Positions 1-64,000 of a DNA stretch of 64,000 nucleotides are shown in pieces. Below the pieces are notes generated by a model. That model did no database searches and was not told the origin of the DNA. It was given only the letters and a program-made list of their open reading frames with translations. Made by a program: the position numbers and the translations under genes. The stretch covers positions 1,674,001 through 1,738,000 of the forward strand of contig NZ_CP027786.1 of the NCBI RefSeq assembly GCF_003795145.1, given 5' to 3'. This DNA is from Tetragenococcus koreensis (GTDB lineage: Bacteria; Bacillota; Bacilli; Lactobacillales; Enterococcaceae). The number at the start of each line of letters is the position of its first letter. The stretch's first letter is position 1.

Positions 1-346
1 TGATCAAGTGATCTGGATCGTCGATGAATCAAAAATGGTGGATAAACTAGGCAAGTTCCCTCTGCCCGTCGAAGTTGTTCCTTACGGTCAGCAGCAACTA
101 TTTCAGTTATTTGCCAAAAAAGGATATAAACCAAGTTTTCGTATGGACCAAAAAGCAAAAAAAGTCACTGATAGCGGACACTCAATTATTGACCTTCACT
201 TGGAACAAATCGATCATCCCGAACAATTAGCTAAGGAATTAGATGAAACGGTAGGCGTTATCGATCACGGCTTATTTTTGAATATGGTCAACACAGTGAT
301 CATTGGTAGACCAAGCGGGGCTGAAATTATTTCCGATATTCGCTAG
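1..346 (+). CDS. rpiA: Ribose-5-phosphate isomerase A, C-terminal part
   Basis: The reading frame is open from the window edge (first full codon at base 2), so only about the last 114 residues are present. RpiA interconverts ribose-5-phosphate and ribulose-5-phosphate in the cytosolic pentose phosphate pathway. The stretch IVDESKMVDKLG followed by FPLPVEVVP is the typical RpiA motif, and GVIDHGLFLNM near the end is the conserved C-terminal segment. It lies upstream of gpmA on the same strand with a gap of about 170 bases. The N-terminal catalytic half is outside the window. Confidence 0.93.
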   Translation, partial: DQVIWIVDESKMVDKLGKFPLPVEVVPYGQQQLFQLFAKKGYKPSFRMDQKAKKVTDSGHSIIDLHLEQIDHPEQLAKELDETVGVIDHGLFLNMVNTVIIGRPSGAEIISDIR

Positions 347-514
347 AAAAACAGTACGTTGTCAATGTTTTAGAAAAATAACTAAATGTTTATTTTGTAA
401 TTATCCTGTTTTTTCAAGCAACCTTTTGATTGCAATGGAAAAAGCCAGTAAAAAAGTGTACAATGGTAGCGGAATGAAAGTTTCAGTAACTAAATGAACA
501 AAGGAGATTTTTTT

Positions 515-1183
515 ATGCCAAAACTAATTTTTGCACGTCACGGAAAAAGTGAATGGAATAAAGAAAACAAATTCACCGGCTGGGTAGATGTCGATTTAGC
601 TCCAGAAGGTGTAGAAGAAGCACAAGATGCAGGGCGTAAAATCAAAGAAGCCGGCATTGAATTTGATGTTGCTTATACTTCTGTCTTAACTCGCGCAATT
701 AAAACTTGCCACTATATTTTAGAAGAAGCTAATCAATTGTGGGTGCCCGAAGTAAAATCTTGGCGCTTAAACGAACGTCACTATGGCGCTTTACAAGGCT
801 TAGATAAACAAGATACACGCGATAAATACGGGGACGAACAAGTCCACATTTGGCGTCGTTCTTATGATGTTTTGCCTCCATTAACCGATCCTAAAGCTGA
901 TCGCCGCTATGCTGATTTAGACCCAAGAACGATTCCTGGCGGAGAAAACTTGAAAGTAACTCTAGAACGGGCTCTACCATTCTGGGAAGATCAAATCGCT
1001 CCTGCTTTACGCGATGGAAAAACAGTTTTAGTTGCCGCACATGGGAATTCTTTACGTGCTTTAGCAAAACACATCGAAGGAATTTCTGACGATGATATTA
1101 TGGACCTTGAAATTCCAACCGGAAAACCAAGTGTTTATGAACTAAATGATGATCTAACTGTCAAAGACAAATATTATCTATAA
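515..1183 (+). CDS. gpmA: 2,3-bisphosphoglycerate-dependent phosphoglycerate mutase
   Basis: Glycolytic enzyme that interconverts 3- and 2-phosphoglycerate through a phosphohistidine. The N-terminus carries [11 protein letters not shown] with the catalytic histidine at about residue 9; [11 protein letters not shown] is the conserved middle motif and [11 protein letters not shown] holds the second active-site histidine. I chose the ATG at 515 because AAGGAG at 501-506 lies about 8 bases before it; an earlier in-frame ATG at 494 lacks a ribosome site. The product is 222 residues, slightly short of the roughly 228 common in this family. A strong hairpin follows directly. Confidence 0.97.
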
Positions 1184-1193
1184 AATAACGTAA

Positions 1194-1233
1194 AAAAGAT
1201 TCGCGGATTTATATTATCTGCGAATCTTTTTTT
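1194..1233. terminator. Bidirectional terminator between gpmA and the alcohol dehydrogenase
   Basis: The stem AAAGATTCGCGGA pairs with TCTGCGAATCTTT (one G-U) across a 9-base AT-rich loop, with A and T runs on both sides. It sits between two convergent genes and can stop transcription from either strand. Confidence 0.9.
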
Positions 1234-1247
1234 GTTTTATTGCAATT

Positions 1248-2438
1248 TTATACAAATGATGATTCTGACATACAAGCACGATAGATAGATGCGACATCTT
1301 CTTCATGTAATGGTACGAATCCTTGGTTCGAAATTGAACTATGAGCTACAGCACACTGAGCCATTTCTTCAAAATTTTCTTCCCTTTGGATACCTACCTC
1401 TGGCAACGTCATTGGAATACCACAAGAAGCAAAGAATTCATATAATTTTTGAATACCGACTTCTGCCGCTCTTTTAGGTTCTTCCTCTTCAACATCCCAG
1501 ATTTCTTGGGCAAATCGTTGGAATTTAGGAATTGTATCTTCATCTAAAATATGAGCCATCCATCGCGGTGTAATCATAGCAAGCCCTACTCCATGAGTAA
1601 TATCGTAAAATGCACTCAATTCATGTTCCATTGCGTGACATGACCAGGAACCTTTTTTCCCTTTACCAATCAAGCCATTTAAAGCTAATGTACTGGCCCA
1701 CATCAAATTAGCTCTAGCAGTATAATCATCTGGTTTTTCTAAAGCAATCGGTAAATACTTGATTACCGTTTTCATCAAACCTTCTGCAATCTCATCTTGT
1801 ACTTCAGTGCCCGGTGTTGCATTAAAATAGTTTTCCATCAAATGACTGAGAATATCCGCTGAACCAGCAGCAGTTTGATACGAATTAACACTAAACGTAT
1901 TCGTAGGGTCAAGAAATGACACTTTGGGCAGCAAGCTTTCTCCATGCACTCCTAATTTTATTTGTGCGTCCATATTGGAAATAACACAAGTACCATTCAT
2001 CTCACTACCTGTAGCTGCTAAGGTAAGAACCGTCACGATTGGCAATGCAGGTCCTGTATAATTTTTTGGTAAAACAAAATTTTCCCACAAGTCGCCTGAA
2101 ACGAATACACTTGCTGCAATCGCCTTACTACAGTCAATAACCGATCCACCACCTACAGGCAGAACTACATCAATTGCGTTTTGTTTACACAATTGAACTC
2201 CTTGTTGCACCGTTTCAATTCTAGGATTAGGATCCACGCCAGCTAATTCAACGATGTTGTTATCATTTCGATTAAACTGTTCGTATAATTTATCATATAA
2301 ACCGCTTTTTTTGATACTACCGCCGCCATAGACTAACAACACGTTCTTGCCAAAAGCATTTAAAACTTGAGGTAATTCATCCAGCCGATCTTTGCCAAAG
2401 CGAATGTCTGTCGTTACATGAAAATCAAAATTTTCCAT
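1248..2438 (-). CDS. Iron-containing alcohol dehydrogenase (butanol dehydrogenase type)
   Basis: Group III (Fe-dependent) alcohol dehydrogenase, 396 residues, a normal length. The nucleotide-binding GGGS motifs are near residues 38 and 97 (GGGSVIDCSKA). Likely metal ligands are the Asp and His of SADILSHLMENY near residue 195 and the histidines of HAMEHELS and THGVGLAM near 270-285. The family reduces aldehydes to alcohols with NAD(P)H, and this sequence resembles the YugJ/BdhA subgroup. AAAGGAGGG precedes the ATG. It is a single-gene unit with its own promoter and shares a terminator with gpmA. The physiological substrate cannot be told from sequence. Confidence 0.92.
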   Translation of the reverse strand: MENFDFHVTTDIRFGKDRLDELPQVLNAFGKNVLLVYGGGSIKKSGLYDKLYEQFNRNDNNIVELAGVDPNPRIETVQQGVQLCKQNAIDVVLPVGGGSVIDCSKAIAASVFVSGDLWENFVLPKNYTGPALPIVTVLTLAATGSEMNGTCVISNMDAQIKLGVHGESLLPKVSFLDPTNTFSVNSYQTAAGSADILSHLMENYFNATPGTEVQDEIAEGLMKTVIKYLPIALEKPDDYTARANLMWASTLALNGLIGKGKKGSWSCHAMEHELSAFYDITHGVGLAMITPRWMAHILDEDTIPKFQRFAQEIWDVEEEEPKRAAEVGIQKLYEFFASCGIPMTLPEVGIQREENFEEMAQCAVAHSSISNQGFVPLHEEDVASIYRACMSESSFV

Positions 2439-2459
2439 GAAAAACCCTCCTTTTCTTTT

Positions 2460-2488
2460 ATTATCGCTAGAATTCTATTTAAAGTCAA
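2460..2488 (-). promoter_or_regulatory. Promoter of the alcohol dehydrogenase gene
   Basis: On the minus strand TTGACT (2488-2483) is followed after 17 bases by GATAAT (2465-2460), close to the sigma-A consensus, a short distance upstream of the ribosome site. Spacing and position fit a housekeeping promoter. Confidence 0.6.
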
Positions 2489-2659
2489 AAATTGAACAAG
2501 TAGGGTATATGTCAGACAATCCAAAATCGCAGAAAAAAAGACAGAGAATAAAACGTTAATTTGGTATGATTGAAGAGATAACAGGGGCTATTTCTTTAAT
2601 TTTATCCCCATGATGTAAAATAGGACTTTCTTTCCACTAGATCTGTGTTAATAAAAAGG
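2489..2659. other. Intergenic region without a recognisable gene
   Basis: AT-rich spacer between the alcohol dehydrogenase promoter and the terminator of the next gene. I see no ORF with a ribosome site and no convincing hairpin other than a GGGG/CCCC pairing near 2584-2609. Confidence 0.5.
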
Positions 2660-2708
2660 ATAAGAAAAAGAACCATCTATACCTATTAAAAAGGAATATA
2701 GATAGTTC
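2660..2708 (-). terminator. Terminator of the 121-residue hypothetical gene
   Basis: Read on the minus strand, GAACTATCTATA pairs with TATAGATGGTTC (one mismatch) and is followed by a T-rich tail. It lies 37 bases past the stop of the upstream hypothetical gene. Confidence 0.75.
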
Positions 2709-2744
2709 TCTGTTATTCTAGCAATTGCCAAAAAAAATCACGTA

Positions 2745-3110
2745 TTATTTCGCTAAACTTCCTAATTTCTCTAGCAATTCTTTTTGTGCATTCTGTATAC
2801 CAACCGCTAATGTCTTTACAGCCAGTTTGATTTTAGTCCCGTTCGTCGTCACAACGACTTTTTTTACCACAGCTCCGCTAATTTTAATCGCGTCTATACT
2901 GCTTATGGGAATTGTATCGACATTTTTTACTTCCATATTCATATCCAACTGGATAAGTTTTAGCTCGTTATCATCCACCAAAACAGCATACATTTTGGGA
3001 ATGGGAATTGTTAATAATTTGTGCTCATCTGCATAGCCAACAATACTTTGAGCATTGCCGTGCTTTTCTTTCACACTATCTAAATCTGTTTGTTTTATTA
3101 CCCATCTCAT
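2745..3110 (-). CDS. Hypothetical protein, possible PH-like fold
   Basis: I do not recognise this 121-residue protein. It has no signal peptide or membrane segment. The middle (VDTIPISSIDAIKISGAVV, then KKVVVTTNGTKIKLAV) alternates short hydrophobic strands and turns and ends in one amphipathic helix (QKELLEKLG). That layout resembles small bacterial PH-like domains, but this is only a guess from pattern. The ATG at 3110 follows AAAGGAGG at a good distance. The gene stands alone with its own terminator, between an alcohol dehydrogenase and purine salvage genes; neither neighbour suggests a role. Confidence 0.7.
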   Translation of the reverse strand: MRWVIKQTDLDSVKEKHGNAQSIVGYADEHKLLTIPIPKMYAVLVDDNELKLIQLDMNMEVKNVDTIPISSIDAIKISGAVVKKVVVTTNGTKIKLAVKTLAVGIQNAQKELLEKLGSLAK

Positions 3111-3267
3111 AATTTCATTCCTCCTTTTTATTTATATTAGCGTAAAACTAACAAAAAATGAATTGAATAGCTCAAATATGGACTATTATATAGACCTTTA
3201 TTGACTTTTAAAAAAAGCAGCATAGAAAAAGAGTCATTTGCCATTATGTTATTTATTAGCAATAATA

Positions 3268-3314
3268 AAAACAGATAAGAAATCCCCATAAATAGAAAAT
3301 TTCTTACCTGTTTT
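3268..3314 (-). terminator. Terminator of punA-deoD
   Basis: On the minus strand AAACAGGTAAGAAAT pairs with ATTTCTTATCTGTTT (one G-U) and runs into T-rich sequence, 39 bases after deoD. Confidence 0.85.
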
Positions 3315-3352
3315 ATTCATCAAAGGCAAAGCCCTTGAAATCATTCTATTTT

Positions 3353-4057
3353 CTAACTCAAAGCTGTATCCAAACCAACTTTAATCATCTCATCAAAAGT
3401 AGTTTGTCTTTCAAGCGCAGTGGTTTCTTCACCAGTAATTATATGATCACTAACGGTACAAATCGCTAAGGTTTGAACATCAAATTTTGCCCCTAGATAA
3501 TATAAAGCGGCTGCTTCCATTTCAACGCCTTTAATCCCCAGTTTTGCAAGTTGAAAGGTTTCAGTCATATCCTCTTTATAAAATGTATCTTCAGATAAAA
3601 TATTACCTACATGTGTAGTAAATCCTTGGCTTTCTGCAATTTCATAGGCCGTCTTTAATAAATTAAAATCAGCAATCGGCGCATAATGAAAATGTTGAAA
3701 ATGTTTTTGAATCATCGCAGAACTTGTAACCGCCCCTTGAGCTAAAATAAGTTCTCTAACATGGACATCCTCAGAAAGTGCGCCACAAGTTCCTACGCGT
3801 ACTAATCGTTTTACCCCATATGATTCAATCAATTCTTGGGCATAAATTGTAGCTGAAGGCATGCCCATGCCGGTTCCTTGTACCGAAACCCGTTCTCCAT
3901 TATAAACTCCTGTATAGCCTAACATCCCCCGAACTTGATTATAGCAAACAGGGTCTTCTAGAAAAGTTTCAGCAATATACTTCGCTCGCAGCGGATCGCC
4001 AGGGAGTAATATTTTATCAGCAATATCCCCAGGTTTTGCTTCAATATGAACGCTCAT
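3353..4057 (-). CDS. deoD: Purine-nucleoside phosphorylase, DeoD type
   Basis: Hexameric-type PNP of 234 residues that cleaves purine (deoxy)nucleosides with phosphate, including adenosine in this subfamily. Visible family motifs are [14 protein letters not shown] at the start, [16 protein letters not shown] near 61-76, RVGTCGALS, the ribose-binding [13 protein letters not shown] near 175, and SDHI with the catalytic aspartate. It follows punA after 11 bases, so the two are co-transcribed. The two enzymes together cover both 6-oxo and 6-amino purine nucleosides, and the deoxyribose-1-phosphate made feeds the deoC pathway upstream. Confidence 0.97.
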
Positions 4058-4068
4058 GTTATTCCTCC

Positions 4069-4887
4069 TTATAATGCCTTGAGTGTTTCTTTTACTAATG
4101 TTTTAAAATCAACTTTTACTCGTTCTGTGGTTTCTACTACTTCTTTATGGTTCAAATTTTTCTGCATACCAGCAGCCAAGTTGGTAATACAAGATATTCC
4201 CAACACATTTAAACCACAGTGGCTTGCGACAATCACTTCAGGAACTGTCGACATTCCTACCGCATCCGCGCCAGCAATACGGGCAAAACGAACTTCTGCC
4301 GGTGTTTCATAAGTAGGACCGGAAAATCCCATGTAAACTCCTTCTCTTAAGGCAATGCCTTGTTTTTCAGCCACCGCTTGAGCAGTTTGGCGATAAGATA
4401 AACGATAGGCTTCACTCATATCTGGAAAACGCGGCCCTAGCTCTTCATTATTTGGACCAAATAATGGATTACTCCCCATAAAGTTAATATGGTCATTAAT
4501 TAACATTAAGTTCCCTGCTTCAAAGTCTGTATTTACGCCGCCAGCTGCGTTAGTTACAATTAAAGAATGAGCCTTTAACGCAGCCATTACACGTACAGGA
4601 TAAGTGACTGTCTGCATCGAATAGCCTTCATAATAATGGAAACGCCCTTGCATAGCTAACACTTTTTTTCCTTCTAATGTGCCATAGACCAGCTGACCTG
4701 CATGACCGCTAACAGTAGAGACTGGAAAATGCGGAATCTGATCATACGTGATTACTTGTGGATCTTCAATTTCCTCAGCCAGCTCACCTAAACCTGAACC
4801 TAAAATCAGCCCAAACTCGACAGCATCTACACCTTTACTTTTAATGAAATCAGTCGTTTCTTTTAGTTTTTCTTGTAACGAATTCAT
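4069..4887 (-). CDS. punA: Purine-nucleoside phosphorylase, PunA (class I trimeric) type
   Basis: 272-residue PNP of the trimeric class, specific for inosine and guanosine type substrates in characterised members. Motifs are [13 protein letters not shown] near residue 27, the phosphate/ribose site [25 protein letters not shown] and [18 protein letters not shown]. The ATG at 4887 follows AGGAGGAAG. It is the first gene of a punA-deoD pair. A -10-like TATAAT lies just upstream within the short gap to the nup operon terminator, so the pair is probably a separate transcription unit. Confidence 0.96.
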
Positions 4888-4931
4888 CTACTTCCTCCTA
4901 TATTATAAATCATTTATTTTACTTACTTTCA

Positions 4932-4976
4932 CAAAAAAAGGACGGCACTAATAAGAGTTCCCTTAAGCCCCGCCCT
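4932..4976 (-). terminator. Terminator at the end of the nucleoside ABC transporter operon
   Basis: Read on the minus strand, AGGGCGG pairs with CCGTCCT (one G-U) and is followed by seven T residues. It is 12 bases past the last permease gene and before punA. Confidence 0.75.
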
Positions 4977-4988
4977 ATTCCAAACTAT

Positions 4989-5945
4989 TTATTTAGATTT
5001 AACATAATTTTTTCCACTTGCTTGTGGGCCTGAGGAACGTCCCAGGAATAAAACAAGCACGATGATCGTTAATAGATATGGCGCGATTTGTAAAAGCACA
5101 GGCGGGATGGAAGAAATAACTGGCAGCTGCGCCCCGATAATACTTAAACTTTGTGCAAAGCCAAAGAAGATCGCTGCTCCCATAGCACCTAGTGGATTCC
5201 ATTTACCAAAAATCATCGCAGCCAGTGAAATATAACCTTGTCCTACAATTGTCCCCGCTGAAAAGTTACCGGAAATGGATTGGGCGAAAATTGCGCCGCC
5301 CATACCGCCTAAAAGACCGGAAAGCAGGACACCCGAATAACGGAATAAATATACATTAACGCCCAAAGTATCTGCTGCTTGCGGGTGTTCTCCGACTGAA
5401 CGTAGGCGTAAACCAAAGCGTGTTTTCGAAATAACATACCAAGCAACAATCGCAATACCAATAGCTAAATAAGCTGGTAAGAAGGTGTTTTTAAAGAAAA
5501 TATCACCAATAATCGGAATATCTTCTAATCCAGGAAAAGAAAAGTAGCCTAAGTTACTATCAATATTATCCGTTTGCCCTTTACCATACCAAACTTTGAT
5601 TAAAAAGACTCCAAGCGCCGGCGCCATTAAGTTAACTACTGTACCACTAATAATATGGTCGGCTCGGAAACTAACGGTTGCTACTGCGTGCAGCAAAGAA
5701 AATAACATACCCACTAAGCCACCAACAATAATTCCAATCCATGGGGTCCAACCACCGAATCTTCCAGCACTTTCCAGGTTAAACACGATTCCGCTGAAAG
5801 CGCCCATAACCATGATCCCTTCTAGCCCTACGTTTACAATCCCACTTCGTTCAGAAAACGTACCACCTAATGCAGTAAGGATCAAAGGGGTCGAATAAAC
5901 CAAAGCAGATGTTAAAATTAAGGATATTAAACCTACTGTCGACAT
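4989..5945 (-). CDS. nupC: Nucleoside ABC transporter permease 2
   Basis: Integral membrane subunit (318 residues, about nine or ten hydrophobic segments) of the BPD_transp_2 / RbsC-like family. Segments such as GTFSERSGIVNVGLEGIMVMGAF and ISGTVVNLMAPALGVFL match the permeases that pair with BMP lipoproteins. Its ATG overlaps the stop of the preceding permease by one base (TAATG), indicating translational coupling. With the upstream permease it should form the heterodimeric channel of a nucleoside importer, as shown for NupABC of Lactococcus and NupNOPQ of Bacillus. The substrate is inferred from the salvage operon around it. Confidence 0.9.
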   Translation of the reverse strand: MSTVGLISLILTSALVYSTPLILTALGGTFSERSGIVNVGLEGIMVMGAFSGIVFNLESAGRFGGWTPWIGIIVGGLVGMLFSLLHAVATVSFRADHIISGTVVNLMAPALGVFLIKVWYGKGQTDNIDSNLGYFSFPGLEDIPIIGDIFFKNTFLPAYLAIGIAIVAWYVISKTRFGLRLRSVGEHPQAADTLGVNVYLFRYSGVLLSGLLGGMGGAIFAQSISGNFSAGTIVGQGYISLAAMIFGKWNPLGAMGAAIFFGFAQSLSIIGAQLPVISSIPPVLLQIAPYLLTIIVLVLFLGRSSGPQASGKNYVKSK

Positions 5946-7078
5946 TACAGGCCGCCTCCTTTACCGTCTTGTTTACCTGATGTGGATTCAAGATTTTGAA
6001 CCACTTCTTCTTTTCTTTTATCTGGCATGATTTTAGCAAGCAGTACACGCATAATATAACTAATTGCTACAAAGAAGATAATCAACGCGATAACAACATT
6101 GACAATTTCAAACGGTACACCTGCACCTGTTTGCATGCCCAAACCACCAATTTGTAAAACGCTGAATAACAGCGCTGAAAGTAAAATACCAATCGATGAG
6201 CCAGCCCCTAATAGTGAGACGGCTAAACCATCAAAACCAATTGACAAGGACTCTGTCTGAACAAAAAAGTTTTGGTAAGTTCCCAGCCCTTCTACTACAC
6301 CACCTAAACCAGCAAATGTACCAGAAAGCACCATTGATAAAATAATGGTTCGCTTACTACTCATTCCAGCGTATTCCGAAGCATTAGGGCTCAATCCCAC
6401 AGCGCGTATTTCATAGCCAAGAGTAGTCTTTTTCATAATAAACCAAACCAACACTAAGCCTATCAAAGCTAAAAACAGCCCTGCGTTCACTCGTGAACCG
6501 CCGAAAAAGCGCGAGAGTCCTTCCATATTCAAACTAGCGTTCTCTGTAATCCGATTAGATGAGTCCAAACTGGAACGAAAACTTTCTGGCATAACATCTT
6601 GTAAAATAAAAGTGCTTAAATACAAAACAACATAATTCATCATAATTGTTACAATCACTTCACTGGTACCAAAATAAGCTCGTAAAAATCCTGGAACCGC
6701 TGCTGCCAATGCACCTGCTAAGGCTCCGGCAATAATGCAAAGTGGCAATAAAACAACTTTGGGTAAATCAGGAAAGACTAAAGCAAACGAAACACTCGCT
6801 AGCCAGCCACATAAAGCTTGCCCAGACAGCCCAATGTTGAAAAAACCAGCCGAATTGGCTATCGAAAAACCTAGTGCAGTGAAAATTAAAGGAGTTGCTT
6901 GCCGTAATGTTTCACCAATACTTCTTAGGTTCCCCAAGGAAGCATTCAACATCGACTGATAACCGATCACTGGATTAAATCCAAAAACAGCCATAAGGAT
7001 TGCGCCAATAATCAATCCTAAAATTACTGATAGAACGGGTACTAAAATACTACGAATTCTTGCGTTACGATCATTCAT
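5945..7078 (-). CDS. nupB: Nucleoside ABC transporter permease 1
   Basis: 377-residue membrane protein of the same permease family as the next gene, longer at the N-terminus. Conserved parts include FTALGFSIANSAGFFNIGLSGQ near residue 67 and TSEVIVTIMMNYVVLYLS near 138. The C-terminus ends in a charged, glycine-rich cytoplasmic tail. The ATG overlaps the ATPase gene by 8 bases. It is the middle part of the bmpA-nupA-nupB-nupC set and would form half of the transmembrane channel. Confidence 0.9.
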   Translation of the reverse strand: MNDRNARIRSILVPVLSVILGLIIGAILMAVFGFNPVIGYQSMLNASLGNLRSIGETLRQATPLIFTALGFSIANSAGFFNIGLSGQALCGWLASVSFALVFPDLPKVVLLPLCIIAGALAGALAAAVPGFLRAYFGTSEVIVTIMMNYVVLYLSTFILQDVMPESFRSSLDSSNRITENASLNMEGLSRFFGGSRVNAGLFLALIGLVLVWFIMKKTTLGYEIRAVGLSPNASEYAGMSSKRTIILSMVLSGTFAGLGGVVEGLGTYQNFFVQTESLSIGFDGLAVSLLGAGSSIGILLSALLFSVLQIGGLGMQTGAGVPFEIVNVVIALIIFFVAISYIMRVLLAKIMPDKRKEEVVQNLESTSGKQDGKGGGL

Positions 7079-8636
7079 TGGCTGTTACCTCCTGTTGAGC
7101 AAGTTCTTTTCTCGCTTTTTCTAAAGAAGAACCGGCCATTAATAATCCAAGCTCTTGTTCAGAAGTTTCTTCTGGTTTTACTACGCCAACGATTTTTCCA
7201 TCATAAATGACTGCAATTCGATCAGATACATTCAAAATTTCGTCTAATTCAAAGCTAACTAACAATACCGCTTTATCATTATCTCTTTGGTTAATCAAAC
7301 GTTTATGAATAAATTCAATGGCGCCCACATCTAAACCGCGAGTCGGATTGGCAACCACTAAAAGATCTGGATCACGGCTGACCTCGCGTGCAACGACAGC
7401 TTTTTGCTGGTTCCCACCAGATAACGATCTAGCTGCAACCACTTCATTTACCGTCCGTACATCATACTCTTTAATCAGTGTTCGTGCGTGTTCATTAATG
7501 CTGTTATAATCTAACACGCCATTTTTACTAAAAGGATTCAAGTAATAATTCTGCAAAACAAGGTTCTCAGCTATCGTCATGTCTAAGATCAAACCGTATT
7601 TGTGCCGATCTTCTGGCACATGACCTACACCACTTTCAGTAATTTTTCTAGGACGTAAATTTGTAATATCAGCATCATTCAGTTGAACAGTCCCGCTTTC
7701 TGCTTTGCGCAGTCCTGTCAAAGCTTGGACCAATTCAGATTGCCCATTACCATCAATTCCTGCAATCCCTACTATCTCGCCGGCATGTACGTCTAAATCA
7801 AGACCCTTAACTGCCGCAACGCCGCGATTTTCGTTCACAACTAAATCCTTGATGGATAAAACAGTTTGTTTGGGATTCGCTTTTTCCTTATCCGTCTTAA
7901 ATACAACGGAACGTCCCACCATCATATCCGCTAAATCTTGCGATGAAACGTCTTTAACAGTCACCGTTCCAATCCCTTGACCTCGTCGAATAACAGTACA
8001 TTCATCGGCTACTGATTTGATTTCATCTAATTTATGTGTGATTAAAATAATCGATTTACCTTCTTTTACTAATCCTCGCATAATCTCGATTAATTCATTG
8101 ATTTCTTGGGGCGTCAACACCGCAGTCGGTTCATCAAAAATTAACACATCTGCACCGCGGTACAACGTTTTTAAGATTTCTACCCGTTGTTGCATCCCTA
8201 CTGAAATGTCGCGCACATAAGCATCCGGATCGACCCGCAACCCGTAACGCTTGGAGACTTCCGCAATTTCTTGCCGTGCTTTTTTCCGGTCAATTTTTCC
8301 TAAATGGCTAGGTTCATTGCCTAAAATAATATTTTCAGTCACCGTAAATGCATCTACTAACATAAAATGTTGGTGGACCATGCCGATTCCTAACTGCTTG
8401 GCTGTGTTCGGACCCGCAATTGTTACTTCTTTGCCATCGATAAGGATTTTTCCAGATGTAGGCTCTAATAACCCTGACAGCATATTCATCAATGTTGATT
8501 TGCCCGCGCCATTTTCACCTAACAGCGCATGAATTTCGCCTTTTTTTAACCGCAAATTTACCCGATCATTTGCCTTAAAGAGCCCGAACTCTTTTGTAAT
8601 ATCGCGCATTTCTACGACAAACTGTTCTTCTGACAC
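7071..8636 (-). CDS. nupA: Nucleoside ABC transporter ATP-binding protein (two ABC domains)
   Basis: Tandem-ABC ATPase of about 521 residues. The first domain has Walker A GENGAGKST, signature SVGMQQRVE and Walker B VLIFDEPTAVL. The second has GIDGNGQSE in place of a canonical Walker A, signature LSGGNQQK and LLVVANPTRGLD, the usual asymmetry of the RbsA/NupA type. The open frame reaches a TTG at 8675, but AGAGGG lies upstream of GTG codons at 8645 and 8636. I prefer 8636 for spacing. It energises the nucleoside permeases encoded next. Confidence 0.9.
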   Translation of the reverse strand: MSEEQFVVEMRDITKEFGLFKANDRVNLRLKKGEIHALLGENGAGKSTLMNMLSGLLEPTSGKILIDGKEVTIAGPNTAKQLGIGMVHQHFMLVDAFTVTENIILGNEPSHLGKIDRKKARQEIAEVSKRYGLRVDPDAYVRDISVGMQQRVEILKTLYRGADVLIFDEPTAVLTPQEINELIEIMRGLVKEGKSIILITHKLDEIKSVADECTVIRRGQGIGTVTVKDVSSQDLADMMVGRSVVFKTDKEKANPKQTVLSIKDLVVNENRGVAAVKGLDLDVHAGEIVGIAGIDGNGQSELVQALTGLRKAESGTVQLNDADITNLRPRKITESGVGHVPEDRHKYGLILDMTIAENLVLQNYYLNPFSKNGVLDYNSINEHARTLIKEYDVRTVNEVVAARSLSGGNQQKAVVAREVSRDPDLLVVANPTRGLDVGAIEFIHKRLINQRDNDKAVLLVSFELDEILNVSDRIAVIYDGKIVGVVKPEETSEQELGLLMAGSSLEKARKELAQQEVTANE

Positions 8637-8721
8637 ATTTTTCACATCCCTCTGAAGTAATTCTGAAACAAACAATCGTATAACAATAACTCACTAATAG
8701 AGAGTTTTTCTCTCAACAAAA

Positions 8722-8755
8722 AGAGGAAAAGACAACATTTATGTTATTTTCCTCT
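8722..8755 (-). terminator. Second of two hairpins between bmpA and nupA
   Basis: AGAGGAAAA pairs with TTTTCCTCT, with an inner AACAT/ATGTT stem. On the minus strand the stem runs into CCTCTTTTTG, so it can act as an intrinsic terminator inside the operon. Confidence 0.65.
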
Positions 8756-8767
8756 ACCTTTATTGAA

Positions 8768-8816
8768 AGAAAAAATCAATTCGTCATCGCCGGAGAGGAT
8801 CCGGCGATAAACGAAT
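8768..8816 (-). terminator. First hairpin (attenuating terminator) after bmpA
   Basis: On the minus strand ATTCGT and ATCGCCGG pair with CCGGCGAT and ACGAAT, a strong GC stem followed by ATTTTTTC. It lies just past the lipoprotein stop codon. Partial termination here would leave more bmpA mRNA than transporter mRNA, a common arrangement for binding-protein genes. Confidence 0.75.
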
Positions 8817-8825
8817 CCATTATTT

Positions 8826-9896
8826 TTATGGAGCTTCAGGAACTTCTACTTCACCATTTATAACGTCTTCTCTAGCTTCTTCGACCGCATCTTTAGCTTC
8901 ATCTGATAAATAACCGTCAGTCAAACCAACACCGTCTTCTTCTAATCCGTATTCTAAATGTTCGCCGCCAGGAAAGTCATCATCTGCTGATCTTTGCGCT
9001 AAGTCTTGCACAACAGTACCTACACCTTTTAAGGTAGAAGTCAAAGTAAAGTTATCTTCTTCTCCGTCTTTGGTATAATCTCCTTCATCTTCTTGGTCAC
9101 GATCCACGCCGATAACCCAAACTTTATCGTCTTCTGATTCATTACGTGATTTCGCTTCTTGGAACACGCCATTTCCGGTAGCGCCTGACGCATGGAAAAT
9201 GATATCTGCATCTTGAGAGTACATCCCTTGAGCGATCGAACGTCCTCTATCAGGTGCAGAGAAATCGCCTGCGTATTGGTTTAATACTTCAATATCTTTG
9301 TCTAATTTTTCAGCGCCATCTTCTACGCCTTTGGTAAAGCCAGCATCAAAACGATCAATAACTTCGCCTTCTACACCGCCCACAAAACCAACTTTATCTG
9401 TTTCTGTAGTATAAGCTGCAGCAATTCCAGCTAAGTAAGAAGCTTCGTGGTCTTTAAACGTTGCAGAAACCACATTGTCGCCTTCTACAATGTCATCAAC
9501 AATGACAAAATTATTATCTGGATTATTTTGTGATTGCTCTTCAATCGCCGGTTGTAATTTATAGCCAATCCCAAAAATTGTCTGGAAACCAGCATTTAGC
9601 GCTTGATCAATATTTGGAATATAATCTGATTCATTTCCTGATTGGAAATATTGATAACCATCGTTTCCGCGTTCTAAATTATTTTCTTCGCCCCAAGCTT
9701 CTAAGCCTTCCCAAGCGGATTGGTTAAATGAACGGTCATCCACACCGCCAGTATCGGTAATTAAAGCTGCTGGTGCACTAGCGCTATCGCCGTCACCGCC
9801 GCCATCACCTGAACCTCCGCCGTTGCCACATGCACCTAATAATAAGGCGCTAAGCATCGCTATGGTACCAAACCCAAATAATTTCGCTTTTTTCAT
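8826..9896 (-). CDS. bmpA: BMP-family nucleoside-binding lipoprotein
   Basis: 356-residue exported lipoprotein that captures nucleosides outside the membrane for NupABC. The signal peptide ends in the lipobox LLGAC near residue 23, followed by a Gly/Ser/Asp linker. The BMP core shows ITDTGGVDDRSFNQSAWEGL and FIFGIGY-like segments, and DFSAPDRGRSIAQGM. The mature part is very acidic, with runs such as DRDQEDEGDYTKDGEEDN, consistent with a salt-adapted surface. AGGAGG precedes the ATG. It follows cdd in the pdp operon and is separated from nupA by two hairpins. Confidence 0.93.
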   Translation of the reverse strand: MKKAKLFGFGTIAMLSALLLGACGNGGGSGDGGGDGDSASAPAALITDTGGVDDRSFNQSAWEGLEAWGEENNLERGNDGYQYFQSGNESDYIPNIDQALNAGFQTIFGIGYKLQPAIEEQSQNNPDNNFVIVDDIVEGDNVVSATFKDHEASYLAGIAAAYTTETDKVGFVGGVEGEVIDRFDAGFTKGVEDGAEKLDKDIEVLNQYAGDFSAPDRGRSIAQGMYSQDADIIFHASGATGNGVFQEAKSRNESEDDKVWVIGVDRDQEDEGDYTKDGEEDNFTLTSTLKGVGTVVQDLAQRSADDDFPGGEHLEYGLEEDGVGLTDGYLSDEAKDAVEEAREDVINGEVEVPEAP

Positions 9897-9956
9897 TTCT
9901 TGTAAAGCCTCCTAATAATTTTTTTAATTTAAACAGCTTTTAACCGTTTGAATCCA

Positions 9957-10355
9957 TTATAAGTCTTGCCCTGTGAATGAATATGGCAGCAATTGTTCCA
10001 CCGTCATTTCTTTTATAACACCTTTATCACCAACCAACGTTACTGGCATGTCAGGTGTAAAAAACTCTGCCATCACTTGTCGACATGCACCACATGGAGA
10101 AATTGGTTGTGATGTCTTACCAGCCACAACTAAGTGTGCAAAATCCCGCTCGCCTTCAGATATAGCCTTAAATATGGCAGTACGTTCCGCACAATTACTT
10201 AACCCAAAGGACGCATTCTCAATATTAACGCCTTGATACGTTTTTCCTTGTTTCGTTATCAAACATGCACCTACGGGAAAATGCGAGTAAGGAACATAAG
10301 CTTTTTTCAACGCCGCTTGTGCGATTAATAACCACTCTTTTTTTGCCTGTGCCAT
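9957..10355 (-). CDS. cdd: Cytidine deaminase
   Basis: 132-residue zinc enzyme that deaminates cytidine and deoxycytidine to uridine forms. Zinc ligands and the catalytic glutamate are in CAERTA near residue 56, with the other two cysteines in SPCGACRQV near 90. GVNIENASFG is the substrate-binding motif. The length is typical of the small homotetrameric class. It sits 17 bases after deoC with a strong AGGAGGTG site. Its products are substrates for Pdp, encoded first in the operon. Confidence 0.97.
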   Translation of the reverse strand: MAQAKKEWLLIAQAALKKAYVPYSHFPVGACLITKQGKTYQGVNIENASFGLSNCAERTAIFKAISEGERDFAHLVVAGKTSQPISPCGACRQVMAEFFTPDMPVTLVGDKGVIKEMTVEQLLPYSFTGQDL

Positions 10356-10372
10356 CTTTCACCTCCTAATTT

Positions 10373-11026
10373 CTAGCTATTATTTCCTGTAATAATGAAT
10401 ACACTAGCACTCGTTCCTAATCTAGTAGCACCGGCTTCAATCATTGTTAGTGCTTGGCCTTCTGTATAAATACCACCTGCAGCTTTTACACCCATTTCAG
10501 GAGCAACGATTTCTTTTAGCAATTGCACATCTTCAATCTTGGCGCCTCCTGATGAAAATCCAGTAGAAGTTTTGACAAAATCAGCGCCGGCAATTTGTGC
10601 CAATTTACAAGCTTTTATAAGTTCGTCTTCTGTCAGTAAACTTGTCTCAAGAATTACTTTTACTAGTGCTTGGTCTTTCGCTACATCAACAACTGCTTGG
10701 ATGTCTGCTTGGACTTTTTCTACCATACCTGCTTTCAATGCACCGATATTAATCACCATATCAACTTCATCTGCTCCGTTTTCGATAGCATTCTTTGCTT
10801 CAAAAGCTTTAGTTTCGGAAGTATTTGCTCCTAAAGGAAAACCAATCACTGTACATACTGCAGTTGGTTCACGCTTTAATTTTTGAGCTGCCAGATAAAC
10901 CCAGCTAGGATTTAGACAAACAGCATAGAAATGATACCTTTTTGCTTCTTCAATCACTTGTAATACTTCTGCGTAAGTGGCATCTGCTTTTAAAAGCGTG
11001 TGGTCGATCATACGGTTTAGCTCCAT
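10373..11026 (-). CDS. deoC: Deoxyribose-phosphate aldolase
   Basis: 217-residue class I aldolase that splits 2-deoxyribose-5-phosphate into acetaldehyde and glyceraldehyde-3-phosphate. Motifs are [11 protein letters not shown] at the N-terminus, [29 protein letters not shown] (Schiff-base region), and [14 protein letters not shown] with the catalytic lysine. It follows pdp after 10 bases. A phosphopentomutase (deoB), needed to connect it to the phosphorylases, is not in this window. Confidence 0.97.
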
Positions 11027-11036
11027 TTTTCAACCT

Positions 11037-12338
11037 CTACTCTGTGATAATTTCATGGACTAATGTCGGCTCATCTGCAGATTCTTCAATAATGATGTTT
11101 TGATATAATAATTTTTTGACCTCAGCAATTTGTTCTGTATTACTATAGATCGTCGCTAAGGATTCTCCTTTTTCCACCTGATCGCCAACTTTTTTATGTA
11201 GCTTCAAACCTACACCGTGATCAATCGTATCTTCTTTTGTTTGTCGGCCCGCGCCTAGCATCATTGCTGCAATCCCAATCTCATTGGCCACTAGTTTTGC
11301 TACAACACCGCTAGTTTGAGCAGGAAGTTCTAGCTCAAATTGCGCCGTCAATAAACGCCCAGGGTGCGTACAAATGGTTTCATCCCCACCTTGGTTTTTC
11401 ACCATTTTCTTAAAGGTTTCAAAGGCAGCACCTGAAGCGATGGCTTCTTCTAACAAAGCTCGTGCTTCTTCTAACGTTTCAGCTTTTTTACCTAACACTA
11501 CCATTTGACTTCCTAGTACATAACACATTTCTAATAAATCATCGGGACCTTGACCTTGTAAGGTCTCAATAGCTTCGATAACTTCCAGGCTATTTCCGAT
11601 GGCTTCTCCTAATGGTTGACTCATGTCAGAAATGACCGCCATTGTTTTACGTTCGGCAAGTTCGCCAATGCGAACCATCGTATGAGATAAGCGTCTAGCA
11701 TCTTCAAGGTTTTTCATAAAGGCGCCTTCACCAGTAGTGACGTCTAAAACAATCGCATCCGCACCAGCGGCGATTTTTTTACTCATAATGGAACTAGCAA
11801 TTAACGGGATCGAATCAACCGTTGCTGTAACATCGCGTAAGGCATAAAGCTTCTTATCAGCAGGAGCTAAATCGCCACTTTGACCGATAACCGCCACTTT
11901 ATTTGTATTAACTTCTGCAATAAACGCGCGATCGGACAGTTCAATTTTAAAACCAGGGATCGATTCTAATTTGTCCAAAGTTCCACCAGTGTATCCCAAA
12001 CCGCGGCCGGACATTTTAGCTACTGGCACGCCAACGCTGGCAACTAAAGGAGCTAGTACTAATGTAGTGGTATCACCGACACCGCCAGTTGAATGTTTAT
12101 CAACTTTGATACCATTGATAGATGACAAATCAATTTTTTCTCCCGAATTAGCCATTGCTAAGGTTAACGCCGCAATCTCTTCATCGGTCATATCTTCATA
12201 AAAAATTGTCATAAGCAAAGCGCTCATTTGATAATCAGGGATCTTATCAGCTGTATACTCTCGAATAATAAACCCAATTTCTTCTTTAGTTAACGCTTGA
12301 CCCTCTCGCTTTTTCTCAATCAAATCGACCATGCGCAT
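11037..12338 (-). CDS. pdp: Pyrimidine-nucleoside phosphorylase
   Basis: First gene of the nucleoside operon, about 433 residues. It phosphorolyses uridine and thymidine. Motifs are [15 protein letters not shown] near residue 80 (phosphate loop), [19 protein letters not shown], and [19 protein letters not shown]. The frame opens at a GTG (12353), but GAGG lies 9 bases before the ATG at 12338, which gives the usual [10 protein letters not shown] start. Upstream are a TATAAT promoter and a LacI-type palindrome. Confidence 0.96.
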
Positions 12339-12369
12339 TAAAACGAACCTCACTTCCTGATTTTCAATT

Positions 12370-12397
12370 ATTATACAATACTTTAAAGAAAGGTAAA
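12370..12397 (-). promoter_or_regulatory. Promoter of the pdp-deoC-cdd-bmpA-nup operon
   Basis: Minus-strand TTTACC (12397-12392), 16 bases, then TATAAT (12375-12370), a short way upstream of the pdp ribosome site. It is the only good promoter before the seven-gene block. Confidence 0.6.
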
Positions 12398-12404
12398 ATG
12401 CTTA

Positions 12405-12420
12405 AGTAAAACGGTTTACT
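12405..12420. promoter_or_regulatory. Candidate LacI-family operator upstream of pdp
   Basis: AGTAAAACGGTTTACT is a 16-bp near-palindrome (14 of 16 symmetric) with the central CG typical of LacI/GalR operators. It lies 7 bases upstream of the -35 box and close to a LacI-type regulator gene. It lacks the TG/CA flanks of a good CcpA cre site, so I favour the neighbouring regulator. Confidence 0.5.
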
Positions 12421-12514
12421 AAACAAGTTCACATATGAAAGCCCTTTCTAAATACAGAATACAAGACGGCCTGATAATTGTCAATCTTAATTTCAAGCAA
12501 TTTTTAAAAGCTTT

Positions 12515-13531
12515 CTATTGTCTTGTTAGGTCCTTCACGCTCTCACGAAATATTAATTTTGTCTCAAAAATTTTGTTCGGAATTCGCCGTTCAGGAAATT
12601 CAATCGCGTCAACAATAAATTTCGCTGCAGTAAACCCAATATCAAACACTGGTTGTTCTATCGTCGTTAATGGCGGATTCATAAACTTGGAAAAGCTCAA
12701 TCCATCAAAGCCAATTACCGAAATATCATCAGGTATTTTCATTTTTCGTTCGTATATAGCGCGGTAACATCCCATAGCCATCGCATCATTACTACAAAAA
12801 ATAGCGGTCAAATTCTTGCGTTTTAGCAATTGTTGAGCTGCTTGGTAACCACCTTCTACAGTTAGATCAGCAGTGGCTACGTTTTCATGCTTAAATAATA
12901 CTCCGGCGTCTTTTAACGCATGATAGTAGCCGTTGTAGCGTTCCTCTAATTGATAATAGCTCGTATCTTCTTTAATTAATCCAATATTGCGATGTCCTTT
13001 TTTTAGCAGGTAGGAAACCGCTTGGTAAGCCCCTTCATATTCCTTAATAACCAAACGCCCTCGATCGCGCTGATTAATGCCTCGATCAATCAGGCCTAAT
13101 GGCATAGTCTTAGAAAACTCACTGTCTATCCCGTATTCTTTTGGTAACACATTGGGTGTAGCTAAAAGAACCCCTTCAACTGAACGATCGGCTAGTTGTT
13201 GTAGCAGCTGAATTTCCTTTTCTACCTTATGATGCGAATTACAAAGAACTAGCATATAACCTAAAGGATTGGTATAACGTTCAGCACCTTCAACAATTTT
13301 AGAAAAGAAAGAATCCGTCACATCCGGCACAATCATGCCGATTGTTTTTGAATGACGTGTCACTAAATTAGATGCAAAAAAATCCGGCTTATACTGATAT
13401 TTTTCCACGACATCGTGCACTCGCTGACGTGTCTCTGTACTAAAACGACCGCCTTTATGGTTTAATATCTGAGAGACAGTCGTGACTGAAACACCTGCAA
13501 TCTCAGCAATTTGTCGGATGGTTAACTTCAT
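12515..13531 (-). CDS. LacI/GalR-family transcriptional regulator
   Basis: 338 residues. The N-terminal helix-turn-helix is LTIRQIAEIAGVSVTTVSQIL, followed by the hinge helix region and a periplasmic-binding-like effector domain with IGMIVPDVTDSFFSKI and IPDDISVIGFDGLSFSKFM. The layout resembles RbsR-type repressors. It overlaps the upstream methyltransferase by 4 bases and lies between that gene and the pdp operon on the same strand. Position and the CG-centred palindrome suggest it controls nucleoside catabolism; the inducer could be a nucleoside or (deoxy)ribose derivative. This is inference. Confidence 0.9.
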   Translation of the reverse strand: MKLTIRQIAEIAGVSVTTVSQILNHKGGRFSTETRQRVHDVVEKYQYKPDFFASNLVTRHSKTIGMIVPDVTDSFFSKIVEGAERYTNPLGYMLVLCNSHHKVEKEIQLLQQLADRSVEGVLLATPNVLPKEYGIDSEFSKTMPLGLIDRGINQRDRGRLVIKEYEGAYQAVSYLLKKGHRNIGLIKEDTSYYQLEERYNGYYHALKDAGVLFKHENVATADLTVEGGYQAAQQLLKRKNLTAIFCSNDAMAMGCYRAIYERKMKIPDDISVIGFDGLSFSKFMNPPLTTIEQPVFDIGFTAAKFIVDAIEFPERRIPNKIFETKLIFRESVKDLTRQ

Positions 13532-14139
13532 TTTCTTCCCCTCTTTTCACTTTGAATAATATAGTACCCCTTATCTTTTTTGATTACTGCAGCGTTGCCG
13601 AAAACTTCCTCCATTTTCTTTTGAGCACTGGGAGCGCCTTGTTTTTTCTGCACAACGATAGTTAGCGTTCCTACTTCTTGCAAATAATAATAACCCTCTT
13701 CAATAATCTGATGGACAACTTTTTTTCCTGCCCGAATTGGAGGATTACTTAAAATTGCCGCATATTCTTTCTCATGGACGTCTGTATAAATATCGGAAAG
13801 ATGGATATCAACATTTTCAATCTGATTTTTGACAGCATTTCGTTCAGCCAGATCAACGGCCCGCTCATTAACATCAGTCATTTCAACTTGTCTATTACTA
13901 GCATAGGCAACTGCTAAGCCAATCGGACCATACCCACAGCCAATTTCTAAAATCTTTCCTTGGGGTAATTTCTCCCAAGAAAAAGCTTGTAGCAATACCC
14001 TTGAGCCATAATCGACGGTATTTTTGGAAAACACCCCACTATCAGTAGTAAATTGAAAACTTTTACCCAATAATTCAAACGACCATTTTTTTATTTCATG
14101 TGCACTTTCTGGGTTGGTTTGGTAGTAGTGATTTGTCAT
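13528..14139 (-). CDS. Class I SAM methyltransferase, RsmC/YbxB-like
   Basis: About 203 residues. The SAM-binding motif ILEIGCGYGPIGLAVA is near residue 68, and the catalytic motif SNPPIRAG near 134 is that of small-subunit rRNA guanine-N2 methyltransferases (RsmC, YbxB). FSKNTVDYGSRVLLQ is also typical of this group. The frame opens at 14157, but AGAGGG precedes the ATG at 14139, so I start there. It is co-transcribed with the LacI regulator (ATGA overlap). The rRNA target is inferred from the family. Confidence 0.88.
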   Translation of the reverse strand: MTNHYYQTNPESAHEIKKWSFELLGKSFQFTTDSGVFSKNTVDYGSRVLLQAFSWEKLPQGKILEIGCGYGPIGLAVAYASNRQVEMTDVNERAVDLAERNAVKNQIENVDIHLSDIYTDVHEKEYAAILSNPPIRAGKKVVHQIIEEGYYYLQEVGTLTIVVQKKQGAPSAQKKMEEVFGNAAVIKKDKGYYIIQSEKRGRK

Positions 14140-14337
14140 GATTTCCCTCTTTTTCATATTGTTACTTTTATCATACCGATTTTTTTAACAAAGTAAATGA
14201 AAGTTCTGTCATTTTTTTCTGCTTCAACTAGGAGCTCTTCTGTTTTTATGTTAAAATATCTTTGACTATTTTTAGAAATTATAGCGGTCCAAAGATAATA
14301 AAAATTGTCTTTTCACCACTTCGTATGAGGAGGACCC

Positions 14338-15261
14338 ATGGAAGAATACATGAATTTCTATCAAATTCCCCGTACTGAATGGCAAGGATTTTATGCTCCT
14401 AAGCATACGCCATTAACCCAAGAGGAATTAGATAATATTAAAAGTTTGAACGACCGGATTTCAATGCAAGATGTAGAAGATATTTTCATTCCGATGTGTC
14501 ATATGATTCATTTATATATGAAAGCTTACGAATCATTATCCTTGAGTCAAGGCCTTTTTTTACATCGTTATATAAAAGTTCCCCCTTTTATCATCGGGAT
14601 TGCAGGAAGTGTAGCGGTCGGAAAAAGCACGACAGCCCGTCTTTTACAAACGCTCCTATCGCGCTTATTTCCCAAGCAAGATGTACAACTGATTACTACA
14701 GATGGCTTTTTATATCCCAATCGGGTCCTAGAAGAACGGGGGATTATGGATCGCAAAGGTTTTCCCGAAAGTTACGACATGGAACGCTTGATCAACTTTT
14801 TAAACAGTGTCAAATCACATGAAAAAGACCTCAAAATTCCACTTTATTCCCATAAAAGCTATGATATCGTCGAAGGAGAATACGAAACGATTTCACAGCC
14901 GGATATTTTGATCGTCGAAGGAATCAACGTTTTCCAGCTACCTGCAAACCAGCAAATCTATGTGAGTGACTTCTTTGATTTTTCTATTTATGTCGATGCT
15001 GATCCTGCTTTAATTGAACGTTGGTATTTAGAACGGTTTGAATCTTTGTTGGATACCGCCTTTCAAGATCCATCTAACTATTACTATGAATACGCGGTAG
15101 GAAGGCGCAAAGATGCTATTAACATGGCAAAGTCTGTATGGAAAAATGTCAATTTAAAAAATTTACAGGAATATATCTTGCCCACACGCTCGCGAGCAGA
15201 TATAATTCTTCATAAAACAGATTACCATAAGATCGATCAGATATTTTTACGTAAATTTTGA
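14338..15261 (+). CDS. coaA: Pantothenate kinase, type I
   Basis: Phosphorylates pantothenate, the first step of coenzyme A synthesis. 307 residues with P-loop GIAGSVAVGKSTTARLL near 86-102, TTDGFLYPN, RKGFPESYD and LIVEGINVFQ, all hallmark motifs of CoaA. AGGAGG ends 4 bases before the ATG at 14338; a second ATG at 14350 is possible. guaA follows after 38 bases, so the two may share a transcript. The type I enzyme is feedback-inhibited by CoA in characterised bacteria. Confidence 0.96.
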   Translation: MEEYMNFYQIPRTEWQGFYAPKHTPLTQEELDNIKSLNDRISMQDVEDIFIPMCHMIHLYMKAYESLSLSQGLFLHRYIKVPPFIIGIAGSVAVGKSTTARLLQTLLSRLFPKQDVQLITTDGFLYPNRVLEERGIMDRKGFPESYDMERLINFLNSVKSHEKDLKIPLYSHKSYDIVEGEYETISQPDILIVEGINVFQLPANQQIYVSDFFDFSIYVDADPALIERWYLERFESLLDTAFQDPSNYYYEYAVGRRKDAINMAKSVWKNVNLKNLQEYILPTRSRADIILHKTDYHKIDQIFLRKF

Positions 15262-15299
15262 GCGATTTTTAAAACTAATTAGAATAGAGGGAATTTATT

Positions 15300-16865
15300 G
15301 TGACAAATGTTGAACATTTGACAGATGTAGAAAAAATTATTGTATTAGACTACGGTAGCCAATACAACCAACTAATTACTCGACGCATACGCGATTGCGG
15401 GGTTTTTTCTGAGCTATTAAGTCATAAAACGACAGCGGCAGAAATTAAAGAAATGAATGTAAAAGGAATTATCTTATCCGGCGGTCCAAATAGCGTCTAT
15501 GACGCTGATTCATTTGGTATTGATGAAGAAATTTTTGAGTTAGGTATTCCAATCTTGGGAATTTGTTACGGCATGCAGCTAGCTACTCATCGCTTAGGCG
15601 GACAAGTCGAAAGAGCTCAAAACCGGGAATATGGTAAAGCTGGAATCGAAATCACTGCAGCATCCGCTAAATTGTTTGATGATACCCCAGAAAAACAAAC
15701 CGTTTGGATGAGTCATGGAGATCTAGTAAAAGACGTCCCTGATGGATTTGAAGTCGTAGCGACCAGCAAAGACTGCCCGATTGCTTCTATTCAAGATGCT
15801 GAAAGAAAAATTTATGGTGTTCAATTCCACCCAGAAGTACGTCATACTGAATACGGCAATGACTTACTGAAAGAATTTGCCCTAGAAATTTGCCAATGTA
15901 AAGGCGATTGGAGTATGGAAAACTTTATTGACATGCAAACCGCCAGCATTCGTGAACAAGTTGGCGATAAAAAAGTGCTTTTAGCTTTATCTGGCGGGGT
16001 GGACTCCAGCGTTGTCGGCGTTCTATTACACAAAGCCATTGGCGAGCAGTTGACCTGTATTTTTGTCGATCACGGCTTGTTGCGTAAAAATGAAGCCGAA
16101 CAAGTCATGGAAAGTTTGGGCGGCAAATTTGGTTTAAACATTATCAAAGTAGATGCTCAAAAACGCTTCTTAGATAAGCTTGCAGGTGTTTCTGACCCTG
16201 AACAAAAACGTAAAATTATCGGTAATGAATTTATCTATTTATTTAATGACGAAGCTATTAAATTGGCCGGCGAAGAAGGAATCAGTTTCTTAGCCCAAGG
16301 AACACTTTATACCGACGTCATCGAATCGGGCACGGAAACAGCTCAAACCATTAAATCTCATCATAACGTGGGTGGCTTACCAGAAGAAATGAGCTTCCAA
16401 TTAATTGAACCATTAAACACATTGTTTAAAGACGAAGTACGGGCATTAGGAACTGAGCTTGGCATGCCTGACGCAATTGTTTGGCGCCAACCCTTCCCAG
16501 GACCAGGTTTGGGTATCCGCGTACTAGGTGAACTCACCGAAGAAAAACTGGAAATTGTACGTGAATCGGATGCAATTTTGCGCGAAGAAATCGCGAATGC
16601 TGGTTTAGATCGTGATATCTGGCAATACTTCACCGTGCTACCTGGCATCCGTTCTGTCGGCGTTATGGGTGATGAGCGGACTTATGATTATACTATTGGT
16701 ATCCGTGCTATTACTTCCATTGATGGCATGACCGCGGACTTTGCCCGCATTCCATGGGATGTATTACAACAAATCTCGGTACGTATCGTCAATGAAGTCG
16801 AACATGTGAATCGGATCGTGTATGATGTGACGAGCAAGCCCCCTGCTACGGTGGAGTGGGAATAG
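15300..16865 (+). CDS. guaA: GMP synthase (glutamine-hydrolysing)
   Basis: 521-residue enzyme converting XMP to GMP. The N-terminal glutamine amidotransferase domain has [13 protein letters not shown] (nucleophile Cys near 88) and [13 protein letters not shown] (His, Glu). The ATP-pyrophosphatase P-loop [13 protein letters not shown] is near 230, and the C-terminal dimerisation domain ends in [10 protein letters not shown]. The start is GTG at 15300 behind GAGGGA. No guanine riboswitch fits in the short gap to coaA. The 3' end of guaA is a known integration site for genomic islands, and the DNA beyond it is decayed accessory sequence. Confidence 0.98.
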
Positions 16866-16874
16866 TAGAAGTGA

Positions 16875-16919
16875 CCTCCAAAATCCTTATATATAAGGAT
16901 TTTGGAGGATTATTTTTTT
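16875..16919 (+). terminator. guaA terminator
   Basis: A 17-bp perfect self-complementary stem (CCTCCAAAATCCTTATA and its complement, bases 16875-16908) with almost no loop, followed by TATTTTTTT. The stem starts only 10 bases past the guaA stop. Confidence 0.92.
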
Positions 16920-17021
16920 AAAAAGTAACATTAAAAGTAACAACACAATTTTTTCGTGCTTTTTCTAAACCACTCAAATGACGTTAACCCTCCCTGTTTT
17001 TTGTTATTTTATTCGTCTTGT
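16920..17021. other. Non-coding decayed sequence after guaA
   Basis: Contains two direct AAAAGTAAC copies (about 16921-16944) just beyond the guaA terminator and no open gene. I see nothing else identifiable. Confidence 0.4.
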
Positions 17022-17135
17022 TCATCTTCTTTTTTCTTTCCCGCTATATTTAAAATTCTGGTTTTCCTGAAAACCTGTCTGTTTCTCTTTTGCTGTTTCA
17101 ATTTCAAAAGAACCGCTTAAACGATCTGCAATTTC
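17022..17135 (-). pseudogene. Short coding remnant, possibly from a mobile-element protein
   Basis: About 37 codons read EIADRLSGSFEIETAKEK and continue with a Gln/Asn-rich stretch ending YSGKEKRR and a stop, with a stop immediately before. Composition and lack of a start suggest an internal piece of a larger protein. It faintly recalls the region before the C-terminal motif of VirD4/TraG coupling proteins, but I cannot confirm that. Confidence 0.25.
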
Positions 17136-17170
17136 TTAGTTCACATTTTTATACAACTGTCCATTAGACA

Positions 17171-17216
17171 AAAAAAGAAGATTAGAAAGTATATGCATGT
17201 TCTAATCTTCTTTTTT
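17171..17216. terminator. Bidirectional terminator after the 29-residue ORF
   Basis: AAAAAAGAAGATTAGAA pairs perfectly with TTCTAATCTTCTTTTTT across a 12-base loop. It lies 10 bases beyond the stop of the minus-strand small ORF. Confidence 0.85.
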
Positions 17217-17225
17217 ATTTTATAT

Positions 17226-17315
17226 TTACTTTTTTGAACGGTATATTTCAATACAAGCTAATCCAATACCAGAAATCAAAATCAAACTCGCTCCCAGCAT
17301 TCCAATCCAATTCAT
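17226..17315 (-). CDS. Small hydrophobic peptide, 29 residues
   Basis: The ORF begins MNWIGMLGASLILISG, continues as one hydrophobic helix and ends in the basic tail EIYRSKK. AAGGGG lies 8 bases before the ATG and a perfect terminator follows the stop, so it looks like a real small gene. A single transmembrane helix with a positive end is typical of small membrane regulators and of some type I toxins, but it lacks the Fst motif and no antisense promoter is obvious. It sits directly after the acetyltransferase remnant and might have been co-transcribed with it. Confidence 0.5.
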   Translation of the reverse strand: MNWIGMLGASLILISGIGLACIEIYRSKK

Positions 17316-17328
17316 AAGCTCTACCCCT

Positions 17329-17535
17329 TTATTTTAACCCCATTTCCATATGAAGTATCCTTTCAAAAATAAACAGTTCTCCAATAATTTTAAAGCCAAA
17401 TTTTTTCATAAAACGGAACAACTTGTTTTGTGTTTAAATCTCAATAGGCTTTTACGAAAAATGTTCTCTACAAACTTTTAAAACTTTACCCGCCAACTCA
17501 TTTCCTCGTCCTTTCCCCTTTATCCCTTACTAAAA
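17329..17535 (-). pseudogene. Decayed GNAT acetyltransferase (ElaA-like), C-terminal remnant
   Basis: In one frame the end reads FGFKIIGELFIFERILHMEMG and stops, like the ElaA pattern FYxxFGFxxxGxxFxExxIxH. Upstream in the same frame are TQNKLFRF and KGKGRGNELAGKVLKVC (the acetyl-CoA loop region), broken by TAA stops between them and by a frameshift near 17525. The N-terminal half is missing. It is a dead gene fragment in the guaA-adjacent accessory zone. Confidence 0.65.
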
Positions 17536-17752
17536 ACAAACCTACAAAAATTCACATGCTCAGTTGTTGGAAAAAATCGAGTATAAACTATAACTCTCTT
17601 GTTCCTGAAAAAAGAAGAAGTTTTAAAAGGCAGCCTCCTCTTGTGAAGATCTTTATTTTTTTCATTATGTAGAATATATTTCAATTTTTAACTGTTGTTT
17701 GCTCATTGATTTTTGGTATTTCTTAACACTACACATACACCTTTATTAAAGT

Positions 17753-18214
17753 TTATTCAGTTACAATATATTCTGCTTGGTAATCACATCGTTCGTAGTC
17801 ATCGATATCTACCGGAACTTCTTTAAAACCAAATCTGTCGTAAATATGAAGAGCAGGTTTTAAAATTTGATTTGAATAAAGTACAATTTTTTCTGCTCCA
17901 TTTTTAATTGCGTAATCCATCCCGGCTTTAAATACAAGCTTACCTGCACCTTTTCCTTTAAAATGCTCATTAGATGCAAATTTGGCAATTTCCCATACAT
18001 TATTGTGTAAACGCGAAGAAAGGCATGTTGATATTACTTGTCCATTTTCAACAGCAAAGAAGATCATATCGCCTTGCTCGATATATTTCTCAGCATTCGT
18101 TAGTTGCTCTATATCATGTGGTTCAATTTTAAAATATTTTTCAATCCAATTTTTATTTAGTTTTACAAAGTCATCTTTAAATTTTTCTTCATAACAAATA
18201 ATTTCCATTCCCAT
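17753..18214 (-). CDS. GNAT-family N-acetyltransferase
   Basis: 153 residues. The core EIAKFASNEHFKGKGAGKLVF holds the acetyl-CoA pyrophosphate loop (GKGAGK near residue 86), and HIYDRFGFKEVP is the C-terminal motif. GAAGGTGG precedes two close ATGs; 18214 or 18208 could be used. It follows a MarR-family gene by 75 bases on the same strand, and the only good promoter is upstream of that gene, so the two form one regulated unit. MarR-GNAT pairs often deal with toxic small molecules or polyamines; the substrate is unknown. Confidence 0.85.
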   Translation of the reverse strand: MGMEIICYEEKFKDDFVKLNKNWIEKYFKIEPHDIEQLTNAEKYIEQGDMIFFAVENGQVISTCLSSRLHNNVWEIAKFASNEHFKGKGAGKLVFKAGMDYAIKNGAEKIVLYSNQILKPALHIYDRFGFKEVPVDIDDYERCDYQAEYIVTE

Positions 18215-18289
18215 TAAACCACCTTCTAATTTTTTTATTATTAGTTTTTAAGCTTTCTTATTTTAATGAATCCACGAAGCAAATACATA

Positions 18290-18721
18290 TTAAACTTTAA
18301 AGTTCTTCATTATAGTTTTCATGGCGTTAGAAATTTGGCAGCATTGTTCCATACTAAGAGGTTCTATTAATACTTCAATTTGATGATTGGTAAGGTTGAT
18401 TAGCTGATCTGCTACTTCTTGTCCTTGTGAAGTAAGCCTTAAAATTTGAAATCGTTTATCAGTTAGAAAAGATTCTTTTGAAATTAATTGATTTTTTTCA
18501 AATTTTTTAAGTATCCTACTCATATAGCTCTTATCTATCTTTAACATATCAATTAATTGATTAGCTGTAATTTCTGATTTCAAGTTCAATTCATATAACA
18601 CACGGAATTCAGTAATTGAAAACTCTGTATCTAAATAACGTAGATTCAGGCCATCCATTAAAACTGTAAAAAAACGATTGAACTCTCTTATATCTTCAAT
18701 AGTATTTATTTTATTTATCAT
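18290..18721 (-). CDS. MarR-family transcriptional regulator
   Basis: 143 residues from the ATG at 18721, which follows AAAGGTG; the frame stays open to 18874 but the extra N-terminus is not MarR-like. The winged helix spans about 35-100, with ITANQLIDMLKIDKSYMSRILKKFE as the recognition part and SFLTDKRFQILRLTSQG as the wing. Flanking helices would form the dimer. It heads a two-gene unit with the GNAT gene. Two matching palindromes overlap its promoter, so autorepression is likely. Confidence 0.9.
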   Translation of the reverse strand: MINKINTIEDIREFNRFFTVLMDGLNLRYLDTEFSITEFRVLYELNLKSEITANQLIDMLKIDKSYMSRILKKFEKNQLISKESFLTDKRFQILRLTSQGQEVADQLINLTNHQIEVLIEPLSMEQCCQISNAMKTIMKNFKV

Positions 18722-18940
18722 ATCGTCACCTTTACTACTTATTTGTATTAATTTGCATTCAAACGCTTTTTTTGTTCTTTTACACCTACTAATACTGATC
18801 ATACATATTGTTTCAGTGACTAATAAGTAATCAAAAGGAAGTCTCGGAAAACTGTTCAACCCGATAACAGCCATTAATTACGTTGTAATGTTAATGAATC
18901 GAACAGAAAAGTTGTTAAAATTACAAACGATAAGAAAATT

Positions 18941-18991
18941 TAGTTGTGTTTGTCAACTATTATAGTGGAAATTAGTAGCTTTTGTCAACTA
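18941..18991 (-). promoter_or_regulatory. marR promoter with two operator copies
   Basis: The minus-strand promoter is TTGACA (18988-18983), 18 bases, TATAAT (18964-18959). Two 19-bp sites of the form TAGTTG-N7-CAACTA occur: a perfect one at 18941-18959, covering the -10 edge and start, and one with a single mismatch (TAGTAG) at 18973-18991, covering the -35. Their centres are 32 bp apart, three helical turns, which suits two repressor dimers on one DNA face. Confidence 0.7.
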
Positions 18992-19326
18992 ACACCCAAA
19001 AAATATATTTGGTTTATAGAGAGAAATATATAGTACTATTAATTCATATACATACAATTTATTAAATTGAATATTATGGTGTTAGCTTAATTTAACGTAT
19101 TGTAAAAATCCTAACTAAACAAAAAAGATAAAGTCTATAATTGTGCCCTCATCCTTTTTATCTTATTTTCATTTCATCTTCATACAATTTAACATTCGAT
19201 TTGGAATTATTGGTTAGACAATTAGTAGATAACTAAAAAGCAGGTTGTCTGATAGCTCACACGCTCTTAGATCTTGTAAATAAAAAAGGTAATGATTTCG
19301 AAATTTGGATGAGCTTAATTATTATT
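18992..19326. other. Intergenic region with one terminator
   Basis: AT-rich and without an ORF I would defend. It holds the end of the grpB-higA' unit (terminator at 19123-19166). The sequence between 18992 and 19120 shows no repeat or promoter I trust. Confidence 0.5.
19123..19166 (-). terminator. Terminator after the grpB-higA' unit
   Basis: AAGATAAA pairs with TTTATCTT across a 22-base loop. On the minus strand it is followed by TTTTTTG. Confidence 0.55.
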
Positions 19327-19595
19327 TTATTTGTTCACATTTGTCTCCATCATTTTTTCAGCATTACGAATACCAATATCATTTTGCAAATACAAAAAAT
19401 AATGATCGGATACACCAAAAGAACTTCCCAACCTGACAGATATATCCACAGTTATTTGCCAACGATCGTGTAAAATATCTTGAATTTTTGGTATAAGGAC
19501 ATATGCTTAGCTAATGCATGAGCTAAAGAATTTAATGACTCCATAAATTCTTTCTTTAAAATTTCACTGATTTTAGGTGTTGCAATTTCGTTCAT
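19327..19595 (-). pseudogene. HigA-type antitoxin, frameshifted copy A
   Basis: Starts MNEIATPKISEILKKEF behind AGGAGGGA, like HigA/VapI XRE antitoxins, but the frame is lost after about residue 30 (stop after HMSLYQK in that frame). The continuation in another frame, ending GIRNAEKMMETNVNK, matches the family C-terminus. It follows grpB after 15 bases. A second, differently broken copy lies at 20639-20910. No HigB toxin gene is next to either. Confidence 0.8.
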
Positions 19596-19610
19596 TGTTA
19601 TCCCTCCTGC

Positions 19611-20204
19611 TTACATAACGTTGGAATTTGCTCGTTCCATGATTTCTTCTACAATTTCCGTTTTTGCGTCAGCATAATCTTGAATGTTTTCCCAAGTATT
19701 TTGAGCAAGTGTATGTTTTACCTTAGCATATTTTTCACGGTCGTCACGATTGGTACGTAACCAATCACGAAATCGAAGCATTTTATCGATTTCTGATGCG
19801 CCCTTACTAAATACATGTAGGTTAACATCTGTATCTGGTCCTTTAAATAAACGGTGCTCATGCCATTCTGGTTCTTGTATTCTTAATACATATCCCACTG
19901 ATTCTAAAGCAGGGACGTATGAAAGTTCATCTGAAGAATCCGTCACTACAAGTAAAATGTCGATAATTGGCTTAGCGCATAAATCAGGTATCGACGTAGA
20001 CCCTACGTGTTCTAACTGTAAAACTTTATTACCAAGAATTGTTTTAATCCTTTTAGCTTCACGCTCAAATAAATTCACCCAATTGGGATCATAATTAACT
20101 AATTCAATAGGTACATTATGAGGGGTTCGTTTTCCAACGGTAACTTTTTGAAGATACTCACCATCAGTAGATGAGGAATAATTATTACTTTTATTATTGC
20201 TCAT
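19611..20204 (-). CDS. GrpB / UPF0157 family protein
   Basis: 197 residues from the ATG at 20204, preceded by AAAGGAG; the frame is open 36 bases further but without a ribosome site. Conserved family parts are VNYDPNWVNLFEREAKRI, QLEHVGSTSIPDLCAKPIIDI (the nucleotidyltransferase-like GS...D motif) and NLHVFSKGASEI. The fold belongs to the nucleotidyltransferase superfamily, but the cellular role is not established. The first 25 residues are a low-complexity Asn/Ser stretch. It is flanked on both sides by broken HigA genes. Confidence 0.9.
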   Translation of the reverse strand: MSNNKSNNYSSSTDGEYLQKVTVGKRTPHNVPIELVNYDPNWVNLFEREAKRIKTILGNKVLQLEHVGSTSIPDLCAKPIIDILLVVTDSSDELSYVPALESVGYVLRIQEPEWHEHRLFKGPDTDVNLHVFSKGASEIDKMLRFRDWLRTNRDDREKYAKVKHTLAQNTWENIQDYADAKTEIVEEIMERANSNVM

Positions 20205-20294
20205 TAGTTTACTCCTTTCAGTTAGGTTTAATCCTTCCAACCTTTTATATCAAAAGCGTCATTTTATTATACATAAGGAACACATAAATAGCTG

Positions 20295-20603
20295 TTATTC
20301 CTCCCACTGATATCTTCTCAAATCAACATGGTTTTCATCTTTCAAAGAAATACCTTCATTATGGAGTAAATCAGCTTGTTCGGACCAACCCGGAGCTAAT
20401 CTGCCTGCATGATTGACCACGCGGTGACAAGGATATTTTCCATAAAATTCGGCCATGCTAAGAACTTTACCAACAAGCCTTGCATTTTTTTCTCTGCCAA
20501 TTAATCTGGCAATTTGTCCGTATGTAGCAACACAGCCTTCTGGTATTTCCCCCACAACAGAGAGGACCTCATAGATCAAATCTTCATCTAAAACACGTTT
20601 CAT
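20295..20603 (-). CDS. MGMT-family DNA alkyltransferase-like protein
   Basis: 102 residues corresponding to the C-terminal methylguanine-methyltransferase domain alone, as in the YbaZ/ATL group. YGQIARLIG is the DNA-binding helix, and YPCHRVVNHAGRLAPGW contains the PCHR active-site motif with the cysteine retained, unlike ATL proteins that have Trp there. It may thus either accept an alkyl group or only recognise lesions. It lies between grpB and HigA remnant B on the same strand. Confidence 0.85.
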   Translation of the reverse strand: MKRVLDEDLIYEVLSVVGEIPEGCVATYGQIARLIGREKNARLVGKVLSMAEFYGKYPCHRVVNHAGRLAPGWSEQADLLHNEGISLKDENHVDLRRYQWEE

Positions 20604-20638
20604 AGGATAACCACACTCGCTTTTCTATTGATACTGTT

Positions 20639-20910
20639 TTATTTGGTCATATTCGTCCCCATTATTTTTCAGCATTACGAATGTCAATGTTGTTTTGTGA
20701 ATTTAAAAATAACGATCAGATACACCGAAAAAAACTTTCCCATCTGACAAAGGGATCCACAGTTATTTGTCGACGATCGTGCAAAATGTCTTGAATTCTT
20801 AATGTAAGAACATTAATGTTTTTAGCCAATGAATGAGCCGAAAAGTTTAAAGGAGTCATAAATTCTTCTTTTAAAATTTCACTGATTTTAGGCGTTGGAA
20901 TTTCATTCAT
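20639..20910 (-). pseudogene. HigA-type antitoxin, frameshifted copy B
   Basis: Begins MNEIPTPKISEILKEEF and keeps the HTH (LAKNINVLTLRIQDILHDRR) to about residue 50, then shifts frame and ends at SFFRCI. Downstream, NIDIRNAEK in another frame marks the family C-terminus. DNA similarity to copy A is obvious along its whole length, with different lesions. A 64-residue HTH protein could still be made from this copy and might bind DNA. Confidence 0.75.
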
Positions 20911-21064
20911 AAATCCTCTCTATCCCCGATGATAATCTACAATCTTAACATAGTTACAGTCATTCTAATTTTCTATTGGAATACATATCCGATATTAAGC
21001 ATTGTTATTTACAATATTATCCGTCATTGACAGTTTTGCAAAGCTAACTTTCGAAAATTTCTGA

Positions 21065-22393
21065 CTATTCATTGTTTAATTTTACAAATATAAATGAAAG
21101 TCCTTTAGCAACAACCCCTACTATAATTGCAGGAAGAATCCAAGAAAAACCTAGATCTGAAAAAGGAAGATTTACAAAGGGCGTGATATAATCCCAATTG
21201 GAATTAAACTCTGTTAATCCGTCATTTAAGCTAATAAGTAATGTTACTCCAACAACGCTGCGATAGACGGACGTATTACAATTTATATACTTATCAATAA
21301 AACTCAATAAGATTAAGGCGATAATTATAGGGTAAACTACATTTAAAACAGGAATTGAAAACTGGATTAATCTTTCTAAGCCAACATTTGCAACAGTAGC
21401 GCTAAATAAAACAAAAAATAGCAAAAAGCTCTTATAGGAGATGCGAGGAAATGTTTTATTAAAATACCACGCACATGAAGAAAGCAACCCTGAACCTGTC
21501 GGAAGACAAGCAAATACCACCACTAAACCGAAAAGAAAATTCCCACTTACACCGAAATAACTATTAGCGACTCCTGACAAGGCTTCTGCTCCAGAAGCAA
21601 AATTCAGCGTAGAGCTGCTTGCCCCAATATAAGAAATTCCTAAATAAATGAAAGCTAGAAAAGTGGCTGAAATAATTCCAGCTTTTAAAATGGCATTTTT
21701 CCTAGCTGTTTGATTAAATTCCCCTAATTCTTTGATCGCATTAATAATAATTGTCGCAAAAACAATCGATACAATTGTGTCCATTGTTAAATAGCCTTCT
21801 TTTACTCCGCTAAGAAATGGCGCACTTGCGTATTGGCCTTGCGGCAGTTGAAAACCGTTAATAGGTTTAAGGATGCTAGTGACAATAAAAAGGCCTAATA
21901 TCACTAACAAAAGGGGCGTTACTATTTTTCCAAAACGATCAACAAATTTATTAGGATATAAAGCTAAATAGTACACTAAACCAAAAAAAATAACGCTATA
22001 AATCAACAACCCTATTCCCAAATTTGTTTGTTTCAAAAAGGGCGCTGCTCCAATTTCAAATGAGACAAGTCCTGTTCTAGGAGCAGCCATTAATGGACCT
22101 ATTGATAAATAAGTGACGATTGTTAATACTTTAGCGAAATAAGGATGGACTTTTTGTGCTAAATTTTCAGTATTCCCATCCTCACTCACATTAGCAATCG
22201 ACACTAATCCTAAAACTGGCAATGCTACGCCGGTGATTAAAAAACCAGCCATAGAACTCCATAAATTTTCTCCTGCTTCTGCGCCTAATCCGGCAGGAAA
22301 GATTAGATTTCCAGCACCAAAAAAGAGAGAAAAAATCATCAATCCAATTAAAAAAATTTGTCTGAAAGTAAGTTTATTATGTTTATTTATCAT
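21065..22393 (-). CDS. brnQ: Branched-chain amino acid transporter (LIVCS family)
   Basis: 442-residue membrane protein with about 12 hydrophobic segments. It is a cation-coupled importer of Leu, Ile and Val in characterised BrnQ proteins. The N-terminal signature IFSLFFGAGNLIFPAGLG and the later CLPTGSGLLSSCAWYFNK are typical. The ATG follows AAAAGGAGAAG. It is a single-gene unit with a sigma-A-like promoter (TTGTAC, 17 bases, TATATT at 22449-22421). No T-box is seen in front. Confidence 0.93.
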   Translation of the reverse strand: MINKHNKLTFRQIFLIGLMIFSLFFGAGNLIFPAGLGAEAGENLWSSMAGFLITGVALPVLGLVSIANVSEDGNTENLAQKVHPYFAKVLTIVTYLSIGPLMAAPRTGLVSFEIGAAPFLKQTNLGIGLLIYSVIFFGLVYYLALYPNKFVDRFGKIVTPLLLVILGLFIVTSILKPINGFQLPQGQYASAPFLSGVKEGYLTMDTIVSIVFATIIINAIKELGEFNQTARKNAILKAGIISATFLAFIYLGISYIGASSSTLNFASGAEALSGVANSYFGVSGNFLFGLVVVFACLPTGSGLLSSCAWYFNKTFPRISYKSFLLFFVLFSATVANVGLERLIQFSIPVLNVVYPIIIALILLSFIDKYINCNTSVYRSVVGVTLLISLNDGLTEFNSNWDYITPFVNLPFSDLGFSWILPAIIVGVVAKGLSFIFVKLNNE

Positions 22394-22420
22394 TGCTTCT
22401 CCTTTTCCTATTTCTTTCTA

Positions 22421-22449
22421 AATATATTAGCACAAAAAGGCATGTACAA
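22421..22449 (-). promoter_or_regulatory. brnQ promoter
   Basis: Minus-strand TTGTAC (22449-22444), 17-base spacer, TATATT (22426-22421), just upstream of the ribosome site. Confidence 0.55.
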
Positions 22450-22986
22450 TAAATAAAAAACGTTGAATATATTACAATATCTATTTTTTAATTCTCTAAA
22501 AATTAATTCAGTGTTGTTAATTCGTTTACCAATTTTTTTACTGTTAATGAACCTAAAGAGATACTTTATCATGGCACTCCTTGCTTTGTCTTTACAAGAG
22601 GAATACTCTCAATCTATAAGCTAAAAGTTGTGTTTAAAAACAACCGTAATTTGTAAGCTAACTTTTAGCCCGCGATAAAAAAATGTTAGCTAGCTACTTA
22701 CAGTATTTCCAGTTTAAAAACAGCCAATAAAATAATTATCAAACTACTTTGAATTCCAGAAACAATATAATAGTCGACTGTCCTGCTTTGACAGTTGTTT
22801 AGACATTAAGCCTTATTTTTAAGATAATCTACGCTATTCGGATTATTAAGTTTCAACAGTTCTTCTAAGTATTTCACTTGAGCGTTTTCTTTATATATAA
22901 TATCAAAAAATATTGTAAAAAATATCACAATATAATGAATTATATTATAATACTTTTAGCAACTGTCTTCCAAGATGTGAGTTCAA
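22450..22986. other. Gene-poor region with a hairpin and a possible peptide remnant
   Basis: GCTAAAAGTT (22620-22629) and AACTTTTAGC (22660-22669) form a 10-bp inverted repeat without a T run. On the minus strand 22806-22928 is open for 40 codons and ends QVKYLEELLKLNNPNSV-DYLKNKA, protein-like but with no ribosome site, perhaps the tail of a lost gene. The right end holds the AT-rich leader of the Fst-like toxin gene. Confidence 0.35.
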
Positions 22987-23073
22987 TTGTTCGATAAACA
23001 AATTTCGTGGGTTATCGCACCTATTTTTGTAGGGCTAGTAACGGTACTAATTAATCACTGGTTAGATGATTAA
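22987..23073 (+). CDS. Fst/Ldr-family type I toxin
   Basis: 28 codons from a TTG: residues include WVIAPIFVGLVTVLINHWLDD. This is the core of the Fst superfamily (IAPIxVGLVxxLxxxWL), one transmembrane helix that damages the membrane when overproduced. GTGAG is the only ribosome-site-like sequence, and it is weak, as in par loci where translation is repressed. A bidirectional terminator follows at 23131-23162, and a minus-strand promoter beyond it can make a convergent antitoxin RNA, as in par of pAD1. The start codon is the least certain point. Confidence 0.75.
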   Translation: MFDKQISWVIAPIFVGLVTVLINHWLDD

Positions 23074-23130
23074 GCGAAAGCCTTTGCAGTTGTCCTCTAA
23101 CTCCAACGCTGGAGGCGCAACAGTGCAAAG

Positions 23131-23162
23131 AAAAACCACCCTACTCCAATAGGGTGGTTTTT
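23131..23162. terminator. Shared terminator of the Fst-like locus
   Basis: AAAAACCACCCTA pairs perfectly with TAGGGTGGTTTTT, with A and T runs on both sides. In par loci this hairpin ends both the toxin mRNA and the antitoxin RNA. Confidence 0.9.
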
Positions 23163-23197
23163 TGGTGAAATAATTGATTGATTGATTTCGTTTCGCA
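23131..23197 (-). ncRNA. Putative antitoxin RNA (RNA II-like)
   Basis: An extended -10 TGCTATAAT (minus strand, 23211-23203) has a weak -35 TTCAAT 17 bases upstream. Transcription starting near 23197 and ending at the shared hairpin gives about 65 nt, the size of RNA II in the pAD1 par locus. The direct repeats that mediate pairing were not verified. Confidence 0.5.
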
Positions 23198-23208
23198 TAT
23201 TTATTATA

Positions 23209-23507
23209 GCATAAAGTTCGAAGAAATTGAACTCGTTTATATCCATAGTATGTGCATGTTTACAGATCCTTAAAAATTTAAACTAAAGGCTTATTCATGT
23301 TACCAACTTAGCAAGCAAAACAACCTAAAAATTTGTGGTTTTTTTAGGAATCAATAAGCTTTTTCAAACCACATAGCAAAAATGAATTAGTTTCAAATTC
23401 GAAAACAATTTAACTTAATAGCTTAACGATTAAGTTATTAGCCGTGCAATAAACTCTTCTAAACTTTTTGTTCATCCAGTAAATCAGAACTCAATACTCT
23501 TACTTTA
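23209..23507. other. Gene-free stretch right of the Fst-like locus
   Basis: AT-rich with no ORF, promoter or repeat I would defend beyond the antitoxin promoter at its left edge. Confidence 0.4.
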
Positions 23508-23729
23508 CTAGTTACTATTAATCCTATTTTTATTCTTCGTCCTATCAAGCAAATAATCCACACTAACATCAAAGTAATCAGCTATTTTAACTAACGTGCT
23601 CACTGGCCATTCTATTTTTCCAGTCTCATATTGAGAATAAGTATTTTGAGAAACATTTAATAACCCAGCCATTTGCTTCTGTGTTATATCATTATCTTCT
23701 CTTATTGATCGAATATTTTTGTAATTCAT
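23508..23729 (-). CDS. XRE-family transcriptional regulator
   Basis: 73 residues, a bare Cro/C1-type helix-turn-helix: IRSIREDNDITQKQMAGLLNVSQNTYSQYETGKIEWP, then TLVKIADYFDVSVDYLLDR. Several in-frame starts exist (GTG 23738, ATG 23735, ATG 23729); TAGGTG fits 23729 best. It is divergent from a 101-residue unknown gene, with a large perfect inverted repeat between them. It probably represses itself and that partner. The high-identity inverted repeat and the isolated pair suggest a small mobile or defence-type module, but no toxin motif is visible. Confidence 0.88.
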   Translation of the reverse strand: MNYKNIRSIREDNDITQKQMAGLLNVSQNTYSQYETGKIEWPVSTLVKIADYFDVSVDYLLDRTKNKNRINSN

Positions 23730-23755
23730 CTTCATCACCTATACACATTATAAAT

Positions 23756-23795
23756 ATCTGTAATAAAGATATTGCTTTTTATCTTTATTACAGAT
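23756..23795. promoter_or_regulatory. Perfect 16-bp inverted repeat between the XRE gene and its partner
   Basis: ATCTGTAATAAAGATA (23756-23771), an 8-base spacer, and its exact complement (23780-23795). The right arm contains TTACAG, which with TAATAT 16 bases downstream gives a plausible promoter for the rightward gene. A TATAAT for the leftward gene lies just left of the repeat. A bound regulator could block both. Confidence 0.7.
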
Positions 23796-23835
23796 AAAAT
23801 TAAACTATCTAATATTATAAAAAGGAGTGAAAAAC

Positions 23836-24141
23836 TTGGAAACAGGAAAAAAGAAAAAATTGTTAACAAAGAATAACCAACCTATTAAAGCTATTACTCA
23901 GCAAGATATCTACGCAACAAAAGAGACATTGGAAAAGCTTCAATCTTGGGCAAGCGCCTTAGAAATGCTTGATAAGTTCTTCAAACATGAGACGGAGCCA
24001 TTAAATAAAAAGAAAGTTGTTAAAGAATATTATGCTAATTCTCAAATCTTTGACGTCTTCTTTGCAGATTTTCTTACCCACACTAATATTTTAGAAAAAC
24101 AGCTTGAAGAATTACGAACAAGAGAAAAAATACATAGCTAG
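23836..24141 (+). CDS. Hypothetical protein divergent from the XRE regulator
   Basis: 101 residues from a TTG at 23836, 8 bases after AAAGGAG; a GTG at 23827 overlaps the ribosome site. I do not recognise it. The N-terminus is very basic (TGKKKKLLTKNNQPIKA); the rest is predicted helical and mixed charge, with repeated Leu heptad spacing (ILEKQLEELRTREK) suggesting a coiled coil. No membrane segment or catalytic motif is visible. Shared control with the XRE gene is likely from the inverted repeat between them. Confidence 0.6.
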   Translation: METGKKKKLLTKNNQPIKAITQQDIYATKETLEKLQSWASALEMLDKFFKHETEPLNKKKVVKEYYANSQIFDVFFADFLTHTNILEKQLEELRTREKIHS

Positions 24142-24182
24142 TGTTTAAATTCCTCAGGCACTAATAAAAACACATATCTAAT

Positions 24183-24235
24183 AAAAGAAGACAGCAGCGA
24201 CGTTAGGAAAACGCAGGGACTGTTGTCTTCTTTTA
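24183..24235. terminator. Bidirectional terminator
   Basis: AAAAGAAGACAGCA pairs with TGTTGTCTTCTTTT (one G-U), followed by T's on both strands, with an unusually GC-richer 25-base loop. It ends the rightward hypothetical gene and can also stop leftward transcription from the methyltransferase. Confidence 0.8.
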
Positions 24236-24278
24236 CAGTCCTATACAGTTAAGTATCCTTTCATATCAATTACATTGG

Positions 24279-25037
24279 TTATTCTTTGCCGAAAACCATC
24301 ATATAACGGTGTTCAACTGAACTCACAAACCCTTTTTCTTCAATTTCATGATGCAATCCCATTATGGCATCAAGGCAATCATCAACAGAAAAATCAGGAA
24401 ATTCCCACTCGATAATTGACGCATAATACACAATTGCACCTGCATCAAAAAACTTAATTTGTGCATAGACTTCATCACTATTAAATACTTTGAACCCGTT
24501 TTGTTTCGCTTGTTCTAACTGATAAGTTAATTGATTGCGAAAATCAACTTCCAGTTCTTTTTTTAATAGTCGTTTTGAGAGAGCCCGACTATTTTCACAA
24601 CCTACTTGTTGCGTTATGAAAATACCGCCACGTTTTAGTGTGCGTTTTACCTCATCCAACCTAAAAGCTTCATGCCGATTAATAATAATATCAAAGTGAT
24701 TGTCTGGATAAGGAAGAAAATCGTCTTCTTCTACAAATTTAACAGTAATCCCTAGTGGTTCCAAATTCTTCTTACATAATTGATAATTCGGCGGATAGCC
24801 TTCCGTTACTGAAGTTTTATGATAAGGATGTCCAAGGGTCAAAAGAACCTCTCCTCCACCGGTTCCCATATCTAATAAGCGATCCGCTTCTTTTAAATAC
24901 TGTCTTACAATTTTTAGATAATCCCAAGGTAAAGATTCCATTTCCCATCTGCCGCTATCATCTAAATAAGAAAAATCCCAACCTTCAAAAGAACGCTCAA
25001 CTTCTTGTTTCCATGTATCCACTAATTTTTTCATCAT
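24279..25037 (-). CDS. Class I SAM-dependent methyltransferase
   Basis: 252 residues. The SAM-binding motif RLLDMGTGGGEVLLTLG is near residue 52, followed by an acidic loop (TVKFVEEDDFLPYPDNHFDIIINRHE). There is no NPPY motif, so a small molecule or protein target is more likely than nucleic acid. Two ATGs in tandem follow GAGAGGATAAAA. The gene stands alone. Directly upstream is a long inverted repeat built from CGATACG, which may be a leader structure controlling it. Confidence 0.85.
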   Translation of the reverse strand: MMKKLVDTWKQEVERSFEGWDFSYLDDSGRWEMESLPWDYLKIVRQYLKEADRLLDMGTGGGEVLLTLGHPYHKTSVTEGYPPNYQLCKKNLEPLGITVKFVEEDDFLPYPDNHFDIIINRHEAFRLDEVKRTLKRGGIFITQQVGCENSRALSKRLLKKELEVDFRNQLTYQLEQAKQNGFKVFNSDEVYAQIKFFDAGAIVYYASIIEWEFPDFSVDDCLDAIMGLHHEIEEKGFVSSVEHRYMMVFGKE

Positions 25038-25070
25038 TTTTATCCTCTCGTATTCTTTAGTTAATGATTA

Positions 25071-25126
25071 CGATACGATAAACTGCGACAAAGTGACTCG
25101 ATACGCCGTCGCGTTTTATCGTATCG
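25071..25126. repeat. Long inverted repeat with CGATACG motifs before the methyltransferase gene
   Basis: Left arm CGATACGATAAACTGCGAC (25071-25089) and right arm GTCGCGTTTTATCGTATCG (25108-25126) match at 17 of 19 positions. A third CGATACG lies in the 18-base loop. There is no T run, so it is not a simple terminator. It begins 33 bases upstream of the methyltransferase start and is markedly GC-richer than its surroundings. Confidence 0.75.
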
Positions 25127-25315
25127 AGAAGATAATTCGTTGCATAATAGCGCCTCCAATTTTTTTCAATAACATGTCCTTATCTTGCGTTATTTTTTTG
25201 TACTACTACATCTTTAAGCATTTCACTTTATATCCACAATTGTGTAATCAATACTTACAATTTTCTCATGTCGCAACAGTTCAAAGAAAAAAATCAACAG
25301 AACAGTTTTTGACTC

Positions 25316-25753
25316 TTACAAATATTTTTCTACAGATTGGCAAGGGACACTATCTTCATAATAGATATCAGAAGAGAGCTGATAGCCACATTTTAAATAG
25401 AATGCCAACGCAGCAACTTCTGAATGAATATCCACTTTTTTATAACCCACTGTCCGTGAATAGTCCTCTAACCGTTTTAGAATTTCAGAAGAAAGATGTT
25501 TTCCCCTGTATTCTTTTAAAGTTGCAACGCGAGTAATGCGAACATTCTCCTCATCTATTTTCAATAAACGAGCTGTAGAAACAGGTAAATCTCCTTGATA
25601 CGCTACAGCATAAATCGCTTCGTCGGTATCATTTAAATCAAATTCATCTTGTAGCGAAATCTGAACTTCAAACACAAATACGTTCATACGAATAAAAATA
25701 CTTGCTGCTCTTTGCCAGCCTTGGTTACCGACAATAAATTTAATATTCTCCAT
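25316..25753 (-). CDS. GNAT-family N-acetyltransferase (ElaA-like)
   Basis: 145 residues from the ATG at 25753; the frame is open to a TTG at 25780. FIRMNVFVFEVQISLQDEFD is typical of the ElaA/YjcF group, RITRVATLKEYRGKHLSSEIL holds the acetyl-CoA loop, and VAALAFYLKCGYQLSSDIYYED is the C-terminal motif. It is apparently a single gene. The family's substrates are unknown. AGGTAGGTGAG before the ATG gives a rather tight ribosome site. Confidence 0.87.
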   Translation of the reverse strand: MENIKFIVGNQGWQRAASIFIRMNVFVFEVQISLQDEFDLNDTDEAIYAVAYQGDLPVSTARLLKIDEENVRITRVATLKEYRGKHLSSEILKRLEDYSRTVGYKKVDIHSEVAALAFYLKCGYQLSSDIYYEDSVPCQSVEKYL

Positions 25754-26068
25754 CTCACCTACCTGTTCTTCCTCTTTCAAGCATAATTTTTAAAATAGCC
25801 GAATAAACAGCCCCATAATAAATGGATCTCTACCTTTCATGTAAAAACTCCTTTATGATGTCTGCACGATTTCTGTTTATATATCAAAATTATACAATTA
25901 TCATAACATAGTCCCATCGATAGGGCGCGCCATATGTATAAGGCATAATTATTTTGTAGGCATTTGCAATTTATAATGCAAAACATTGTTATAACCAATC
26001 CTGAACTTGACTCTTTGAAGATAGGTGTTATACTTTTTTTCTAAAAATAGAACGTGAAAGGTAAACAA

Positions 26069-26833
26069 ATGATTACATTAAAATCAAAAAGAGAAATAGC
26101 GCTAATGGCTAAATCAGGTTCTTTATTAGCAGAAGTGCACCAAAATTTGAGGAATTTTATTAAAAGTGGCATAACAACTTGGGATATCGAAGTATTTGTT
26201 CGCAACTATATTGAATCGCATGGTGGTGTGGCAGCGCAAATAGGTTTTGAAGGATATGAATATGCTACTTGTATCAGCGTGAACGATGAAATTTGTCACG
26301 GTTTTCCCAAACAGCAAGTATTGAAAAACGGCGATTTAGTTAAAGTAGATATGTGTGTAGAATTGAATGGTGAAATGTCTGATTCTTGCTGGGCGTATGT
26401 TGTTGGAAAAGCTACTCCTAAAGTACTAAATCTAATGAACGTAACAAAAAAAGCTTTATATATAGGAATCGAACAAGCGCAAGTGGGCAATCGTACTGGT
26501 GACATAGGTCACGCGATTCAAACTTATGTAGAGTCAGAAGGCTATAGCGTTGTCAGAGATTTTATCGCTCACGGAATTGGTCCAACAATTCATGAAGAGC
26601 CTCTTTTTGCCCATTATGGCGAAGCTGGTAAAGGAATACGGCTTAAAGAAGGGATGACCATAACCATAGAACCCATGGTAAATATTGGTACTTGGCAGAT
26701 GAAAATGGAACCAAATGGATGGGAAGCGAAAACAAAAGACGGTAGTTTAAGCTGTCAATATGAACACAGTCTGGCTATCACAAAAGAGGGACCAGTGATT
26801 CTAACTTCTCAAGGCGAAGAAGGTACCTATTAA
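26069..26833 (+). CDS. map: Type I methionine aminopeptidase
   Basis: 254 residues from the ATG at 26069 (AAAGGT upstream); the open frame reaches a GTG at 26054. It removes the initiator methionine from new proteins. The dimetal site is visible: VKVDMCVELNGEMSDSCW (two Asp), FIAHGIGPTIHEEP (His), ITIEPMVN (Glu) and YEHSLAITKEG (Glu). This is the longer Lactobacillales form with a NGWEAKTKDGS insertion. Being outside the ribosomal protein cluster, it may be a second copy; that cannot be told here. Confidence 0.95.
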   Translation: MITLKSKREIALMAKSGSLLAEVHQNLRNFIKSGITTWDIEVFVRNYIESHGGVAAQIGFEGYEYATCISVNDEICHGFPKQQVLKNGDLVKVDMCVELNGEMSDSCWAYVVGKATPKVLNLMNVTKKALYIGIEQAQVGNRTGDIGHAIQTYVESEGYSVVRDFIAHGIGPTIHEEPLFAHYGEAGKGIRLKEGMTITIEPMVNIGTWQMKMEPNGWEAKTKDGSLSCQYEHSLAITKEGPVILTSQGEEGTY

Positions 26834-26841
26834 CTTATAAT

Positions 26842-26890
26842 AAAAAGGAATCGTGCTTTGCTTCATTAAGCAAAAACGCGGTTCCTTTTT
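26842..26890. terminator. map terminator (bidirectional)
   Basis: AAAAAGGAATCGTG pairs with CGCGGTTCCTTTTT (G-U pairs allowed), with T runs on both strands. Confidence 0.85.
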
Positions 26891-26893
26891 AAT

Positions 26894-27154
26894 TTAATCT
26901 AGAAAATATAAATATTCCACCGCAATGAGATACTTGTCGATAGTGAGTCTCAGCCATTGCTTGAAATGAAAAGATGAGCTTGCCATAAACAAAATAATAC
27001 TCATCGCTAGCCCAATAACCCCTGCTCTCCTGCCGGCATTGGTCATGCTTTTTTCGTGTTTCAAAAGCGATATCTCCGATAATGATTTTGCCCTCTTTTT
27101 TTCAAATATGGCAGTAAATTCGAAATAAAGAAGTGAAGCAAAAACTCGCTTCAC
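26894..27154 (-). pseudogene. Possible remnant of a cation-diffusion-facilitator gene
   Basis: An open frame whose middle reads SMTNAGRRAGVIGLAMSIILF, like the first transmembrane segment of CDF-type metal exporters. The sequence then loses family character (FHFKQWLRLTIDKYLI) and ends. The apparent GTG start lies inside the hairpin that terminates the esterase gene, so normal expression is unlikely. I treat it as a decayed fragment; the CDF assignment rests on a short stretch only. Confidence 0.35.
27128..27153 (-). terminator. Esterase terminator
   Basis: On the minus strand AGTGAAGC pairs with GCTTCACT around GAGTTTTT and is followed by TCTTTATTT. Confidence 0.6.
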
Positions 27155-27167
27155 TCCTTTTCTATTT

Positions 27168-28118
27168 TTATTTATTCTTTTTATTTATCCAATCTGTAGA
27201 TAGGTCCATCGCTGCTCGTGTGGCATTTGTCTGATCGAATAAATTTACCATAACAAAATCATGAATTGTTCCTTGGAAACGTGCTTGGGTCACTTCTACT
27301 CCTGCTTCTCGTAATTTACGAGCGTAAGATTCGCCCTCATCACGCAAAACATCTGCTTCTGCAGTTAAAATCATAGCTGCAGGTAAGTCTTTAAGCTCTT
27401 CTTCTGATGCTCTTAAAGGAGAGGCTGTGATTTTATTTCTCTCCGATTCATCTGTCGTATACTGATTCCAAAACCACTGCATTCCTTCTTTGGTTAAATA
27501 GTAATCTTCTGCAAATTGTTTGTAAGATTCTGTATCGAAATTGGCATCTGTCACAGGATAGTATAAAACTTGCTGTTTGATTGGAGTCCCATTGCGTTGT
27601 TTTGTCATGATTGTCATAACAGCTGACATGTTGCCGCCAACAGAATCTCCTACTACAGTTATACGATCAACGTCCATTCCCTTTTCTTTTGCTAGTTCAG
27701 GTAATTGCTGTAAGACCGCATAATTTTGTTCAATTGCTGTCGGGTATTTTGCTTCAGGAGAACGGCTGTACTCTGGAAAAACGACAATTGAATGGGTACA
27801 TACAGCTAGTTCACGGACTAATTTATCATGTGTATTCGCACTACCAAAAACCCATCCAGCGCCATGAATATAGTAAATGACAGGCAATTCTTTCGTACTG
27901 CCTTTTGGTCTCAAAAAGCGAACGTTAATTTTTCCCCATTGACCTGTATCAAACGTTTGGTCTTCTATATCAACTTCCATTTTTTCTACTGGAGATTCTT
28001 GGACTTGTTCTAATAAGTCACGTCCATCTTTAGGCGGTAACTCATAAATACGTGGGTGTGCTGCATTATCTTCACTAAAATCAATAGCAGCTTTTTCCAA
28101 CGAAATTCTTTTAGCCAT
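27168..28118 (-). CDS. Alpha/beta hydrolase (HSL-type esterase/lipase)
   Basis: 316 residues from the ATG at 28118, 8 bases after AGGAGG (the frame opens further at 28172). The oxyanion-hole motif YYIHGAGWVFGSA is near residue 84, the nucleophile elbow VVGDSVGGNMSA near 157 (Ser in GDSVGGN), with Asp in AEADVLRDEGE and His in GTIHDFVMV. This is the hormone-sensitive-lipase family of cytosolic carboxylesterases. A near-consensus cre site overlaps its promoter, suggesting CcpA repression. Confidence 0.93.
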   Translation of the reverse strand: MAKRISLEKAAIDFSEDNAAHPRIYELPPKDGRDLLEQVQESPVEKMEVDIEDQTFDTGQWGKINVRFLRPKGSTKELPVIYYIHGAGWVFGSANTHDKLVRELAVCTHSIVVFPEYSRSPEAKYPTAIEQNYAVLQQLPELAKEKGMDVDRITVVGDSVGGNMSAVMTIMTKQRNGTPIKQQVLYYPVTDANFDTESYKQFAEDYYLTKEGMQWFWNQYTTDESERNKITASPLRASEEELKDLPAAMILTAEADVLRDEGESYARKLREAGVEVTQARFQGTIHDFVMVNLFDQTNATRAAMDLSTDWINKKNK

Positions 28119-28144
28119 GGTAAAATCCTCCTGAAAGTTATTTA

Positions 28145-28197
28145 AAAACAATAGAAATTGTTTTAATAACATAATTTTACCATTGAAAACGTTTCCG
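28145..28197 (-). promoter_or_regulatory. Esterase promoter region: cre-like site and AAAACAAT palindrome
   Basis: TTGAAAACGTTTCCG (28183-28197) fits the CcpA cre consensus except at the last base. It overlaps the spacer of a promoter TTTGCC-17-TAAAAT on the minus strand. Downstream, AAAACAAT and ATTGTTTT form an 8-bp inverted repeat with a 4-base centre (28145-28164), a second possible operator. Confidence 0.45.
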
Positions 28198-28451
28198 GCA
28201 AAACATACTGCCTCTATTCTTCAAATAAAACTATTACTTCATAGATAACAAAAAACAGTATATCAATGAATGAATAACGGACATAATTGTTTTAAAAAAC
28301 AACTATAAATACAAGTCTAACCGAATTTTAGCTTTGATTTGTTAATTCTATTTAAAAACAATTCAAGACTTATCAAGCCTCTTTTACTATAATGATTGTA
28401 AATTCAACAAAAGTATATTCTTCACTCTAAAAATAACGAAACAAATAAAAA
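28198..28451. other. Intergenic region between exoA and the esterase
   Basis: AT-rich. AAAACAATT-like motifs recur (near 28267 and 28333) but I see no ORF or terminator that I would call. Confidence 0.4.
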
Positions 28452-29279
28452 TTATAAATCAACTTCCAAATAGATAGGCGTATGATCCTGTCTTTTTCCT
28501 GAATCAACCATTTCTGAAGATAAAATCTGATTTGCCAAACGCTCGCTAACGATAAAATAATCGATTCTCCATCCTGAATTATTGATTTTGCTGGTCTTCA
28601 CACGTTGTGCCCACCAAGAATAATTCCCTTCAGCATTACCATGAATATGACGGAATGTGTCAGAGAAACCATTATTTAAGAGTTCAGTGAAGCCAGCGCG
28701 TTCTTCATCTGTAAAGCCAGCTGAAAAATGATTTCTATCAGGATGTGCCAAATCAATTTCTTGATGGGCAACATTGTAATCGCCAGAAGCAATCACAGGT
28801 TTTTGTTTATCTAAAGTAATTAAATACTCTCTATACTTTTCATCCCAAACTTGTCGTTTTTCCAAGCGGTCCAGATTACTGCCAGCATTGGGTGTATATA
28901 CTTGCGTGACAAAACAATTTTCAAGCTCCAGTGTAATGATGCGTCCTTCTTCATCCAACGTATCCGGAGCGCCAATTTTTGGAAAAGTGACGGTTGGCTG
29001 CAGGTTATTTTTATATAAAAACATCGTTCCAGCATAAGATTTACGGGCAGGTTCTTCTGAACTGCGCCAAGTAATTTTATAATCTGGCAGCCTTTCAGCT
29101 AGAATATCTATATGCTTTTGGGTGGGTCCTTTAGCAGATAATTTAGTTTCTTGAATGGCGATAACGTCTGCATCATATTCACCAATCGTATCTAAAACTT
29201 CTCTTGATAATTGAGCTCGACTCGAGTCGCTTGTTAAAGCAGCATTTAAAGAATCAATATTCCACGAAATTAATTTCAC
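28452..29279 (-). CDS. exoA: Exodeoxyribonuclease III / AP endonuclease
   Basis: 275 residues of the exonuclease-endonuclease-phosphatase fold, acting in base excision repair at abasic sites. It has the N-terminal MKLISWNIDSLNA, IQETKLS (metal-binding Glu near 42), ASGDYNVAHQEID (Asp/Asn), NSGWRIDYFIVS and the final catalytic DHTPIYLEVDL. The length matches Gram-positive ExoA. It is a single gene without close same-strand partners. Confidence 0.95.
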   Translation of the reverse strand: MKLISWNIDSLNAALTSDSSRAQLSREVLDTIGEYDADVIAIQETKLSAKGPTQKHIDILAERLPDYKITWRSSEEPARKSYAGTMFLYKNNLQPTVTFPKIGAPDTLDEEGRIITLELENCFVTQVYTPNAGSNLDRLEKRQVWDEKYREYLITLDKQKPVIASGDYNVAHQEIDLAHPDRNHFSAGFTDEERAGFTELLNNGFSDTFRHIHGNAEGNYSWWAQRVKTSKINNSGWRIDYFIVSERLANQILSSEMVDSGKRQDHTPIYLEVDL

Positions 29280-29368
29280 GATTTTTCTCCCCTGTATATA
29301 AATTTAAATATTTCTATTTAACTATAACACTAAAGCCGCTCATCAATCCATTAAGTGTTGAATAGAAG

Positions 29369-30619
29369 TTAATGTTTCTTTTTCGATTCGCTTTTTCGTT
29401 CTTCGGCTAACTCTTCAATCAATTCATCTTTTGCCTGATAGATATTATCGTCTCCAAAATCAGTGATTTCAGTCGTACCAATATGATATTTTCCTGCTAC
29501 ATCGCCATAATATTTGTTATAACGTAATTTGAATTTTTGGAAAATATAATTCACGATAACTCTTAAAATAGCATAAATTGGGACGCCAAAAACGAGTCCG
29601 AACAATCCTAGTAAATCTCCCATGATCAACAAAATAATAATAATCGTCAGTGGGTGAATATTTAACTGTCTTCCCATAATGTTGGGCTCAACAAAATTTC
29701 CTTCAACAAATTGGACCACAATCCATACAGCAATCAGCAAAAGCACTTCCGTCCATGAAGTAAGTACCGCAATAATAAATGCCGGAATAAACGTTAAAGT
29801 AGGACCAATATAAGGAACAAGAGACAATATTCCTCCGGCAAGACCTAAAATACCACTATAATCCAGATCTATAATAGTAAAGCCTATAAATATCATCACA
29901 CCGTTTGACACTGCAATCGCTAGTTGTCCTTTTATATACGAACCTACTTTGACGTTGATTTCGGTCGCTACACGGATCAAATCAGCACGCCATTTAGGGG
30001 GAGTTACGGCTAATACGCCATTAGTAAATTTTTCGGCATCTTTTAATAAGAAAAACAAAATAATCGGCGCAACCACAATCGTCATAACCACACTAGTAAT
30101 CCCTGTCACAACTGATGAGAACCGAGTCAGGCCTTCTGATACGTAATTTCCTATATCTGAACTGAAACTATCTACAAAGCCTTCTACTTGAGAAATAACG
30201 TTATCCGCTATTTCATTGCCAGAAAAATCATCGACAAATGCGATAACAGAATTAACGAAGTTATCCATAAAGACAGGAAAAGTTTCTACTAAATTCGAAA
30301 TTTGGTTCTCTAATAACGGGATAACAAGAACAATACCACCTGCCAGCAGCAAAATTACACTTATATACAGTATTGCTATTCCCCATACTCTTTTGATTTT
30401 ATGTTTTTCCATAAAATCAATCGCCGGGTTAAATAAATAATACAATAACAAAGCAATAATAACTGGCATAAGAATGTTAGAAATGATGACGGCTAATGTT
30501 CCAAAAATAAAGTCCAGTTTCGTCATGGTAATGATAAAAAGACATAACAATAAACTGACAGTAATTGTGTAAAGAACATTGCTTCCGCCCAAAAACTTAA
30601 TCCAACGCGTATTTTTCAT
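29369..30619 (-). CDS. AI-2E family transporter (UPF0118 membrane protein)
   Basis: 416 residues from the ATG at 30619 (GAGAGGTG upstream). About eight membrane segments, with a long soluble domain between segments 3 and 4 (ENQISNLVETFPVFMDNF to GNYVSEGL). The C-terminal half has GGILSLVPYIGPTLTFIPAF and VEPNIMGRQLNIHPLTIII, the family signature. A charged tail ends in KKKH. Some members export autoinducer-2 or act as Na+/H+ antiporters; which applies here is unknown. Confidence 0.9.
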   Translation of the reverse strand: MKNTRWIKFLGGSNVLYTITVSLLLCLFIITMTKLDFIFGTLAVIISNILMPVIIALLLYYLFNPAIDFMEKHKIKRVWGIAILYISVILLLAGGIVLVIPLLENQISNLVETFPVFMDNFVNSVIAFVDDFSGNEIADNVISQVEGFVDSFSSDIGNYVSEGLTRFSSVVTGITSVVMTIVVAPIILFFLLKDAEKFTNGVLAVTPPKWRADLIRVATEINVKVGSYIKGQLAIAVSNGVMIFIGFTIIDLDYSGILGLAGGILSLVPYIGPTLTFIPAFIIAVLTSWTEVLLLIAVWIVVQFVEGNFVEPNIMGRQLNIHPLTIIIILLIMGDLLGLFGLVFGVPIYAILRVIVNYIFQKFKLRYNKYYGDVAGKYHIGTTEITDFGDDNIYQAKDELIEELAEERKSESKKKH

Positions 30620-30752
30620 TTTTTCACCTCTCATAATTAAAAACGAATGAATTTGCTTTTAGTAAAATCGTTGTTTCCACTCTCAAAAAATACAATAAGA
30701 GTATCAATTCATTCAACAAACTAAATAAAACACCCATATTATACCAAGTAAC

Positions 30753-30802
30753 AAAAAAACCATAAGTTTCTCTATCGATATTAAAAAGAAACTTACAGTT
30801 TT
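30753..30802 (-). terminator. Terminator of the ABC-class ATPase gene
   Basis: On the minus strand AAACTGTAAGTTTCT pairs with AGAAACTTATGGTTT and is followed by TTTTTG. Confidence 0.8.
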
Positions 30803-30849
30803 AAACGTATGTTAATTCATTGCAACATTAATCATCACTTTAACAACAT

Positions 30850-32556
30850 TTATTCTTTTATCTTTAGCCCGCGATAACGGTTAATTGCTGCGCAAAATTC
30901 TTGTTTTCTAGGTAGTGCTAAATTCCCGGGATGACCGGTATAAGGAGAAATCGCATCTAGCCCATTTTCTTCAATATATTTATAGAGCTTATCTGCAGCT
31001 TGTTCGAGGGTAACTTTTTCATCTACGATTTGTCTTTGCAGAAAATCAATCATCATCGCAATGCCATTTGTCTGGCTATCGTCAACAAGTTGTTCCAAGC
31101 CAGAAATATCAATGGGTTCTCTACCATATAAGATAGTATCTCTACCTTTAACTTTCAAACGGCTTTCTTTTCCAGATTTGGCAAAACTCTTTTTTAATGG
31201 AATTCTCGCTGGTATATCGCCAAATTGGTCATGGGATACATCTTCTCTGCGATAACCTTCCGTGTTTGCAACAGTTTTAGCCGTTTCTGTGACATCTTTT
31301 AATTGATATTCATCCATCATAAGAATTTGATCCGCTACTTCAAAATAATCACCGGAGCCACCAACAATAAGAATTGTGGAGACATCTAAAGTTTCATACA
31401 AAGGTTTTATTTTGTTCGTAAACGGCGTTATCGGTTCTTTATCCGGAGCAATTAATTTCTGCATGCGTCCGTCTCGAATCATAAAGTTAGTCGCAGAAGT
31501 ATCTTCGTCAATCAGTAGCAATGAGGTATCTGCTTCTAAGGCTTCCATGACATTTGCTGCTTGGGAAGTACTCCCGCTTGCATTTTCAGTGGAAAATCGC
31601 ATAGTATCCTTACCACCAGGCAGATGGTTAATAAAAGGACTAATGTTTACTTTTTCAATATTTCTGCCATCTTCCGCTCGGATTTTAACTGCATCTTGGC
31701 GAGTGACCACCAGTTCTCTACCATCACCAGCAATATGATGATATACGCCACGTTCCAAAGCTTGCAGCAATGTTGACTTCCCATGGTAACCGCCACCAAC
31801 AATCAATGTAATCCCTCCAGGAATTCCCATACCGATAACAGTTCGCCCACTTGGCAATTCTATTTGCGTTTCGAAATTTTTCGGACTGGCAAAAGAAACA
31901 GCCTTTTCTAATGGTTTATCAGAAACGCCACTTTTTCGTGGCAAAATAGCACCATTCGCAACAAAACCGACGAGTCCTCTTTGGTCTAATTCGCTGCGGA
32001 TAAACGATTGGTCCAGCATTAAAGTAACCTGCTCTTTCAACGCTTTCTGGTCCAGATTACGATAAAGCAAGGCCTGTTCGACTACTTCTGGGAGTACAGT
32101 TTTAAAAAGATAACTAGCTGATTTCCCTTTAATTTTCCGACCTGCCGCAGGCAACCCAACTTCAAAACGTACTTCTATATCATCCACGTTAACGACTACG
32201 GAAGTCCGCTCCAAAATTTCTTGTCCACAACGATCAATAAGGACCTTCCCATTGGTTCCGCTGTCTTTTACTTTTTTATTAGTTGCTTGAATTTTATTCC
32301 AAAATGCCCTGGTCAAAAAATCAGCGACGGCAATTCGTTTATCTTTTGTATCCAACAACTCATCAGGAATACCTGCAGTCTTACGATTGAGGATAATCCG
32401 CATTTTAGATGGTGGAGCATATGGATCGACTTGGACATGGTCAACAGCAAGCTGATACTGCGCAAACTGGTAACTTCCCTTGATCCGCTTGTACGCACCA
32501 TATTTTTGACCATCTAGCGCATTTAACGTTTGACCAAGTGCTGTTGCGTTTTTCAT
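30850..32556 (-). CDS. Predicted ATPase of the ABC class (PF09818 type)
   Basis: 568 residues. A family-specific N-terminal domain (about 1-230, ALDGQKYGAYKRIKGSYQF) precedes an ABC-type nucleotide-binding domain with Walker A GGGYHGKSTLLQAL near 256, a divergent signature region RFSTENASGSTSQAANVMEAL, and Walker B SLLLIDEDTSATNFM. There are no transmembrane segments. Relatives are stand-alone cytosolic proteins; the trypanosome homologue MRB1590 binds RNA, so a nucleic-acid role is possible but unproven. ATGGAG and a GGAG site precede the ATG. It is a monocistronic unit. Confidence 0.9.
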   Translation of the reverse strand: MKNATALGQTLNALDGQKYGAYKRIKGSYQFAQYQLAVDHVQVDPYAPPSKMRIILNRKTAGIPDELLDTKDKRIAVADFLTRAFWNKIQATNKKVKDSGTNGKVLIDRCGQEILERTSVVVNVDDIEVRFEVGLPAAGRKIKGKSASYLFKTVLPEVVEQALLYRNLDQKALKEQVTLMLDQSFIRSELDQRGLVGFVANGAILPRKSGVSDKPLEKAVSFASPKNFETQIELPSGRTVIGMGIPGGITLIVGGGYHGKSTLLQALERGVYHHIAGDGRELVVTRQDAVKIRAEDGRNIEKVNISPFINHLPGGKDTMRFSTENASGSTSQAANVMEALEADTSLLLIDEDTSATNFMIRDGRMQKLIAPDKEPITPFTNKIKPLYETLDVSTILIVGGSGDYFEVADQILMMDEYQLKDVTETAKTVANTEGYRREDVSHDQFGDIPARIPLKKSFAKSGKESRLKVKGRDTILYGREPIDISGLEQLVDDSQTNGIAMMIDFLQRQIVDEKVTLEQAADKLYKYIEENGLDAISPYTGHPGNLALPRKQEFCAAINRYRGLKIKE

Positions 32557-32728
32557 ATAAACACTCCATTTCTTTTATCATTAGATAAAGTAATATTCAT
32601 TTTTTGTTGAAATATCGAATTCTCAATAAAGGATAGGATTACGTTGACGCAGTTTGAGCATAGCATAGAATTATAACAAGCGTAAAGTTAGTAAATATTA
32701 GATATACAAAGGGCATCCCCATGTAGTC

Positions 32729-32758
32729 AACAATCCATAGTATACTTTATAATACTTG
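32729..32758 (+). promoter_or_regulatory. Promoter of the second Fst-like locus
   Basis: TAGTCA, about 18 bases, then TATAAT, ending roughly 30 bases before the ATG at 32785. The -35 box matches TTGACA at four of six positions. Confidence 0.45.
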
Positions 32759-32784
32759 TGACAACTTATCCTAACAAGGATATT

Positions 32785-33111
32785 ATGGCGTTCTTGCAGC
32801 TTATTTCGCTAATCGTGATGTCAATTCTTGTTGGGGTAGCCATTGAGCAGCTATTCTCATATTGTTTAGATGAGAAAGATAAAACAACGAGTGTAAAAAA
32901 GCCTGGCCCTATCTCTAGGGTCGGGCTTTTATATTGTAATGCACTTTCAGACTACTTGCTTTGCAAATATATTATAGAACTTCAAAAAATAAATTACTGT
33001 TTTATTAACGACCAACGATGTCAGATAAGCCAAAAGATAGAAAAATCGTTTAAAAGCAGACAAGCATGGGGAATGAACTACAAATCTACTCCCCCATGTT
33101 TGGAAAGATAG
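32785..33111 (+). CDS. Fst-like type I toxin without a stop before its terminator
   Basis: The first 33 codons read MAFLQLISLIVMSILVGVAI, then EQLFSYCLDEKDK: a single hydrophobic helix with the VGVxxxLxxxxLDEK ending of Fst-type toxins, behind AAGGA. No in-frame stop occurs before the terminator at 32896-32931; the frame runs on to 33111, giving a 108-residue ORF that a terminated mRNA could not encode. Removing one A from the AAAA run at 32881-32884 would give an ending KDKQRV and a stop, so a one-base insertion or a sequencing error is likely. The tail after the terminator is probably not protein. Confidence 0.5.
   Translation: MAFLQLISLIVMSILVGVAIEQLFSYCLDEKDKTTSVKKPGPISRVGLLYCNALSDYLLCKYIIELQKINYCFINDQRCQISQKIEKSFKSRQAWGMNYKSTPPCLER
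32896..32931. terminator. Shared terminator of the second Fst-like locus
   Basis: AAAAAGCCTGGCCCTA pairs with TAGGGTCGGGCTTTT (two G-U pairs), with T runs on both strands, the same position relative to the toxin as in the 23-kb locus. Confidence 0.85.
32932..32976 (-). ncRNA. Possible antitoxin RNA of the second Fst-like locus
   Basis: A minus-strand TATAAT at 32976-32971 points toward the shared hairpin; a transcript from about 32964 to 32896 would be near 70 nt. No good -35 is visible, so this rests on position and analogy with par loci. Confidence 0.3.
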
Positions 33112-33436
33112 GAGTCGATTCTTATTTTAACCCCTGACAAGTTGGAGATAGAGACTATTTTGTTGATTCTCTCCCCATGGTATAAAGAAGCTTTCTTTTT
33201 TATTCATCTGTCGTTAGACTCTCAATAAATTTTACACTTAGTTTTATAATAACCAACATCCTTATTTGACTACGACCATTTCTTTATTGCTATCGTTAAC
33301 TCGTCAACGATACGGGAGTTTTTATATCTTTAGTACATAAGTCCATTATAAAGACTGCAATTCCATTTCTGTAGTTGGACATTTTTTTATAAAAAAACAG
33401 TAATATCTAATCTCCTACTTAAAAACAAGTTATCAA
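33112..33436. other. Gene-free region with an ISLre2-type end relic
   Basis: Holds the IS relic at 33190-33241 and AT-rich flanks. ATCGTT and AACGAT (about 33294-33312) form a short hairpin. No ORF is supported. Confidence 0.45.
33190..33241 (-). mobile_element. Solo left end of an ISLre2-type element
   Basis: CTCAATAAATTTTACACTTAG (33221-33241) is the exact complement of the outer 21 bases of the intact element at 52359-53998. The adjoining TTTCTTTTTTATTC also matches the element's next internal segment. The rest of the element and the other end are absent here. Confidence 0.7.
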
Positions 33437-34666
33437 TCAATTCAACAAATCCTTTCTTTGCTGGCGAATACAAAGGATTATCGGTAGACTTATACCTCCA
33501 ATGAATAAAAGAATTCCTGCGTAGCACTCAACCATTGGAATTTTTGTCCATTGGTATACCTCGTTTTTTAAATAGAACGCATCTTTAAGCACACGGTTAG
33601 CAATGAAAATAAAAATAAATCCAATTGGAACAATTTTCATCAATAATGACAAATAATGAGGACTTGTTTGAGAAAGGAAAAACAAAATCCCACTATATGC
33701 CATTCCAATTAAATAAACCAGCATAATAATATTTACTAACCATTGGCTAAATGTCCAATGATAGAAAGAAACCAACAAAGTTTCGCTATCATACTCAGAA
33801 AAAAACGAATTTAAGCCGTTTGAAAAGTATTGTGTAAAATCAGTAAAAAACAATAAACTTCCAAAAAATCCTACAATACAAGTAATGAGAAGAAAGCTGG
33901 CGATCATGCCACTAGCAAATTGTGTCCAAAGCATTTTTCGTCCGCGACGACTACTCCATTGCAGTTTTTGCAACCCTAACAAACGGTCTCTCACAAAAAT
34001 AGCAGGGAATAACAATGACATTAGAAGAATAGCTAGAATTAGCATATTTTCAAAATAAGAAGAAACTGTCGAAGTTAAAAAGCTAGGCATAATATTACGC
34101 CATCCATTTTCAGTAAATAAAATTGTTGAAAGCTTTCTTTGTTCTTTTTCTGTAAAGTCTTCATTAATAAAAAACTTCTTTGGTGAATCAAATATTTGCA
34201 TAGAGCTGCTTAAATCTTGAAAAACTTCAATTTTGGGTACCATTGAATTTCCATTTTTATCTACCAAATTTTGTTGTAAACTATTTTTTTGTTCAGCAAT
34301 TTTTTTCTCTTCGTTGTTCATTTCATCAATTTTCACTAAAGGATCGTTTTCTTCATGCCAAATTTCAAATTCAGTATAATTTTGCAATTGAAGTTGTTGC
34401 GCAGTTGAATTTTCAGAAATGATCTCATCAGCTTGTTGAACTAATGTATTATACTCTTTTTCAACTTGCTTTATTTCTCTTTCTCCAAGAGTTTGACCAA
34501 ATCGATGTTGCCAGTCAGAAGCATAGTCATAGACAGTGACCAAGTCTCCATTCGGCCAAAAATCATGAAGAAAACTCAATTCCTGCTTATAGAATACAAA
34601 CGTTATCAATAAGGCTACAAGAAGCAAAATAGGTCGGGCTAATTTTTTTAACTCAACAGTAACCAT
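33437..34666 (-). CDS. ABC-2 type transporter permease B
   Basis: 409 residues, last gene of the sigma-factor/ABC operon. One N-terminal membrane helix (PILLLVALLITFVFYK), a long charged extracytoplasmic region of about 160 residues with EEKKIAEQKNSLQQN coiled-coil character, then five to six membrane helices (FENMLILAILLMSLLFPAIF onward). This is the layout of ABC-2 permeases lacking a fixed substrate motif. It starts one base after the previous permease stops. With that protein and the ATPase it forms an exporter or membrane-remodelling ABC complex. Confidence 0.85.
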   Translation of the reverse strand: MVTVELKKLARPILLLVALLITFVFYKQELSFLHDFWPNGDLVTVYDYASDWQHRFGQTLGEREIKQVEKEYNTLVQQADEIISENSTAQQLQLQNYTEFEIWHEENDPLVKIDEMNNEEKKIAEQKNSLQQNLVDKNGNSMVPKIEVFQDLSSSMQIFDSPKKFFINEDFTEKEQRKLSTILFTENGWRNIMPSFLTSTVSSYFENMLILAILLMSLLFPAIFVRDRLLGLQKLQWSSRRGRKMLWTQFASGMIASFLLITCIVGFFGSLLFFTDFTQYFSNGLNSFFSEYDSETLLVSFYHWTFSQWLVNIIMLVYLIGMAYSGILFFLSQTSPHYLSLLMKIVPIGFIFIFIANRVLKDAFYLKNEVYQWTKIPMVECYAGILLFIGGISLPIILCIRQQRKDLLN

Positions 34667-34667
34667 T

Positions 34668-35822
34668 TTATTTTACCTCCTTTGTTACATAAAACTTACT
34701 TGTCAAAGCTCCACCAAGGCTTAAAAATAATACATTAACCACTGCTGCAATTGTTTCTTGCCAGGGGATGGTCGTATAGGGACCCATTTCTGTAAACCAA
34801 AAACTTTGTAGTTTCCATAATGAAATAGGATGCCACATTAAAAGAGAATGCATATTCCACCAACCTAATTGATCACTAATTTGTTCTAACCCTAGCAAAA
34901 CAACGTAAACAATAACAAAAACAACCAAACCTCTGAATAAATGATCTGTCCATAGTCCCACAAGAAAATTAAAACCATGACAAAATATGATCAGTAGACC
35001 TCCCAATAAAATAGACAAGATGGTATAACTCATCAGTGTCATTGGCTGCCAAGTTATAAAAGGAATTTCTAATATCTGGGGGACGTAAACATTTAAGTGA
35101 AATTGTGTAGATACACTTGTTTGCCACAATGTTCCTAAAGGATGCATATAATTAAAGGCAGTAAATGTCAAAATCGTTATCAAACCATAAAAAAGTAATG
35201 TAATAAGCAAACTTGCGACGTATTTACTTCCTTGTATTTTACGACCTGTTTTTGTCGTCAACACTGATACATCTGTTTTTGTCAATTTTTCGGAAGTACT
35301 CCCATACAGTCCTATCAATAAAGCAAAGACTAAACTTTCTCCTAAAATAGCATAGAATAATTTATTCCTTATAAAAGTAAAAAAATGTGCTGTTTCTTCT
35401 GCTGAACCCAATTCTAATGCGGTATCTTTTTCCGCGAGTTCATGTACAACTGGCGCCAATTCTTTATATTTTTTCTTTATTTTTCCAGTAGTTGACCCTT
35501 TAATTTGGAAAAAGTCAATCATCTCTTGGCCTAAGTTTTCTGTTGAGAAATTCTCAAAAATATTTCCCAATCCTGCAGTTTCTGTCATTAAACGTTGTTG
35601 TTCCCTACTAGAAGGCAGCTTGGAAAGTTTTTCTCGAAAAACGGGCGTAACTAAATGACTAGGTTTTTCTTCTGTCTCTTGGATATAATCTAAATAAGAT
35701 TGATCTAACCCCGCAGTGGTAATGTAAATAGTATTTAACAATAAACTTGCAATAAAAAACAAGAGGACCATTGGTTGTTCGAGCATCTTATGTATTTCAA
35801 AGGCGATAATCCGCAGAAGCAT
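34668..35822 (-). CDS. ABC-2 type transporter permease A
   Basis: 384 residues from the ATG at 35822 (GAGGTG 7 bases upstream), overlapping the ATPase gene by 26 bases. One helix near residues 18-36 (MVLLFFIASLLLNTIYITT) is followed by an extracytoplasmic domain and about five more helices. The architecture matches the next gene, so they are likely a heterodimer. No substrate can be named. Confidence 0.85.
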   Translation of the reverse strand: MLLRIIAFEIHKMLEQPMVLLFFIASLLLNTIYITTAGLDQSYLDYIQETEEKPSHLVTPVFREKLSKLPSSREQQRLMTETAGLGNIFENFSTENLGQEMIDFFQIKGSTTGKIKKKYKELAPVVHELAEKDTALELGSAEETAHFFTFIRNKLFYAILGESLVFALLIGLYGSTSEKLTKTDVSVLTTKTGRKIQGSKYVASLLITLLFYGLITILTFTAFNYMHPLGTLWQTSVSTQFHLNVYVPQILEIPFITWQPMTLMSYTILSILLGGLLIIFCHGFNFLVGLWTDHLFRGLVVFVIVYVVLLGLEQISDQLGWWNMHSLLMWHPISLWKLQSFWFTEMGPYTTIPWQETIAAVVNVLFLSLGGALTSKFYVTKEVK

Positions 35823-36675
35823 CTGCAATCACCTCATCTCGATAAATATACAAAAATGCATCTTCTAAACTTGGGCGTACTTCCATGCTATTTTCTGGAA
35901 CATACGGACTTGCGATTCTTAACAAATGCCCTTCATCGTTTTCTCTTTCACTTAAAAGTAATTGTTCCGGAGCTAATTCATGAGTCGCAGATACTTCAAA
36001 AATTTTTCCTTGCACCTCTTGAGTAATTTGTGCCGGCGCTTCACAACAATACAATTGATGATCTTTAATCATTATGATTTGCTTTGCGATTGTCTCAACA
36101 TCTGAAACAATATGGGTGGATAAAATAACAATTCTATCTTGAGCAAGACGATGAATTAAATTACGAAAACGAACCCGTTCTTTGGGATCCAATCCAGCTG
36201 TGGGTTCATCCAAAATGAGTAACTCCGGTTCATTTAACATTGCTTGAGCAATGCCCACACGTTGGATCATCCCGCCTGAAAAACGTTTCATCTTCTTGTT
36301 TTTTACATCAGAAAGTGCAACCAGATCTAAAAGCTTTTCAATTTTTTCCTTAGCCTCTTTCTTGTTCATTTTTTGTAATGCAGCGATATATAATAAAAAC
36401 CTTTTGGGAGAGTAATTACCATAATAACCAAAATCTTGTGGTAGATAACCTAAGATTCCCCGATAATCGGCCCCCAATTCTTTAATAGCTTGGCCGTTCC
36501 ATAATATTTCGCCAGAAGTTGGAAACAAAAGAGTGGTAATCATTTTTAATAGTGTGGTTTTTCCAGCGCCGTTTGGAGAAAGCAGCCCGTAAACGCCATT
36601 TTCAAATGTTAAGGAGATATCTTCCAAAATCTGTTTATTTTGGAATTTCTTACTGACATGATTAAGCACTAGCAT
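35797..36675 (-). CDS. ABC transporter ATP-binding protein (ABC-2/BcrA type)
   Basis: About 292 residues. Walker A reads LLSPNGAGKTTLLKMI near residue 35 (Ser-Pro replaces the usual Gly-Pro), the Q-loop is YLPQDFGYYGNYS, the signature FSGGMIQRVGIAQ, and Walker B LLILDEPTAGLDP, ending in a C-terminal regulatory domain. The start at 36675 follows AAGGAAGG and overlaps the upstream membrane gene by 14 bases. It energises the two permeases that follow and belongs to the family that includes bacitracin/lantibiotic self-protection ATPases and YxlF of the B. subtilis sigY operon. Confidence 0.92.
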   Translation of the reverse strand: MLVLNHVSKKFQNKQILEDISLTFENGVYGLLSPNGAGKTTLLKMITTLLFPTSGEILWNGQAIKELGADYRGILGYLPQDFGYYGNYSPKRFLLYIAALQKMNKKEAKEKIEKLLDLVALSDVKNKKMKRFSGGMIQRVGIAQAMLNEPELLILDEPTAGLDPKERVRFRNLIHRLAQDRIVILSTHIVSDVETIAKQIIMIKDHQLYCCEAPAQITQEVQGKIFEVSATHELAPEQLLLSERENDEGHLLRIASPYVPENSMEVRPSLEDAFLYIYRDEVIADASADYRL

Positions 36676-37438
36676 AAGTAATCGTTCCTTCCTTTTCTGT
36701 AAAGTAGTTGTAGCGTAATAAGCAAATAAATAAAATGAAAGACCCACAAACTATAGTTGTGACAATCGTAAGTGGTAAATAAAGCAGAAATTGAGCAATT
36801 ATATCTTGTTTCCAAATAAAGAAAGCACCTACAACAAGCCATATAAGCGGCGTCACCCAATAGCTACGTCGCAACGGTATTTTATATTCTAAAAGAAGTT
36901 GAAGGTTCGCAAATAAAAATAATGAAGAAAATGATAGACTAAATAACCTAACCAATGAAATTTCTTGTCCAAGAAATTGCCAAATAAGGTAGTTACTTCC
37001 CGTCAAAATAACTAAAGATATAATACTGAATGCCAACATACGTAAAATAAGCAATTCTTTCAGAGATACTCGCAGCGTCATTTTTAGTTCAAACGTTCCC
37101 AACAATATTTCTTTCCAAATTCCTAAAAAATATAAAAGAGCATAACAAAGAGGCGAGAATATAAAAACAGAAAAATAGATTTCATCGGTAAGATTATTTG
37201 CTAGTAGATGATTTAAGTTCGGTAAATATACCAGCCCTCCCCCTACTAATAGAAGGCCTACAAGAAATAAAATATCGCCAATCCCCCAAAAAAGATAACT
37301 CAGGCCAACTTTTTGGAAATACGAGCAAAGAAACCCTCTAAATGTTACAGGCTGGAGCTTAATTTCTTTTAAAATAACATTAATGCTGTTTTCTTTTTCA
37401 GCTTGCGTTAAATGAATCTGGTTTATATTTTTATTCAT
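36662..37438 (-). CDS. Membrane protein between sigma factor and ABC genes
   Basis: About 258 residues, unrecognised family. A soluble N-terminus of about 45 residues (NQIHLTQAEKENSINVILKEI) is followed by six hydrophobic segments. It lies directly after the ECF sigma gene, the position usually taken by a membrane anti-sigma factor, and before the ABC genes. A soluble head plus membrane body would suit a sigma-sequestering protein, as for YxlC/YxlD/YxlE in the sigY operon. Start is ATG 37438 or GTG 37444 behind GAGGAG. The role is inference from position. Confidence 0.75.
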   Translation of the reverse strand: MNKNINQIHLTQAEKENSINVILKEIKLQPVTFRGFLCSYFQKVGLSYLFWGIGDILFLVGLLLVGGGLVYLPNLNHLLANNLTDEIYFSVFIFSPLCYALLYFLGIWKEILLGTFELKMTLRVSLKELLILRMLAFSIISLVILTGSNYLIWQFLGQEISLVRLFSLSFSSLFLFANLQLLLEYKIPLRRSYWVTPLIWLVVGAFFIWKQDIIAQFLLYLPLTIVTTIVCGSFILFICLLRYNYFTEKEGTITYASA

Positions 37439-37967
37439 ACTCACGAAACTCCTCTCTAATTTTTTTAATTAAACGATAGTACTGTGCTTTAATTCGCTCT
37501 TCATTTTGTATAAGTAATGAAGCAATTTCTGGAAATGATAGCTTCCCGTAAACACGTAATTGGAAAATCTCTTGAATCTCTGGACGAAAACTCGCAACAT
37601 AATGGTTAACGGCAGTCAGCAACTCTTTTTGATATAAACTTTCATCTAAATCTTTTTCATCTACCCACTCATCATCCTCAAGTTCTAGCCAAGTTATTTT
37701 TTGCTTACGACGTGCATCAATAACTTTATACGTGCCAATACGAAATAACCAAGTTCGAAATGAAGATTTATGGACATCATAAGAACTTAACCCATTAAGA
37801 GCAGCAATAAAAGCGTCCTGTGTTAGATCAAGAGCGTCATTTTTATTCCCCACTTGACGATAAAGGTAAAAATATAGGTCATCGTAATAGCGTCGAATTA
37901 ATTCATCCGCAGCTTGATTCGCGCCCTTTTTTAAGATGTCATGAATTAAACGCTTATCAGTTAACAC
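37431..37967 (-). CDS. ECF-type RNA polymerase sigma factor
   Basis: 178 residues. Region 2 reads LIRRYYDDLYFYLYRQVGNK then DALDLTQDAFIAAL near residue 45, with FRTWLFRIGTYKVIDARRK. Region 4 (RPEIQEIFQLRVYGKLSFPEIASLL) is a helix-turn-helix. Region 1.1 and most of region 3 are lacking, as in group IV sigma factors. The start is GTG 37967 behind AAAGGAGTG. It heads a five-gene operon with a putative anti-sigma membrane protein and an ABC-2 exporter, so it likely turns on its own operon in response to envelope stress. Confidence 0.9.
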   Translation of the reverse strand: MLTDKRLIHDILKKGANQAADELIRRYYDDLYFYLYRQVGNKNDALDLTQDAFIAALNGLSSYDVHKSSFRTWLFRIGTYKVIDARRKQKITWLELEDDEWVDEKDLDESLYQKELLTAVNHYVASFRPEIQEIFQLRVYGKLSFPEIASLLIQNEERIKAQYYRLIKKIREEFREYE

Positions 37968-38370
37968 TTTTTCACTCCTTTATACTTCTCTACTCTTATA
38001 TTCGAAATATATTGTTCAATCGTTGCTCTTTTATTTTTATTTTTTGGATGAAAGGAACACTATTTTCATTTTATTTATGAATAATCATGGAAAATATTGT
38101 GATAGCACAATAGATAATAATGTCATTATACATATTCTTCTGACAAAACAGGAATTCATTTCAGTAAATATAAAAAAATAAAACCTCAGAGCTCTTGGTT
38201 TTTGAAAGTTCTGAAGCTTTACTTTTTCATGTAAATTCTATGGAGTAAATCGAAAATAAGGATAATTAATCGGATTGGTTTATTCCGTTCCTCTTACCAT
38301 GATACAATAACAGAAAATAATCGTTTTTATGAGTGAATTCAAAGCTAGGTCGTTCAAAAGGAATTTTTCT
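37968..38370. other. Intergenic region between the sigma operon and the next gene
   Basis: AT-rich. A hairpin with arms near 38183 and 38210 (CTCAGA / TCTGAA type, T-rich on the minus strand) may be a weak terminator. I could not identify an ECF-type promoter with confidence. Confidence 0.4.
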
Positions 38371-38646
38371 ATGAAACCATTACACAAGAAAAGAGAACCT
38401 CTGCGTAAAAAATTAGAAACCATTCATTTGGAAGAGGCTGTTGAACAGAACATTTTAAATGCTGCAATTAATCAACTTGATAACGGAGAGACCGAGTACG
38501 CCGTTTTAAAAGATATAAAAGGACAATTTAGAAAGTTAGCTCTTAATAAAAAACTATCCCAACAGGGGCTTTCTTTATATACTGAGTTGCAGCGACCGAA
38601 TTTGGATCTTGATACTGCCTTATCTTCAATGAGCTGGTTTCAATAG
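38371..38646 (+). CDS. Small helical protein resembling bacteriocin immunity proteins
   Basis: 91 residues from the ATG at 38371 behind AAAAGGAA (the frame opens at 38329 without a ribosome site). It is predicted all-helical, basic at the start, with LNAAINQLDNGETEYAVLKDI and LALNKKLSQQGLSLYTELQR. The spacing of Leu and the LSxxGLxLYxxL turn recall the four-helix enterocin A/pediocin immunity family. No bacteriocin structural gene is nearby, so it would be an orphan immunity gene. The assignment is tentative. A terminator follows. Confidence 0.5.
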   Translation: MKPLHKKREPLRKKLETIHLEEAVEQNILNAAINQLDNGETEYAVLKDIKGQFRKLALNKKLSQQGLSLYTELQRPNLDLDTALSSMSWFQ

Positions 38647-38680
38647 CCTAAGTTTAGAATTATGTCATTATATTTACAGG

Positions 38681-38716
38681 AAAAGGACAATCTTTGTCGT
38701 TAATATTGTCCTTTTT
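38681..38716 (+). terminator. Terminator of the immunity-like gene
   Basis: AAAAGGACAAT pairs with ATTGTCCTTTT, then T's. Confidence 0.85.
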
Positions 38717-38796
38717 GTTTGCACCGGATTCTAACAATAAAATATTAATTTGGTTAGTTTGGAAAAATTTTTTTAATGGCTGTTATTATATTATGA

Positions 38797-40318
38797 CTCA
38801 AGTTTCGCACACCAAATCTGGGAGATAAGCCTTGATATAACGGGGCAGAGTATCCACCCAGTGTTGGAGTTGACTTGTAATAAAATCTTGTAATTGGCTT
38901 CCTGATTCTTCGCTTACCGCTTGAATAATATGTACTAATTCGATAAGAGCAGCGGACCAATCGAGTTCTTTTATTTGATCGCCCAGTTCATAAAATAAGC
39001 CACCTAAGGTCCGCTCATCATTGGCACAGCGCTGCTGCCAGCTTAATAAAATATACCGTGTGAACACAATGGTGGTGTGACAAATTAAGGCTTGATAATG
39101 TCGCGTTTGTGTTTCTTTAGTCAGATGAAGCAATGATTTCGATGCCTTAAAAAATGTCTCGATGTCCCATCTCGCCGAGTATGTTTTGACCATTTCTTGG
39201 GAAGATAAATCCAGATCATCGGTCATAATCGCCAACCAAGCACTTTTCTTATTGTGATTTTTGACAAAAACGATTTTCACGGGATTTTTGCCGGAGCTTG
39301 GTTTCACCACAATCGAGGAAATAATCGCTTCTTGTGTATATTCTTTCGTAGATTTGGCATAAAGTTCTTCCAGCTTGTATAAACGTTGATGAAAAAGGTA
39401 TTTGGTTTTTCCATTTTTCACCATCCCAATGGTGTGAATCCCCATATCGTGTAATTGGTCTATCATTTTAGGGGAAGTAAACCATTTATCCATCAACACA
39501 TGGGTGGCGTAAATCCCTTGGTTCAAGGCGCGTTGAACCATCTCAAGTGCCACTTCGGGCATTTTACGACTTGATTCGTTGAATCGTTTGGCTCCTACGG
39601 TTCGTTGATCTTTTTCTGCTATTGTTTGGTTCACTTTTTTCTTACCGGATAGTAACCCGAAATCAATCGGAATGAAAGAATAGCCATCGGAGAACCCTAA
39701 AGTAAGCATACGATACCCTTTGTATCCTTGTTTGAGCGCATGATCCCAAAGACGAGCTAAGCCTGGTACCTCTTGGCTTCGATTACGATAAAACGTCGAA
39801 TCATCCAAGATCAACGTCCGAATATGGGTTTTCGTATCCGTTAAAGAATGGAGCTTTTCGATGACAGACGCACTAAACCGAAGTAAAAACAGACGCCAGT
39901 TGTTATGGGGATTGTTCATCCATCGATACACGGTATCTTTTTTCATGTATTGGTCGCTTTCCCGCCCACTGAGAACTTGGTTTAAGGATTTTCCTTTAAA
40001 GACGAGGCTAAAGAGAAAAGTGAATAGAATAGCCACCGAATACCCTTTTTGCTTTTCCATATGGGCTTGTTTTAAAAATTGCGTGACTTTTAATTCAGAA
40101 AAAAGGGCTTTTATTTCATTCGGTAATTGATTTTTAATAGCTTTTAAGTGTACCATAAAGGCAAGAACTCCTTTGTTTTTGGTTTGTGGTTAAATCAATT
40201 ATAAAACAAAAGGAGTTCTTTTTGTATAAAAAGGTAGGCAGTCAATATCAGGACTTTTTTCGACCTAAGAGTTGATAAGACCGTTGTTTAATATCATTTT
40301 ACATGTGCGAAACTTGAG
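38797..40318 (-). mobile_element. IS4-family element A, copy 1 (1522 bp)
   Basis: Ends are CTCAAGTTTCGCACA and its complement. TTATGA is repeated directly on both sides (38791-38796 and 40319-40324) as a 6-bp target duplication. It carries one intact transposase whose TGA stop lies inside the left terminal repeat. It is nearly identical to copy 2 at 61434-62953. Insertion is in intergenic DNA between the immunity-like gene and the DJ-1/PfpI gene. Confidence 0.92.
38798..40156 (-). CDS. IS4-family transposase (element A, intact)
   Basis: 452 residues with the DDE catalytic triad of IS4 transposases: TLILDDSTFYRN near 118, HVLMDKWF near 221, and the YREK motif YSARWDIETFFKASK near 330. The upstream leader has 12-bp complementary arms (40209-40220 and 40163-40174), the inner one containing the ribosome site AAAGGAG, with a TATAAT between them. 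Transcripts entering from outside would hide the ribosome site, limiting transposase made by read-through. Confidence 0.95.
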   Translation of the reverse strand: MVHLKAIKNQLPNEIKALFSELKVTQFLKQAHMEKQKGYSVAILFTFLFSLVFKGKSLNQVLSGRESDQYMKKDTVYRWMNNPHNNWRLFLLRFSASVIEKLHSLTDTKTHIRTLILDDSTFYRNRSQEVPGLARLWDHALKQGYKGYRMLTLGFSDGYSFIPIDFGLLSGKKKVNQTIAEKDQRTVGAKRFNESSRKMPEVALEMVQRALNQGIYATHVLMDKWFTSPKMIDQLHDMGIHTIGMVKNGKTKYLFHQRLYKLEELYAKSTKEYTQEAIISSIVVKPSSGKNPVKIVFVKNHNKKSAWLAIMTDDLDLSSQEMVKTYSARWDIETFFKASKSLLHLTKETQTRHYQALICHTTIVFTRYILLSWQQRCANDERTLGGLFYELGDQIKELDWSAALIELVHIIQAVSEESGSQLQDFITSQLQHWVDTLPRYIKAYLPDLVCET

Positions 40319-40324
40319 TTATGA

Positions 40325-40993
40325 GATAAATATTTAATATAGTTAGCGCCACATTGGACAGTCCAAAAAACCATACATAAACGCACTTTTTCTTCATTTC
40401 TGAATGATGGAAATAAAGGGAAATTATTAATTAGTTAGGTACAATCCTTCTAAAATAGCAAAAAAGAACTGCTACTTCTTATTAGAATAGTAGTAACTCT
40501 TGAGACCTTTTAAGTATAGGTTTACCCCCTAATTAACAATATAGTGCATAATTATTCACTTGGTTTAGGAAGTATTATATCATTGGTCGTTTAAATTACA
40601 ATCAAAAATAGACGACTTTATTTTTTTACACAAAGATCCAACGGGTTATTTTTAACGTTTTCGAAAAAAAATAAAAACTTCATCGTTATGTAGACCATTT
40701 ATGTATTCTGCTATCATGTGGGACTTATTAGCGGATATATTCAGTAATTGTCTATTTCAAAAATCCAATTTGCATATTTATGCTTTTATTAAAATAACGT
40801 TAGGCGCCGCGCTGCAAGCTGTTAATTGAGTTCATCTCAATTTTATAAGACCAATGAAATTTTATTACCATAAAAGCCTTCTCAATTGTTGTTCTATCCT
40901 CAGTCTGTTAAGCTTGTTTTATAGTAGTTTATGTAGTAGCTACTGACAGTTTGATGGATGCAACTACTCATATAACAAAATGGAGGGATTATT
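40325..40993. other. 670-base gene-free region upstream of the DJ-1/PfpI gene
   Basis: AT-rich with no ORF I support. Notable pieces: a CTACTTCT/AGAATAGTAG hairpin near 40472-40493, a cre-like TAACGTTTTCG at about 40653, a GC-rich GGCGCCGCGC patch near 40803, and the palindrome AGTAGCTACT near 40936-40945 just before the ribosome site. Confidence 0.4.
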
Positions 40994-41524
40994 TTGCGTT
41001 TAAAAAATCATAAAGTTATCTCGTTGGTCGATCATGATTTTGATGATTTAGAACTATGGTACCCTGTTCTTCGTTTACGCGAAGAAGGAGCTCAAGTAGA
41101 CTTAGTTGGACAAGAAGCAAACCAAACGTATATTGGAAAAAATGGTGTACCGGCTGAATCTGATTATGCCTTTTCCGATGTGAATCCAGAAGAATACGAT
41201 GCGGTTATAGTGCCCGGCGGATGGGCGCCAGATAAACTTCGCCGTTTCCCAGAGGTTAAAAACATCGTAAAACATATGAAAGATAACAACAAAGCCATTG
41301 GTGAAATTTGCCATGCTGGTTGGGTACTCATTTCCGCCGGTATTTTAGAAGGAAAAACTGTAACCAGCACGCCTGGGATTAAAGATGATATGGCAAATGC
41401 TGGTGCAACGTGGGTTAATGAACCCGTTGTTACCGATGGTCAGCTTGTTTCAAGCAGAAGACCACCTGATTTACCAGATTACTTGCCTGAGCTCATTACA
41501 GTAATGGAAAAATATCATCGATAA
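40994..41524 (+). CDS. DJ-1/PfpI family protein
   Basis: 176 residues, starting at TTG 40994 with GGAGGG upstream; no ATG competes. The nucleophile elbow GEICHAGWVLISAG carries the conserved Cys near residue 102, preceded by VIVPGGWAPDKLR and the acidic partner DHDFDDLELWYPV. The family includes general stress protein YraA/Hsp31-like chaperones and protein or glyoxal deglycases. A protective role against carbonyl or oxidative stress fits the glutathione S-transferase gene just downstream on the same strand. Confidence 0.92.
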   Translation: MRLKNHKVISLVDHDFDDLELWYPVLRLREEGAQVDLVGQEANQTYIGKNGVPAESDYAFSDVNPEEYDAVIVPGGWAPDKLRRFPEVKNIVKHMKDNNKAIGEICHAGWVLISAGILEGKTVTSTPGIKDDMANAGATWVNEPVVTDGQLVSSRRPPDLPDYLPELITVMEKYHR

Positions 41525-41649
41525 GAATGTTATGATATTGGTTAGTAAAAGAAAAGAACCTAATAAGTAGTCGAATAAACGAAAGAACTGATGCCTCATT
41601 TGTTTCTTTCGTTTATTTGGTGATTAAAATTACTAAAGGAGTGAAGAAT

Positions 41650-42435
41650 ATGTCAGACTATACAATCCCTAAAGTATGGGAAGAAAAGCAAGAGGATAAA
41701 GAGAATAAATTGGGGAATCAACCGGTAGCCGGAAGCCGTTTTGAACAAAAACTTCCGGCAGGAGGACAACCGCTGCAAGTCTATTCATTAGGTACTCCCA
41801 ATGGAATCAAAGTAACCATCATGTTAGAAGAATTAAAAGAAGCTGGCGTTGACGCTAAATATGATTTATTTAAAATCGCTATTGGAGAAGGCGACCAATT
41901 CGGTAGTGACTTTGTTAAAATCAATCCGAACTCTAAAATACCAGCTATGGTAGACTACTCCCACGATGAACCCATTCGGGTATTTGAATCAGTATCTATC
42001 TTATTATATTTAGCTGAAAAGTTTGAAAAATTCATGCCCACTTCACTTGCTGAACGAACAGAACTTATGAATTGGTTGTTCTGGCAAACAGGCGCTGCGC
42101 CTTTTGTAGGTGGCGGTTTTGGACACTTTTACCATTATGCCCCATTTGCCCAAGAGTATCCGATCGATCGTTATACAATGGAAACAAAACGTCAGCTTGA
42201 TTTACTTGATAAACATTTAGCAAACAAAAACTTCATCAACGGTGATGAATACACAATTGCCGATATGGCGATCTGGCCTTGGTACGGACAACTTGTTCAA
42301 GGCGAGTTATATGGTGACGCTGCTGAATTTTTAAATGCTAAAGAGTATAAAAACGTCATCGCCTGGGCTGACCGAATTGCCAAAAGGCCTGCTGTCAAAC
42401 GTGCAAAAGAAGCAGAATATAAAGATATTAACTAA
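41650..42435 (+). CDS. yghU: YghU-like glutathione S-transferase / disulfide-bond oxidoreductase
   Basis: 261 residues from the ATG at 41650 behind AAAGGAG. The thioredoxin-like domain has QVYSLGTPNGIKVTIMLEEL and INPNSKIPAMVD; the all-helical C-domain has FLNAKEYKNVIAWADRIAKRPA. E. coli YghU is a glutathione-dependent disulfide reductase. An IS4-type element is inserted within the last sense codon: the original ending was ATT AAG TAA (K-D-I-K, native stop now at 44007-44009), and the present ending is ATT AAC TAA, with C and the stop supplied by the IS. The protein changes by one residue only. Confidence 0.93.
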   Translation: MSDYTIPKVWEEKQEDKENKLGNQPVAGSRFEQKLPAGGQPLQVYSLGTPNGIKVTIMLEELKEAGVDAKYDLFKIAIGEGDQFGSDFVKINPNSKIPAMVDYSHDEPIRVFESVSILLYLAEKFEKFMPTSLAERTELMNWLFWQTGAAPFVGGGFGHFYHYAPFAQEYPIDRYTMETKRQLDLLDKHLANKNFINGDEYTIADMAIWPWYGQLVQGELYGDAAEFLNAKEYKNVIAWADRIAKRPAVKRAKEAEYKDIN

Positions 42436-43998
42436 AACTTGAAACCTCTTCTTACAGTCTTATCCCTTGCTGTGCAGGCATTTTCTAAAGGAAAATTAAC
42501 TTGTCCCCGTCCCTTTAAGTTGATTTTGGACCGAAAAAGGGAGCTTGGCAAGGAATTGCTCGATAATGTTATTTAAAACCGTCTCATCTAAGATATATTC
42601 GTTGGCGAAAGCTTCTTGAAATAAATCCAATAACTGCATAATCGCTTCGGCCACAGAGAGCTCGGAAAGCTCATCGAGTAGTAAATAAAATAACTCGCCT
42701 ATCGTGCGGTCATCTTTACTTTCCCGTTCTTGAACGGCTAAAATCATATAAGCAACCGCAACGAGCGTCGTATGAGCGAAAATGCCATCGTAGGAAAGGC
42801 CTTGATATTTGGCCAATTTCAAATATTGCTTACACATTTTGAAGTAAATTTCAATGTTCCAGCGTCTAGAATAAAGCTGAATGATCTCGTCTTCGGTCAG
42901 GGCTGTATCTGTGGAAGCCAAAACGAGGTACTCATTGCGTTTATTGCGATTTCGAATATAGACTAGTTTTATCGGCAATCCCTCGTTGTCAACCAGGGCT
43001 TCCACTTGGACGCTTAGGAGATAACGTGAGCGGCCGCGACGTTTTTTATTGGCTTGAAAGATTTGTTTGACATCCATCATTTGTCCTTGGTAACGATAAT
43101 ACACCTTCTTTGAACGTTTGATCATGGCGACGCAGTGGCATTGCAAGGTGCGAATCTCTTGAAACATTTTAGGGCTCGAAAACCAGGTATCAAATAAGAC
43201 ATAGTCGGCTTGGACGCCTTGTTTCAGCGCCTCACGTAAGAGTTCTACCGTTACTTCTGTTCCTTTGCGGAAAGCCTGTGCGCGGCGTTTTCCCGCGTTT
43301 GTCCGTTGGTCCCCCAAGGGGTTATTTGATTGGATTTTTCGCTTTCCTGAAAGCAGCGAAAAAGCGACAGGGATAAAGCTATTGCCGTCACTCCAGCCTA
43401 ACTGTAAATAGCGAAAGCCTTTCAAATATTTCTTTTGGGCGTGATCATATTGGAGCGCTGCACATTCGACTTTTTGAGCGTTTAAGCGTGTGTACATGGA
43501 ATCATCAATAATAAAGGCCGTTTTCCGACCCTGACTTGTTAGCGGACGCAAAAAAGCCAAGACCGCTTTCGCAATCAAAATCTGAAGTTTTTGCCAGTGA
43601 ACCCGCGGATCGTTTAACAAATTTCGAAACGTTTTATCGGAAAAAGGAAGTTCCTCTTTTTGTTTTCGATAAGAGCGATAGGCCGATCCATTGGTAAAAA
43701 TCGAAGCCAGTAGAAAAGAAAAAATAACAGAAACTGGATGCCCTTTCTTGTGCTTGGCGTTGGATTTTTTCAGCGCATCAGAAAGGCGGAAACGATGAAA
43801 AAAGTTCGATATGGAATGCGAAATTTCTCCCGAAGTTGAGTTTGTTTGTGTTATAATTGACATAGCATGAACACTCCTTGGTTAGTGGTTTTTGGTTAAC
43901 TCTATTATACCAAGTTTGAGATCGTTCATGCTATTTTTTTATTTCATTTGACTGGTGTATCAATAGTTCAACGCTATTTTAGACCTTTCAAGTTTTAG
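42432..43998 (-). mobile_element. IS4-family element B (1567 bp) in the 3' end of the GST gene
   Basis: Terminal inverted repeats CTAAAACTTGAAA (42432-42444) and TTTCAAGTTTTAG (43986-43998) are flanked by direct repeats ATATTAA (42425-42431 and 43999-44005). It carries one transposase in the opposite direction to the GST gene. It differs from element A in sequence and ends. The GST terminator (44019-44067) now lies on its far side. Confidence 0.9.
42496..43863 (-). CDS. IS4-family transposase (element B)
   Basis: 455 residues. DDE residues: TAFIIDDSMYTRL near 120, YVLFDTWFSSPKM near 222, and the YREK motif YSRRWNIEIYFKMCKQ near 333. It appears full length. AAGGAG (43879-43874) and the ATG are preceded by arms GTTCATGCT/AGCATGAAC (43864-43872 and 43924-43932) that flank a minus-strand TATAAT, so external transcripts would fold over the start region. 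Confidence 0.95.
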   Translation of the reverse strand: MSIITQTNSTSGEISHSISNFFHRFRLSDALKKSNAKHKKGHPVSVIFSFLLASIFTNGSAYRSYRKQKEELPFSDKTFRNLLNDPRVHWQKLQILIAKAVLAFLRPLTSQGRKTAFIIDDSMYTRLNAQKVECAALQYDHAQKKYLKGFRYLQLGWSDGNSFIPVAFSLLSGKRKIQSNNPLGDQRTNAGKRRAQAFRKGTEVTVELLREALKQGVQADYVLFDTWFSSPKMFQEIRTLQCHCVAMIKRSKKVYYRYQGQMMDVKQIFQANKKRRGRSRYLLSVQVEALVDNEGLPIKLVYIRNRNKRNEYLVLASTDTALTEDEIIQLYSRRWNIEIYFKMCKQYLKLAKYQGLSYDGIFAHTTLVAVAYMILAVQERESKDDRTIGELFYLLLDELSELSVAEAIMQLLDLFQEAFANEYILDETVLNNIIEQFLAKLPFSVQNQLKGTGTS

Positions 43999-44018
43999 AT
44001 ATTAAGTAATATATGAAT

Positions 44019-44067
44019 AAAAACCCTTTATGAAGCGTGGTACTCCATGCTTCATAAAGGGTTTTTT
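44019..44067. terminator. Native terminator of the GST gene, displaced by the IS
   Basis: AAAAACCCTTTATGAAGC pairs perfectly with GCTTCATAAAGGGTTTTT, 10 bases after the pre-insertion GST stop codon. Confidence 0.85.
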
Positions 44068-44290
44068 ACTAAACATTGATTTAAATGAATCATTTATTTT
44101 CAGTTCTCACAATAATAGCAAAACAAGAAAGCGCTATTATATTTTCGTTTAAATAAACCAAATAATACAGTATAATTAAATAAAATAATTACTGACTTGC
44201 TGTAATTGAAGTGCAGTTTCATTATAGTCTTGGTAGCACCTTCTACAAATCACCAAATCATTTTCACGTTGGCAGGAAGGAGTGTTGCCA

Positions 44291-44329
44291 ATGAATTATG
44301 ATGGTAAAGGGAAAGGTCTAAGTTCCTAA
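44291..44329 (+). CDS. Tiny ORF MNYDGKGKGLSS in structured element 1
   Basis: Twelve codons after GGAAGGAG with 8 bases to the ATG. The equivalent ORF in copy 2 encodes MNSNGNGEG. Both peptides are Gly/Asn-rich and hydrophilic, unlike type I toxins; they may serve as a regulatory leader rather than a product. No plus-strand promoter with a good -35 is seen. Confidence 0.3.
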   Translation: MNYDGKGKGLSS

Positions 44330-44417
44330 TGAATTGTCCTTCTTTGGAAGATATCGTTAGCGTTCTATTCATAGTGAGATACTCATTAGAGATAATCGAG
44401 CTGTGGACAGATATACG

Positions 44418-44503
44418 AAAAAACTCTAAGAATTAAATCTTAGAGTTTAACCCCTACCATTACTATAATGATATGTGAAGGTATTGACCGTACCTTCACC
44501 TGT
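44418..44503 (-). ncRNA. Putative small RNA of structured element 1
   Basis: Promoter TTGTAT (44538-44533), 17 bases, TATAAT (44515-44510) with extended TGC. Predicted start near 44503; terminator AAACTCTAAGA/TCTTAGAGTTT at 44421-44448 followed by T's. Inside are stems GTGAAGGTA/TACCTTCAC and CATTA/TAATG, each present in copy 2 with compensating base changes. Confidence 0.6.
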
Positions 44504-44509
44504 GCTTCT

Positions 44510-44538
44510 ATTATAGCAAGTTTACTGTGTGAATACAA
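44510..44538 (-). promoter_or_regulatory. Promoter of small RNA 1
   Basis: TTGTAT-17-TATAAT with an extended -10 (TGCTATAAT), reading leftward into the element. Confidence 0.7.
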
Positions 44539-44726
44539 TATTTTTATCTTTTTCATCGAAAAACGTTTCTCAAAGTTTCCGTTTAAATATTAAAGTGATT
44601 TGATCACCTAAATTAAAATAATTATTCATTTGCTGTAACTGAAGTGCAGTTTGTTAAAGCCTTGGCAGCAAACCTACCATTAACCACCAATAACTCAAAA
44701 TCATTGGTGAGAGAGGAGTATTGCCA

Positions 44727-44756
44727 ATGAATAGCAATGGTAACGGGGAAGGTTAA
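44727..44756 (+). CDS. Tiny ORF MNSNGNGEG in structured element 2
   Basis: Nine codons after GAGAGGAG, start codon inside the hairpin stem CATTGG/CCAATG. It matches the copy 1 ORF in position and in its start but not in sequence, and may matter as a translated leader. Confidence 0.3.
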   Translation: MNSNGNGEG

Positions 44757-44779
44757 TTTGCTGCTAGAGATTGTAGATA

Positions 44780-44873
44780 AAATAAAAAGCTATAGAGATT
44801 AAGTCCTCCCTATAGCTCACCCTTGCCATTGCTTTAACAATGTGTGAGAGTGCCACCAGCACATCTCACCTGC
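44780..44873 (-). ncRNA. Putative small RNA of structured element 2
   Basis: Promoter TTGCCA (44908-44903), 17 bases, TATAAT (44885-44880). Terminator AGCTATAG/CTATAGCT at 44788-44817, then T's. Stems GTGAGA...GTGC with GCAC-TCTCAC, and CATTG/CAATG, occupy the places of the copy 1 stems with different sequence but kept pairing. Confidence 0.6.
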
Positions 44874-44879
44874 ATTTCA

Positions 44880-44908
44880 ATTATAGCAAGTTTTTATTTA
44901 ACTGGCAA
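44880..44908 (-). promoter_or_regulatory. Promoter of small RNA 2
   Basis: TTGCCA-17-TATAAT with extended TGC, the best sigma-A promoter in this region. Confidence 0.75.
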
Positions 44909-45291
44909 TAAATTTATTCTTCTTTAACAGCGGGGATGGTCTGCATAAACCTGGATTAAAACAGGAAACCATTGAGTTTCTCCAACGTTCAGAAAATGCC
45001 AAAATCTTAATTTACAGTATAGAATGTACAAGTGAACAAAAACGTGATCTTAAAAAGAATATCAAGAATATTAATGAAAAAGGCAGTTCCTACAAACTTA
45101 TTGGTTTACTTACCAGGCACTCCTTCAGTCCCAACATTATGTTCTGTTCGCAGTTTGTGGTCCGGATGCTCAAAGACATCAAACTGGACTATCTTCCTGA
45201 ACCAAAAGACTATTTCAGTCCGACAGACTTAATTGAACTCGATTACTATAGAAAGTTGAAACCTATTGATGAAATAACGCTCGAAAGTTAG
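44902..45291 (+). pseudogene. C-terminal fragment of a permuted papain-like hydrolase-type protein
   Basis: Open for 129 codons without a start or ribosome site, right after structured element 2. It reads SGDGLHKPGLKQETIEFL, then KLIGLLTRHSFSPNIMFCSQFVV and YFSPTDLIELDYYRKLKPI. The order of a Cys in CSQFV followed by a SPTDL-type segment recalls the C-terminal half of YiiX/YebB-like cysteine hydrolases. The N-terminal part is gone, so it is a truncated gene. Confidence 0.5.
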
Positions 45292-45450
45292 CTCCGTGAA
45301 CAAAAAAACCTATAATATTACGGTTTCCGTTATTTAAATAACGGAAACTTTTTTACAGTTTTTATTTGCAATTCTAGTACTCCATCCAAATCAGATTCCA
45401 GTAATAACGTCTTCACCTATAGAAGGTATTTATAAATACGGAATATCTAA

Positions 45451-45957
45451 TTATTCCTCATAACCAACATCACTCAGTATCTTTTCAACACAAAATTCCT
45501 CTGTATCCAATTCATCAAAACAGTGCTCTGCTGAAAGGTTTAAGTAATCTTTTTCTAACCACCATTGAGAAAGTTTTTCTTCTTCAAATTTTTCTATTTT
45601 GTTGGATTGTTGAAATCTTTTTTGTGTTACTTCAAAGGGGAGGTCGAAATAGTAGCTATACGTTTGATTTTCAAAGAGATCTATAAGTCTAACGACCATT
45701 TCGTTATAAATTTTAGACGGAAGTATCCCTTCAAGAATGACAATATCACTATGATTTTTGCCAAATCGGACGATGTCTTCAATTAATTGGATTGCCAGAT
45801 TGCTAGGCCTATCCTTTACTTGCAGCATTTCTATTCGAACAACGTCTTGTGAAACGAGTAGTGCTTTACCTGGCCCAAAGCGTTTTTGTAAGCAACGTGC
45901 GGTGGTTGTTTTTCCACTGCAAGAGTTTCCTCGTATAATGATTAATTTTGCTGTCAT
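45451..45957 (-). CDS. P-loop kinase / phosphotransferase
   Basis: 168 residues from the ATG at 45957 behind GAGGGAGA. Walker A is IIIRGNSCSGKTTTARCLQ at residues 5-23, VSQDVVRIEML follows, and the Walker B-like strand IVILEGIL is near 70. Lid residues are basic (QKRFQQSNKIEKF). It belongs to the small AAA_33/gluconate-kinase-like group that includes uridine kinase-like and antibiotic phosphotransferases. The substrate is unknown. It is followed by a MazG-like gene further upstream on the same strand. Confidence 0.85.
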   Translation of the reverse strand: MTAKLIIIRGNSCSGKTTTARCLQKRFGPGKALLVSQDVVRIEMLQVKDRPSNLAIQLIEDIVRFGKNHSDIVILEGILPSKIYNEMVVRLIDLFENQTYSYYFDLPFEVTQKRFQQSNKIEKFEEEKLSQWWLEKDYLNLSAEHCFDELDTEEFCVEKILSDVGYEE

Positions 45958-46031
45958 ATAAATCTCCCTCAATTAACGATACTCTTTTTCTATCTCTTCA
46001 TATAGTTAACTCTTACTATAGTGTTAACATT

Positions 46032-46349
46032 CTACTTCTCATACCTAGAAAGAAGCTTTTCCTTATGAGATAGCATAATCGTTTCTAACGATATATCATA
46101 TTTATCAGCTATAACGAAAATATTGTCTAATACATCCCCTAGTTCTTCTATCAAATTTTCTAATTGTTCGTTGTGTTCAGAAGTCACTTCATCAGGTCTG
46201 TCCCGCCCAATTTCTAAGGTCCGAATCGCACGGCTTACTTCGCCGACTTCCTCAGAAAGAAAGTTAGCACGTATAAAAGAATCATATTGATACCAGTTTC
46301 TCTTTTTGTAAAATTCACTAATAAATGTTTGATACTCACGAATATCCAA
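46032..46349 (-). CDS. MazG-like nucleotide pyrophosphohydrolase
   Basis: 105 residues, an all-alpha NTP pyrophosphatase of the MazG-like family. Metal-binding EExxE and ExxD motifs are visible in FLSEEVGEVSRAI near 30 and NLIEELGDVLDNIFVIADKY near 68. The start is TTG 46349 with AGGTG 6 bases upstream. Such enzymes remove aberrant nucleotides. It is 74 bases from the kinase gene on the same strand. Confidence 0.88.
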   Translation of the reverse strand: MDIREYQTFISEFYKKRNWYQYDSFIRANFLSEEVGEVSRAIRTLEIGRDRPDEVTSEHNEQLENLIEELGDVLDNIFVIADKYDISLETIMLSHKEKLLSRYEK

Positions 46350-46578
46350 ATGAACACCTGCTTTTTACTTTTTTATAATATTAATTTTCTACTATGATAT
46401 ACTATTTTTAATATAATTGAAAAGGAGTTTTATATTTAGTCCGTTAGCGGTTCGGTTATAAAGGTATGTTTTACATAATCTTACAAGCATACAACACCAT
46501 GCACCAGAAACACGAAGGGGAGGTAGAACACGAATTGACTTCCCCGGCTTGAAAAGATAGGAGGGTAACATCTGAACT
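46350..46578. other. Left part of a 610-base gene-free region
   Basis: Includes AAAAGGAG without a following ORF near 46421, and the imperfect inverted repeat GGGGAGGT...ACTTCCCC (about 46517-46553) without a T run. Nothing coding is supported. Confidence 0.4.
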
Positions 46579-46740
46579 TACTCTAGTTTCCCTAATTTCT
46601 AGAGTCCCTTTTTGAATCCTACTCTAGTTTCCCTAATTTCTAGAGCCCCTTTTCAAATCCTACTCTAGTTTTTCTAATTTCTAGAGTCCCTTTTCGAACC
46701 CTACTCTAGTTTTCCTGCTTTCTAGAGCTACTTTCGAGAA
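46579..46740. repeat. Four tandem 41-bp repeats, each a CTCTAG/CTAGAG palindrome
   Basis: Units begin at 46579, 46620, 46661 and 46702. Each holds CTCTAG, 12 bases, CTAGAG, then CCCTTTTT-like T-rich sequence, so each resembles a small intrinsic terminator on the plus strand. The fourth unit is the most diverged. Unit identity is high elsewhere. The array lies about 200 bases upstream of the merR gene. Confidence 0.85.
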
Positions 46741-46837
46741 ATGTTCTCTACCTTTTGGAAAATAGGGTCGTTGCCATTAGTAGCTGTCACGGTCTAATCA
46801 TAAATAGCAACTTTTTTCCTTCACCACTATCACTATA

Positions 46838-46861
46838 AACCTCAATAAATTTTACACTTAG
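46838..46861 (-). mobile_element. Second solo ISLre2-type end
   Basis: These 24 bases are the exact complement of the outer left end (52359-52382) of the intact ISLre2-family element. No transposase or second end is nearby. Confidence 0.65.
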
Positions 46862-46907
46862 TAAAATACTCGACTAATAAGACCAACTGTTGTCATTAAA
46901 AAACCAC

Positions 46908-46938
46908 TTGACCTTTACGCTACGTAAACCTCTATAGT
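46908..46938 (+). promoter_or_regulatory. MerR-type promoter with 19-bp spacer and dyad
   Basis: TTGACC (46908-46913), 19 bases, TATAGT (46933-46938). The spacer contains TTTACG-CTA-CGTAAA (46914-46928), a dyad centred between the boxes. Overlong spacing plus central dyad is the classic architecture activated by MerR regulators, and the merR gene follows. Confidence 0.8.
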
Positions 46939-46961
46939 GAGGATTGAAAGGAGGGAAAACG

Positions 46962-47720
46962 ATGGAATATACCATCAAACAAGTCGCTGATATGGCTAAC
47001 ATCAGCACACGGACACTGCGTTATTATGATCAGATTGCTTTATTAACGCCGGCGAATATTTCAGATGCAGGGTATCGTCTTTATAGCGAAGAAGAAATCG
47101 ATCGATTGCAACAAATTCTTCTTTATCGGTCTTTAGGAATCAAACTAACCCAGATTCAATCCATACTAGATGATCCTGAGTTTCATACGCTGGCTGCATT
47201 AGAAGAGCACCAGCAGAATCTAGAAACAGAAAAAGACAAAATTAACCAATTGTTAGCTACTGTGAAAAAAACCATTCAATATACGAAAGGGGAGATTACC
47301 ATGACAGCCGAAGAAAAATTTGAAGGATTTAAAAAAGAGCGTTTAGACGAAAATGAAAAACTGTACGGAGAAGAGATTAGAAAAAAATATGGTGAGGAAT
47401 CGATTGAAAAGTCGAATGAAAAATTTATGAATCTTAGTAAAGAAGATTATCAAAAAATGCAAGAACTAGAAGATAAGTTATTTATCCGCTTGGACAAACT
47501 AGCAGAAACAAGAGATTTAGAAACGTCAGTAGCAAAAGAAGTATACGAACTTCATAAGCAATGGCTTCTATATTCTTGGCCGAACTATTCAGCCGAAACA
47601 CACAAAGGCTTAGTCCAAATGTATGTTGCTGACGTTCGCTTTGCCAATTATTACAACGATCGCGCAGGAAAAGAAGTTGCTTCATTATTACGTGATGCAG
47701 TTATTAAGTATGCTAAGTAA
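46962..47720 (+). CDS. MerR-family regulator with TipAS drug-binding domain
   Basis: 252 residues from the ATG at 46962 (AAAGGAGGG). The N-terminal winged helix reads YTIKQVADMANISTRTLRYYDQI, with DAGYRLYSEEEIDRL as the wing, then a coiled-coil linker (EEHQQNLETEKDKINQLLATV), then a C-terminal TipAS-like domain from about 110 (FEGFKKERLDENEKLYGEE). TipA-type regulators bind hydrophobic drugs and activate multidrug genes. It probably autoregulates from the 19-bp-spacer promoter. No separate efflux target gene is adjacent. Confidence 0.92.
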   Translation: MEYTIKQVADMANISTRTLRYYDQIALLTPANISDAGYRLYSEEEIDRLQQILLYRSLGIKLTQIQSILDDPEFHTLAALEEHQQNLETEKDKINQLLATVKKTIQYTKGEITMTAEEKFEGFKKERLDENEKLYGEEIRKKYGEESIEKSNEKFMNLSKEDYQKMQELEDKLFIRLDKLAETRDLETSVAKEVYELHKQWLLYSWPNYSAETHKGLVQMYVADVRFANYYNDRAGKEVASLLRDAVIKYAK

Positions 47721-47727
47721 TAATAAT

Positions 47728-47776
47728 AAAACGTCACTAACCTCCTTATTAAGTAAAGGTCGATAGTGACGTTTTT
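47728..47776. terminator. Bidirectional terminator between merR and the ClbS-like gene
   Basis: AAAACGTCACTA pairs perfectly with TAGTGACGTTTT, with T and A runs on both strands, between convergent genes. Confidence 0.88.
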
Positions 47777-47778
47777 CT

Positions 47779-48288
47779 TTACAATGTTAATTTTTTCCAC
47801 TTCCGAATTTTCGGACGAAAATTTGTAAAAGGAGCTACTGTATTAATGTGCACCCATTTCCAGACGGGCCACTCAGCTTTCGTGGTAGCCCATTTTCTTT
47901 GTTTAGGCTCAAAAAGTTCTTGATCTGTTAGTGTTTCCAGCCATGCATCTAGTTCATCAATAGCCGTGCTTAGCTGTTCTAGCTGTTCTGCTAAAGTATA
48001 CTTCCCATAAGTAGCATAAAAAGATTGATATAGTCCTCCTAGATTATTCCACTTGTAACCTTCTGCAGGTGTCTGTACATCTATTCCTTGTTGTTCTTTT
48101 TGATCCCAATTTAATAACAAATTGATCCAACCTAATTGATAAGACAAATTTTCCGATGGTGTCCTATCAACCTCTTCAATTCGTTTACCTCGCAACTCTT
48201 CTGGTATCTCTTCGAATTCAGCAATATATTTTTGATACTTATCATGAATCGTATCTAACAGTTCTTGTTTATCTTTATACTGTTTCAT
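47779..48288 (-). CDS. ClbS/DfsB-family four-helix protein
   Basis: 169 residues. Family parts visible are [22 protein letters not shown], the [14 protein letters not shown] segment and the C-terminal [25 protein letters not shown]. ClbS of E. coli protects against colibactin by acting as a cyclopropane hydrolase, but most members have no known role. The ATG at 48288 lies within the 3' end of the broken VOC gene; the original VOC frame overlapped it by 14 bases, so they were translationally coupled. Confidence 0.9.
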
Positions 48289-48757
48289 CTAGACTCCCTT
48301 TCTTATTCGGATCAGTTTCTTTTTCTTTGGTAAGTTGGATAACAGTGCCAAATGGATCTTGCAAAATCGCATAAAAATCGGCAAATTCGTTTTCTAAAGG
48401 TTCTTGGATGATTTTTACATCTGCTTCTTAGGAAGCTTTTTTATAGATTTTTCTAACCATCATTAAATCTTGTGACAGAAAACTAAAGGAGACCTGATTG
48501 CCTTGTGTAAATTTCATTTTCTCATAAATCGGGTTATCCGCAATTTGTAACTGTATCCCGCCAATTTGCACAATAGAATGAGAAATAAAATTCTCCCGGC
48601 CTTTTGGCAAAGACATCGCTGGATTCAATTGTTCTTTAAATTCCTTATTATTGATTTTAAATAACAATTCTCCGTCAAAAACTCTTTGATAAAATGAAAT
48701 TGCCTCTTCTGCTTGCCCATTCAACGATAAAAATACCGCAAATTCTAATTCTTTCAT
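48275..48757 (-). pseudogene. VOC-family (PhnB/glyoxalase-like) gene with a premature stop
   Basis: The ORF starts MKELEFAVFLSLNGQAEEAI and ends after KIYKKAS at a TAA (48430-48428). The same frame continues with EADVKIIQEPLENEF, FADFYAILQDPFGTVIQL and a stop at 48277-48275, the normal VOC C-terminus. Restored, it would be 160 residues. So a single nonsense change truncates it to 109 residues. It is first in a two-gene unit with the ClbS-like gene and divergent from a WYL regulator. Confidence 0.85.
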
Positions 48758-48779
48758 GATATTCGACCTCCCTTTTTGT

Positions 48780-48792
48780 TACAATGATTGTA
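48780..48792. promoter_or_regulatory. Palindrome in the divergent VOC / WYL-regulator promoter region
   Basis: TACAATGATTGTA is a perfect 13-bp palindrome between the divergent genes. The minus strand reads TGCTACAAT, an extended -10, overlapping it. It is a candidate operator of the WYL regulator. Confidence 0.4.
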
Positions 48793-48832
48793 GCATTAAA
48801 GGTGTCAATACCTGAAACCATTGGAGGATAGG

Positions 48833-49774
48833 ATGAAAAAATCTGAACGAATCAATCAAGAACTTTTCTTTTTTAACGAATATAAAGAATTTAATCTAGC
48901 GGATTTAATGAATACTTTTAATATTTCTAAAAGCACAGCGCTTCGTGATATTGAAGAGCTCGAACGCTTAGGAGTCCCTCTTTATGTAGATAGCGGTCGT
49001 TATGGTGGATATAAAATACTAAATAATTCACTTTTACCGCCAATCTATTTTAATGAAAAAGAAATTTTTGCCATCTTTTTTTCTTTACAATTGCTTAAAT
49101 CAATTATTGATTCCCCCTTTGAGCATTCTTACGAACAAATTAGAGAAAAACTTTTGCAAACATTTGATGACAAAAAACAGCAACAAATCACTCAGGCAAT
49201 GGAAAGCGTCCGCTACGAAGGCATTACACAAATCGTTGCAGCAGATAATTTAGAAACACTATTTAGCAGTATTCTAAAAAAACAAATTGTTACATTTAAT
49301 TATACCCGCTATGAAAATGTCAAAAAAAAATTTTTACCAATTCGCTTAGTTATCATCGATGGCTTTTGGTATTGCAGCGGGTTAGACTTGGACAAAAATG
49401 CATGGCGTACCTATCGCTGTGAATTTATTGAAATACTAGAGATAGCAAAAAATAACACTATTAAATTAACTAATGAAGAAATACAAACCTCGCTTTTAGC
49501 CCAGCAAGAAAGCTATAGGGACATCGATTTTAAAGTAAAAACCACTTTACTAGGCAAAGAGTATTTTTTAAAACATCAATTTTCGAATATGCAATTAATA
49601 GAAACAGCTTCTGCTATTTATATCGTGGGAAAAATAAACAAAAGTGAAATAAATTTTCTGGCAAACTATCTACTTGGTTTCGGCGAGCAAATACAAATTT
49701 TAGAGCCGAATAGATTAAAAAAAGAATACCTCAGCTTACTTGAGCGTATGTTCACTAAAAACAATGGTAACTAA
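48833..49774 (+). CDS. YafY-type HTH/WYL-domain transcriptional regulator
   Basis: 313 residues from the ATG at 48833 (GGAGGATAGG). The DeoR-like helix-turn-helix reads FNLADLMNTFNISKSTALRDIEELERLGVP, followed by YVDSGRYGGYKILNN, then a WYL domain (KKFLPIRLVIIDGFWYCSGLD) and a C-terminal WCX-like extension. WYL domains sense small ligands or nucleic acids. It is divergent from the VOC-ClbS unit, a common arrangement in which this type of regulator controls that unit. Confidence 0.9.
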   Translation: MKKSERINQELFFFNEYKEFNLADLMNTFNISKSTALRDIEELERLGVPLYVDSGRYGGYKILNNSLLPPIYFNEKEIFAIFFSLQLLKSIIDSPFEHSYEQIREKLLQTFDDKKQQQITQAMESVRYEGITQIVAADNLETLFSSILKKQIVTFNYTRYENVKKKFLPIRLVIIDGFWYCSGLDLDKNAWRTYRCEFIEILEIAKNNTIKLTNEEIQTSLLAQQESYRDIDFKVKTTLLGKEYFLKHQFSNMQLIETASAIYIVGKINKSEINFLANYLLGFGEQIQILEPNRLKKEYLSLLERMFTKNNGN

Positions 49775-49953
49775 CAACCGCTTTAAATTCTTTATTTGAT
49801 ACTAGAGACTGATCCAAATGAAATTCAGTTGCGATATAATTGAAATCAATAAATGAAACAGGCCGAAAGTACTTTACCACGGAAAATTTTTCTAGCTAAA
49901 ACTGTTGTATCGATTAGGAAAATAGTCGTTTAATGAGAAAGAGGGCAATAATT

Positions 49954-50355
49954 ATGGCAAACAATACTACCTACCAAACATTGAATTGGAGGCTCATCGC
50001 AACACTTTCTATCGTCGCACTAGCACGACCTTTAATGAGTATCTTGGGGATATCAGACGCGCTAGGCAAACCTGCAGCAAGTATAACCGCAACAATACTC
50101 ATTACTATCGTTTGGGTTGCCACTGTATATTTCAAACAGGTTTCACAACCTATACTCACATTGGTTTTTGTTGGAATTGGTTACGCTATACTAGCTATAC
50201 TTATTAGCGGCATCCTATCACCTATTTTAACTGGACATTTGCAAGGCCCACTAGCAAATCCATTTGCTATTATTAGTATATTAATGACAAATGTAGTATG
50301 GGGGCTAGTTGCCGGGTTAATCGTTATTACGCTTAATAGATTTAAGCAAAGGTAA
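49954..50355 (+). CDS. Four-helix membrane protein of unknown function
   Basis: 133 residues from the ATG at 49954 (GAGGG 8 bases upstream). Four hydrophobic segments: LIATLSIVALARPLMSIL, ITATILITIVWVATVYF, ILTLVFVGIGYAILAILI and AIISILMTNVVWGLVAGLIV. No charged catalytic residues in the membrane. I do not recognise a family with a known role. It is a single gene and an imperfect GAAACCTC/GAGGTTTC hairpin (50374-50407) follows. Confidence 0.7.
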   Translation: MANNTTYQTLNWRLIATLSIVALARPLMSILGISDALGKPAASITATILITIVWVATVYFKQVSQPILTLVFVGIGYAILAILISGILSPILTGHLQGPLANPFAIISILMTNVVWGLVAGLIVITLNRFKQR

Positions 50356-50373
50356 AACAAGAACTTGTTTTAT

Positions 50374-50407
50374 GAAACCTCTCGTGATTAAAACCGCGGG
50401 AGGTTTC
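50374..50407 (+). terminator. Possible terminator after the membrane protein gene
   Basis: GAAACCTCTCG pairs with CGGGAGGTTTC; the following sequence is only weakly T-rich. Confidence 0.45.
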
Positions 50408-50453
50408 AATATGTCAAACAAGATAGGAATGGTTGAATTTTTTTAATCCATCT

Positions 50454-51293
50454 TTACCATACTGGTATACTTGATTTTTTTGTTGTGTCTGCAATAACTT
50501 CTTTGACTTCATCTGTCTGATAGTAATCCACGACCGTTTGATATAATTCGTTATCTGTTTCATCTTCACGAGCCGCGATCACGTTGTAATATGGTTGGGA
50601 AGACTCCGCTACTGGTTCCAAGAAAATTGCATCTTCTGTTGGTATAAAGTCGGCGTCGACTGCTACGTTATTATTGACGCAAGCAATGTCCACGTCCCCC
50701 AGCGCGCGAATTGTCTGATTCGCATCCAACTCTTCAAATTGCAGATTTTTTGGGTTATCAGTAATATCATTTGTAGTAGGCATATTCCCTTTGTCTTCAT
50801 CCAATTCAATTAAATCTGCTTGCTGCAACAACAGTAAAGCTCGGCTTTCATTCGAGACATCATTAGGAATCGCCACTTTTGCGCCATCTTCCAGATCTTC
50901 TACATCTTCAATTTTGTCCGAAAAAATACCTAATGGATTTAACGTTGTATAAGCAATCGTTGTATTGTTAAACCCGCCTTCTTCGTTAACTTCATCCATA
51001 AAAATTTCCGTCAAAGAAGAATGCAGATCAATCGAGCCATCTTCCAAAGCCGTGATTGGTCCACGGTAATCGGTAAATGTGACAATTTCTAGATCAATAT
51101 TTTCCTTCTCCTCCAATTCTTCTTGGACGTATTCCCAAGCTTCATTATTTTCACCTACGACGCCTAACCTGACTGTTTCTGGTTCTTCAGAATTACCACT
51201 TGCTGCGTCGCTTCCAGATCCACAAGCACTTAATAGAGCCACCGTCCCAATAGTTAAAAAACTTGCTACTACTTTTTTCCACCCTTTATTCAT
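50454..51293 (-). CDS. metQ: Methionine-binding lipoprotein, MetQ/NlpA family
   Basis: About 279 residues from the ATG at 51293, 8 bases after AGGAGG. The signal peptide ends in lipobox ALLSAC near residue 23, followed by a Ser/Gly/Asp linker and the NlpA fold (RLGVVGENNEAWEYVQEE, FTDYRGPITALEDGSIDLHSS, AIPNDVSNESRALLLL). The mature domain is strongly acidic. It captures methionine for a MetNI-type ABC importer, but no metN or metI lies beside it. A methionine-specific T-box leader controls it. Confidence 0.92.
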   Translation of the reverse strand: MNKGWKKVVASFLTIGTVALLSACGSGSDAASGNSEEPETVRLGVVGENNEAWEYVQEELEEKENIDLEIVTFTDYRGPITALEDGSIDLHSSLTEIFMDEVNEEGGFNNTTIAYTTLNPLGIFSDKIEDVEDLEDGAKVAIPNDVSNESRALLLLQQADLIELDEDKGNMPTTNDITDNPKNLQFEELDANQTIRALGDVDIACVNNNVAVDADFIPTEDAIFLEPVAESSQPYYNVIAAREDETDNELYQTVVDYYQTDEVKEVIADTTKKSSIPVW

Positions 51294-51328
51294 ATCCATC
51301 TCCTCCTAATTTTTTTCTTTATATAAAC

Positions 51329-51597
51329 AAAAAAAGCCCTTTTACCAACAATTTAATGTTGATAAAAGGACGAGTTATCGTGGTACCACCTTTGTTTAGA
51401 AGTTTCCTTCTCTTATTCCGACAAATTGTACTATCGGTGCCCTTTTTTAACGAATAGACTTAATCCGAAACTGTTTACTTATCAACAGTTTTTCTCAGAG
51501 ACCATTTTCAACTCTTCCAACAGATCTTTTTCACCAACCAAGATCTCTCTAAATATTTTCCAAGTCTACTTTTCTCTTCGCAGAATTTTTGTATTTT
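51329..51597 (-). promoter_or_regulatory. T-box riboswitch, methionine specifier, upstream of metQ
   Basis: The leader holds the T-box bulge TGGTACCACG (51388-51379) and an alternative terminator, CCTTTTATCAACA with TGTTGGTAAAAGG, then seven T's, at 51371-51329. Stem I is closed by AGAGA and TCTCT-like arms, and its specifier loop GAAAATGG presents ATG (51505-51503). Uncharged tRNA-Met would favour the antiterminator and switch metQ on. Confidence 0.92.
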
Positions 51598-51602
51598 TCT
51601 GA

Positions 51603-51631
51603 ATGTTACCGGAATTAGATGAAACTGTCAA
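51603..51631 (-). promoter_or_regulatory. metQ leader promoter
   Basis: TTGACA (51631-51626), 17-base spacer, TAACAT (51608-51603), just upstream of the T-box leader. Confidence 0.7.
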
Positions 51632-51700
51632 GTCCGCGATGAAAAAATTTTAGTTACATTGTCGCTTGTTATTTTTTTATAACTAATAGCACAAGCGTCC

Positions 51701-52192
51701 TCATAGTTCTTCTACTTTTTCAGAAAGCAGCGGTGTATCCTGAACAATCGTTTGTGCCAATGTCGAATCTGAAACTGCTTGTTGTACCGGAAAAATCGGA
51801 ATAAACGCGACAAGATTTAGTAATATAAAAATAACTAAATATCCCTTTACAGCACCAAATGCGCCACCCAACCAACGATTCACCATACCTAACAAAGGTA
51901 AATTTGCTAAAAAGTCAAAAGCTGAGCCTACAATATTCCATAAGAATCTTATGCCGATAAACAAAATTAAAAAAGCAATGGCTTGATAATAAAAGTTTTC
52001 CACATTACCGCCACTTGAACCAAGATAAGGAATCCATCTTAAATATGGAGCAAAATTATCAAAATATAAATAAGCAGCAGCTAGTGCAACAATAAATCCT
52101 GTTAAATCAACAATTTGAAAAACTAAGCCTCTCCTTAAACCAGTAAAAAAGCCACTAACTAAAACAAGTAAAATAATCAATGTTAGTATCAT
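51701..52192 (-). CDS. cvpA: CvpA family membrane protein
   Basis: 163 residues with four hydrophobic segments (ILTLIILLVLVSGFFTGL, IVDLTGFIVALAAAYLYF, FYYQAIAFLILFIGIRFL and GYLVIFILLNLVAFIPIF) and the typical GLRRGLVFQIVDLTGF start. CvpA is needed for colicin V export in E. coli and its wider role is envelope-related. In relatives it often precedes mutS2; here that gene is not adjacent and an IS lies upstream of cvpA, possibly separating it from its promoter. Confidence 0.88.
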   Translation of the reverse strand: MILTLIILLVLVSGFFTGLRRGLVFQIVDLTGFIVALAAAYLYFDNFAPYLRWIPYLGSSGGNVENFYYQAIAFLILFIGIRFLWNIVGSAFDFLANLPLLGMVNRWLGGAFGAVKGYLVIFILLNLVAFIPIFPVQQAVSDSTLAQTIVQDTPLLSEKVEEL

Positions 52193-52349
52193 CTTATTTT
52201 CTTCCTTTCGCAGATTGTAGTGAAATTATTTGTCACTCATTAAAAGTAAACTATCATTCTTTAACTTGTTAAAATAATAACTATCTATTACATTCACTAT
52301 TCCCAACTGCATTTTTTGTTTCAATCTCTATTCTACATATGAATGTCAG
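52193..52349. other. cvpA upstream region
   Basis: AT-rich leader ending at the ISLre2-family insertion. AAGGAAG precedes cvpA; no clear promoter remains before the IS. Confidence 0.4.
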
Positions 52350-52358
52350 TTCTATGTC

Positions 52359-53998
52359 CTAAGTGTAAAATTTATTGAGGTTATCCCTAGACGAATAAAA
52401 AAGAAACCGTTACTCTATTCATTGGGCTTACAGGCACTAATGAATAAAGGCGGTTTCTTATGGAATCTATTGTAACAGATTTAGTTGAAGTAATGAAGAA
52501 GGAAACGAATTTTTTAGCAAGGGAAAAAGCCATGATGGTCTTTTTTGCCCAACTCCTAGCGACGATAACACAACTTGCTTTTCAAATTCTCGATGAAGAA
52601 GTTTCGACCCAATGCAAGAAGGAAGGCTTTCAAGTGGATCGTAAAAGTGAACGAACGGTGACTTTTTTATTTGGCACCGTGACCTATGTTCGCCGCCGAA
52701 TGAAAAATCAAGCCAATGAAATTCGTTATCCTTTGGATGAATTTCTAGGGATTCGAAAGAGCTTCCGTTATAGTTCTCTTGTGCTACGCAACGTTTCTCA
52801 ATTGGGGTCCATCATGGTCTATCGTCACGTTTCCCAAGCGATTGATTGTTTGACTTCTTGGCGTATGAGCCACCAAAATGTGCAACAACTGGTGGTCAAA
52901 ACCGGGGAACTGATTCAGACGCGAAGTACTCATGAAAGTCGCTACGACGGGATCATTTCTAAGAAAAAAGTGCCCTATTTATATTTAGAAGGCGACGGAG
53001 TGAAGATTGGCGGTCAGAAGAAGCAGTCGCTAGAAATCCATCGTTTTCAAGTATGTGAAGGGAGCCAGAAAGTCGGGAATCGCACGGAAATGATCGCCCC
53101 GCACTTTGTCAGTCATCTTAACCGACAACAAGCGCAAAAAGAAATAATGAACTATATTCAAGCGCATTATGATCTAACAAATACCGTTGTCGTTTCCAAT
53201 AGTGATGGGGGTTCAGGCTATGAAAAAGCCGTGTTTGATGAACTTTCCTTAGGCTGTTTACGTCATGAACACTTTCGTGATCGGTATCATGTCCATCGGA
53301 AAATCAAAGAACGCCTGTCTTTTGTCCCACAACTTCAAAATCGGATGATCCAGGCGATTCAACATTATCATTGGCCAGAGGTCCAGCTTGTCTTAGATAC
53401 CTCGGAAAGTTTGATCGAAGAAAAGGAAGCTGAAACCTTGGAACAATTACGCTTACTCCATCATTATCTTCAAAGAAATTGGCCGTATTTAAAACCTCGG
53501 AAAGCCCGAGGGATCATGGATTCCAAAGCTTGTATTGGCACAATCGAAAGCACCCATCGGAAGATGACCTACCGGATGAAGCGCCAAGGACGGTTGTGGA
53601 CAAAAACGGGCGCGCAGGCCATGATTCGTGTCATTGATAGTTTAAGAAACCAAGAATTTGATGGTTGGTTGAACCAATATGAAGCTCTTCCTAACGACGT
53701 GGTCGCCCAGGAAAAGCGTTGGAAAGCCATGAAACGTTGGGTACAGAAAAAGCCTAACTTTCAAACGCATGAAGGGGCCTTGAAGGGGCAAATCGGCGAA
53801 GGAAAAGCCAAAAGTGCGCCCTTAGGCCAATTCGCCAAAGGGTTGGAGCAATTAATAACGACACCGAATTATATCTAATAAAAACTTGTTTTTGTTAGAT
53901 ATCATGAGGTCTAACCGAACGAACGTGAGGTAAAAAAATACAAAAGTGTCTGTCCCAAAGGTCATTTTTTATTCGACCTCAAAAAATTTGACACCTAC
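52359..53998 (+). mobile_element. ISLre2-family insertion sequence (1640 bp)
   Basis: Imperfect ends CTAAGTGTAAAATTTATTGA and (inverted) GTAGGTGTCAAATTTTTTGA are flanked by 9-bp direct repeats TTCTATGTC (52350-52358 and 53999-54007). It carries one intact transposase. Before the ATG, AAGAAACCG (52401-52409) and CGGTTTCTT (52451-52459) with an inner ATTCATT/AATGAAT form a hairpin over the translation start. Two solo left ends occur elsewhere in the window. Confidence 0.92.
52460..53878 (+). CDS. ISLre2-family transposase (UPF0236)
   Basis: 472 residues. The family segments TVTFLFGTVTYVRRRMKN, YLYLEGDGVKIGGQKKQSLE (first catalytic Asp), VVVSNSDGGSGYEKAVF and IMDSKACIGTIESTHRKMTYRMKRQG (catalytic Glu region) are all present. 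It appears complete, with no frame breaks. AAAGG is the ribosome site, held in the start-region hairpin. Confidence 0.94.
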   Translation: MESIVTDLVEVMKKETNFLAREKAMMVFFAQLLATITQLAFQILDEEVSTQCKKEGFQVDRKSERTVTFLFGTVTYVRRRMKNQANEIRYPLDEFLGIRKSFRYSSLVLRNVSQLGSIMVYRHVSQAIDCLTSWRMSHQNVQQLVVKTGELIQTRSTHESRYDGIISKKKVPYLYLEGDGVKIGGQKKQSLEIHRFQVCEGSQKVGNRTEMIAPHFVSHLNRQQAQKEIMNYIQAHYDLTNTVVVSNSDGGSGYEKAVFDELSLGCLRHEHFRDRYHVHRKIKERLSFVPQLQNRMIQAIQHYHWPEVQLVLDTSESLIEEKEAETLEQLRLLHHYLQRNWPYLKPRKARGIMDSKACIGTIESTHRKMTYRMKRQGRLWTKTGAQAMIRVIDSLRNQEFDGWLNQYEALPNDVVAQEKRWKAMKRWVQKKPNFQTHEGALKGQIGEGKAKSAPLGQFAKGLEQLITTPNYI

Positions 53999-54177
53999 TT
54001 CTATGTCAATTGCCTTGATTTTTTATGTTTTTTATAATGAATACAAGCATTATCTTAATACTTGCTGAATAATTTATATTTTTATTGAAATAGTAAAGCG
54101 ATCTTAATTGCGCTTTATTTCACATAATTAACTATAAACTATTTTTCCGTCACTACTTTGGCCAGTAAAACAAATGG

Positions 54178-54606
54178 TCATTCCCACCATTTAATATAAT
54201 TCGTTTGATCTTTTCGTTTTTGAAAGCCATGTTTTTCATAAAATTTCTGTGCATTTTCTCTTTCAAAGCCTGTCACCAAACGAATGCCCTCGCTTCCTTG
54301 ATTTTTCGCCCAGTTTTGTCCAGCTTCTAATAATTGTGATGCTACACCTTGCTCTTGGTTCTTTGGTCGTACAGCTAAAGTCAAAATATTTTTCAAACTT
54401 TTGTGATAGGTGTTTTCATACTCTGCAAGATGAATATAACCGATCACTTGGTTTTCTTTTTCGTAAACAAAAATTCGATTGTTGGATAGCTGACGAATTA
54501 CTTTTAATTTTTCCAGCGTTTCTTTTTCTGGAAAATCATAGCCTAAACTTTCTTTATTAATTTTTTGAATTGCTTTAGCGTCTTTTAACTCCATTGTCCG
54601 AATCAC
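54178..54606 (-). CDS. GNAT-family N-acetyltransferase
   Basis: 142 residues. Acetyl-CoA motif ILTLAVRPKNQEQGVASQLLEAG near residue 75 and the C-terminal LVTGFERENAQKFYEKHGFQKRK. It lies 42 bases after the UDG-family gene on the same strand and is probably co-transcribed. The substrate is unknown. Confidence 0.88.
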   Translation of the reverse strand: MIRTMELKDAKAIQKINKESLGYDFPEKETLEKLKVIRQLSNNRIFVYEKENQVIGYIHLAEYENTYHKSLKNILTLAVRPKNQEQGVASQLLEAGQNWAKNQGSEGIRLVTGFERENAQKFYEKHGFQKRKDQTNYIKWWE

Positions 54607-54648
54607 GTAGTTACCTCCTTGTTTTTAAATAAACTATCATGAAATCCT

Positions 54649-55296
54649 TTAATCAACTTTTTTTTGGATAAGTGTAGATAAATGATCCCAATCATCGTTA
54701 ATTGTCTTTTCCAGCTTACGATTATAGAGAATGGCAGCAGGATGATAGATTGGATAAATGAAATAACTTTCTTCAGTTTCTTCGTAGGACTTATGGTTTT
54801 TTGACAGCTCATAAATCGGTTGTTGAAGAGTTTTACCATGATAATTAGAAATGGTGTAATGATTTCCCAATAATCGTTTTAACGCACTATTTCCCATTGC
54901 TACGATAATTTTAGGTTGCACAGTTTTTATTTCAAAGTCTAGTAGTGGAGCAAAAAGACGTATTTCCGTCTTATTTGGTGTACGATTCGGATAACTTTTC
55001 TTTATCTCACCCGTCTTTTTATTTTCTCTCTTCTTCACACTATAAGGTCGACTTCTAACGACACTTGTCATATAAATATCTTTTCTGTGAAGATTAATTC
55101 TCTCAAGAGCCTCATCTAAGCCTTTACCCGCTTGCCCACTAAAGGGAATTTGTGTTTTAATTTCTGTTTTGCCAGGAGCTTCAGCCACAAGCATAATTTC
55201 TGCATTTTCTGCCCCTCTACCTGGTAAAAATCCTTCTAATTGAAATTTTTGGGTTTGTTCCATAATTTCTTTTTTAAGTTCGCTCGGATATTCCAT
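54649..55296 (-). CDS. Uracil-DNA glycosylase superfamily protein without Fe-S cysteines
   Basis: 215 residues. Motif A is AEAPGKTEIKTQIPFSGQAG near residue 38 (family 4/5-like GEAPG), the middle VQPKIIVAMGNSALKRLLG, and the leucine-loop motif YHPAAILYNRKL near 187. The protein contains no cysteine, so the 4Fe-4S cluster of family 4 UDGs is absent. An insertion of charged residues (KKRENKKTGEIKKSY) lies near 100. It may remove uracil or another base; activity is not certain. It follows a 53-residue membrane protein gene by 19 bases. Confidence 0.82.
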   Translation of the reverse strand: MEYPSELKKEIMEQTQKFQLEGFLPGRGAENAEIMLVAEAPGKTEIKTQIPFSGQAGKGLDEALERINLHRKDIYMTSVVRSRPYSVKKRENKKTGEIKKSYPNRTPNKTEIRLFAPLLDFEIKTVQPKIIVAMGNSALKRLLGNHYTISNYHGKTLQQPIYELSKNHKSYEETEESYFIYPIYHPAAILYNRKLEKTINDDWDHLSTLIQKKVD

Positions 55297-55315
55297 TTTA
55301 AATTACCCCTACAAT

Positions 55316-55477
55316 TTATTTTTCACCTTTATTATTACGTTTTTTACTAACGTTGAATAGACTGCCAAATATCAGTCCTAATGCAATGCCTAAGCCAAGA
55401 TTGTCAAATAAGATACCTAATGCAGCACCGATACCAAGTCCGATTCCAATTCCCATCCCTAAATCTTTATTCTTCAT
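55316..55477 (-). CDS. Small glycine-rich membrane protein, 53 residues
   Basis: Begins MKNKDLGMGIGIGLGIGAAL, then a second hydrophobic stretch LGLGIALGLIFGSLF and a basic tail KKRNNKGEK. The GxxxG-type repeats form a glycine-zipper pattern in two short helices. AAGGGAG precedes the ATG. It lies upstream of the UDG-family gene on the same strand with 19 bases between, so co-transcription is likely. Its function is unknown. Confidence 0.65.
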   Translation of the reverse strand: MKNKDLGMGIGIGLGIGAALGILFDNLGLGIALGLIFGSLFNVSKKRNNKGEK

Positions 55478-55754
55478 AAGATTCACTCCCTTGGTTGAGG
55501 TCTAATTTCTACAAGTTCTTTTGCTGTTTTACTATCTTTAGTATAACAGAAACTTATCTCAAACCAGTTTGCGAAAACTCCTTTGTATGTCAGAATATGG
55601 CCATTTCATATAATAATATAGCCATTTTTTGCTGTTGGTATTATTATATGAGGTAAAACCCTAACTGACTCTCCATATTTGAAAAAATGAGGATCGCACC
55701 TCAATCAAATTCTTTGAAAAGCGAAAAACAGAAAAAATATTTAATGAGAGTAAC
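55478..55754. other. Gene-free region left of the hairpin repeats
   Basis: TATGGCCATTT and TATAGCCATTTTT (about 55597-55640) are near-direct repeats beside AT-rich TATAATAATATA tracts. No ORF is supported. Confidence 0.4.
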
Positions 55755-56033
55755 TGGCAAAAATTTATCCCACTAGTTGAAAGAAACAATGGTATAAAAA
55801 GAGAACAATCACATAAGAACGGCAAATTGGTGGTATAACTTACAAGTTGTCCCGCTAGTTTGTTAAAGTTATGTTCTTAAATTGAGAAAAAAGGATTAAA
55901 AAAAAATTTTGACTAAATTTATCACATAAGAAAGTGAAAATGATAGTATAAAAAAACAATTATCCCATAGAAATAGCAAACTAGTGGTATAACTTACGTT
56001 TTATCCCACTAGTTTATGAAAGTCATGGTATAA
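55755..56033. repeat. Degenerate direct repeats, each with an ACTAGTGG/CCACTAGT hairpin
   Basis: Hairpin B: AAACTAGTGGTATAA pairs with TTATCCCACTAGTTT (55977-56014). Hairpin A: CAAATTGGTGGTATAAC with GTTGTCCCGCTAGTTTG (55824-55862). A half unit ATCCCACTAGTTG is at about 55767. Units are spaced about 150 bases apart and share ATCACATAAGAA and GGTATAA tracts. There is no T run after the stems. Confidence 0.65.
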
Positions 56034-56064
56034 TTCCAGCAAAGCGAGTCTCCTTCCGACGCGT

Positions 56065-56100
56065 AAAAAAGCCCTCATCTAAACAGACAAGGACCTTTTA
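56065..56100 (-). terminator. Terminator of the LysM protein gene
   Basis: On the minus strand AAAAGGTCCTT pairs imperfectly with GAGGGCTTTTTT and runs into T's, 27 bases after the stop codon. Confidence 0.55.
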
Positions 56101-56126
56101 AAATAGTCATTTATATTTTAGTGAAA

Positions 56127-56840
56127 TTACCACCAGTTATTTGCACTTCTAAAGCTTACTGCTTGTTCCACAGAACCATAGCGATCGTTTGCGTAGTTAA
56201 TCATACCTTTAGTTTGTTCTTCTACACTACCTGTGCCCCAAGATTCTTTTGTTTGACCTAATCCTTGATATCCGTTAGGGCTCACTGCGTCAGGTCTTCC
56301 GCCAGATTCTGGCATAACAATCGTATTCCACATTTCTTCGGTACCACCAGCTGCTAAGAATTGAGCCTTAGTAGAGCCATCATTAGAAACTTCAGCTTCA
56401 GCAGCTAATTCTTCTGCGTCTTCAGAAGCAGCTTGTTCTTCAGCATCTACTGTTTCTGGTTCTTCTGCTTCTTCTTGAACCGGCTGTTCTTCTACCACTG
56501 GTTCTTCAGAAACTTCTGGTTGCTCTTCAACTTGTTGTTCAGGTTGTTCTTGAACTTCTGGAGCTGGAGCTTCTTGTTGTACAGGCGCTTGTTCACTATT
56601 TCCGTCAGTTGGAATAGTTAATTCTTCGCCCACATAGATCAAGTTTTTATCTTTGATATCATTTGTTTCGGCAATTGGATCTACTAAGCTTTTATCTCCA
56701 ACAAATTCCTTTGAAATTTTTCCTAATGTATCATTAGTTTGAATTGTATAAATTTCATCTGCATTTGCACTTGTTGTCCCAATTGCGAAAACAGTACCTG
56801 CTGTCAAAGCTGTTCCTAGTAATAATTTTTTAAGTTGCAT
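56127..56840 (-). CDS. Secreted LysM protein with lysozyme-like C-terminal domain
   Basis: 237 residues. Signal peptide to about residue 27 (LLLGTALTAGTVFAIGTTSANA), one LysM domain (YTIQTNDTLGKISKEFVG to NLIYVGEELTIP, about 30-76) for peptidoglycan binding, a Pro/Glu/Gln-rich linker to about 150, and a C-terminal transglycosylase-like domain with TIVMPESGGRPDAVSPNGYQGLGQ (Glu in the PESGG motif) ending NNWW. It resembles the aggregation-promoting/SceD-type wall hydrolases of lactobacilli and enterococci. It is monocistronic. Confidence 0.92.
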   Translation of the reverse strand: MQLKKLLLGTALTAGTVFAIGTTSANADEIYTIQTNDTLGKISKEFVGDKSLVDPIAETNDIKDKNLIYVGEELTIPTDGNSEQAPVQQEAPAPEVQEQPEQQVEEQPEVSEEPVVEEQPVQEEAEEPETVDAEEQAASEDAEELAAEAEVSNDGSTKAQFLAAGGTEEMWNTIVMPESGGRPDAVSPNGYQGLGQTKESWGTGSVEEQTKGMINYANDRYGSVEQAVSFRSANNWW

Positions 56841-57169
56841 GAATCAATACCTCCAAGATTTTTTAGCTATGTGGCTCATCCACGACTGTTAATTTACCAC
56901 AAATTTGGGGGACGTGTGTTAAACGTAAATAACAATTCATTACATTTATAACGAAATGAAAACAAGTTGAAATATTTCAACGAGCAAATCCCCGCCAAAT
57001 CAACATTTACCGGGGTTGAAAGTATTTAAATCGATCTCTTTAAGCAGTCCAAAAATTTCTATTTTTTGAGAAATTTTTCTTTACTTTAACGAAAACAGGG
57101 TATTTTTACTCATTTATAAAACTAAAAACAGTTAAATCCTTTAGTAAAGTTAAGTCTGAACCCTTTTTA
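56841..57169. other. Upstream region of the LysM gene
   Basis: GGAGG precedes the start. TGTTAAACGTAAATAACA (56917-56934) is a TGTTA/TAACA inverted repeat and could be an operator. The rest is AT-rich without genes. Confidence 0.4.
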
Positions 57170-57212
57170 CATAAAAAAGCACCTCTAAGCCAATAAAATT
57201 AGCTAGAGATAC
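57170..57212 (-). terminator. Terminator of the three-gene ABC-2 operon
   Basis: On the minus strand AGTATCTCTA pairs with TAGAGGTGCT and is followed by TTTTTT, just past the last permease gene. Confidence 0.7.
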
Positions 57213-57218
57213 TTTTCC

Positions 57219-58301
57219 TTATGCTTGTGTTGAACGTTCCATCAGATTGATACCAATCCCCATAAATAAGGTACCCATCAATAACAAAATGCCAACAGGT
57301 TGAAGAATATCTGTCAAAGTATATCCATTTATTATGACATCGATCATGCTCTGAATTGCATGTTTAAGAGGCATTAGTTCACCTAAAAACAATATAAATC
57401 GATTTTCTACTAAATCAATTGACCAAAAAGCTCCACCCAACATGGCCATAGAAGTCGCTATAAGTGGGATGACTACCTGTAATGACTGCGGCGACGGCAC
57501 CACACTTATCAAAAAGATTCCTAATGAAACGATCGTAAAGGTAAATGACAATACAATAGCGATCATCGGCAGGTAATTTGTCCCCACATCAATCCCTAAC
57601 ATATTGGTTAGGATGAAAAAAGAAAGGATGATTTGCAAAAGCCCCACTAGAAAATAATGGAATAGATTTCCTAAATAGATCTGTGTTTTCTTAAGTGGCG
57701 ACATGATCAAGCGATCCCAGGTTCCCGTTCGTTTTTCTCCTAAAAGATTTATTTGTAAAAATAAAATGGTAAAAATGGAAAAGTAAAATACCATTCCAAT
57801 AAGCACAGTTAATTGAAACTCTGTATATGCTCTATCTAATCCGTCACCTGCCGATTCTTCAACTTCTATGAATTCTTCTACTTCAATGTCATTACGTGGA
57901 AATTCTTCTCTTACTTCTTCTAAACGATTATATTCACTAAATACTTGATGAACATGTTGATCAACGGCTTGTAAATTTTCACTTTCATGACCTACTAAGA
58001 AACGATAATTTTCTTCGTCTATTTCAAGAGCAAAGGGAATGTTATTCATACGAATATCTTCTTCCGCCGTTTCATAATCCGTTTCTTCAAAAACCATCGC
58101 TTCCTCTTTATTCAAACGATCGACCCATTCAGAGAATTCATCATTCGTTAAATTATTACTATACACGGGCACCTCCACAGAAGTAGTCATTTGAATACCG
58201 CCCATGAAGAAAACAAATAAAAATGTTAGTCCTGTAAACATCAGGATTAAAAATGGCCGTTTCATTAGCCTTTTCCATTGGAGCAAAAATACATTAAACA
58301 T
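57219..58301 (-). CDS. ABC-2 type permease 2
   Basis: 360 residues. One N-terminal helix (PFLILMFTGLTFLFVFFMGG), an acidic extracytoplasmic domain of about 130 residues (EEAMVFEETDYETAEEDIR), then five helices ending with TLFMGIGINLMERS. This is the ABC2_membrane_3 / YhaP layout. Its ATG abuts the stop of the previous gene. With the ATPase and the other permease it would make a heterodimeric exporter; substrates of this group include drugs and peptides, unknown here. Confidence 0.87.
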   Translation of the reverse strand: MFNVFLLQWKRLMKRPFLILMFTGLTFLFVFFMGGIQMTTSVEVPVYSNNLTNDEFSEWVDRLNKEEAMVFEETDYETAEEDIRMNNIPFALEIDEENYRFLVGHESENLQAVDQHVHQVFSEYNRLEEVREEFPRNDIEVEEFIEVEESAGDGLDRAYTEFQLTVLIGMVFYFSIFTILFLQINLLGEKRTGTWDRLIMSPLKKTQIYLGNLFHYFLVGLLQIILSFFILTNMLGIDVGTNYLPMIAIVLSFTFTIVSLGIFLISVVPSPQSLQVVIPLIATSMAMLGGAFWSIDLVENRFILFLGELMPLKHAIQSMIDVIINGYTLTDILQPVGILLLMGTLFMGIGINLMERSTQA

Positions 58302-59570
58302 TTAATCTAGCCTCCTTTTAGGAAAAATGATAACGGCAATGACAAGACAAACGAGCGTAGCACCAATAACTCTGCCCATTATTGGAAGTACGTCTTGAAA
58401 ACCAAACCCTTGAAAAACTTGCAAATATGAAGTCATTGCAGCCCCATTAGGCAGCCAATTCCCAATGCGTTGTAAAGTCTCCGAAAACTGATCTACTGGC
58501 GTTAAACTGCCACCAAGAAAAGCAAATATAGAAACGAATGAAGAAAAAAATCCTACAGTACTATTATCGTTTGCATATAAAGAGATAGATGTAAGTAAAC
58601 TTGTTATACTTCCTATAACTAACGAATATAAGGCTGTTATATAAATGATATTCGTCCAAAAGTCGGCACCTTTGCCATCAAATATTCCAAAAAATAAGGT
58701 TGAAAAAGTAAACAAGATACTTAGCTGAACAAACGTAATTAATGTACCAGACACCATTTTACTACTCAAATAAGTTAATGGTTTAGTGCCCGACAGCATG
58801 ATTCGCCCAAAGACATGTTGTTCTTTTTCTCTAAACGCCCTGCTCGCTAACGCTGGAGCAGTCGAAAGAGCAAACATTACGCCCATCCCAATTGTATAAT
58901 ATTGGAAAGCATCTACTGGTTCTTCTACAGAAAGTTGCGTTGTCTCTCCATAATCTCTTTTATCTTCTTCCAATTCAGCTTCGCCGTCTGTCGCAAGCGC
59001 AATGGACGTTTCTAAATTATATTCGTCGATAAAACTATGCACGACGCTTTGAAGAATACTCGAAGACATCACACCTTCACCTTGGCCTGCTACTTCTAAT
59101 GTAGCCGATGGATCCTCATCAGAATAAATCGATTGCCATACCCCATAGCTGAACTCTTCTGGAATAGTGATATAGCCAGCTAGTTCATCTTCTTCCATCA
59201 CTTCCTGAGCAGATTGAGCATCTTCAAACTCATGAACCACCATAAGATCTTCAAATTCTTCACCTTCCAATAGATCTATTAACATACTGGCTGGATCCGT
59301 CTCTTCAGCATTTGCTACAAGTTCTTCAACTGCCTCTTCTGGCATCCCCTCTTCTAGAAGATCATCTTCCAAACGTTTTAAATCCGCTGCAAAGTTTTGG
59401 TTGTTTATGACGCCTACATTAAAAGCAGATACGTTAAAATCACCCATTAGAATATTCCCCAAAGTAAATCCTAAGATAACAATCAAAATAAGAGGCATGA
59501 GCAAAAGCTCAATCAGATCACTTTTACTTTTGGAAAGTGATAAAAAATCTTTTTTTATTAAATTAAACAT
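58302..59570 (-). CDS. ABC-2 type permease 1
   Basis: 422 residues, same architecture: a first helix LIELLLMPLILIVILGFTLG, a very acidic external domain of about 190 residues (DDLLEEGMPEEAVEELVANA), and five to six C-terminal helices with FREKEQHVFGRIMLSGTKP as the cytoplasmic coupling segment. It follows the ATPase gene after 15 bases. The acidity of the external domain suits a high-salt environment. Confidence 0.87.
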   Translation of the reverse strand: MFNLIKKDFLSLSKSKSDLIELLLMPLILIVILGFTLGNILMGDFNVSAFNVGVINNQNFAADLKRLEDDLLEEGMPEEAVEELVANAEETDPASMLIDLLEGEEFEDLMVVHEFEDAQSAQEVMEEDELAGYITIPEEFSYGVWQSIYSDEDPSATLEVAGQGEGVMSSSILQSVVHSFIDEYNLETSIALATDGEAELEEDKRDYGETTQLSVEEPVDAFQYYTIGMGVMFALSTAPALASRAFREKEQHVFGRIMLSGTKPLTYLSSKMVSGTLITFVQLSILFTFSTLFFGIFDGKGADFWTNIIYITALYSLVIGSITSLLTSISLYANDNSTVGFFSSFVSIFAFLGGSLTPVDQFSETLQRIGNWLPNGAAMTSYLQVFQGFGFQDVLPIMGRVIGATLVCLVIAVIIFPKRRLD

Positions 59571-59585
59571 ACTTTGCCACCCCTC

Positions 59586-60524
59586 CTAATCTCTCAGCTT
59601 ACGTCCCGTTAGGTGTAGAAATACATCTTCTAACGTGGGCGTCTGAACATGGATGCCCAGAATTTTAACTTCAGTTTGCCTAGCATAATCAAATATTTCT
59701 CCGAGTAGCTGTTCTCCTTTTGCCGCAATCAAGTTATATCCCAAATCATCTTTCATAACTTGGTTTATTCCTTGTTGAGAAGATAATAAATCTGCGAACT
59801 CGTCTTTGGCTTCTTCCACTTGAATATTGATCGTTTCTTCATTAGATAAAATGCTTTTTAGCTCGCTTTTCGTACCCGAAGCGATCACATGTCCATCGTC
59901 CATAATGTATACTCGATCACACAGTTTTTCGACTTCTTCCATATAATGGCTGGTATACAAAATGGTGAGCCCTTCTTTACGATTCAATTTCCGTACCATA
60001 TCTAATATATAGTTTCTAGATTGTGGATCGATCCCTACCGTCGGCTCATCCATAATCAAGATTTTAGGATTATGCATCAAGGCAACCGCCATATTGATCC
60101 GTCTTTTCATTCCTCCTGAATAATTCTCCACCGCTTCTTTTTGTCTATTTGTTAGACCGACCAGTTCTAGAATTTCTTGAATTTTGTCTTCTAACGTCTT
60201 ATCGGATAATCCATAAACTTTTCCGAAGAATTGCATATTTTCATAAGCAGATAATTCTTCATATAAAGCAATCTCTTGAGGAACGACGCCTAAGTCTTTT
60301 CGTAATTCATCTGGATTTTTCAAGACGTCTTTTCCATTGTATTTAATCGATCCCTGGGTAGGCGGTAGCAAAGTCGATATCATGGAAATAGTAGTCGATT
60401 TACCGGCGCCATTAGGGCCAAGTAATCCTACTGACTCGCCATCTTCTAAGTAGAAATTCATATCTTCTACGGCTACTTTTTTCTTAAATTTTTTCTTCAA
60501 GTTTTGTACTTCTATCATTTTCAT
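59586..60524 (-). CDS. ABC-2 exporter ATP-binding protein
   Basis: 312 residues. Walker A GLLGPNGAGKSTTISMI near residue 34, Q-loop VVPQEIALYEELS, signature YSGGMKRRINMAV, Walker B ILIMDEPTVGIDP, H-loop ILYTSHYMEE, and a C-terminal DrrA-type regulatory region. First gene of a three-gene exporter operon. No regulator is adjacent. Confidence 0.93.
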   Translation of the reverse strand: MKMIEVQNLKKKFKKKVAVEDMNFYLEDGESVGLLGPNGAGKSTTISMISTLLPPTQGSIKYNGKDVLKNPDELRKDLGVVPQEIALYEELSAYENMQFFGKVYGLSDKTLEDKIQEILELVGLTNRQKEAVENYSGGMKRRINMAVALMHNPKILIMDEPTVGIDPQSRNYILDMVRKLNRKEGLTILYTSHYMEEVEKLCDRVYIMDDGHVIASGTKSELKSILSNEETINIQVEEAKDEFADLLSSQQGINQVMKDDLGYNLIAAKGEQLLGEIFDYARQTEVKILGIHVQTPTLEDVFLHLTGRKLRD

Positions 60525-60675
60525 GCACTCCTTCTGGTTATTGTCTTTAACTAGGCTTCCTATTTACAGGTATCGGTTCAGCAATTTTGGAATCATACTA
60601 GAACCGTTTCTAAAAGACCTTCTGAATTATCATATGTATTTCAAGTGACTCATTCTTAAATTCTATTTTAATTAT

Positions 60676-60711
60676 AAAAAACCAGAGACGGCTTGAATAC
60701 TGTCTCTGGTC
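60676..60711 (-). terminator. icd terminator
   Basis: On the minus strand ACCAGAGAC pairs with GTCTCTGGT around an 11- to 15-base loop and is followed by TTTTTTA. Confidence 0.88.
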
Positions 60712-60767
60712 ATTTATCAACATGACTTTTGTCACATTATGAAGTTTTCCAATCAAACTTAATGAAG

Positions 60768-61433
60768 CTATTGTTGTTGCACTTGTTCGATGACGGCTCG
60801 AGTAAATTGACTTGTGGTTGCTGTCCCTTTCAAATCGTGAGTGAAATTTTCCGGACTGCTTAATACAACGTCTAATGCATGACGAATGTTATTGCTTTCC
60901 TTTGTTTTATCTAAGTAATCTAACATCATACAACCCCCTAAAATGATAGCGGTAGGATTTGCTAGATTTTTGCCAGCAATATCTGGTGCAGAACCATGAA
61001 CAGCTTCGAAAATAGCCATCTCATCACCTATATTTGCCCCCGGAACAAGTCCTAATCCACCAATGAGCCCGGCCATCTCATCGGATAAAATATCCCCATA
61101 TAAATTTTCGGTTACCACGACGTCAAATTGATACGGATTAATGACCAATTGCATGGCCATATTGTCGACTAAGATTTCTTTGAATTCAATTGTTGGAAAT
61201 TCAGCTGCAATTTCTCGTGCAATATCTAAAAATAAACCATCGGAAAGCTTCATAATATTTGCTTTTGTCACTACTGTTACACTTGAGCGATTATTTTCTT
61301 TAGCATACGCAAAAGCACGACGGATAATCCGCTCAGAAGATTTTCTGGTAATCACCTTTATGCTACGCATCTCATCTTCAGAAATTTTTTCTTCTATACC
61401 TGCATATAAATCTTCAGTATTTTCTCTAAATAA
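60768..61433 (-). pseudogene. icd: Isocitrate dehydrogenase, C-terminal part, cut by IS4
   Basis: Starting at the junction, the frame reads LFRENTEDLYAGIEEKISED, the isocitrate-dehydrogenase signature (ENTEDLYAGIE), then VTVVTKANIMKLSDG, VDNMAMQLV, VTENLYGDILSDEMAGL and AVHGSAPDIAGK. An internal ATG at 61370 leaves a 200-residue ORF, which lacks the N-terminal nucleotide and substrate parts. Joining it to 62961-63296 (removing the IS and one 7-bp repeat) restores one 333-residue frame of the NAD-dependent family. Confidence 0.92.
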
Positions 61434-62953
61434 CTCAAGTTTCGCACATGTAAAATGATATTAAACAACGGTCTTATCAACTCTTAGGTCGAAAAAAGTC
61501 CTGATATTGACTGCCTACCTTTTTATACAAAAAGAACTCCTTTTGTTTTATAATTGATTTAACCACAAACCAAAAACAAAGGAGTTCTTGCCTTTATGGT
61601 ACACTTAAAAGCTATTAAAAATCAATTACCGAATGAAATAAAAGCCCTTTTTTCTGAATTAAAAGTCACGCAATTTTTAAAACAAGCCCATATGGAAAAG
61701 CAAAAAGGGTATTCGGTGGCTATTCTATTCACTTTTCTCTTTAGCCTCGTCTTTAAAGGAAAATCCTTAAACCAAGTTCTCAGTGGGCGGGAAAGCGACC
61801 AATACATGAAAAAAGATACCGTGTATCGATGGATGAACAATCCCCATAACAACTGGCGTCTGTTTTTACTTCGGTTTAGTGCGTCTGTCATCGAAAAGCT
61901 CCATTCTTTAACGGATACGAAAACCCATATTCGGACGTTGATCTTGGATGATTCGACGTTTTATCGTAATCGAAGCCAAGAGGTACCAGGCTTAGCTCGT
62001 CTTTGGGATCATGCGCTCAAACAAGGATACAAAGGGTATCGTATGCTTACTTTAGGGTTCTCCGATGGCTATTCTTTCATTCCGATTGATTTCGGGTTAC
62101 TATCCGGTAAGAAAAAAGTGAACCAAACAATAGCAGAAAAAGATCAACGAACCGTAGGAGCCAAACGATTCAACGAATCAAGTCGTAAAATGCCCGAAGT
62201 GGCACTTGAGATGGTTCAACGCGCCTTGAACCAAGGGATTTACGCCACCCATGTGTTGATGGATAAATGGTTTACTTCCCTAAAATGATAGACCAATTAC
62301 ACGATATGGGATTCACACCATTGGGATGGTGAAAAATGGAAAAACCAAATACCTTTTTCATCAACGTTTATACAAGCTGGAAGAACTTTATGCCAAATCT
62401 ACGAAAGAATATACACAAGAAGCGATTATTTCCTCGATTGTGGTGAAACCAAGCTCCGGCAAAAATCCCGTGAAAATCGTTTTTGTCAAAAATCACAATA
62501 AGAAAAGTGCTTGGTTGGCGATTATGACCGATGATCTGGATTTATCTTCCCAAGAAATGGTCAAAACATACTCGGCGAGATGGGACATCGAGACATTTTT
62601 TAAGGCATCGAAATCATTGCTTCATCTGACTAAAGAAACACAAACGCGACATTATCAAGCCTTAATTTGTCACACCACCATTGTGTTCACACGGTATATT
62701 TTATTAAGCTGGCAGCAGCGCTGTGCCAATGATGAGCGGACCTTAGGTGGCTTATTTTATGAACTGGGCGATCAAATAAAAGAACTCGATTGGTCCGCTG
62801 CTCTTATCGAATTAGTACATATTATTCAAGCGGTAAGCGAAGAATCAGGAAGCCAATTACAAGATTTTATTACAAGTCAACTCCAACACTGGGTGGATAC
62901 TCTGCCCCGTTATATCAAGGCTTATCTCCCAGATTTGGTGTGCGAAACTTGAG
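61434..62953 (+). mobile_element. IS4-family element A, copy 2 (1520 bp), inserted in icd
   Basis: Ends CTCAAGTTTCGCACA and its complement, with 7-bp direct repeats TAAATAA (61427-61433 and 62954-62960). Same element as copy 1, in opposite orientation relative to the window, but 2 bp shorter through two one-base losses in its transposase gene. Confidence 0.95.
61596..62952 (+). pseudogene. IS4-family transposase (element A copy 2, frameshifted)
   Basis: Identical to the intact 452-residue copy over its first 228 and last 208 residues. Between 62270 and 62330 one C is lost from a CCCC run (near 62279) and one G from a GGGG run (near 62310), so the frame breaks after KWFTSLK and resumes at MVKNGKTKYLF. 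The second Asp of the triad (VLMDKW) is in the first half and the YREK motif in the second, so neither piece is active alone. The same leader arms flank TATAAT (61532-61543 and 61578-61589). Confidence 0.92.
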
Positions 62954-63296
62954 TAAATAAGACTAAATCTAATTTTTCAAATAATGTTTCTAAGGTGCCA
63001 ATAGATTGGACGGGACGGATGTTAGCATACAAATCATACTTTTTTCTTAAAGACACATTCACGCTACGAAATCCTTTACCTATAGGTGTGGTCATTGGTG
63101 CTTTCAAAGCAACTTTATTTTGTTCTAAACTTTCGTACACTTTATCTGGGATGAGCACGCCGGTTTCTTCATAAACCGCTTCGCCAGCACGGACGATATC
63201 CCAAGCAATACCTGCACCAGAAGCGTCAATAACATCCATAGCACTTTGTGCAATTTCTTCCCCAATTCCGTCTCCAGTTATCATTGTTACTTTCAT
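62954..63296 (-). pseudogene. icd: Isocitrate dehydrogenase, N-terminal part, cut by IS4
   Basis: Starts MKVTMITGDGIGEEIAQSAM behind AGGGGC and includes KAPMTTPIGKGFRSVNVSLRK and LYANIRPVQSI, the substrate and NAD-site half, up to DLVLF. It then runs into the IS and would end after TQVSHTKSGR. The insertion makes the enzyme inactive. Upstream lies a DASS anion transporter, a plausible partner in citrate or di/tricarboxylate metabolism. Confidence 0.92.
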
Positions 63297-63414
63297 TTTT
63301 TTGCCCCTTTCTTAAACATTACTATTTTTTACCACTAAACAACGCTTAAGAAAACATTGTTCTATCAGTTACACTAATTGCTGTCTAATTATGATATAGC
63401 ACGATAACAGCTAG

Positions 63415-64000
63415 TTACATAAAGCCAATCAAACTAAGCCAGCCTGAACCAACAACCAACCAAATAAATAGGTAGATGATTCCCATAATAAAACATATTC
63501 TCCACCATTCATTCTGCGTAACATAACCTTCCCCAAAAAGCACAGCTGCAGGGCCACTAGCATAATGTGTGGTTGATCCACAAATATTGGTAATGTAGGC
63601 GAGCATCAAGGCAGCATATAGTGGCGGCGCACCAGAAGCTAAAGCGACTCCTAAAAATGCTGGATACATCGCTGTCACATGAGCCGTTAAGCTGGCAAAG
63701 AAATAATGCGTATAAAAGAAGGCTAGACAGAGTGTGATAAATATCGCTATCCAGCTCCAGCCAGTCACTGCTGTGGCAATTGCATCACTGAACCAAGGGA
63801 TAAATCCTAGCTCGTTTAATTGCCCTGCCATCATAACTAAAATCGCAAACCAAATTAAAGTATTCCAAGCGCCTTTTTCTTGAGTAATATCGTTCCATTC
63901 CAAGATTTTCAATAATAGAAGTAAAGAAACAGCTATCAGCGCTACAGTTACTGCACTTAAGTCAATAAACTGTCCTGATACCCACAAGACAATAGCCAAT
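63415..64000 (-). CDS. DASS-family di/tricarboxylate transporter, C-terminal part
   Basis: The frame is open to the window edge, so only the last 195 or so residues are present. Five to six hydrophobic segments are visible, with the DASS motif region CLAFFYTHYFFASLTAHVTAMYP and ITNICGSTTHYASGPAAVLFG (the second SNT-like sodium/substrate loop). DASS (SLC13/CitT-type) proteins import citrate, malate or 2-oxoglutarate, or exchange them. It lies upstream of icd on the same strand. Confidence 0.88.
   Translation of the reverse strand, partial: LAIVLWVSGQFIDLSAVTVALIAVSLLLLLKILEWNDITQEKGAWNTLIWFAILVMMAGQLNELGFIPWFSDAIATAVTGWSWIAIFITLCLAFFYTHYFFASLTAHVTAMYPAFLGVALASGAPPLYAALMLAYITNICGSTTHYASGPAAVLFGEGYVTQNEWWRICFIMGIIYLFIWLVVGSGWLSLIGFM

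Follow-up and report, generated by a model that had tools for sequence, protein, structure and literature searches.

A likely new type I toxin-antitoxin family in Enterococcaceae, with a toxin mRNA predicted to close end to end

The window analysed here, a stretch of 64,000 nucleotides of contig NZ_CP027786.1 of Tetragenococcus koreensis, carries two diverged copies of a small structured element. This element likely represents a toxin-antitoxin family of type I that is new, has the convergent layout of par/Fst and combines it with a leader ORF resembling that of hok and a toxin mRNA closed end to end. The rightward RNA (RNA I) would be the toxin mRNA and the leftward one (RNA II) its antitoxin. 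The evidence comprises sequences, predicted folds, compensatory changes, coding constraint and promoter- and terminator-like signals. Both parts expected of a type I system were found, namely a gene for a short hydrophobic peptide and, at the level of sequence and consensus, an antisense RNA gene with a promoter and a terminator. The preliminary description of this DNA had offered three readings. That of a type I antitoxin-like module agrees with the results, the leftward RNA being antisense to a conserved short hydrophobic ORF. A new small-RNA element is correct as far as the small RNA goes, but this RNA would be only one half of a toxin-antitoxin pair. A MITE carrying an RNA gene has become less likely, as most arm mismatches read as G.U when taken on the strand of the toxin mRNA and the inner ORF is constrained. 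The second ORF and the behaviour of the inverted repeats as paired RNA ends had been overlooked.

The two copies lie at the place described earlier and share a common plan (copy 1, 44195-44524; copy 2, 44628-44894), with 22-nt inverted arms, a Shine-Dalgarno sequence (SD) within a hairpin and, after it, ORFs of 12 codons in copy 1 and 9 codons in copy 2 (Table 1). A BLAST search of the 2.73-Mb genome gave three matches and no third genuine copy, the third match being a palindromic terminator read on the opposite strand. The leftward intrinsic terminators are present in both copies (2 in the sequence versus 0.5 +/- 0.7 in shuffles). The leftward promoter, which had been described as having a matched -35 in each copy, stands in this form in copy 2; in copy 1 the extended -10 TGCTATAAT is present, but the -35 was overstated, since it agrees with the consensus at 3 of 6 positions by eye and is absent from the list of the promoter scan. 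As a whole, the consensus scan showed no enrichment of promoter-like sites (5 versus 3.9 +/- 2.1 in shuffles). Inspection by eye revealed a TTGAC-type -35 for RNA II in several relatives and, also in several, a box similar to the RNA I promoter of copy 1. Copy 1 appears intact, and copy 2 has lost half of its toxin and retained its antitoxin; the window holds one probably intact and one decayed copy of the module.

Table 1. Predicted features of the two copies of the element (positions in the window)
Feature	Position	Strand	Basis
Copy 1, likely RNA I (toxin mRNA) promoter, TTTAAA-17-TATAAT	44148..44176	+	Consensus scan 10/12, predicted
Copy 1, RNA I 5' closing arm (left 'inverted repeat')	44195..44216	+	Pairs with 44500-44521, mean p 0.94; compensatory changes in relatives
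Copy 1, inner 5' arm	44219..44236	+	Pairs with 44454-44471, 89% complementary; helix 2 of the ten-copy structure
Copy 1, Shine-Dalgarno sequence serving the leader ORF, in the loop of a predicted hairpin	44274..44282	+	Anti-SD duplex -12.7 kcal/mol
Copy 1, leader ORF MNYDGKGKGLSS*	44291..44329	+	ORF reading
Copy 1, predicted toxin ORF, 35 aa, ATG overlapping the leader stop (TAATG)	44329..44436	+	Purifying selection on the frame in relatives
Copy 1, RNA II, antisense RNA of ~89 nt, presumed antitoxin	44415..44503	-	Model match 44410-44511, 78.9 bits, copy 1 itself being among the model sequences; ends inferred from promoter and terminator
Copy 1, RNA II intrinsic terminator, containing the toxin stop codon	44421..44448	-	Terminator scan
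Copy 1, hairpin 1 (GTGAAGGTA/TACCTTCAC), possible in either RNA	44475..44499	.	Folds and alignments
Copy 1, RNA I 3' closing arm (right 'inverted repeat'), also containing the RNA II -10	44500..44521	+	Fold, compensatory changes
Copy 1, RNA II promoter, TTGTAT-17-TATAAT, extended -10 TG	44510..44538	-	Sequence
Copy 2, RNA I 5' closing arm	44628..44649	+	Predicted fold
Copy 2, leader ORF MNSNGNGEG*	44727..44756	+	ORF reading
Copy 2, toxin ORF remnant, first half missing	44737..44802	+	51 nt of relative G008a absent (alignment)
Copy 2, RNA II	44776..44873	-	Model match 44776-44881, 77.7 bits, copy 2 itself being in the model
Copy 2, RNA II intrinsic terminator	44787..44818	-	Terminator scan
Copy 2, RNA I 3' closing arm	44870..44891	+	Predicted fold
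Copy 2, RNA II promoter, TTGCCA-17-TATAAT with TG	44880..44908	-	11/12 consensus matches

In the relatives, a second ORF of 25-35 residues follows or overlaps the tiny Gly-rich ORF, examples of its product being MLKDIMTILTIINLLLEIGNKIKDFKE (G006), MLEDIMTILAMVNLLLEIVDKIKKL (G008, a genome of the window's genus), MLQNILAILTIINLILEIANKIKSLKD (an E. gallinarum plasmid) and MLESIWQILMIVRLIIEIAHELKKDPKE (G074). Over 18 codons of eight relatives and copy 1 this frame contains no stop codon, compared with 30 and 7 in the other two frames. Among the eight relatives, its pN/pS is 0.39 versus 0.56 and 1.98 in the other frames, and the second position varies in 7 of the 18 codons and the third in 17; copy 1 was left out of these latter figures because its start region was aligned by hand. 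The pattern of substitutions thus marks the second ORF as a coding sequence under purifying constraint. The peptides are hydrophobic (hydropathy maximum 2.0-2.9 over 15 residues) and amphipathic (helical hydrophobic moment 0.39-0.68), and they are presumed to be membrane-active self-toxins. No significant family was found for them in Pfam, NCBIfam or PHROGs, where the first Pfam and NCBIfam scan covered three toxins and one leader and a later Pfam scan three peptides. Two candidates were rejected: DUF3985, matched by one of the three peptides (E 0.039, 14.4 bits, under the cut-off of 25), and phrog_26004, matched by the copy 1 peptide without significance (E 0.15).

The Gly/Asn ORF, which had attracted attention first, most likely serves as a leader that is translated, rather than encoding the product of the element. 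Its SD is strong in all 15 copies (-9.5 to -13.4 kcal/mol). At the toxin start, 10 of 14 copies have almost no SD (+0.1 to -2.8 kcal/mol) and the remaining four, copy 1 included, have a moderate one of their own (-5.9 to -8.2). Between the two start codons there are 29-43 nt, with all three relative frames represented. The leader stops 2-16 nt upstream of the toxin start in eight of the 14 copies, crosses the toxin start in another frame in four (G006a and three G074 copies) and forms a single continuous frame with the toxin in two (G077a and G077c), where coupling would be unnecessary. This layout fits mostly separate ORFs joined by termination-reinitiation, a presumed coupling. From lineage to lineage the leader peptide changes, as does the frame in which it is read with respect to the toxin, whereas the toxin frame is kept. 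Since no single frame of the leader persists among the lineages, selection likely acts on its nucleotides or on its translation rather than on the peptide. In the predicted folds, the leader SD is mostly paired in most copies and mostly open in copy 1 (win1; 0.79-0.88), copy 2 (win2) and G074a.

RNA I, taken from arm to arm, is predicted to be highly structured. In ten copies the fold energies range from -91 to -130 kcal/mol with z-scores of -7.8 to -12.1 against shuffles, and in nine of the ten, copy 2 excepted, the energy is below that of the complementary strand. In all 15 aligned copies the 5' arm is predicted to pair with the 3' end (mean p 0.81-0.94). The ten-copy consensus further includes an inner 5'-3' helix, a helix spanning the leader SD region, one hairpin each at the start of the toxin and inside its ORF, and two more hairpins that RNA II has as well. 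In this structure of 86 pairs, 91.9% of the alignment cells are paired, versus 83.6% in shuffles, and double changes occur at 38 pairs, versus 19.4 +/- 2.6 in shuffles (0 of 500 reach the observed number) and 7-13 when the pairing partners were slid. The 15-copy consensus has 60 pairs, 30 of them with double changes; these structures were counted on the same alignments that gave them, a circularity which the slid and shuffled controls lessen and do not abolish. The copies are related, so that alignment cells are not independent events, and the signals of both RNAs could come partly from common descent. Adding the G074 copies leaves the closing stem and the toxin-start hairpin in place, and the toxin-ORF hairpin and the SD helix drop out, perhaps due to poor alignment of these copies, which close by partly different sequences in the predicted folds. 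Left out of the RNA I alignments were G060 (interrupted, partly masked), G010 (right end missing), G006b, G077d and G077e (no left end, or a different one), the copies of L098, L100, L102 and L105 (insertions), the L108 copy and L107 (intact, near L104).

The arms themselves match best within a copy. Each arm pairs with the other arm of its own copy at 96% of positions (lowest 90%), with that of copies in the same group at 93% and with that of other groups at 86%. With five representatives, one of the 120 permutations, the true one, attains the observed sum. The end of RNA I was assumed; a run of at least four T follows the right arm in 11 of the 15 copies, and copy 1 has just three T there. 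When the 3' end was removed in silico, the leader SD remained closed to much the same degree (probability of being unpaired 0.36 to 0.40, mean of 15 copies), so the thermodynamic prediction of SD opening does not support activation by 3' trimming of the hok type.

A pair that is kept as G.U on one RNA strand appears as A.C on the other, and the mismatches can therefore tell which strand pairs. In the closing stem of RNA I, 15 G.U were counted against one A.C in ten copies, with seven of these 15 cells in one column, which makes the independent evidence smaller than the count. In fifteen copies the ratio is 16 to 3, compared with 1.26 to 1 expected from the composition of the arms. The leader, toxin-start and toxin-ORF helices also lean to the RNA I strand, as does hairpin 1, which is common to both RNAs (9 to 1 in ten copies, 15 to 2 in fifteen). 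The terminator of RNA II leans the opposite way (3 to 6 and 3 to 7, respectively), as expected if it works on the other strand. Such a surplus of G.U in the arms, seen on the strand of the toxin mRNA, is what pairing within an RNA should leave, and not what DNA ends recognised by a transposase should. It speaks for the 'terminal inverted repeats' being the paired ends of an RNA, which would be compatible with mobility too.

The same lean speaks against a MITE-like non-autonomous mobile element, in which the inverted ends would be transposase sites and the RNA gene would be there by chance. The 22-nt inverted arms are what such an element would have; besides, there are five model matches in G077 and nine in G074, over several contigs, and neighbouring pairs of copies in the genome of the window (G000), in G006 and in G058. 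Most pairs among seven compared copies have no common flank at E 1e-3, in what is a weak test. However, G074e and G074h are similar past the arms over 199 nt on the left and 48 nt on the right, as are the neighbours G077a and G077c over 74 and 23 nt, and the ORF inside the element is under purifying selection. It seems that a MITE is an unlikely explanation, and mobility would in any case be compatible with the toxin-antitoxin reading.

A pair of structured non-coding RNAs regulating in trans, with the short ORFs untranslated, would account for the very strong fold of the rightward strand and for the compensatory changes, which are found even inside the toxin ORF (helices 6, 8 and 9 of the ten-copy structure). 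It is very unlikely, however, given a conserved toxin frame whose second positions change little and a strong leader SD in every copy.

RNA II is predicted to start in the right arm and to extend across the hairpins to the last codons of the toxin, taking in the 3' closing arm, and its predicted terminator hairpin encloses the toxin stop codon. As delimited in this way, it is antisense to the 3' part of RNA I and perfectly complementary to it there. The covariation of its stems, first claimed from two copies, persists with more of them: 17 of 23 pairs show double changes, versus 8.1 +/- 1.4 in shuffles. The alignment consists of thirty matches (29 distinct sequences) with 96.5% of cells paired, figures biased toward the model to which it was fitted. 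One of five measures, the number of further pair types, did not exceed the shuffles (27 versus 29.4).

The proposed covariance model search did find more copies within the family. The model R1 (leftward RNA, 16 copies) matched 10 of 103 family genomes, belonging to 5 of 17 genera. DNA searches matched 3 of 9 genomes of the genus with each of two queries, and 12 and 9 of 105 family genomes with two others. Searching the order gave matches in 8 of 395 genomes; judged on sequence, those in G277, G137 and G301 are chance terminators without a toxin ORF and that in G010 is a remnant. A second model found 1 of 398 genomes across the class, the window's own, and a search among relatives of G074 found 3 of 40 (G058, G074 and G077). 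The order, family (R1) and class searches used strict filters, and G005 was missed by the first two. A scan of named genomes with the leader pattern yielded 14 stretches, eight of them in Enterococcaceae (Enterococcus innesii GAL7, Enterococcus sp. JM4C, 8G7_MSG3316, RIT-PI-f and MJM16, and a Tetragenococcus MAG) and six in unrelated phyla, excluded on taxonomy alone. No copy was found in phage records, and a match of the leader pattern in the viral contig L090 was dismissed as chance, lying within a long ORF. Many copies are decayed. Within the sets searched, the inspected copies are confined to Enterococcaceae.

Copies also occur on plasmids. With the G058 query, the one that gave matches, 137 of 72,556 plasmid records were hit, all from Enterococcus and 105 of them predicted to be conjugative; copy 1 as query had no match in these records. 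In 61 of the 137 the match spans at least 80% of the query, with identities of 84-86% among the matches listed. The leader and toxin frames are open in both the E. faecium copy L109 and the E. gallinarum copy L110. In a spread of 60 matches, all 27 that cover the full query have no annotated feature under them, as is the case for the best 20, in a gene table that is incomplete. Of the half-copy matches in this spread, 25 of 32 are labelled as ADP-ribosylglycohydrolase family protein and 7 of 32 are unlabelled; one further match covers 27%. If the reading is correct, it adds a toxin-antitoxin family overlooked by annotation. The Enterococcus plasmids that carry the module are large, for the most part conjugative and in many cases from human isolates, and it may aid their persistence. 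The many diverged natural copies would make a test set for control by RNA closure, leader translation and antisense RNA.

The Rfam search gave no family match to the element at the gathering score, nor any within it at E up to 1. At this latter level, micro-RNA and plastid 3'-UTR models alone matched, at a neighbouring hairpin (44012-44070). Among the matches listed from titles and abstracts of open-licence PubMed Central papers, none names the element, and it is not mentioned in the available portions of two RNA studies of E. faecium (PMC7724050, PMC10117718) and an sRNA paper on the same species (PMC8631354).

The toxin-antitoxin reading suggests the following mechanism, for which we infer transcription, the ends of both RNAs, toxicity, coupling and antisense action. 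The rightward RNA I, of about 310-340 nt, would encode the leader ORF with its strong SD and then the toxic peptide. It would be made in a closed and mostly untranslatable form, with the 5' end on the 3' end and the toxin start in its own hairpin, and toxin would be produced only after ribosomes have translated the leader, by termination-reinitiation. The convergent, terminated RNA II of ~90 nt would pair with the 3' part of RNA I, and translation would be blocked or the RNA cleaved. Once RNA II is exhausted, for example after plasmid loss, the surviving RNA I could be translated via the leader, and the peptide would hit the membrane. RNA I may open by a structural switch, as proposed for timP in the accessible part of PMC11228461, just as likely as by 3' trimming. 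The closure may instead stabilise RNA I, like the upstream helix in par, as far as the available text of PMC7472228 goes.

The 5' arm of RNA I and the start of RNA II are alike, because each is able to pair with a common 3' strand. We would tentatively suggest that the toxin mRNA has a built-in mimic of its antitoxin, the 5' arm being a diverged RNA II start, and that competition between closure in cis and RNA II in trans, together with an obligatory leader, forms a two-lock switch serving as an addiction module on conjugative plasmids of E. faecium. The 3' strand held in cis by the 5' arm would be a silent store, and the same strand held in trans by RNA II would be a silenced or destroyed duplex. 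We know of no two-lock switch of that kind in Gram-positive toxin-antitoxin systems. A related competition takes place in hok/sok of Gram-negative bacteria, at the opposite end of the mRNA.

The par/Fst system consists of convergent RNAs with direct repeats and a shared terminator, and encodes the Fst peptide (available parts of PMC7472228 and PMC4147584). The order of parts in the element is alike. The same partial sources describe, for par of pAD1, a convergent mRNA and antisense RNA overlapping at their 3' ends, a short hydrophobic peptide, enterococcal hosts and an mRNA whose SD and 5' end are sequestered intramolecularly; in the element the convergent promoters are seen at the consensus level, and the sequestration is predicted. 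Moreover, the two have the host family in common, Fst-like matches being present in 54 of 103 genomes. That the element is a drifted member of the par/Fst (Fst/Ldr) family is nevertheless hardly credible. Among the matches listed at E <= 0.01, no Fst match falls at an element, and when the profile of 13 toxins was compared with that of 15 Fst peptides, of which several are identical, the probability was 0.3-0.4%. The peptide is unrelated, lacking the P-x-x-x-G motif and the conserved W of PF13955. In place of the direct repeats DRa and DRb, the element has inverted ones: direct repeats were found only between the copies, plus one to 43901, and repeats within a copy, of at least 12 nt, are inverted only. 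There is no evident bidirectional terminator, the T-run being on the RNA II side alone, and on the RNA I strand the 14 nt that follow the shared hairpin contain no run of more than three T (15 of 15 copies). The leader ORF, the 5'-3' closed mRNA and an antisense RNA over the 3' end of the toxin ORF are further differences. As for a secreted or surface amphipathic, modulin-like peptide under antisense control and without self-toxicity, the amphipathicity of the peptides would suit it, but sequestered starts with a cis antisense RNA, the usual mark of an intracellular toxin, and a location on conjugative plasmids, which suits addiction, make it highly improbable.

In hok/mok/sok of plasmid R1, the leader ORF has a good ribosome site and the toxin depends on its translation; the toxin mRNA is structured through its 3' end, and the antisense RNA and the mRNA end are rivals for one site (consulted parts of PMC4147584 and PMC8309996). 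Similarly, the leader of the element carries the ribosome site and abuts (8) or overlaps (4) the toxin in 12 of 14 copies, which would permit coupling, and the 3' end of the mRNA is predicted to fold back onto the 5' region. In contrast to hok/sok, the element has no match to the Hok toxin family, its hosts are Gram-positive, the complement of its RNA II lies in the 3' part of the mRNA and not at the leader ribosome site, and 3' trimming is not predicted to open that site.

In BsrG/SR4 of Bacillus subtilis, a gene for a short hydrophobic toxin is met at its 3' end by a convergent antisense RNA. The antisense RNA of txpA/RatA of the same species also overlaps the 3' end of the toxin gene (PMC4147584, in part). 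The element has this convergence in common with both. No leader ORF or 5'-3' closure is known to us in either of them. In timP/TimR, the structure of the toxin mRNA masks the ribosome site, and a putative uORF is present (PMC11228461, in the part available). The mRNA structure hiding a ribosome site and the upstream ORF are thus common to timP and the element; timP differs in being enterobacterial, in its control by a pseudoknot and in an antitoxin that targets the 5' UTR. The element should function in the manner of a type I system that has parts of both the par/Fst and hok designs and belongs to neither family, and its design unites what is known from separate systems, the convergence of par with the leader and end-to-end closure of hok.

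Near the element copies lie two transposase-like ORFs, recognised by eye, and a 22-nt inverted repeat (Table). The open frame adjoining copy 2 found no match in a Pfam search at E 0.01 and, by eye, appears to be the 3' remnant of a gene. In the Enterococcaceae genome G074, several copies (L098, L100, L102 and L105) are broken up by additional short repeat-like insertions, located either 3' of the toxin ORF or in the interval between the SD and the leader start.

RNA II, the predicted antisense RNA, also occurs alone in G008, a genome of the same genus, where inspection by eye recognised no toxin half beside it; it may be an orphan antitoxin. On many E. faecium plasmids, a half copy of the element is flanked by a short ORF labelled 'ADP-ribosylglycohydrolase family protein', which neighbours a RelBE-type module. 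In L111 this ORF slightly overlaps the half copy, and its annotation is possibly spurious.

Features of the window and of related stretches
Feature	Position	Strand	Remark
RefB11 (Enterococcus sRNA B11)	22958-23130		Rfam match
Fst-like ORF	about 23005-23064		Pfam Fst, E 0.0013, below Pfam cut-off
Transposase-like ORFs (two)	38798-40156; 42496-43863		close to elements; by eye
22-nt inverted repeat with T-run	44019-44066		near elements; repeat search
123-codon open frame	44920-45291		adjoins copy 2
T-box leader	51363-51590	-	Rfam search, 107.5 bits
Solitary RNA II	L009 1514-1616		G008
Short ORF beside half copy	L111 4784-5008		NZ_CP027518.1

Elsewhere in the window, the RefB11 match looks like a par/Fst toxin mRNA, because it overlaps an Fst-like ORF with the frame ISWVIAPIFVGLVTVLINHWLDD.
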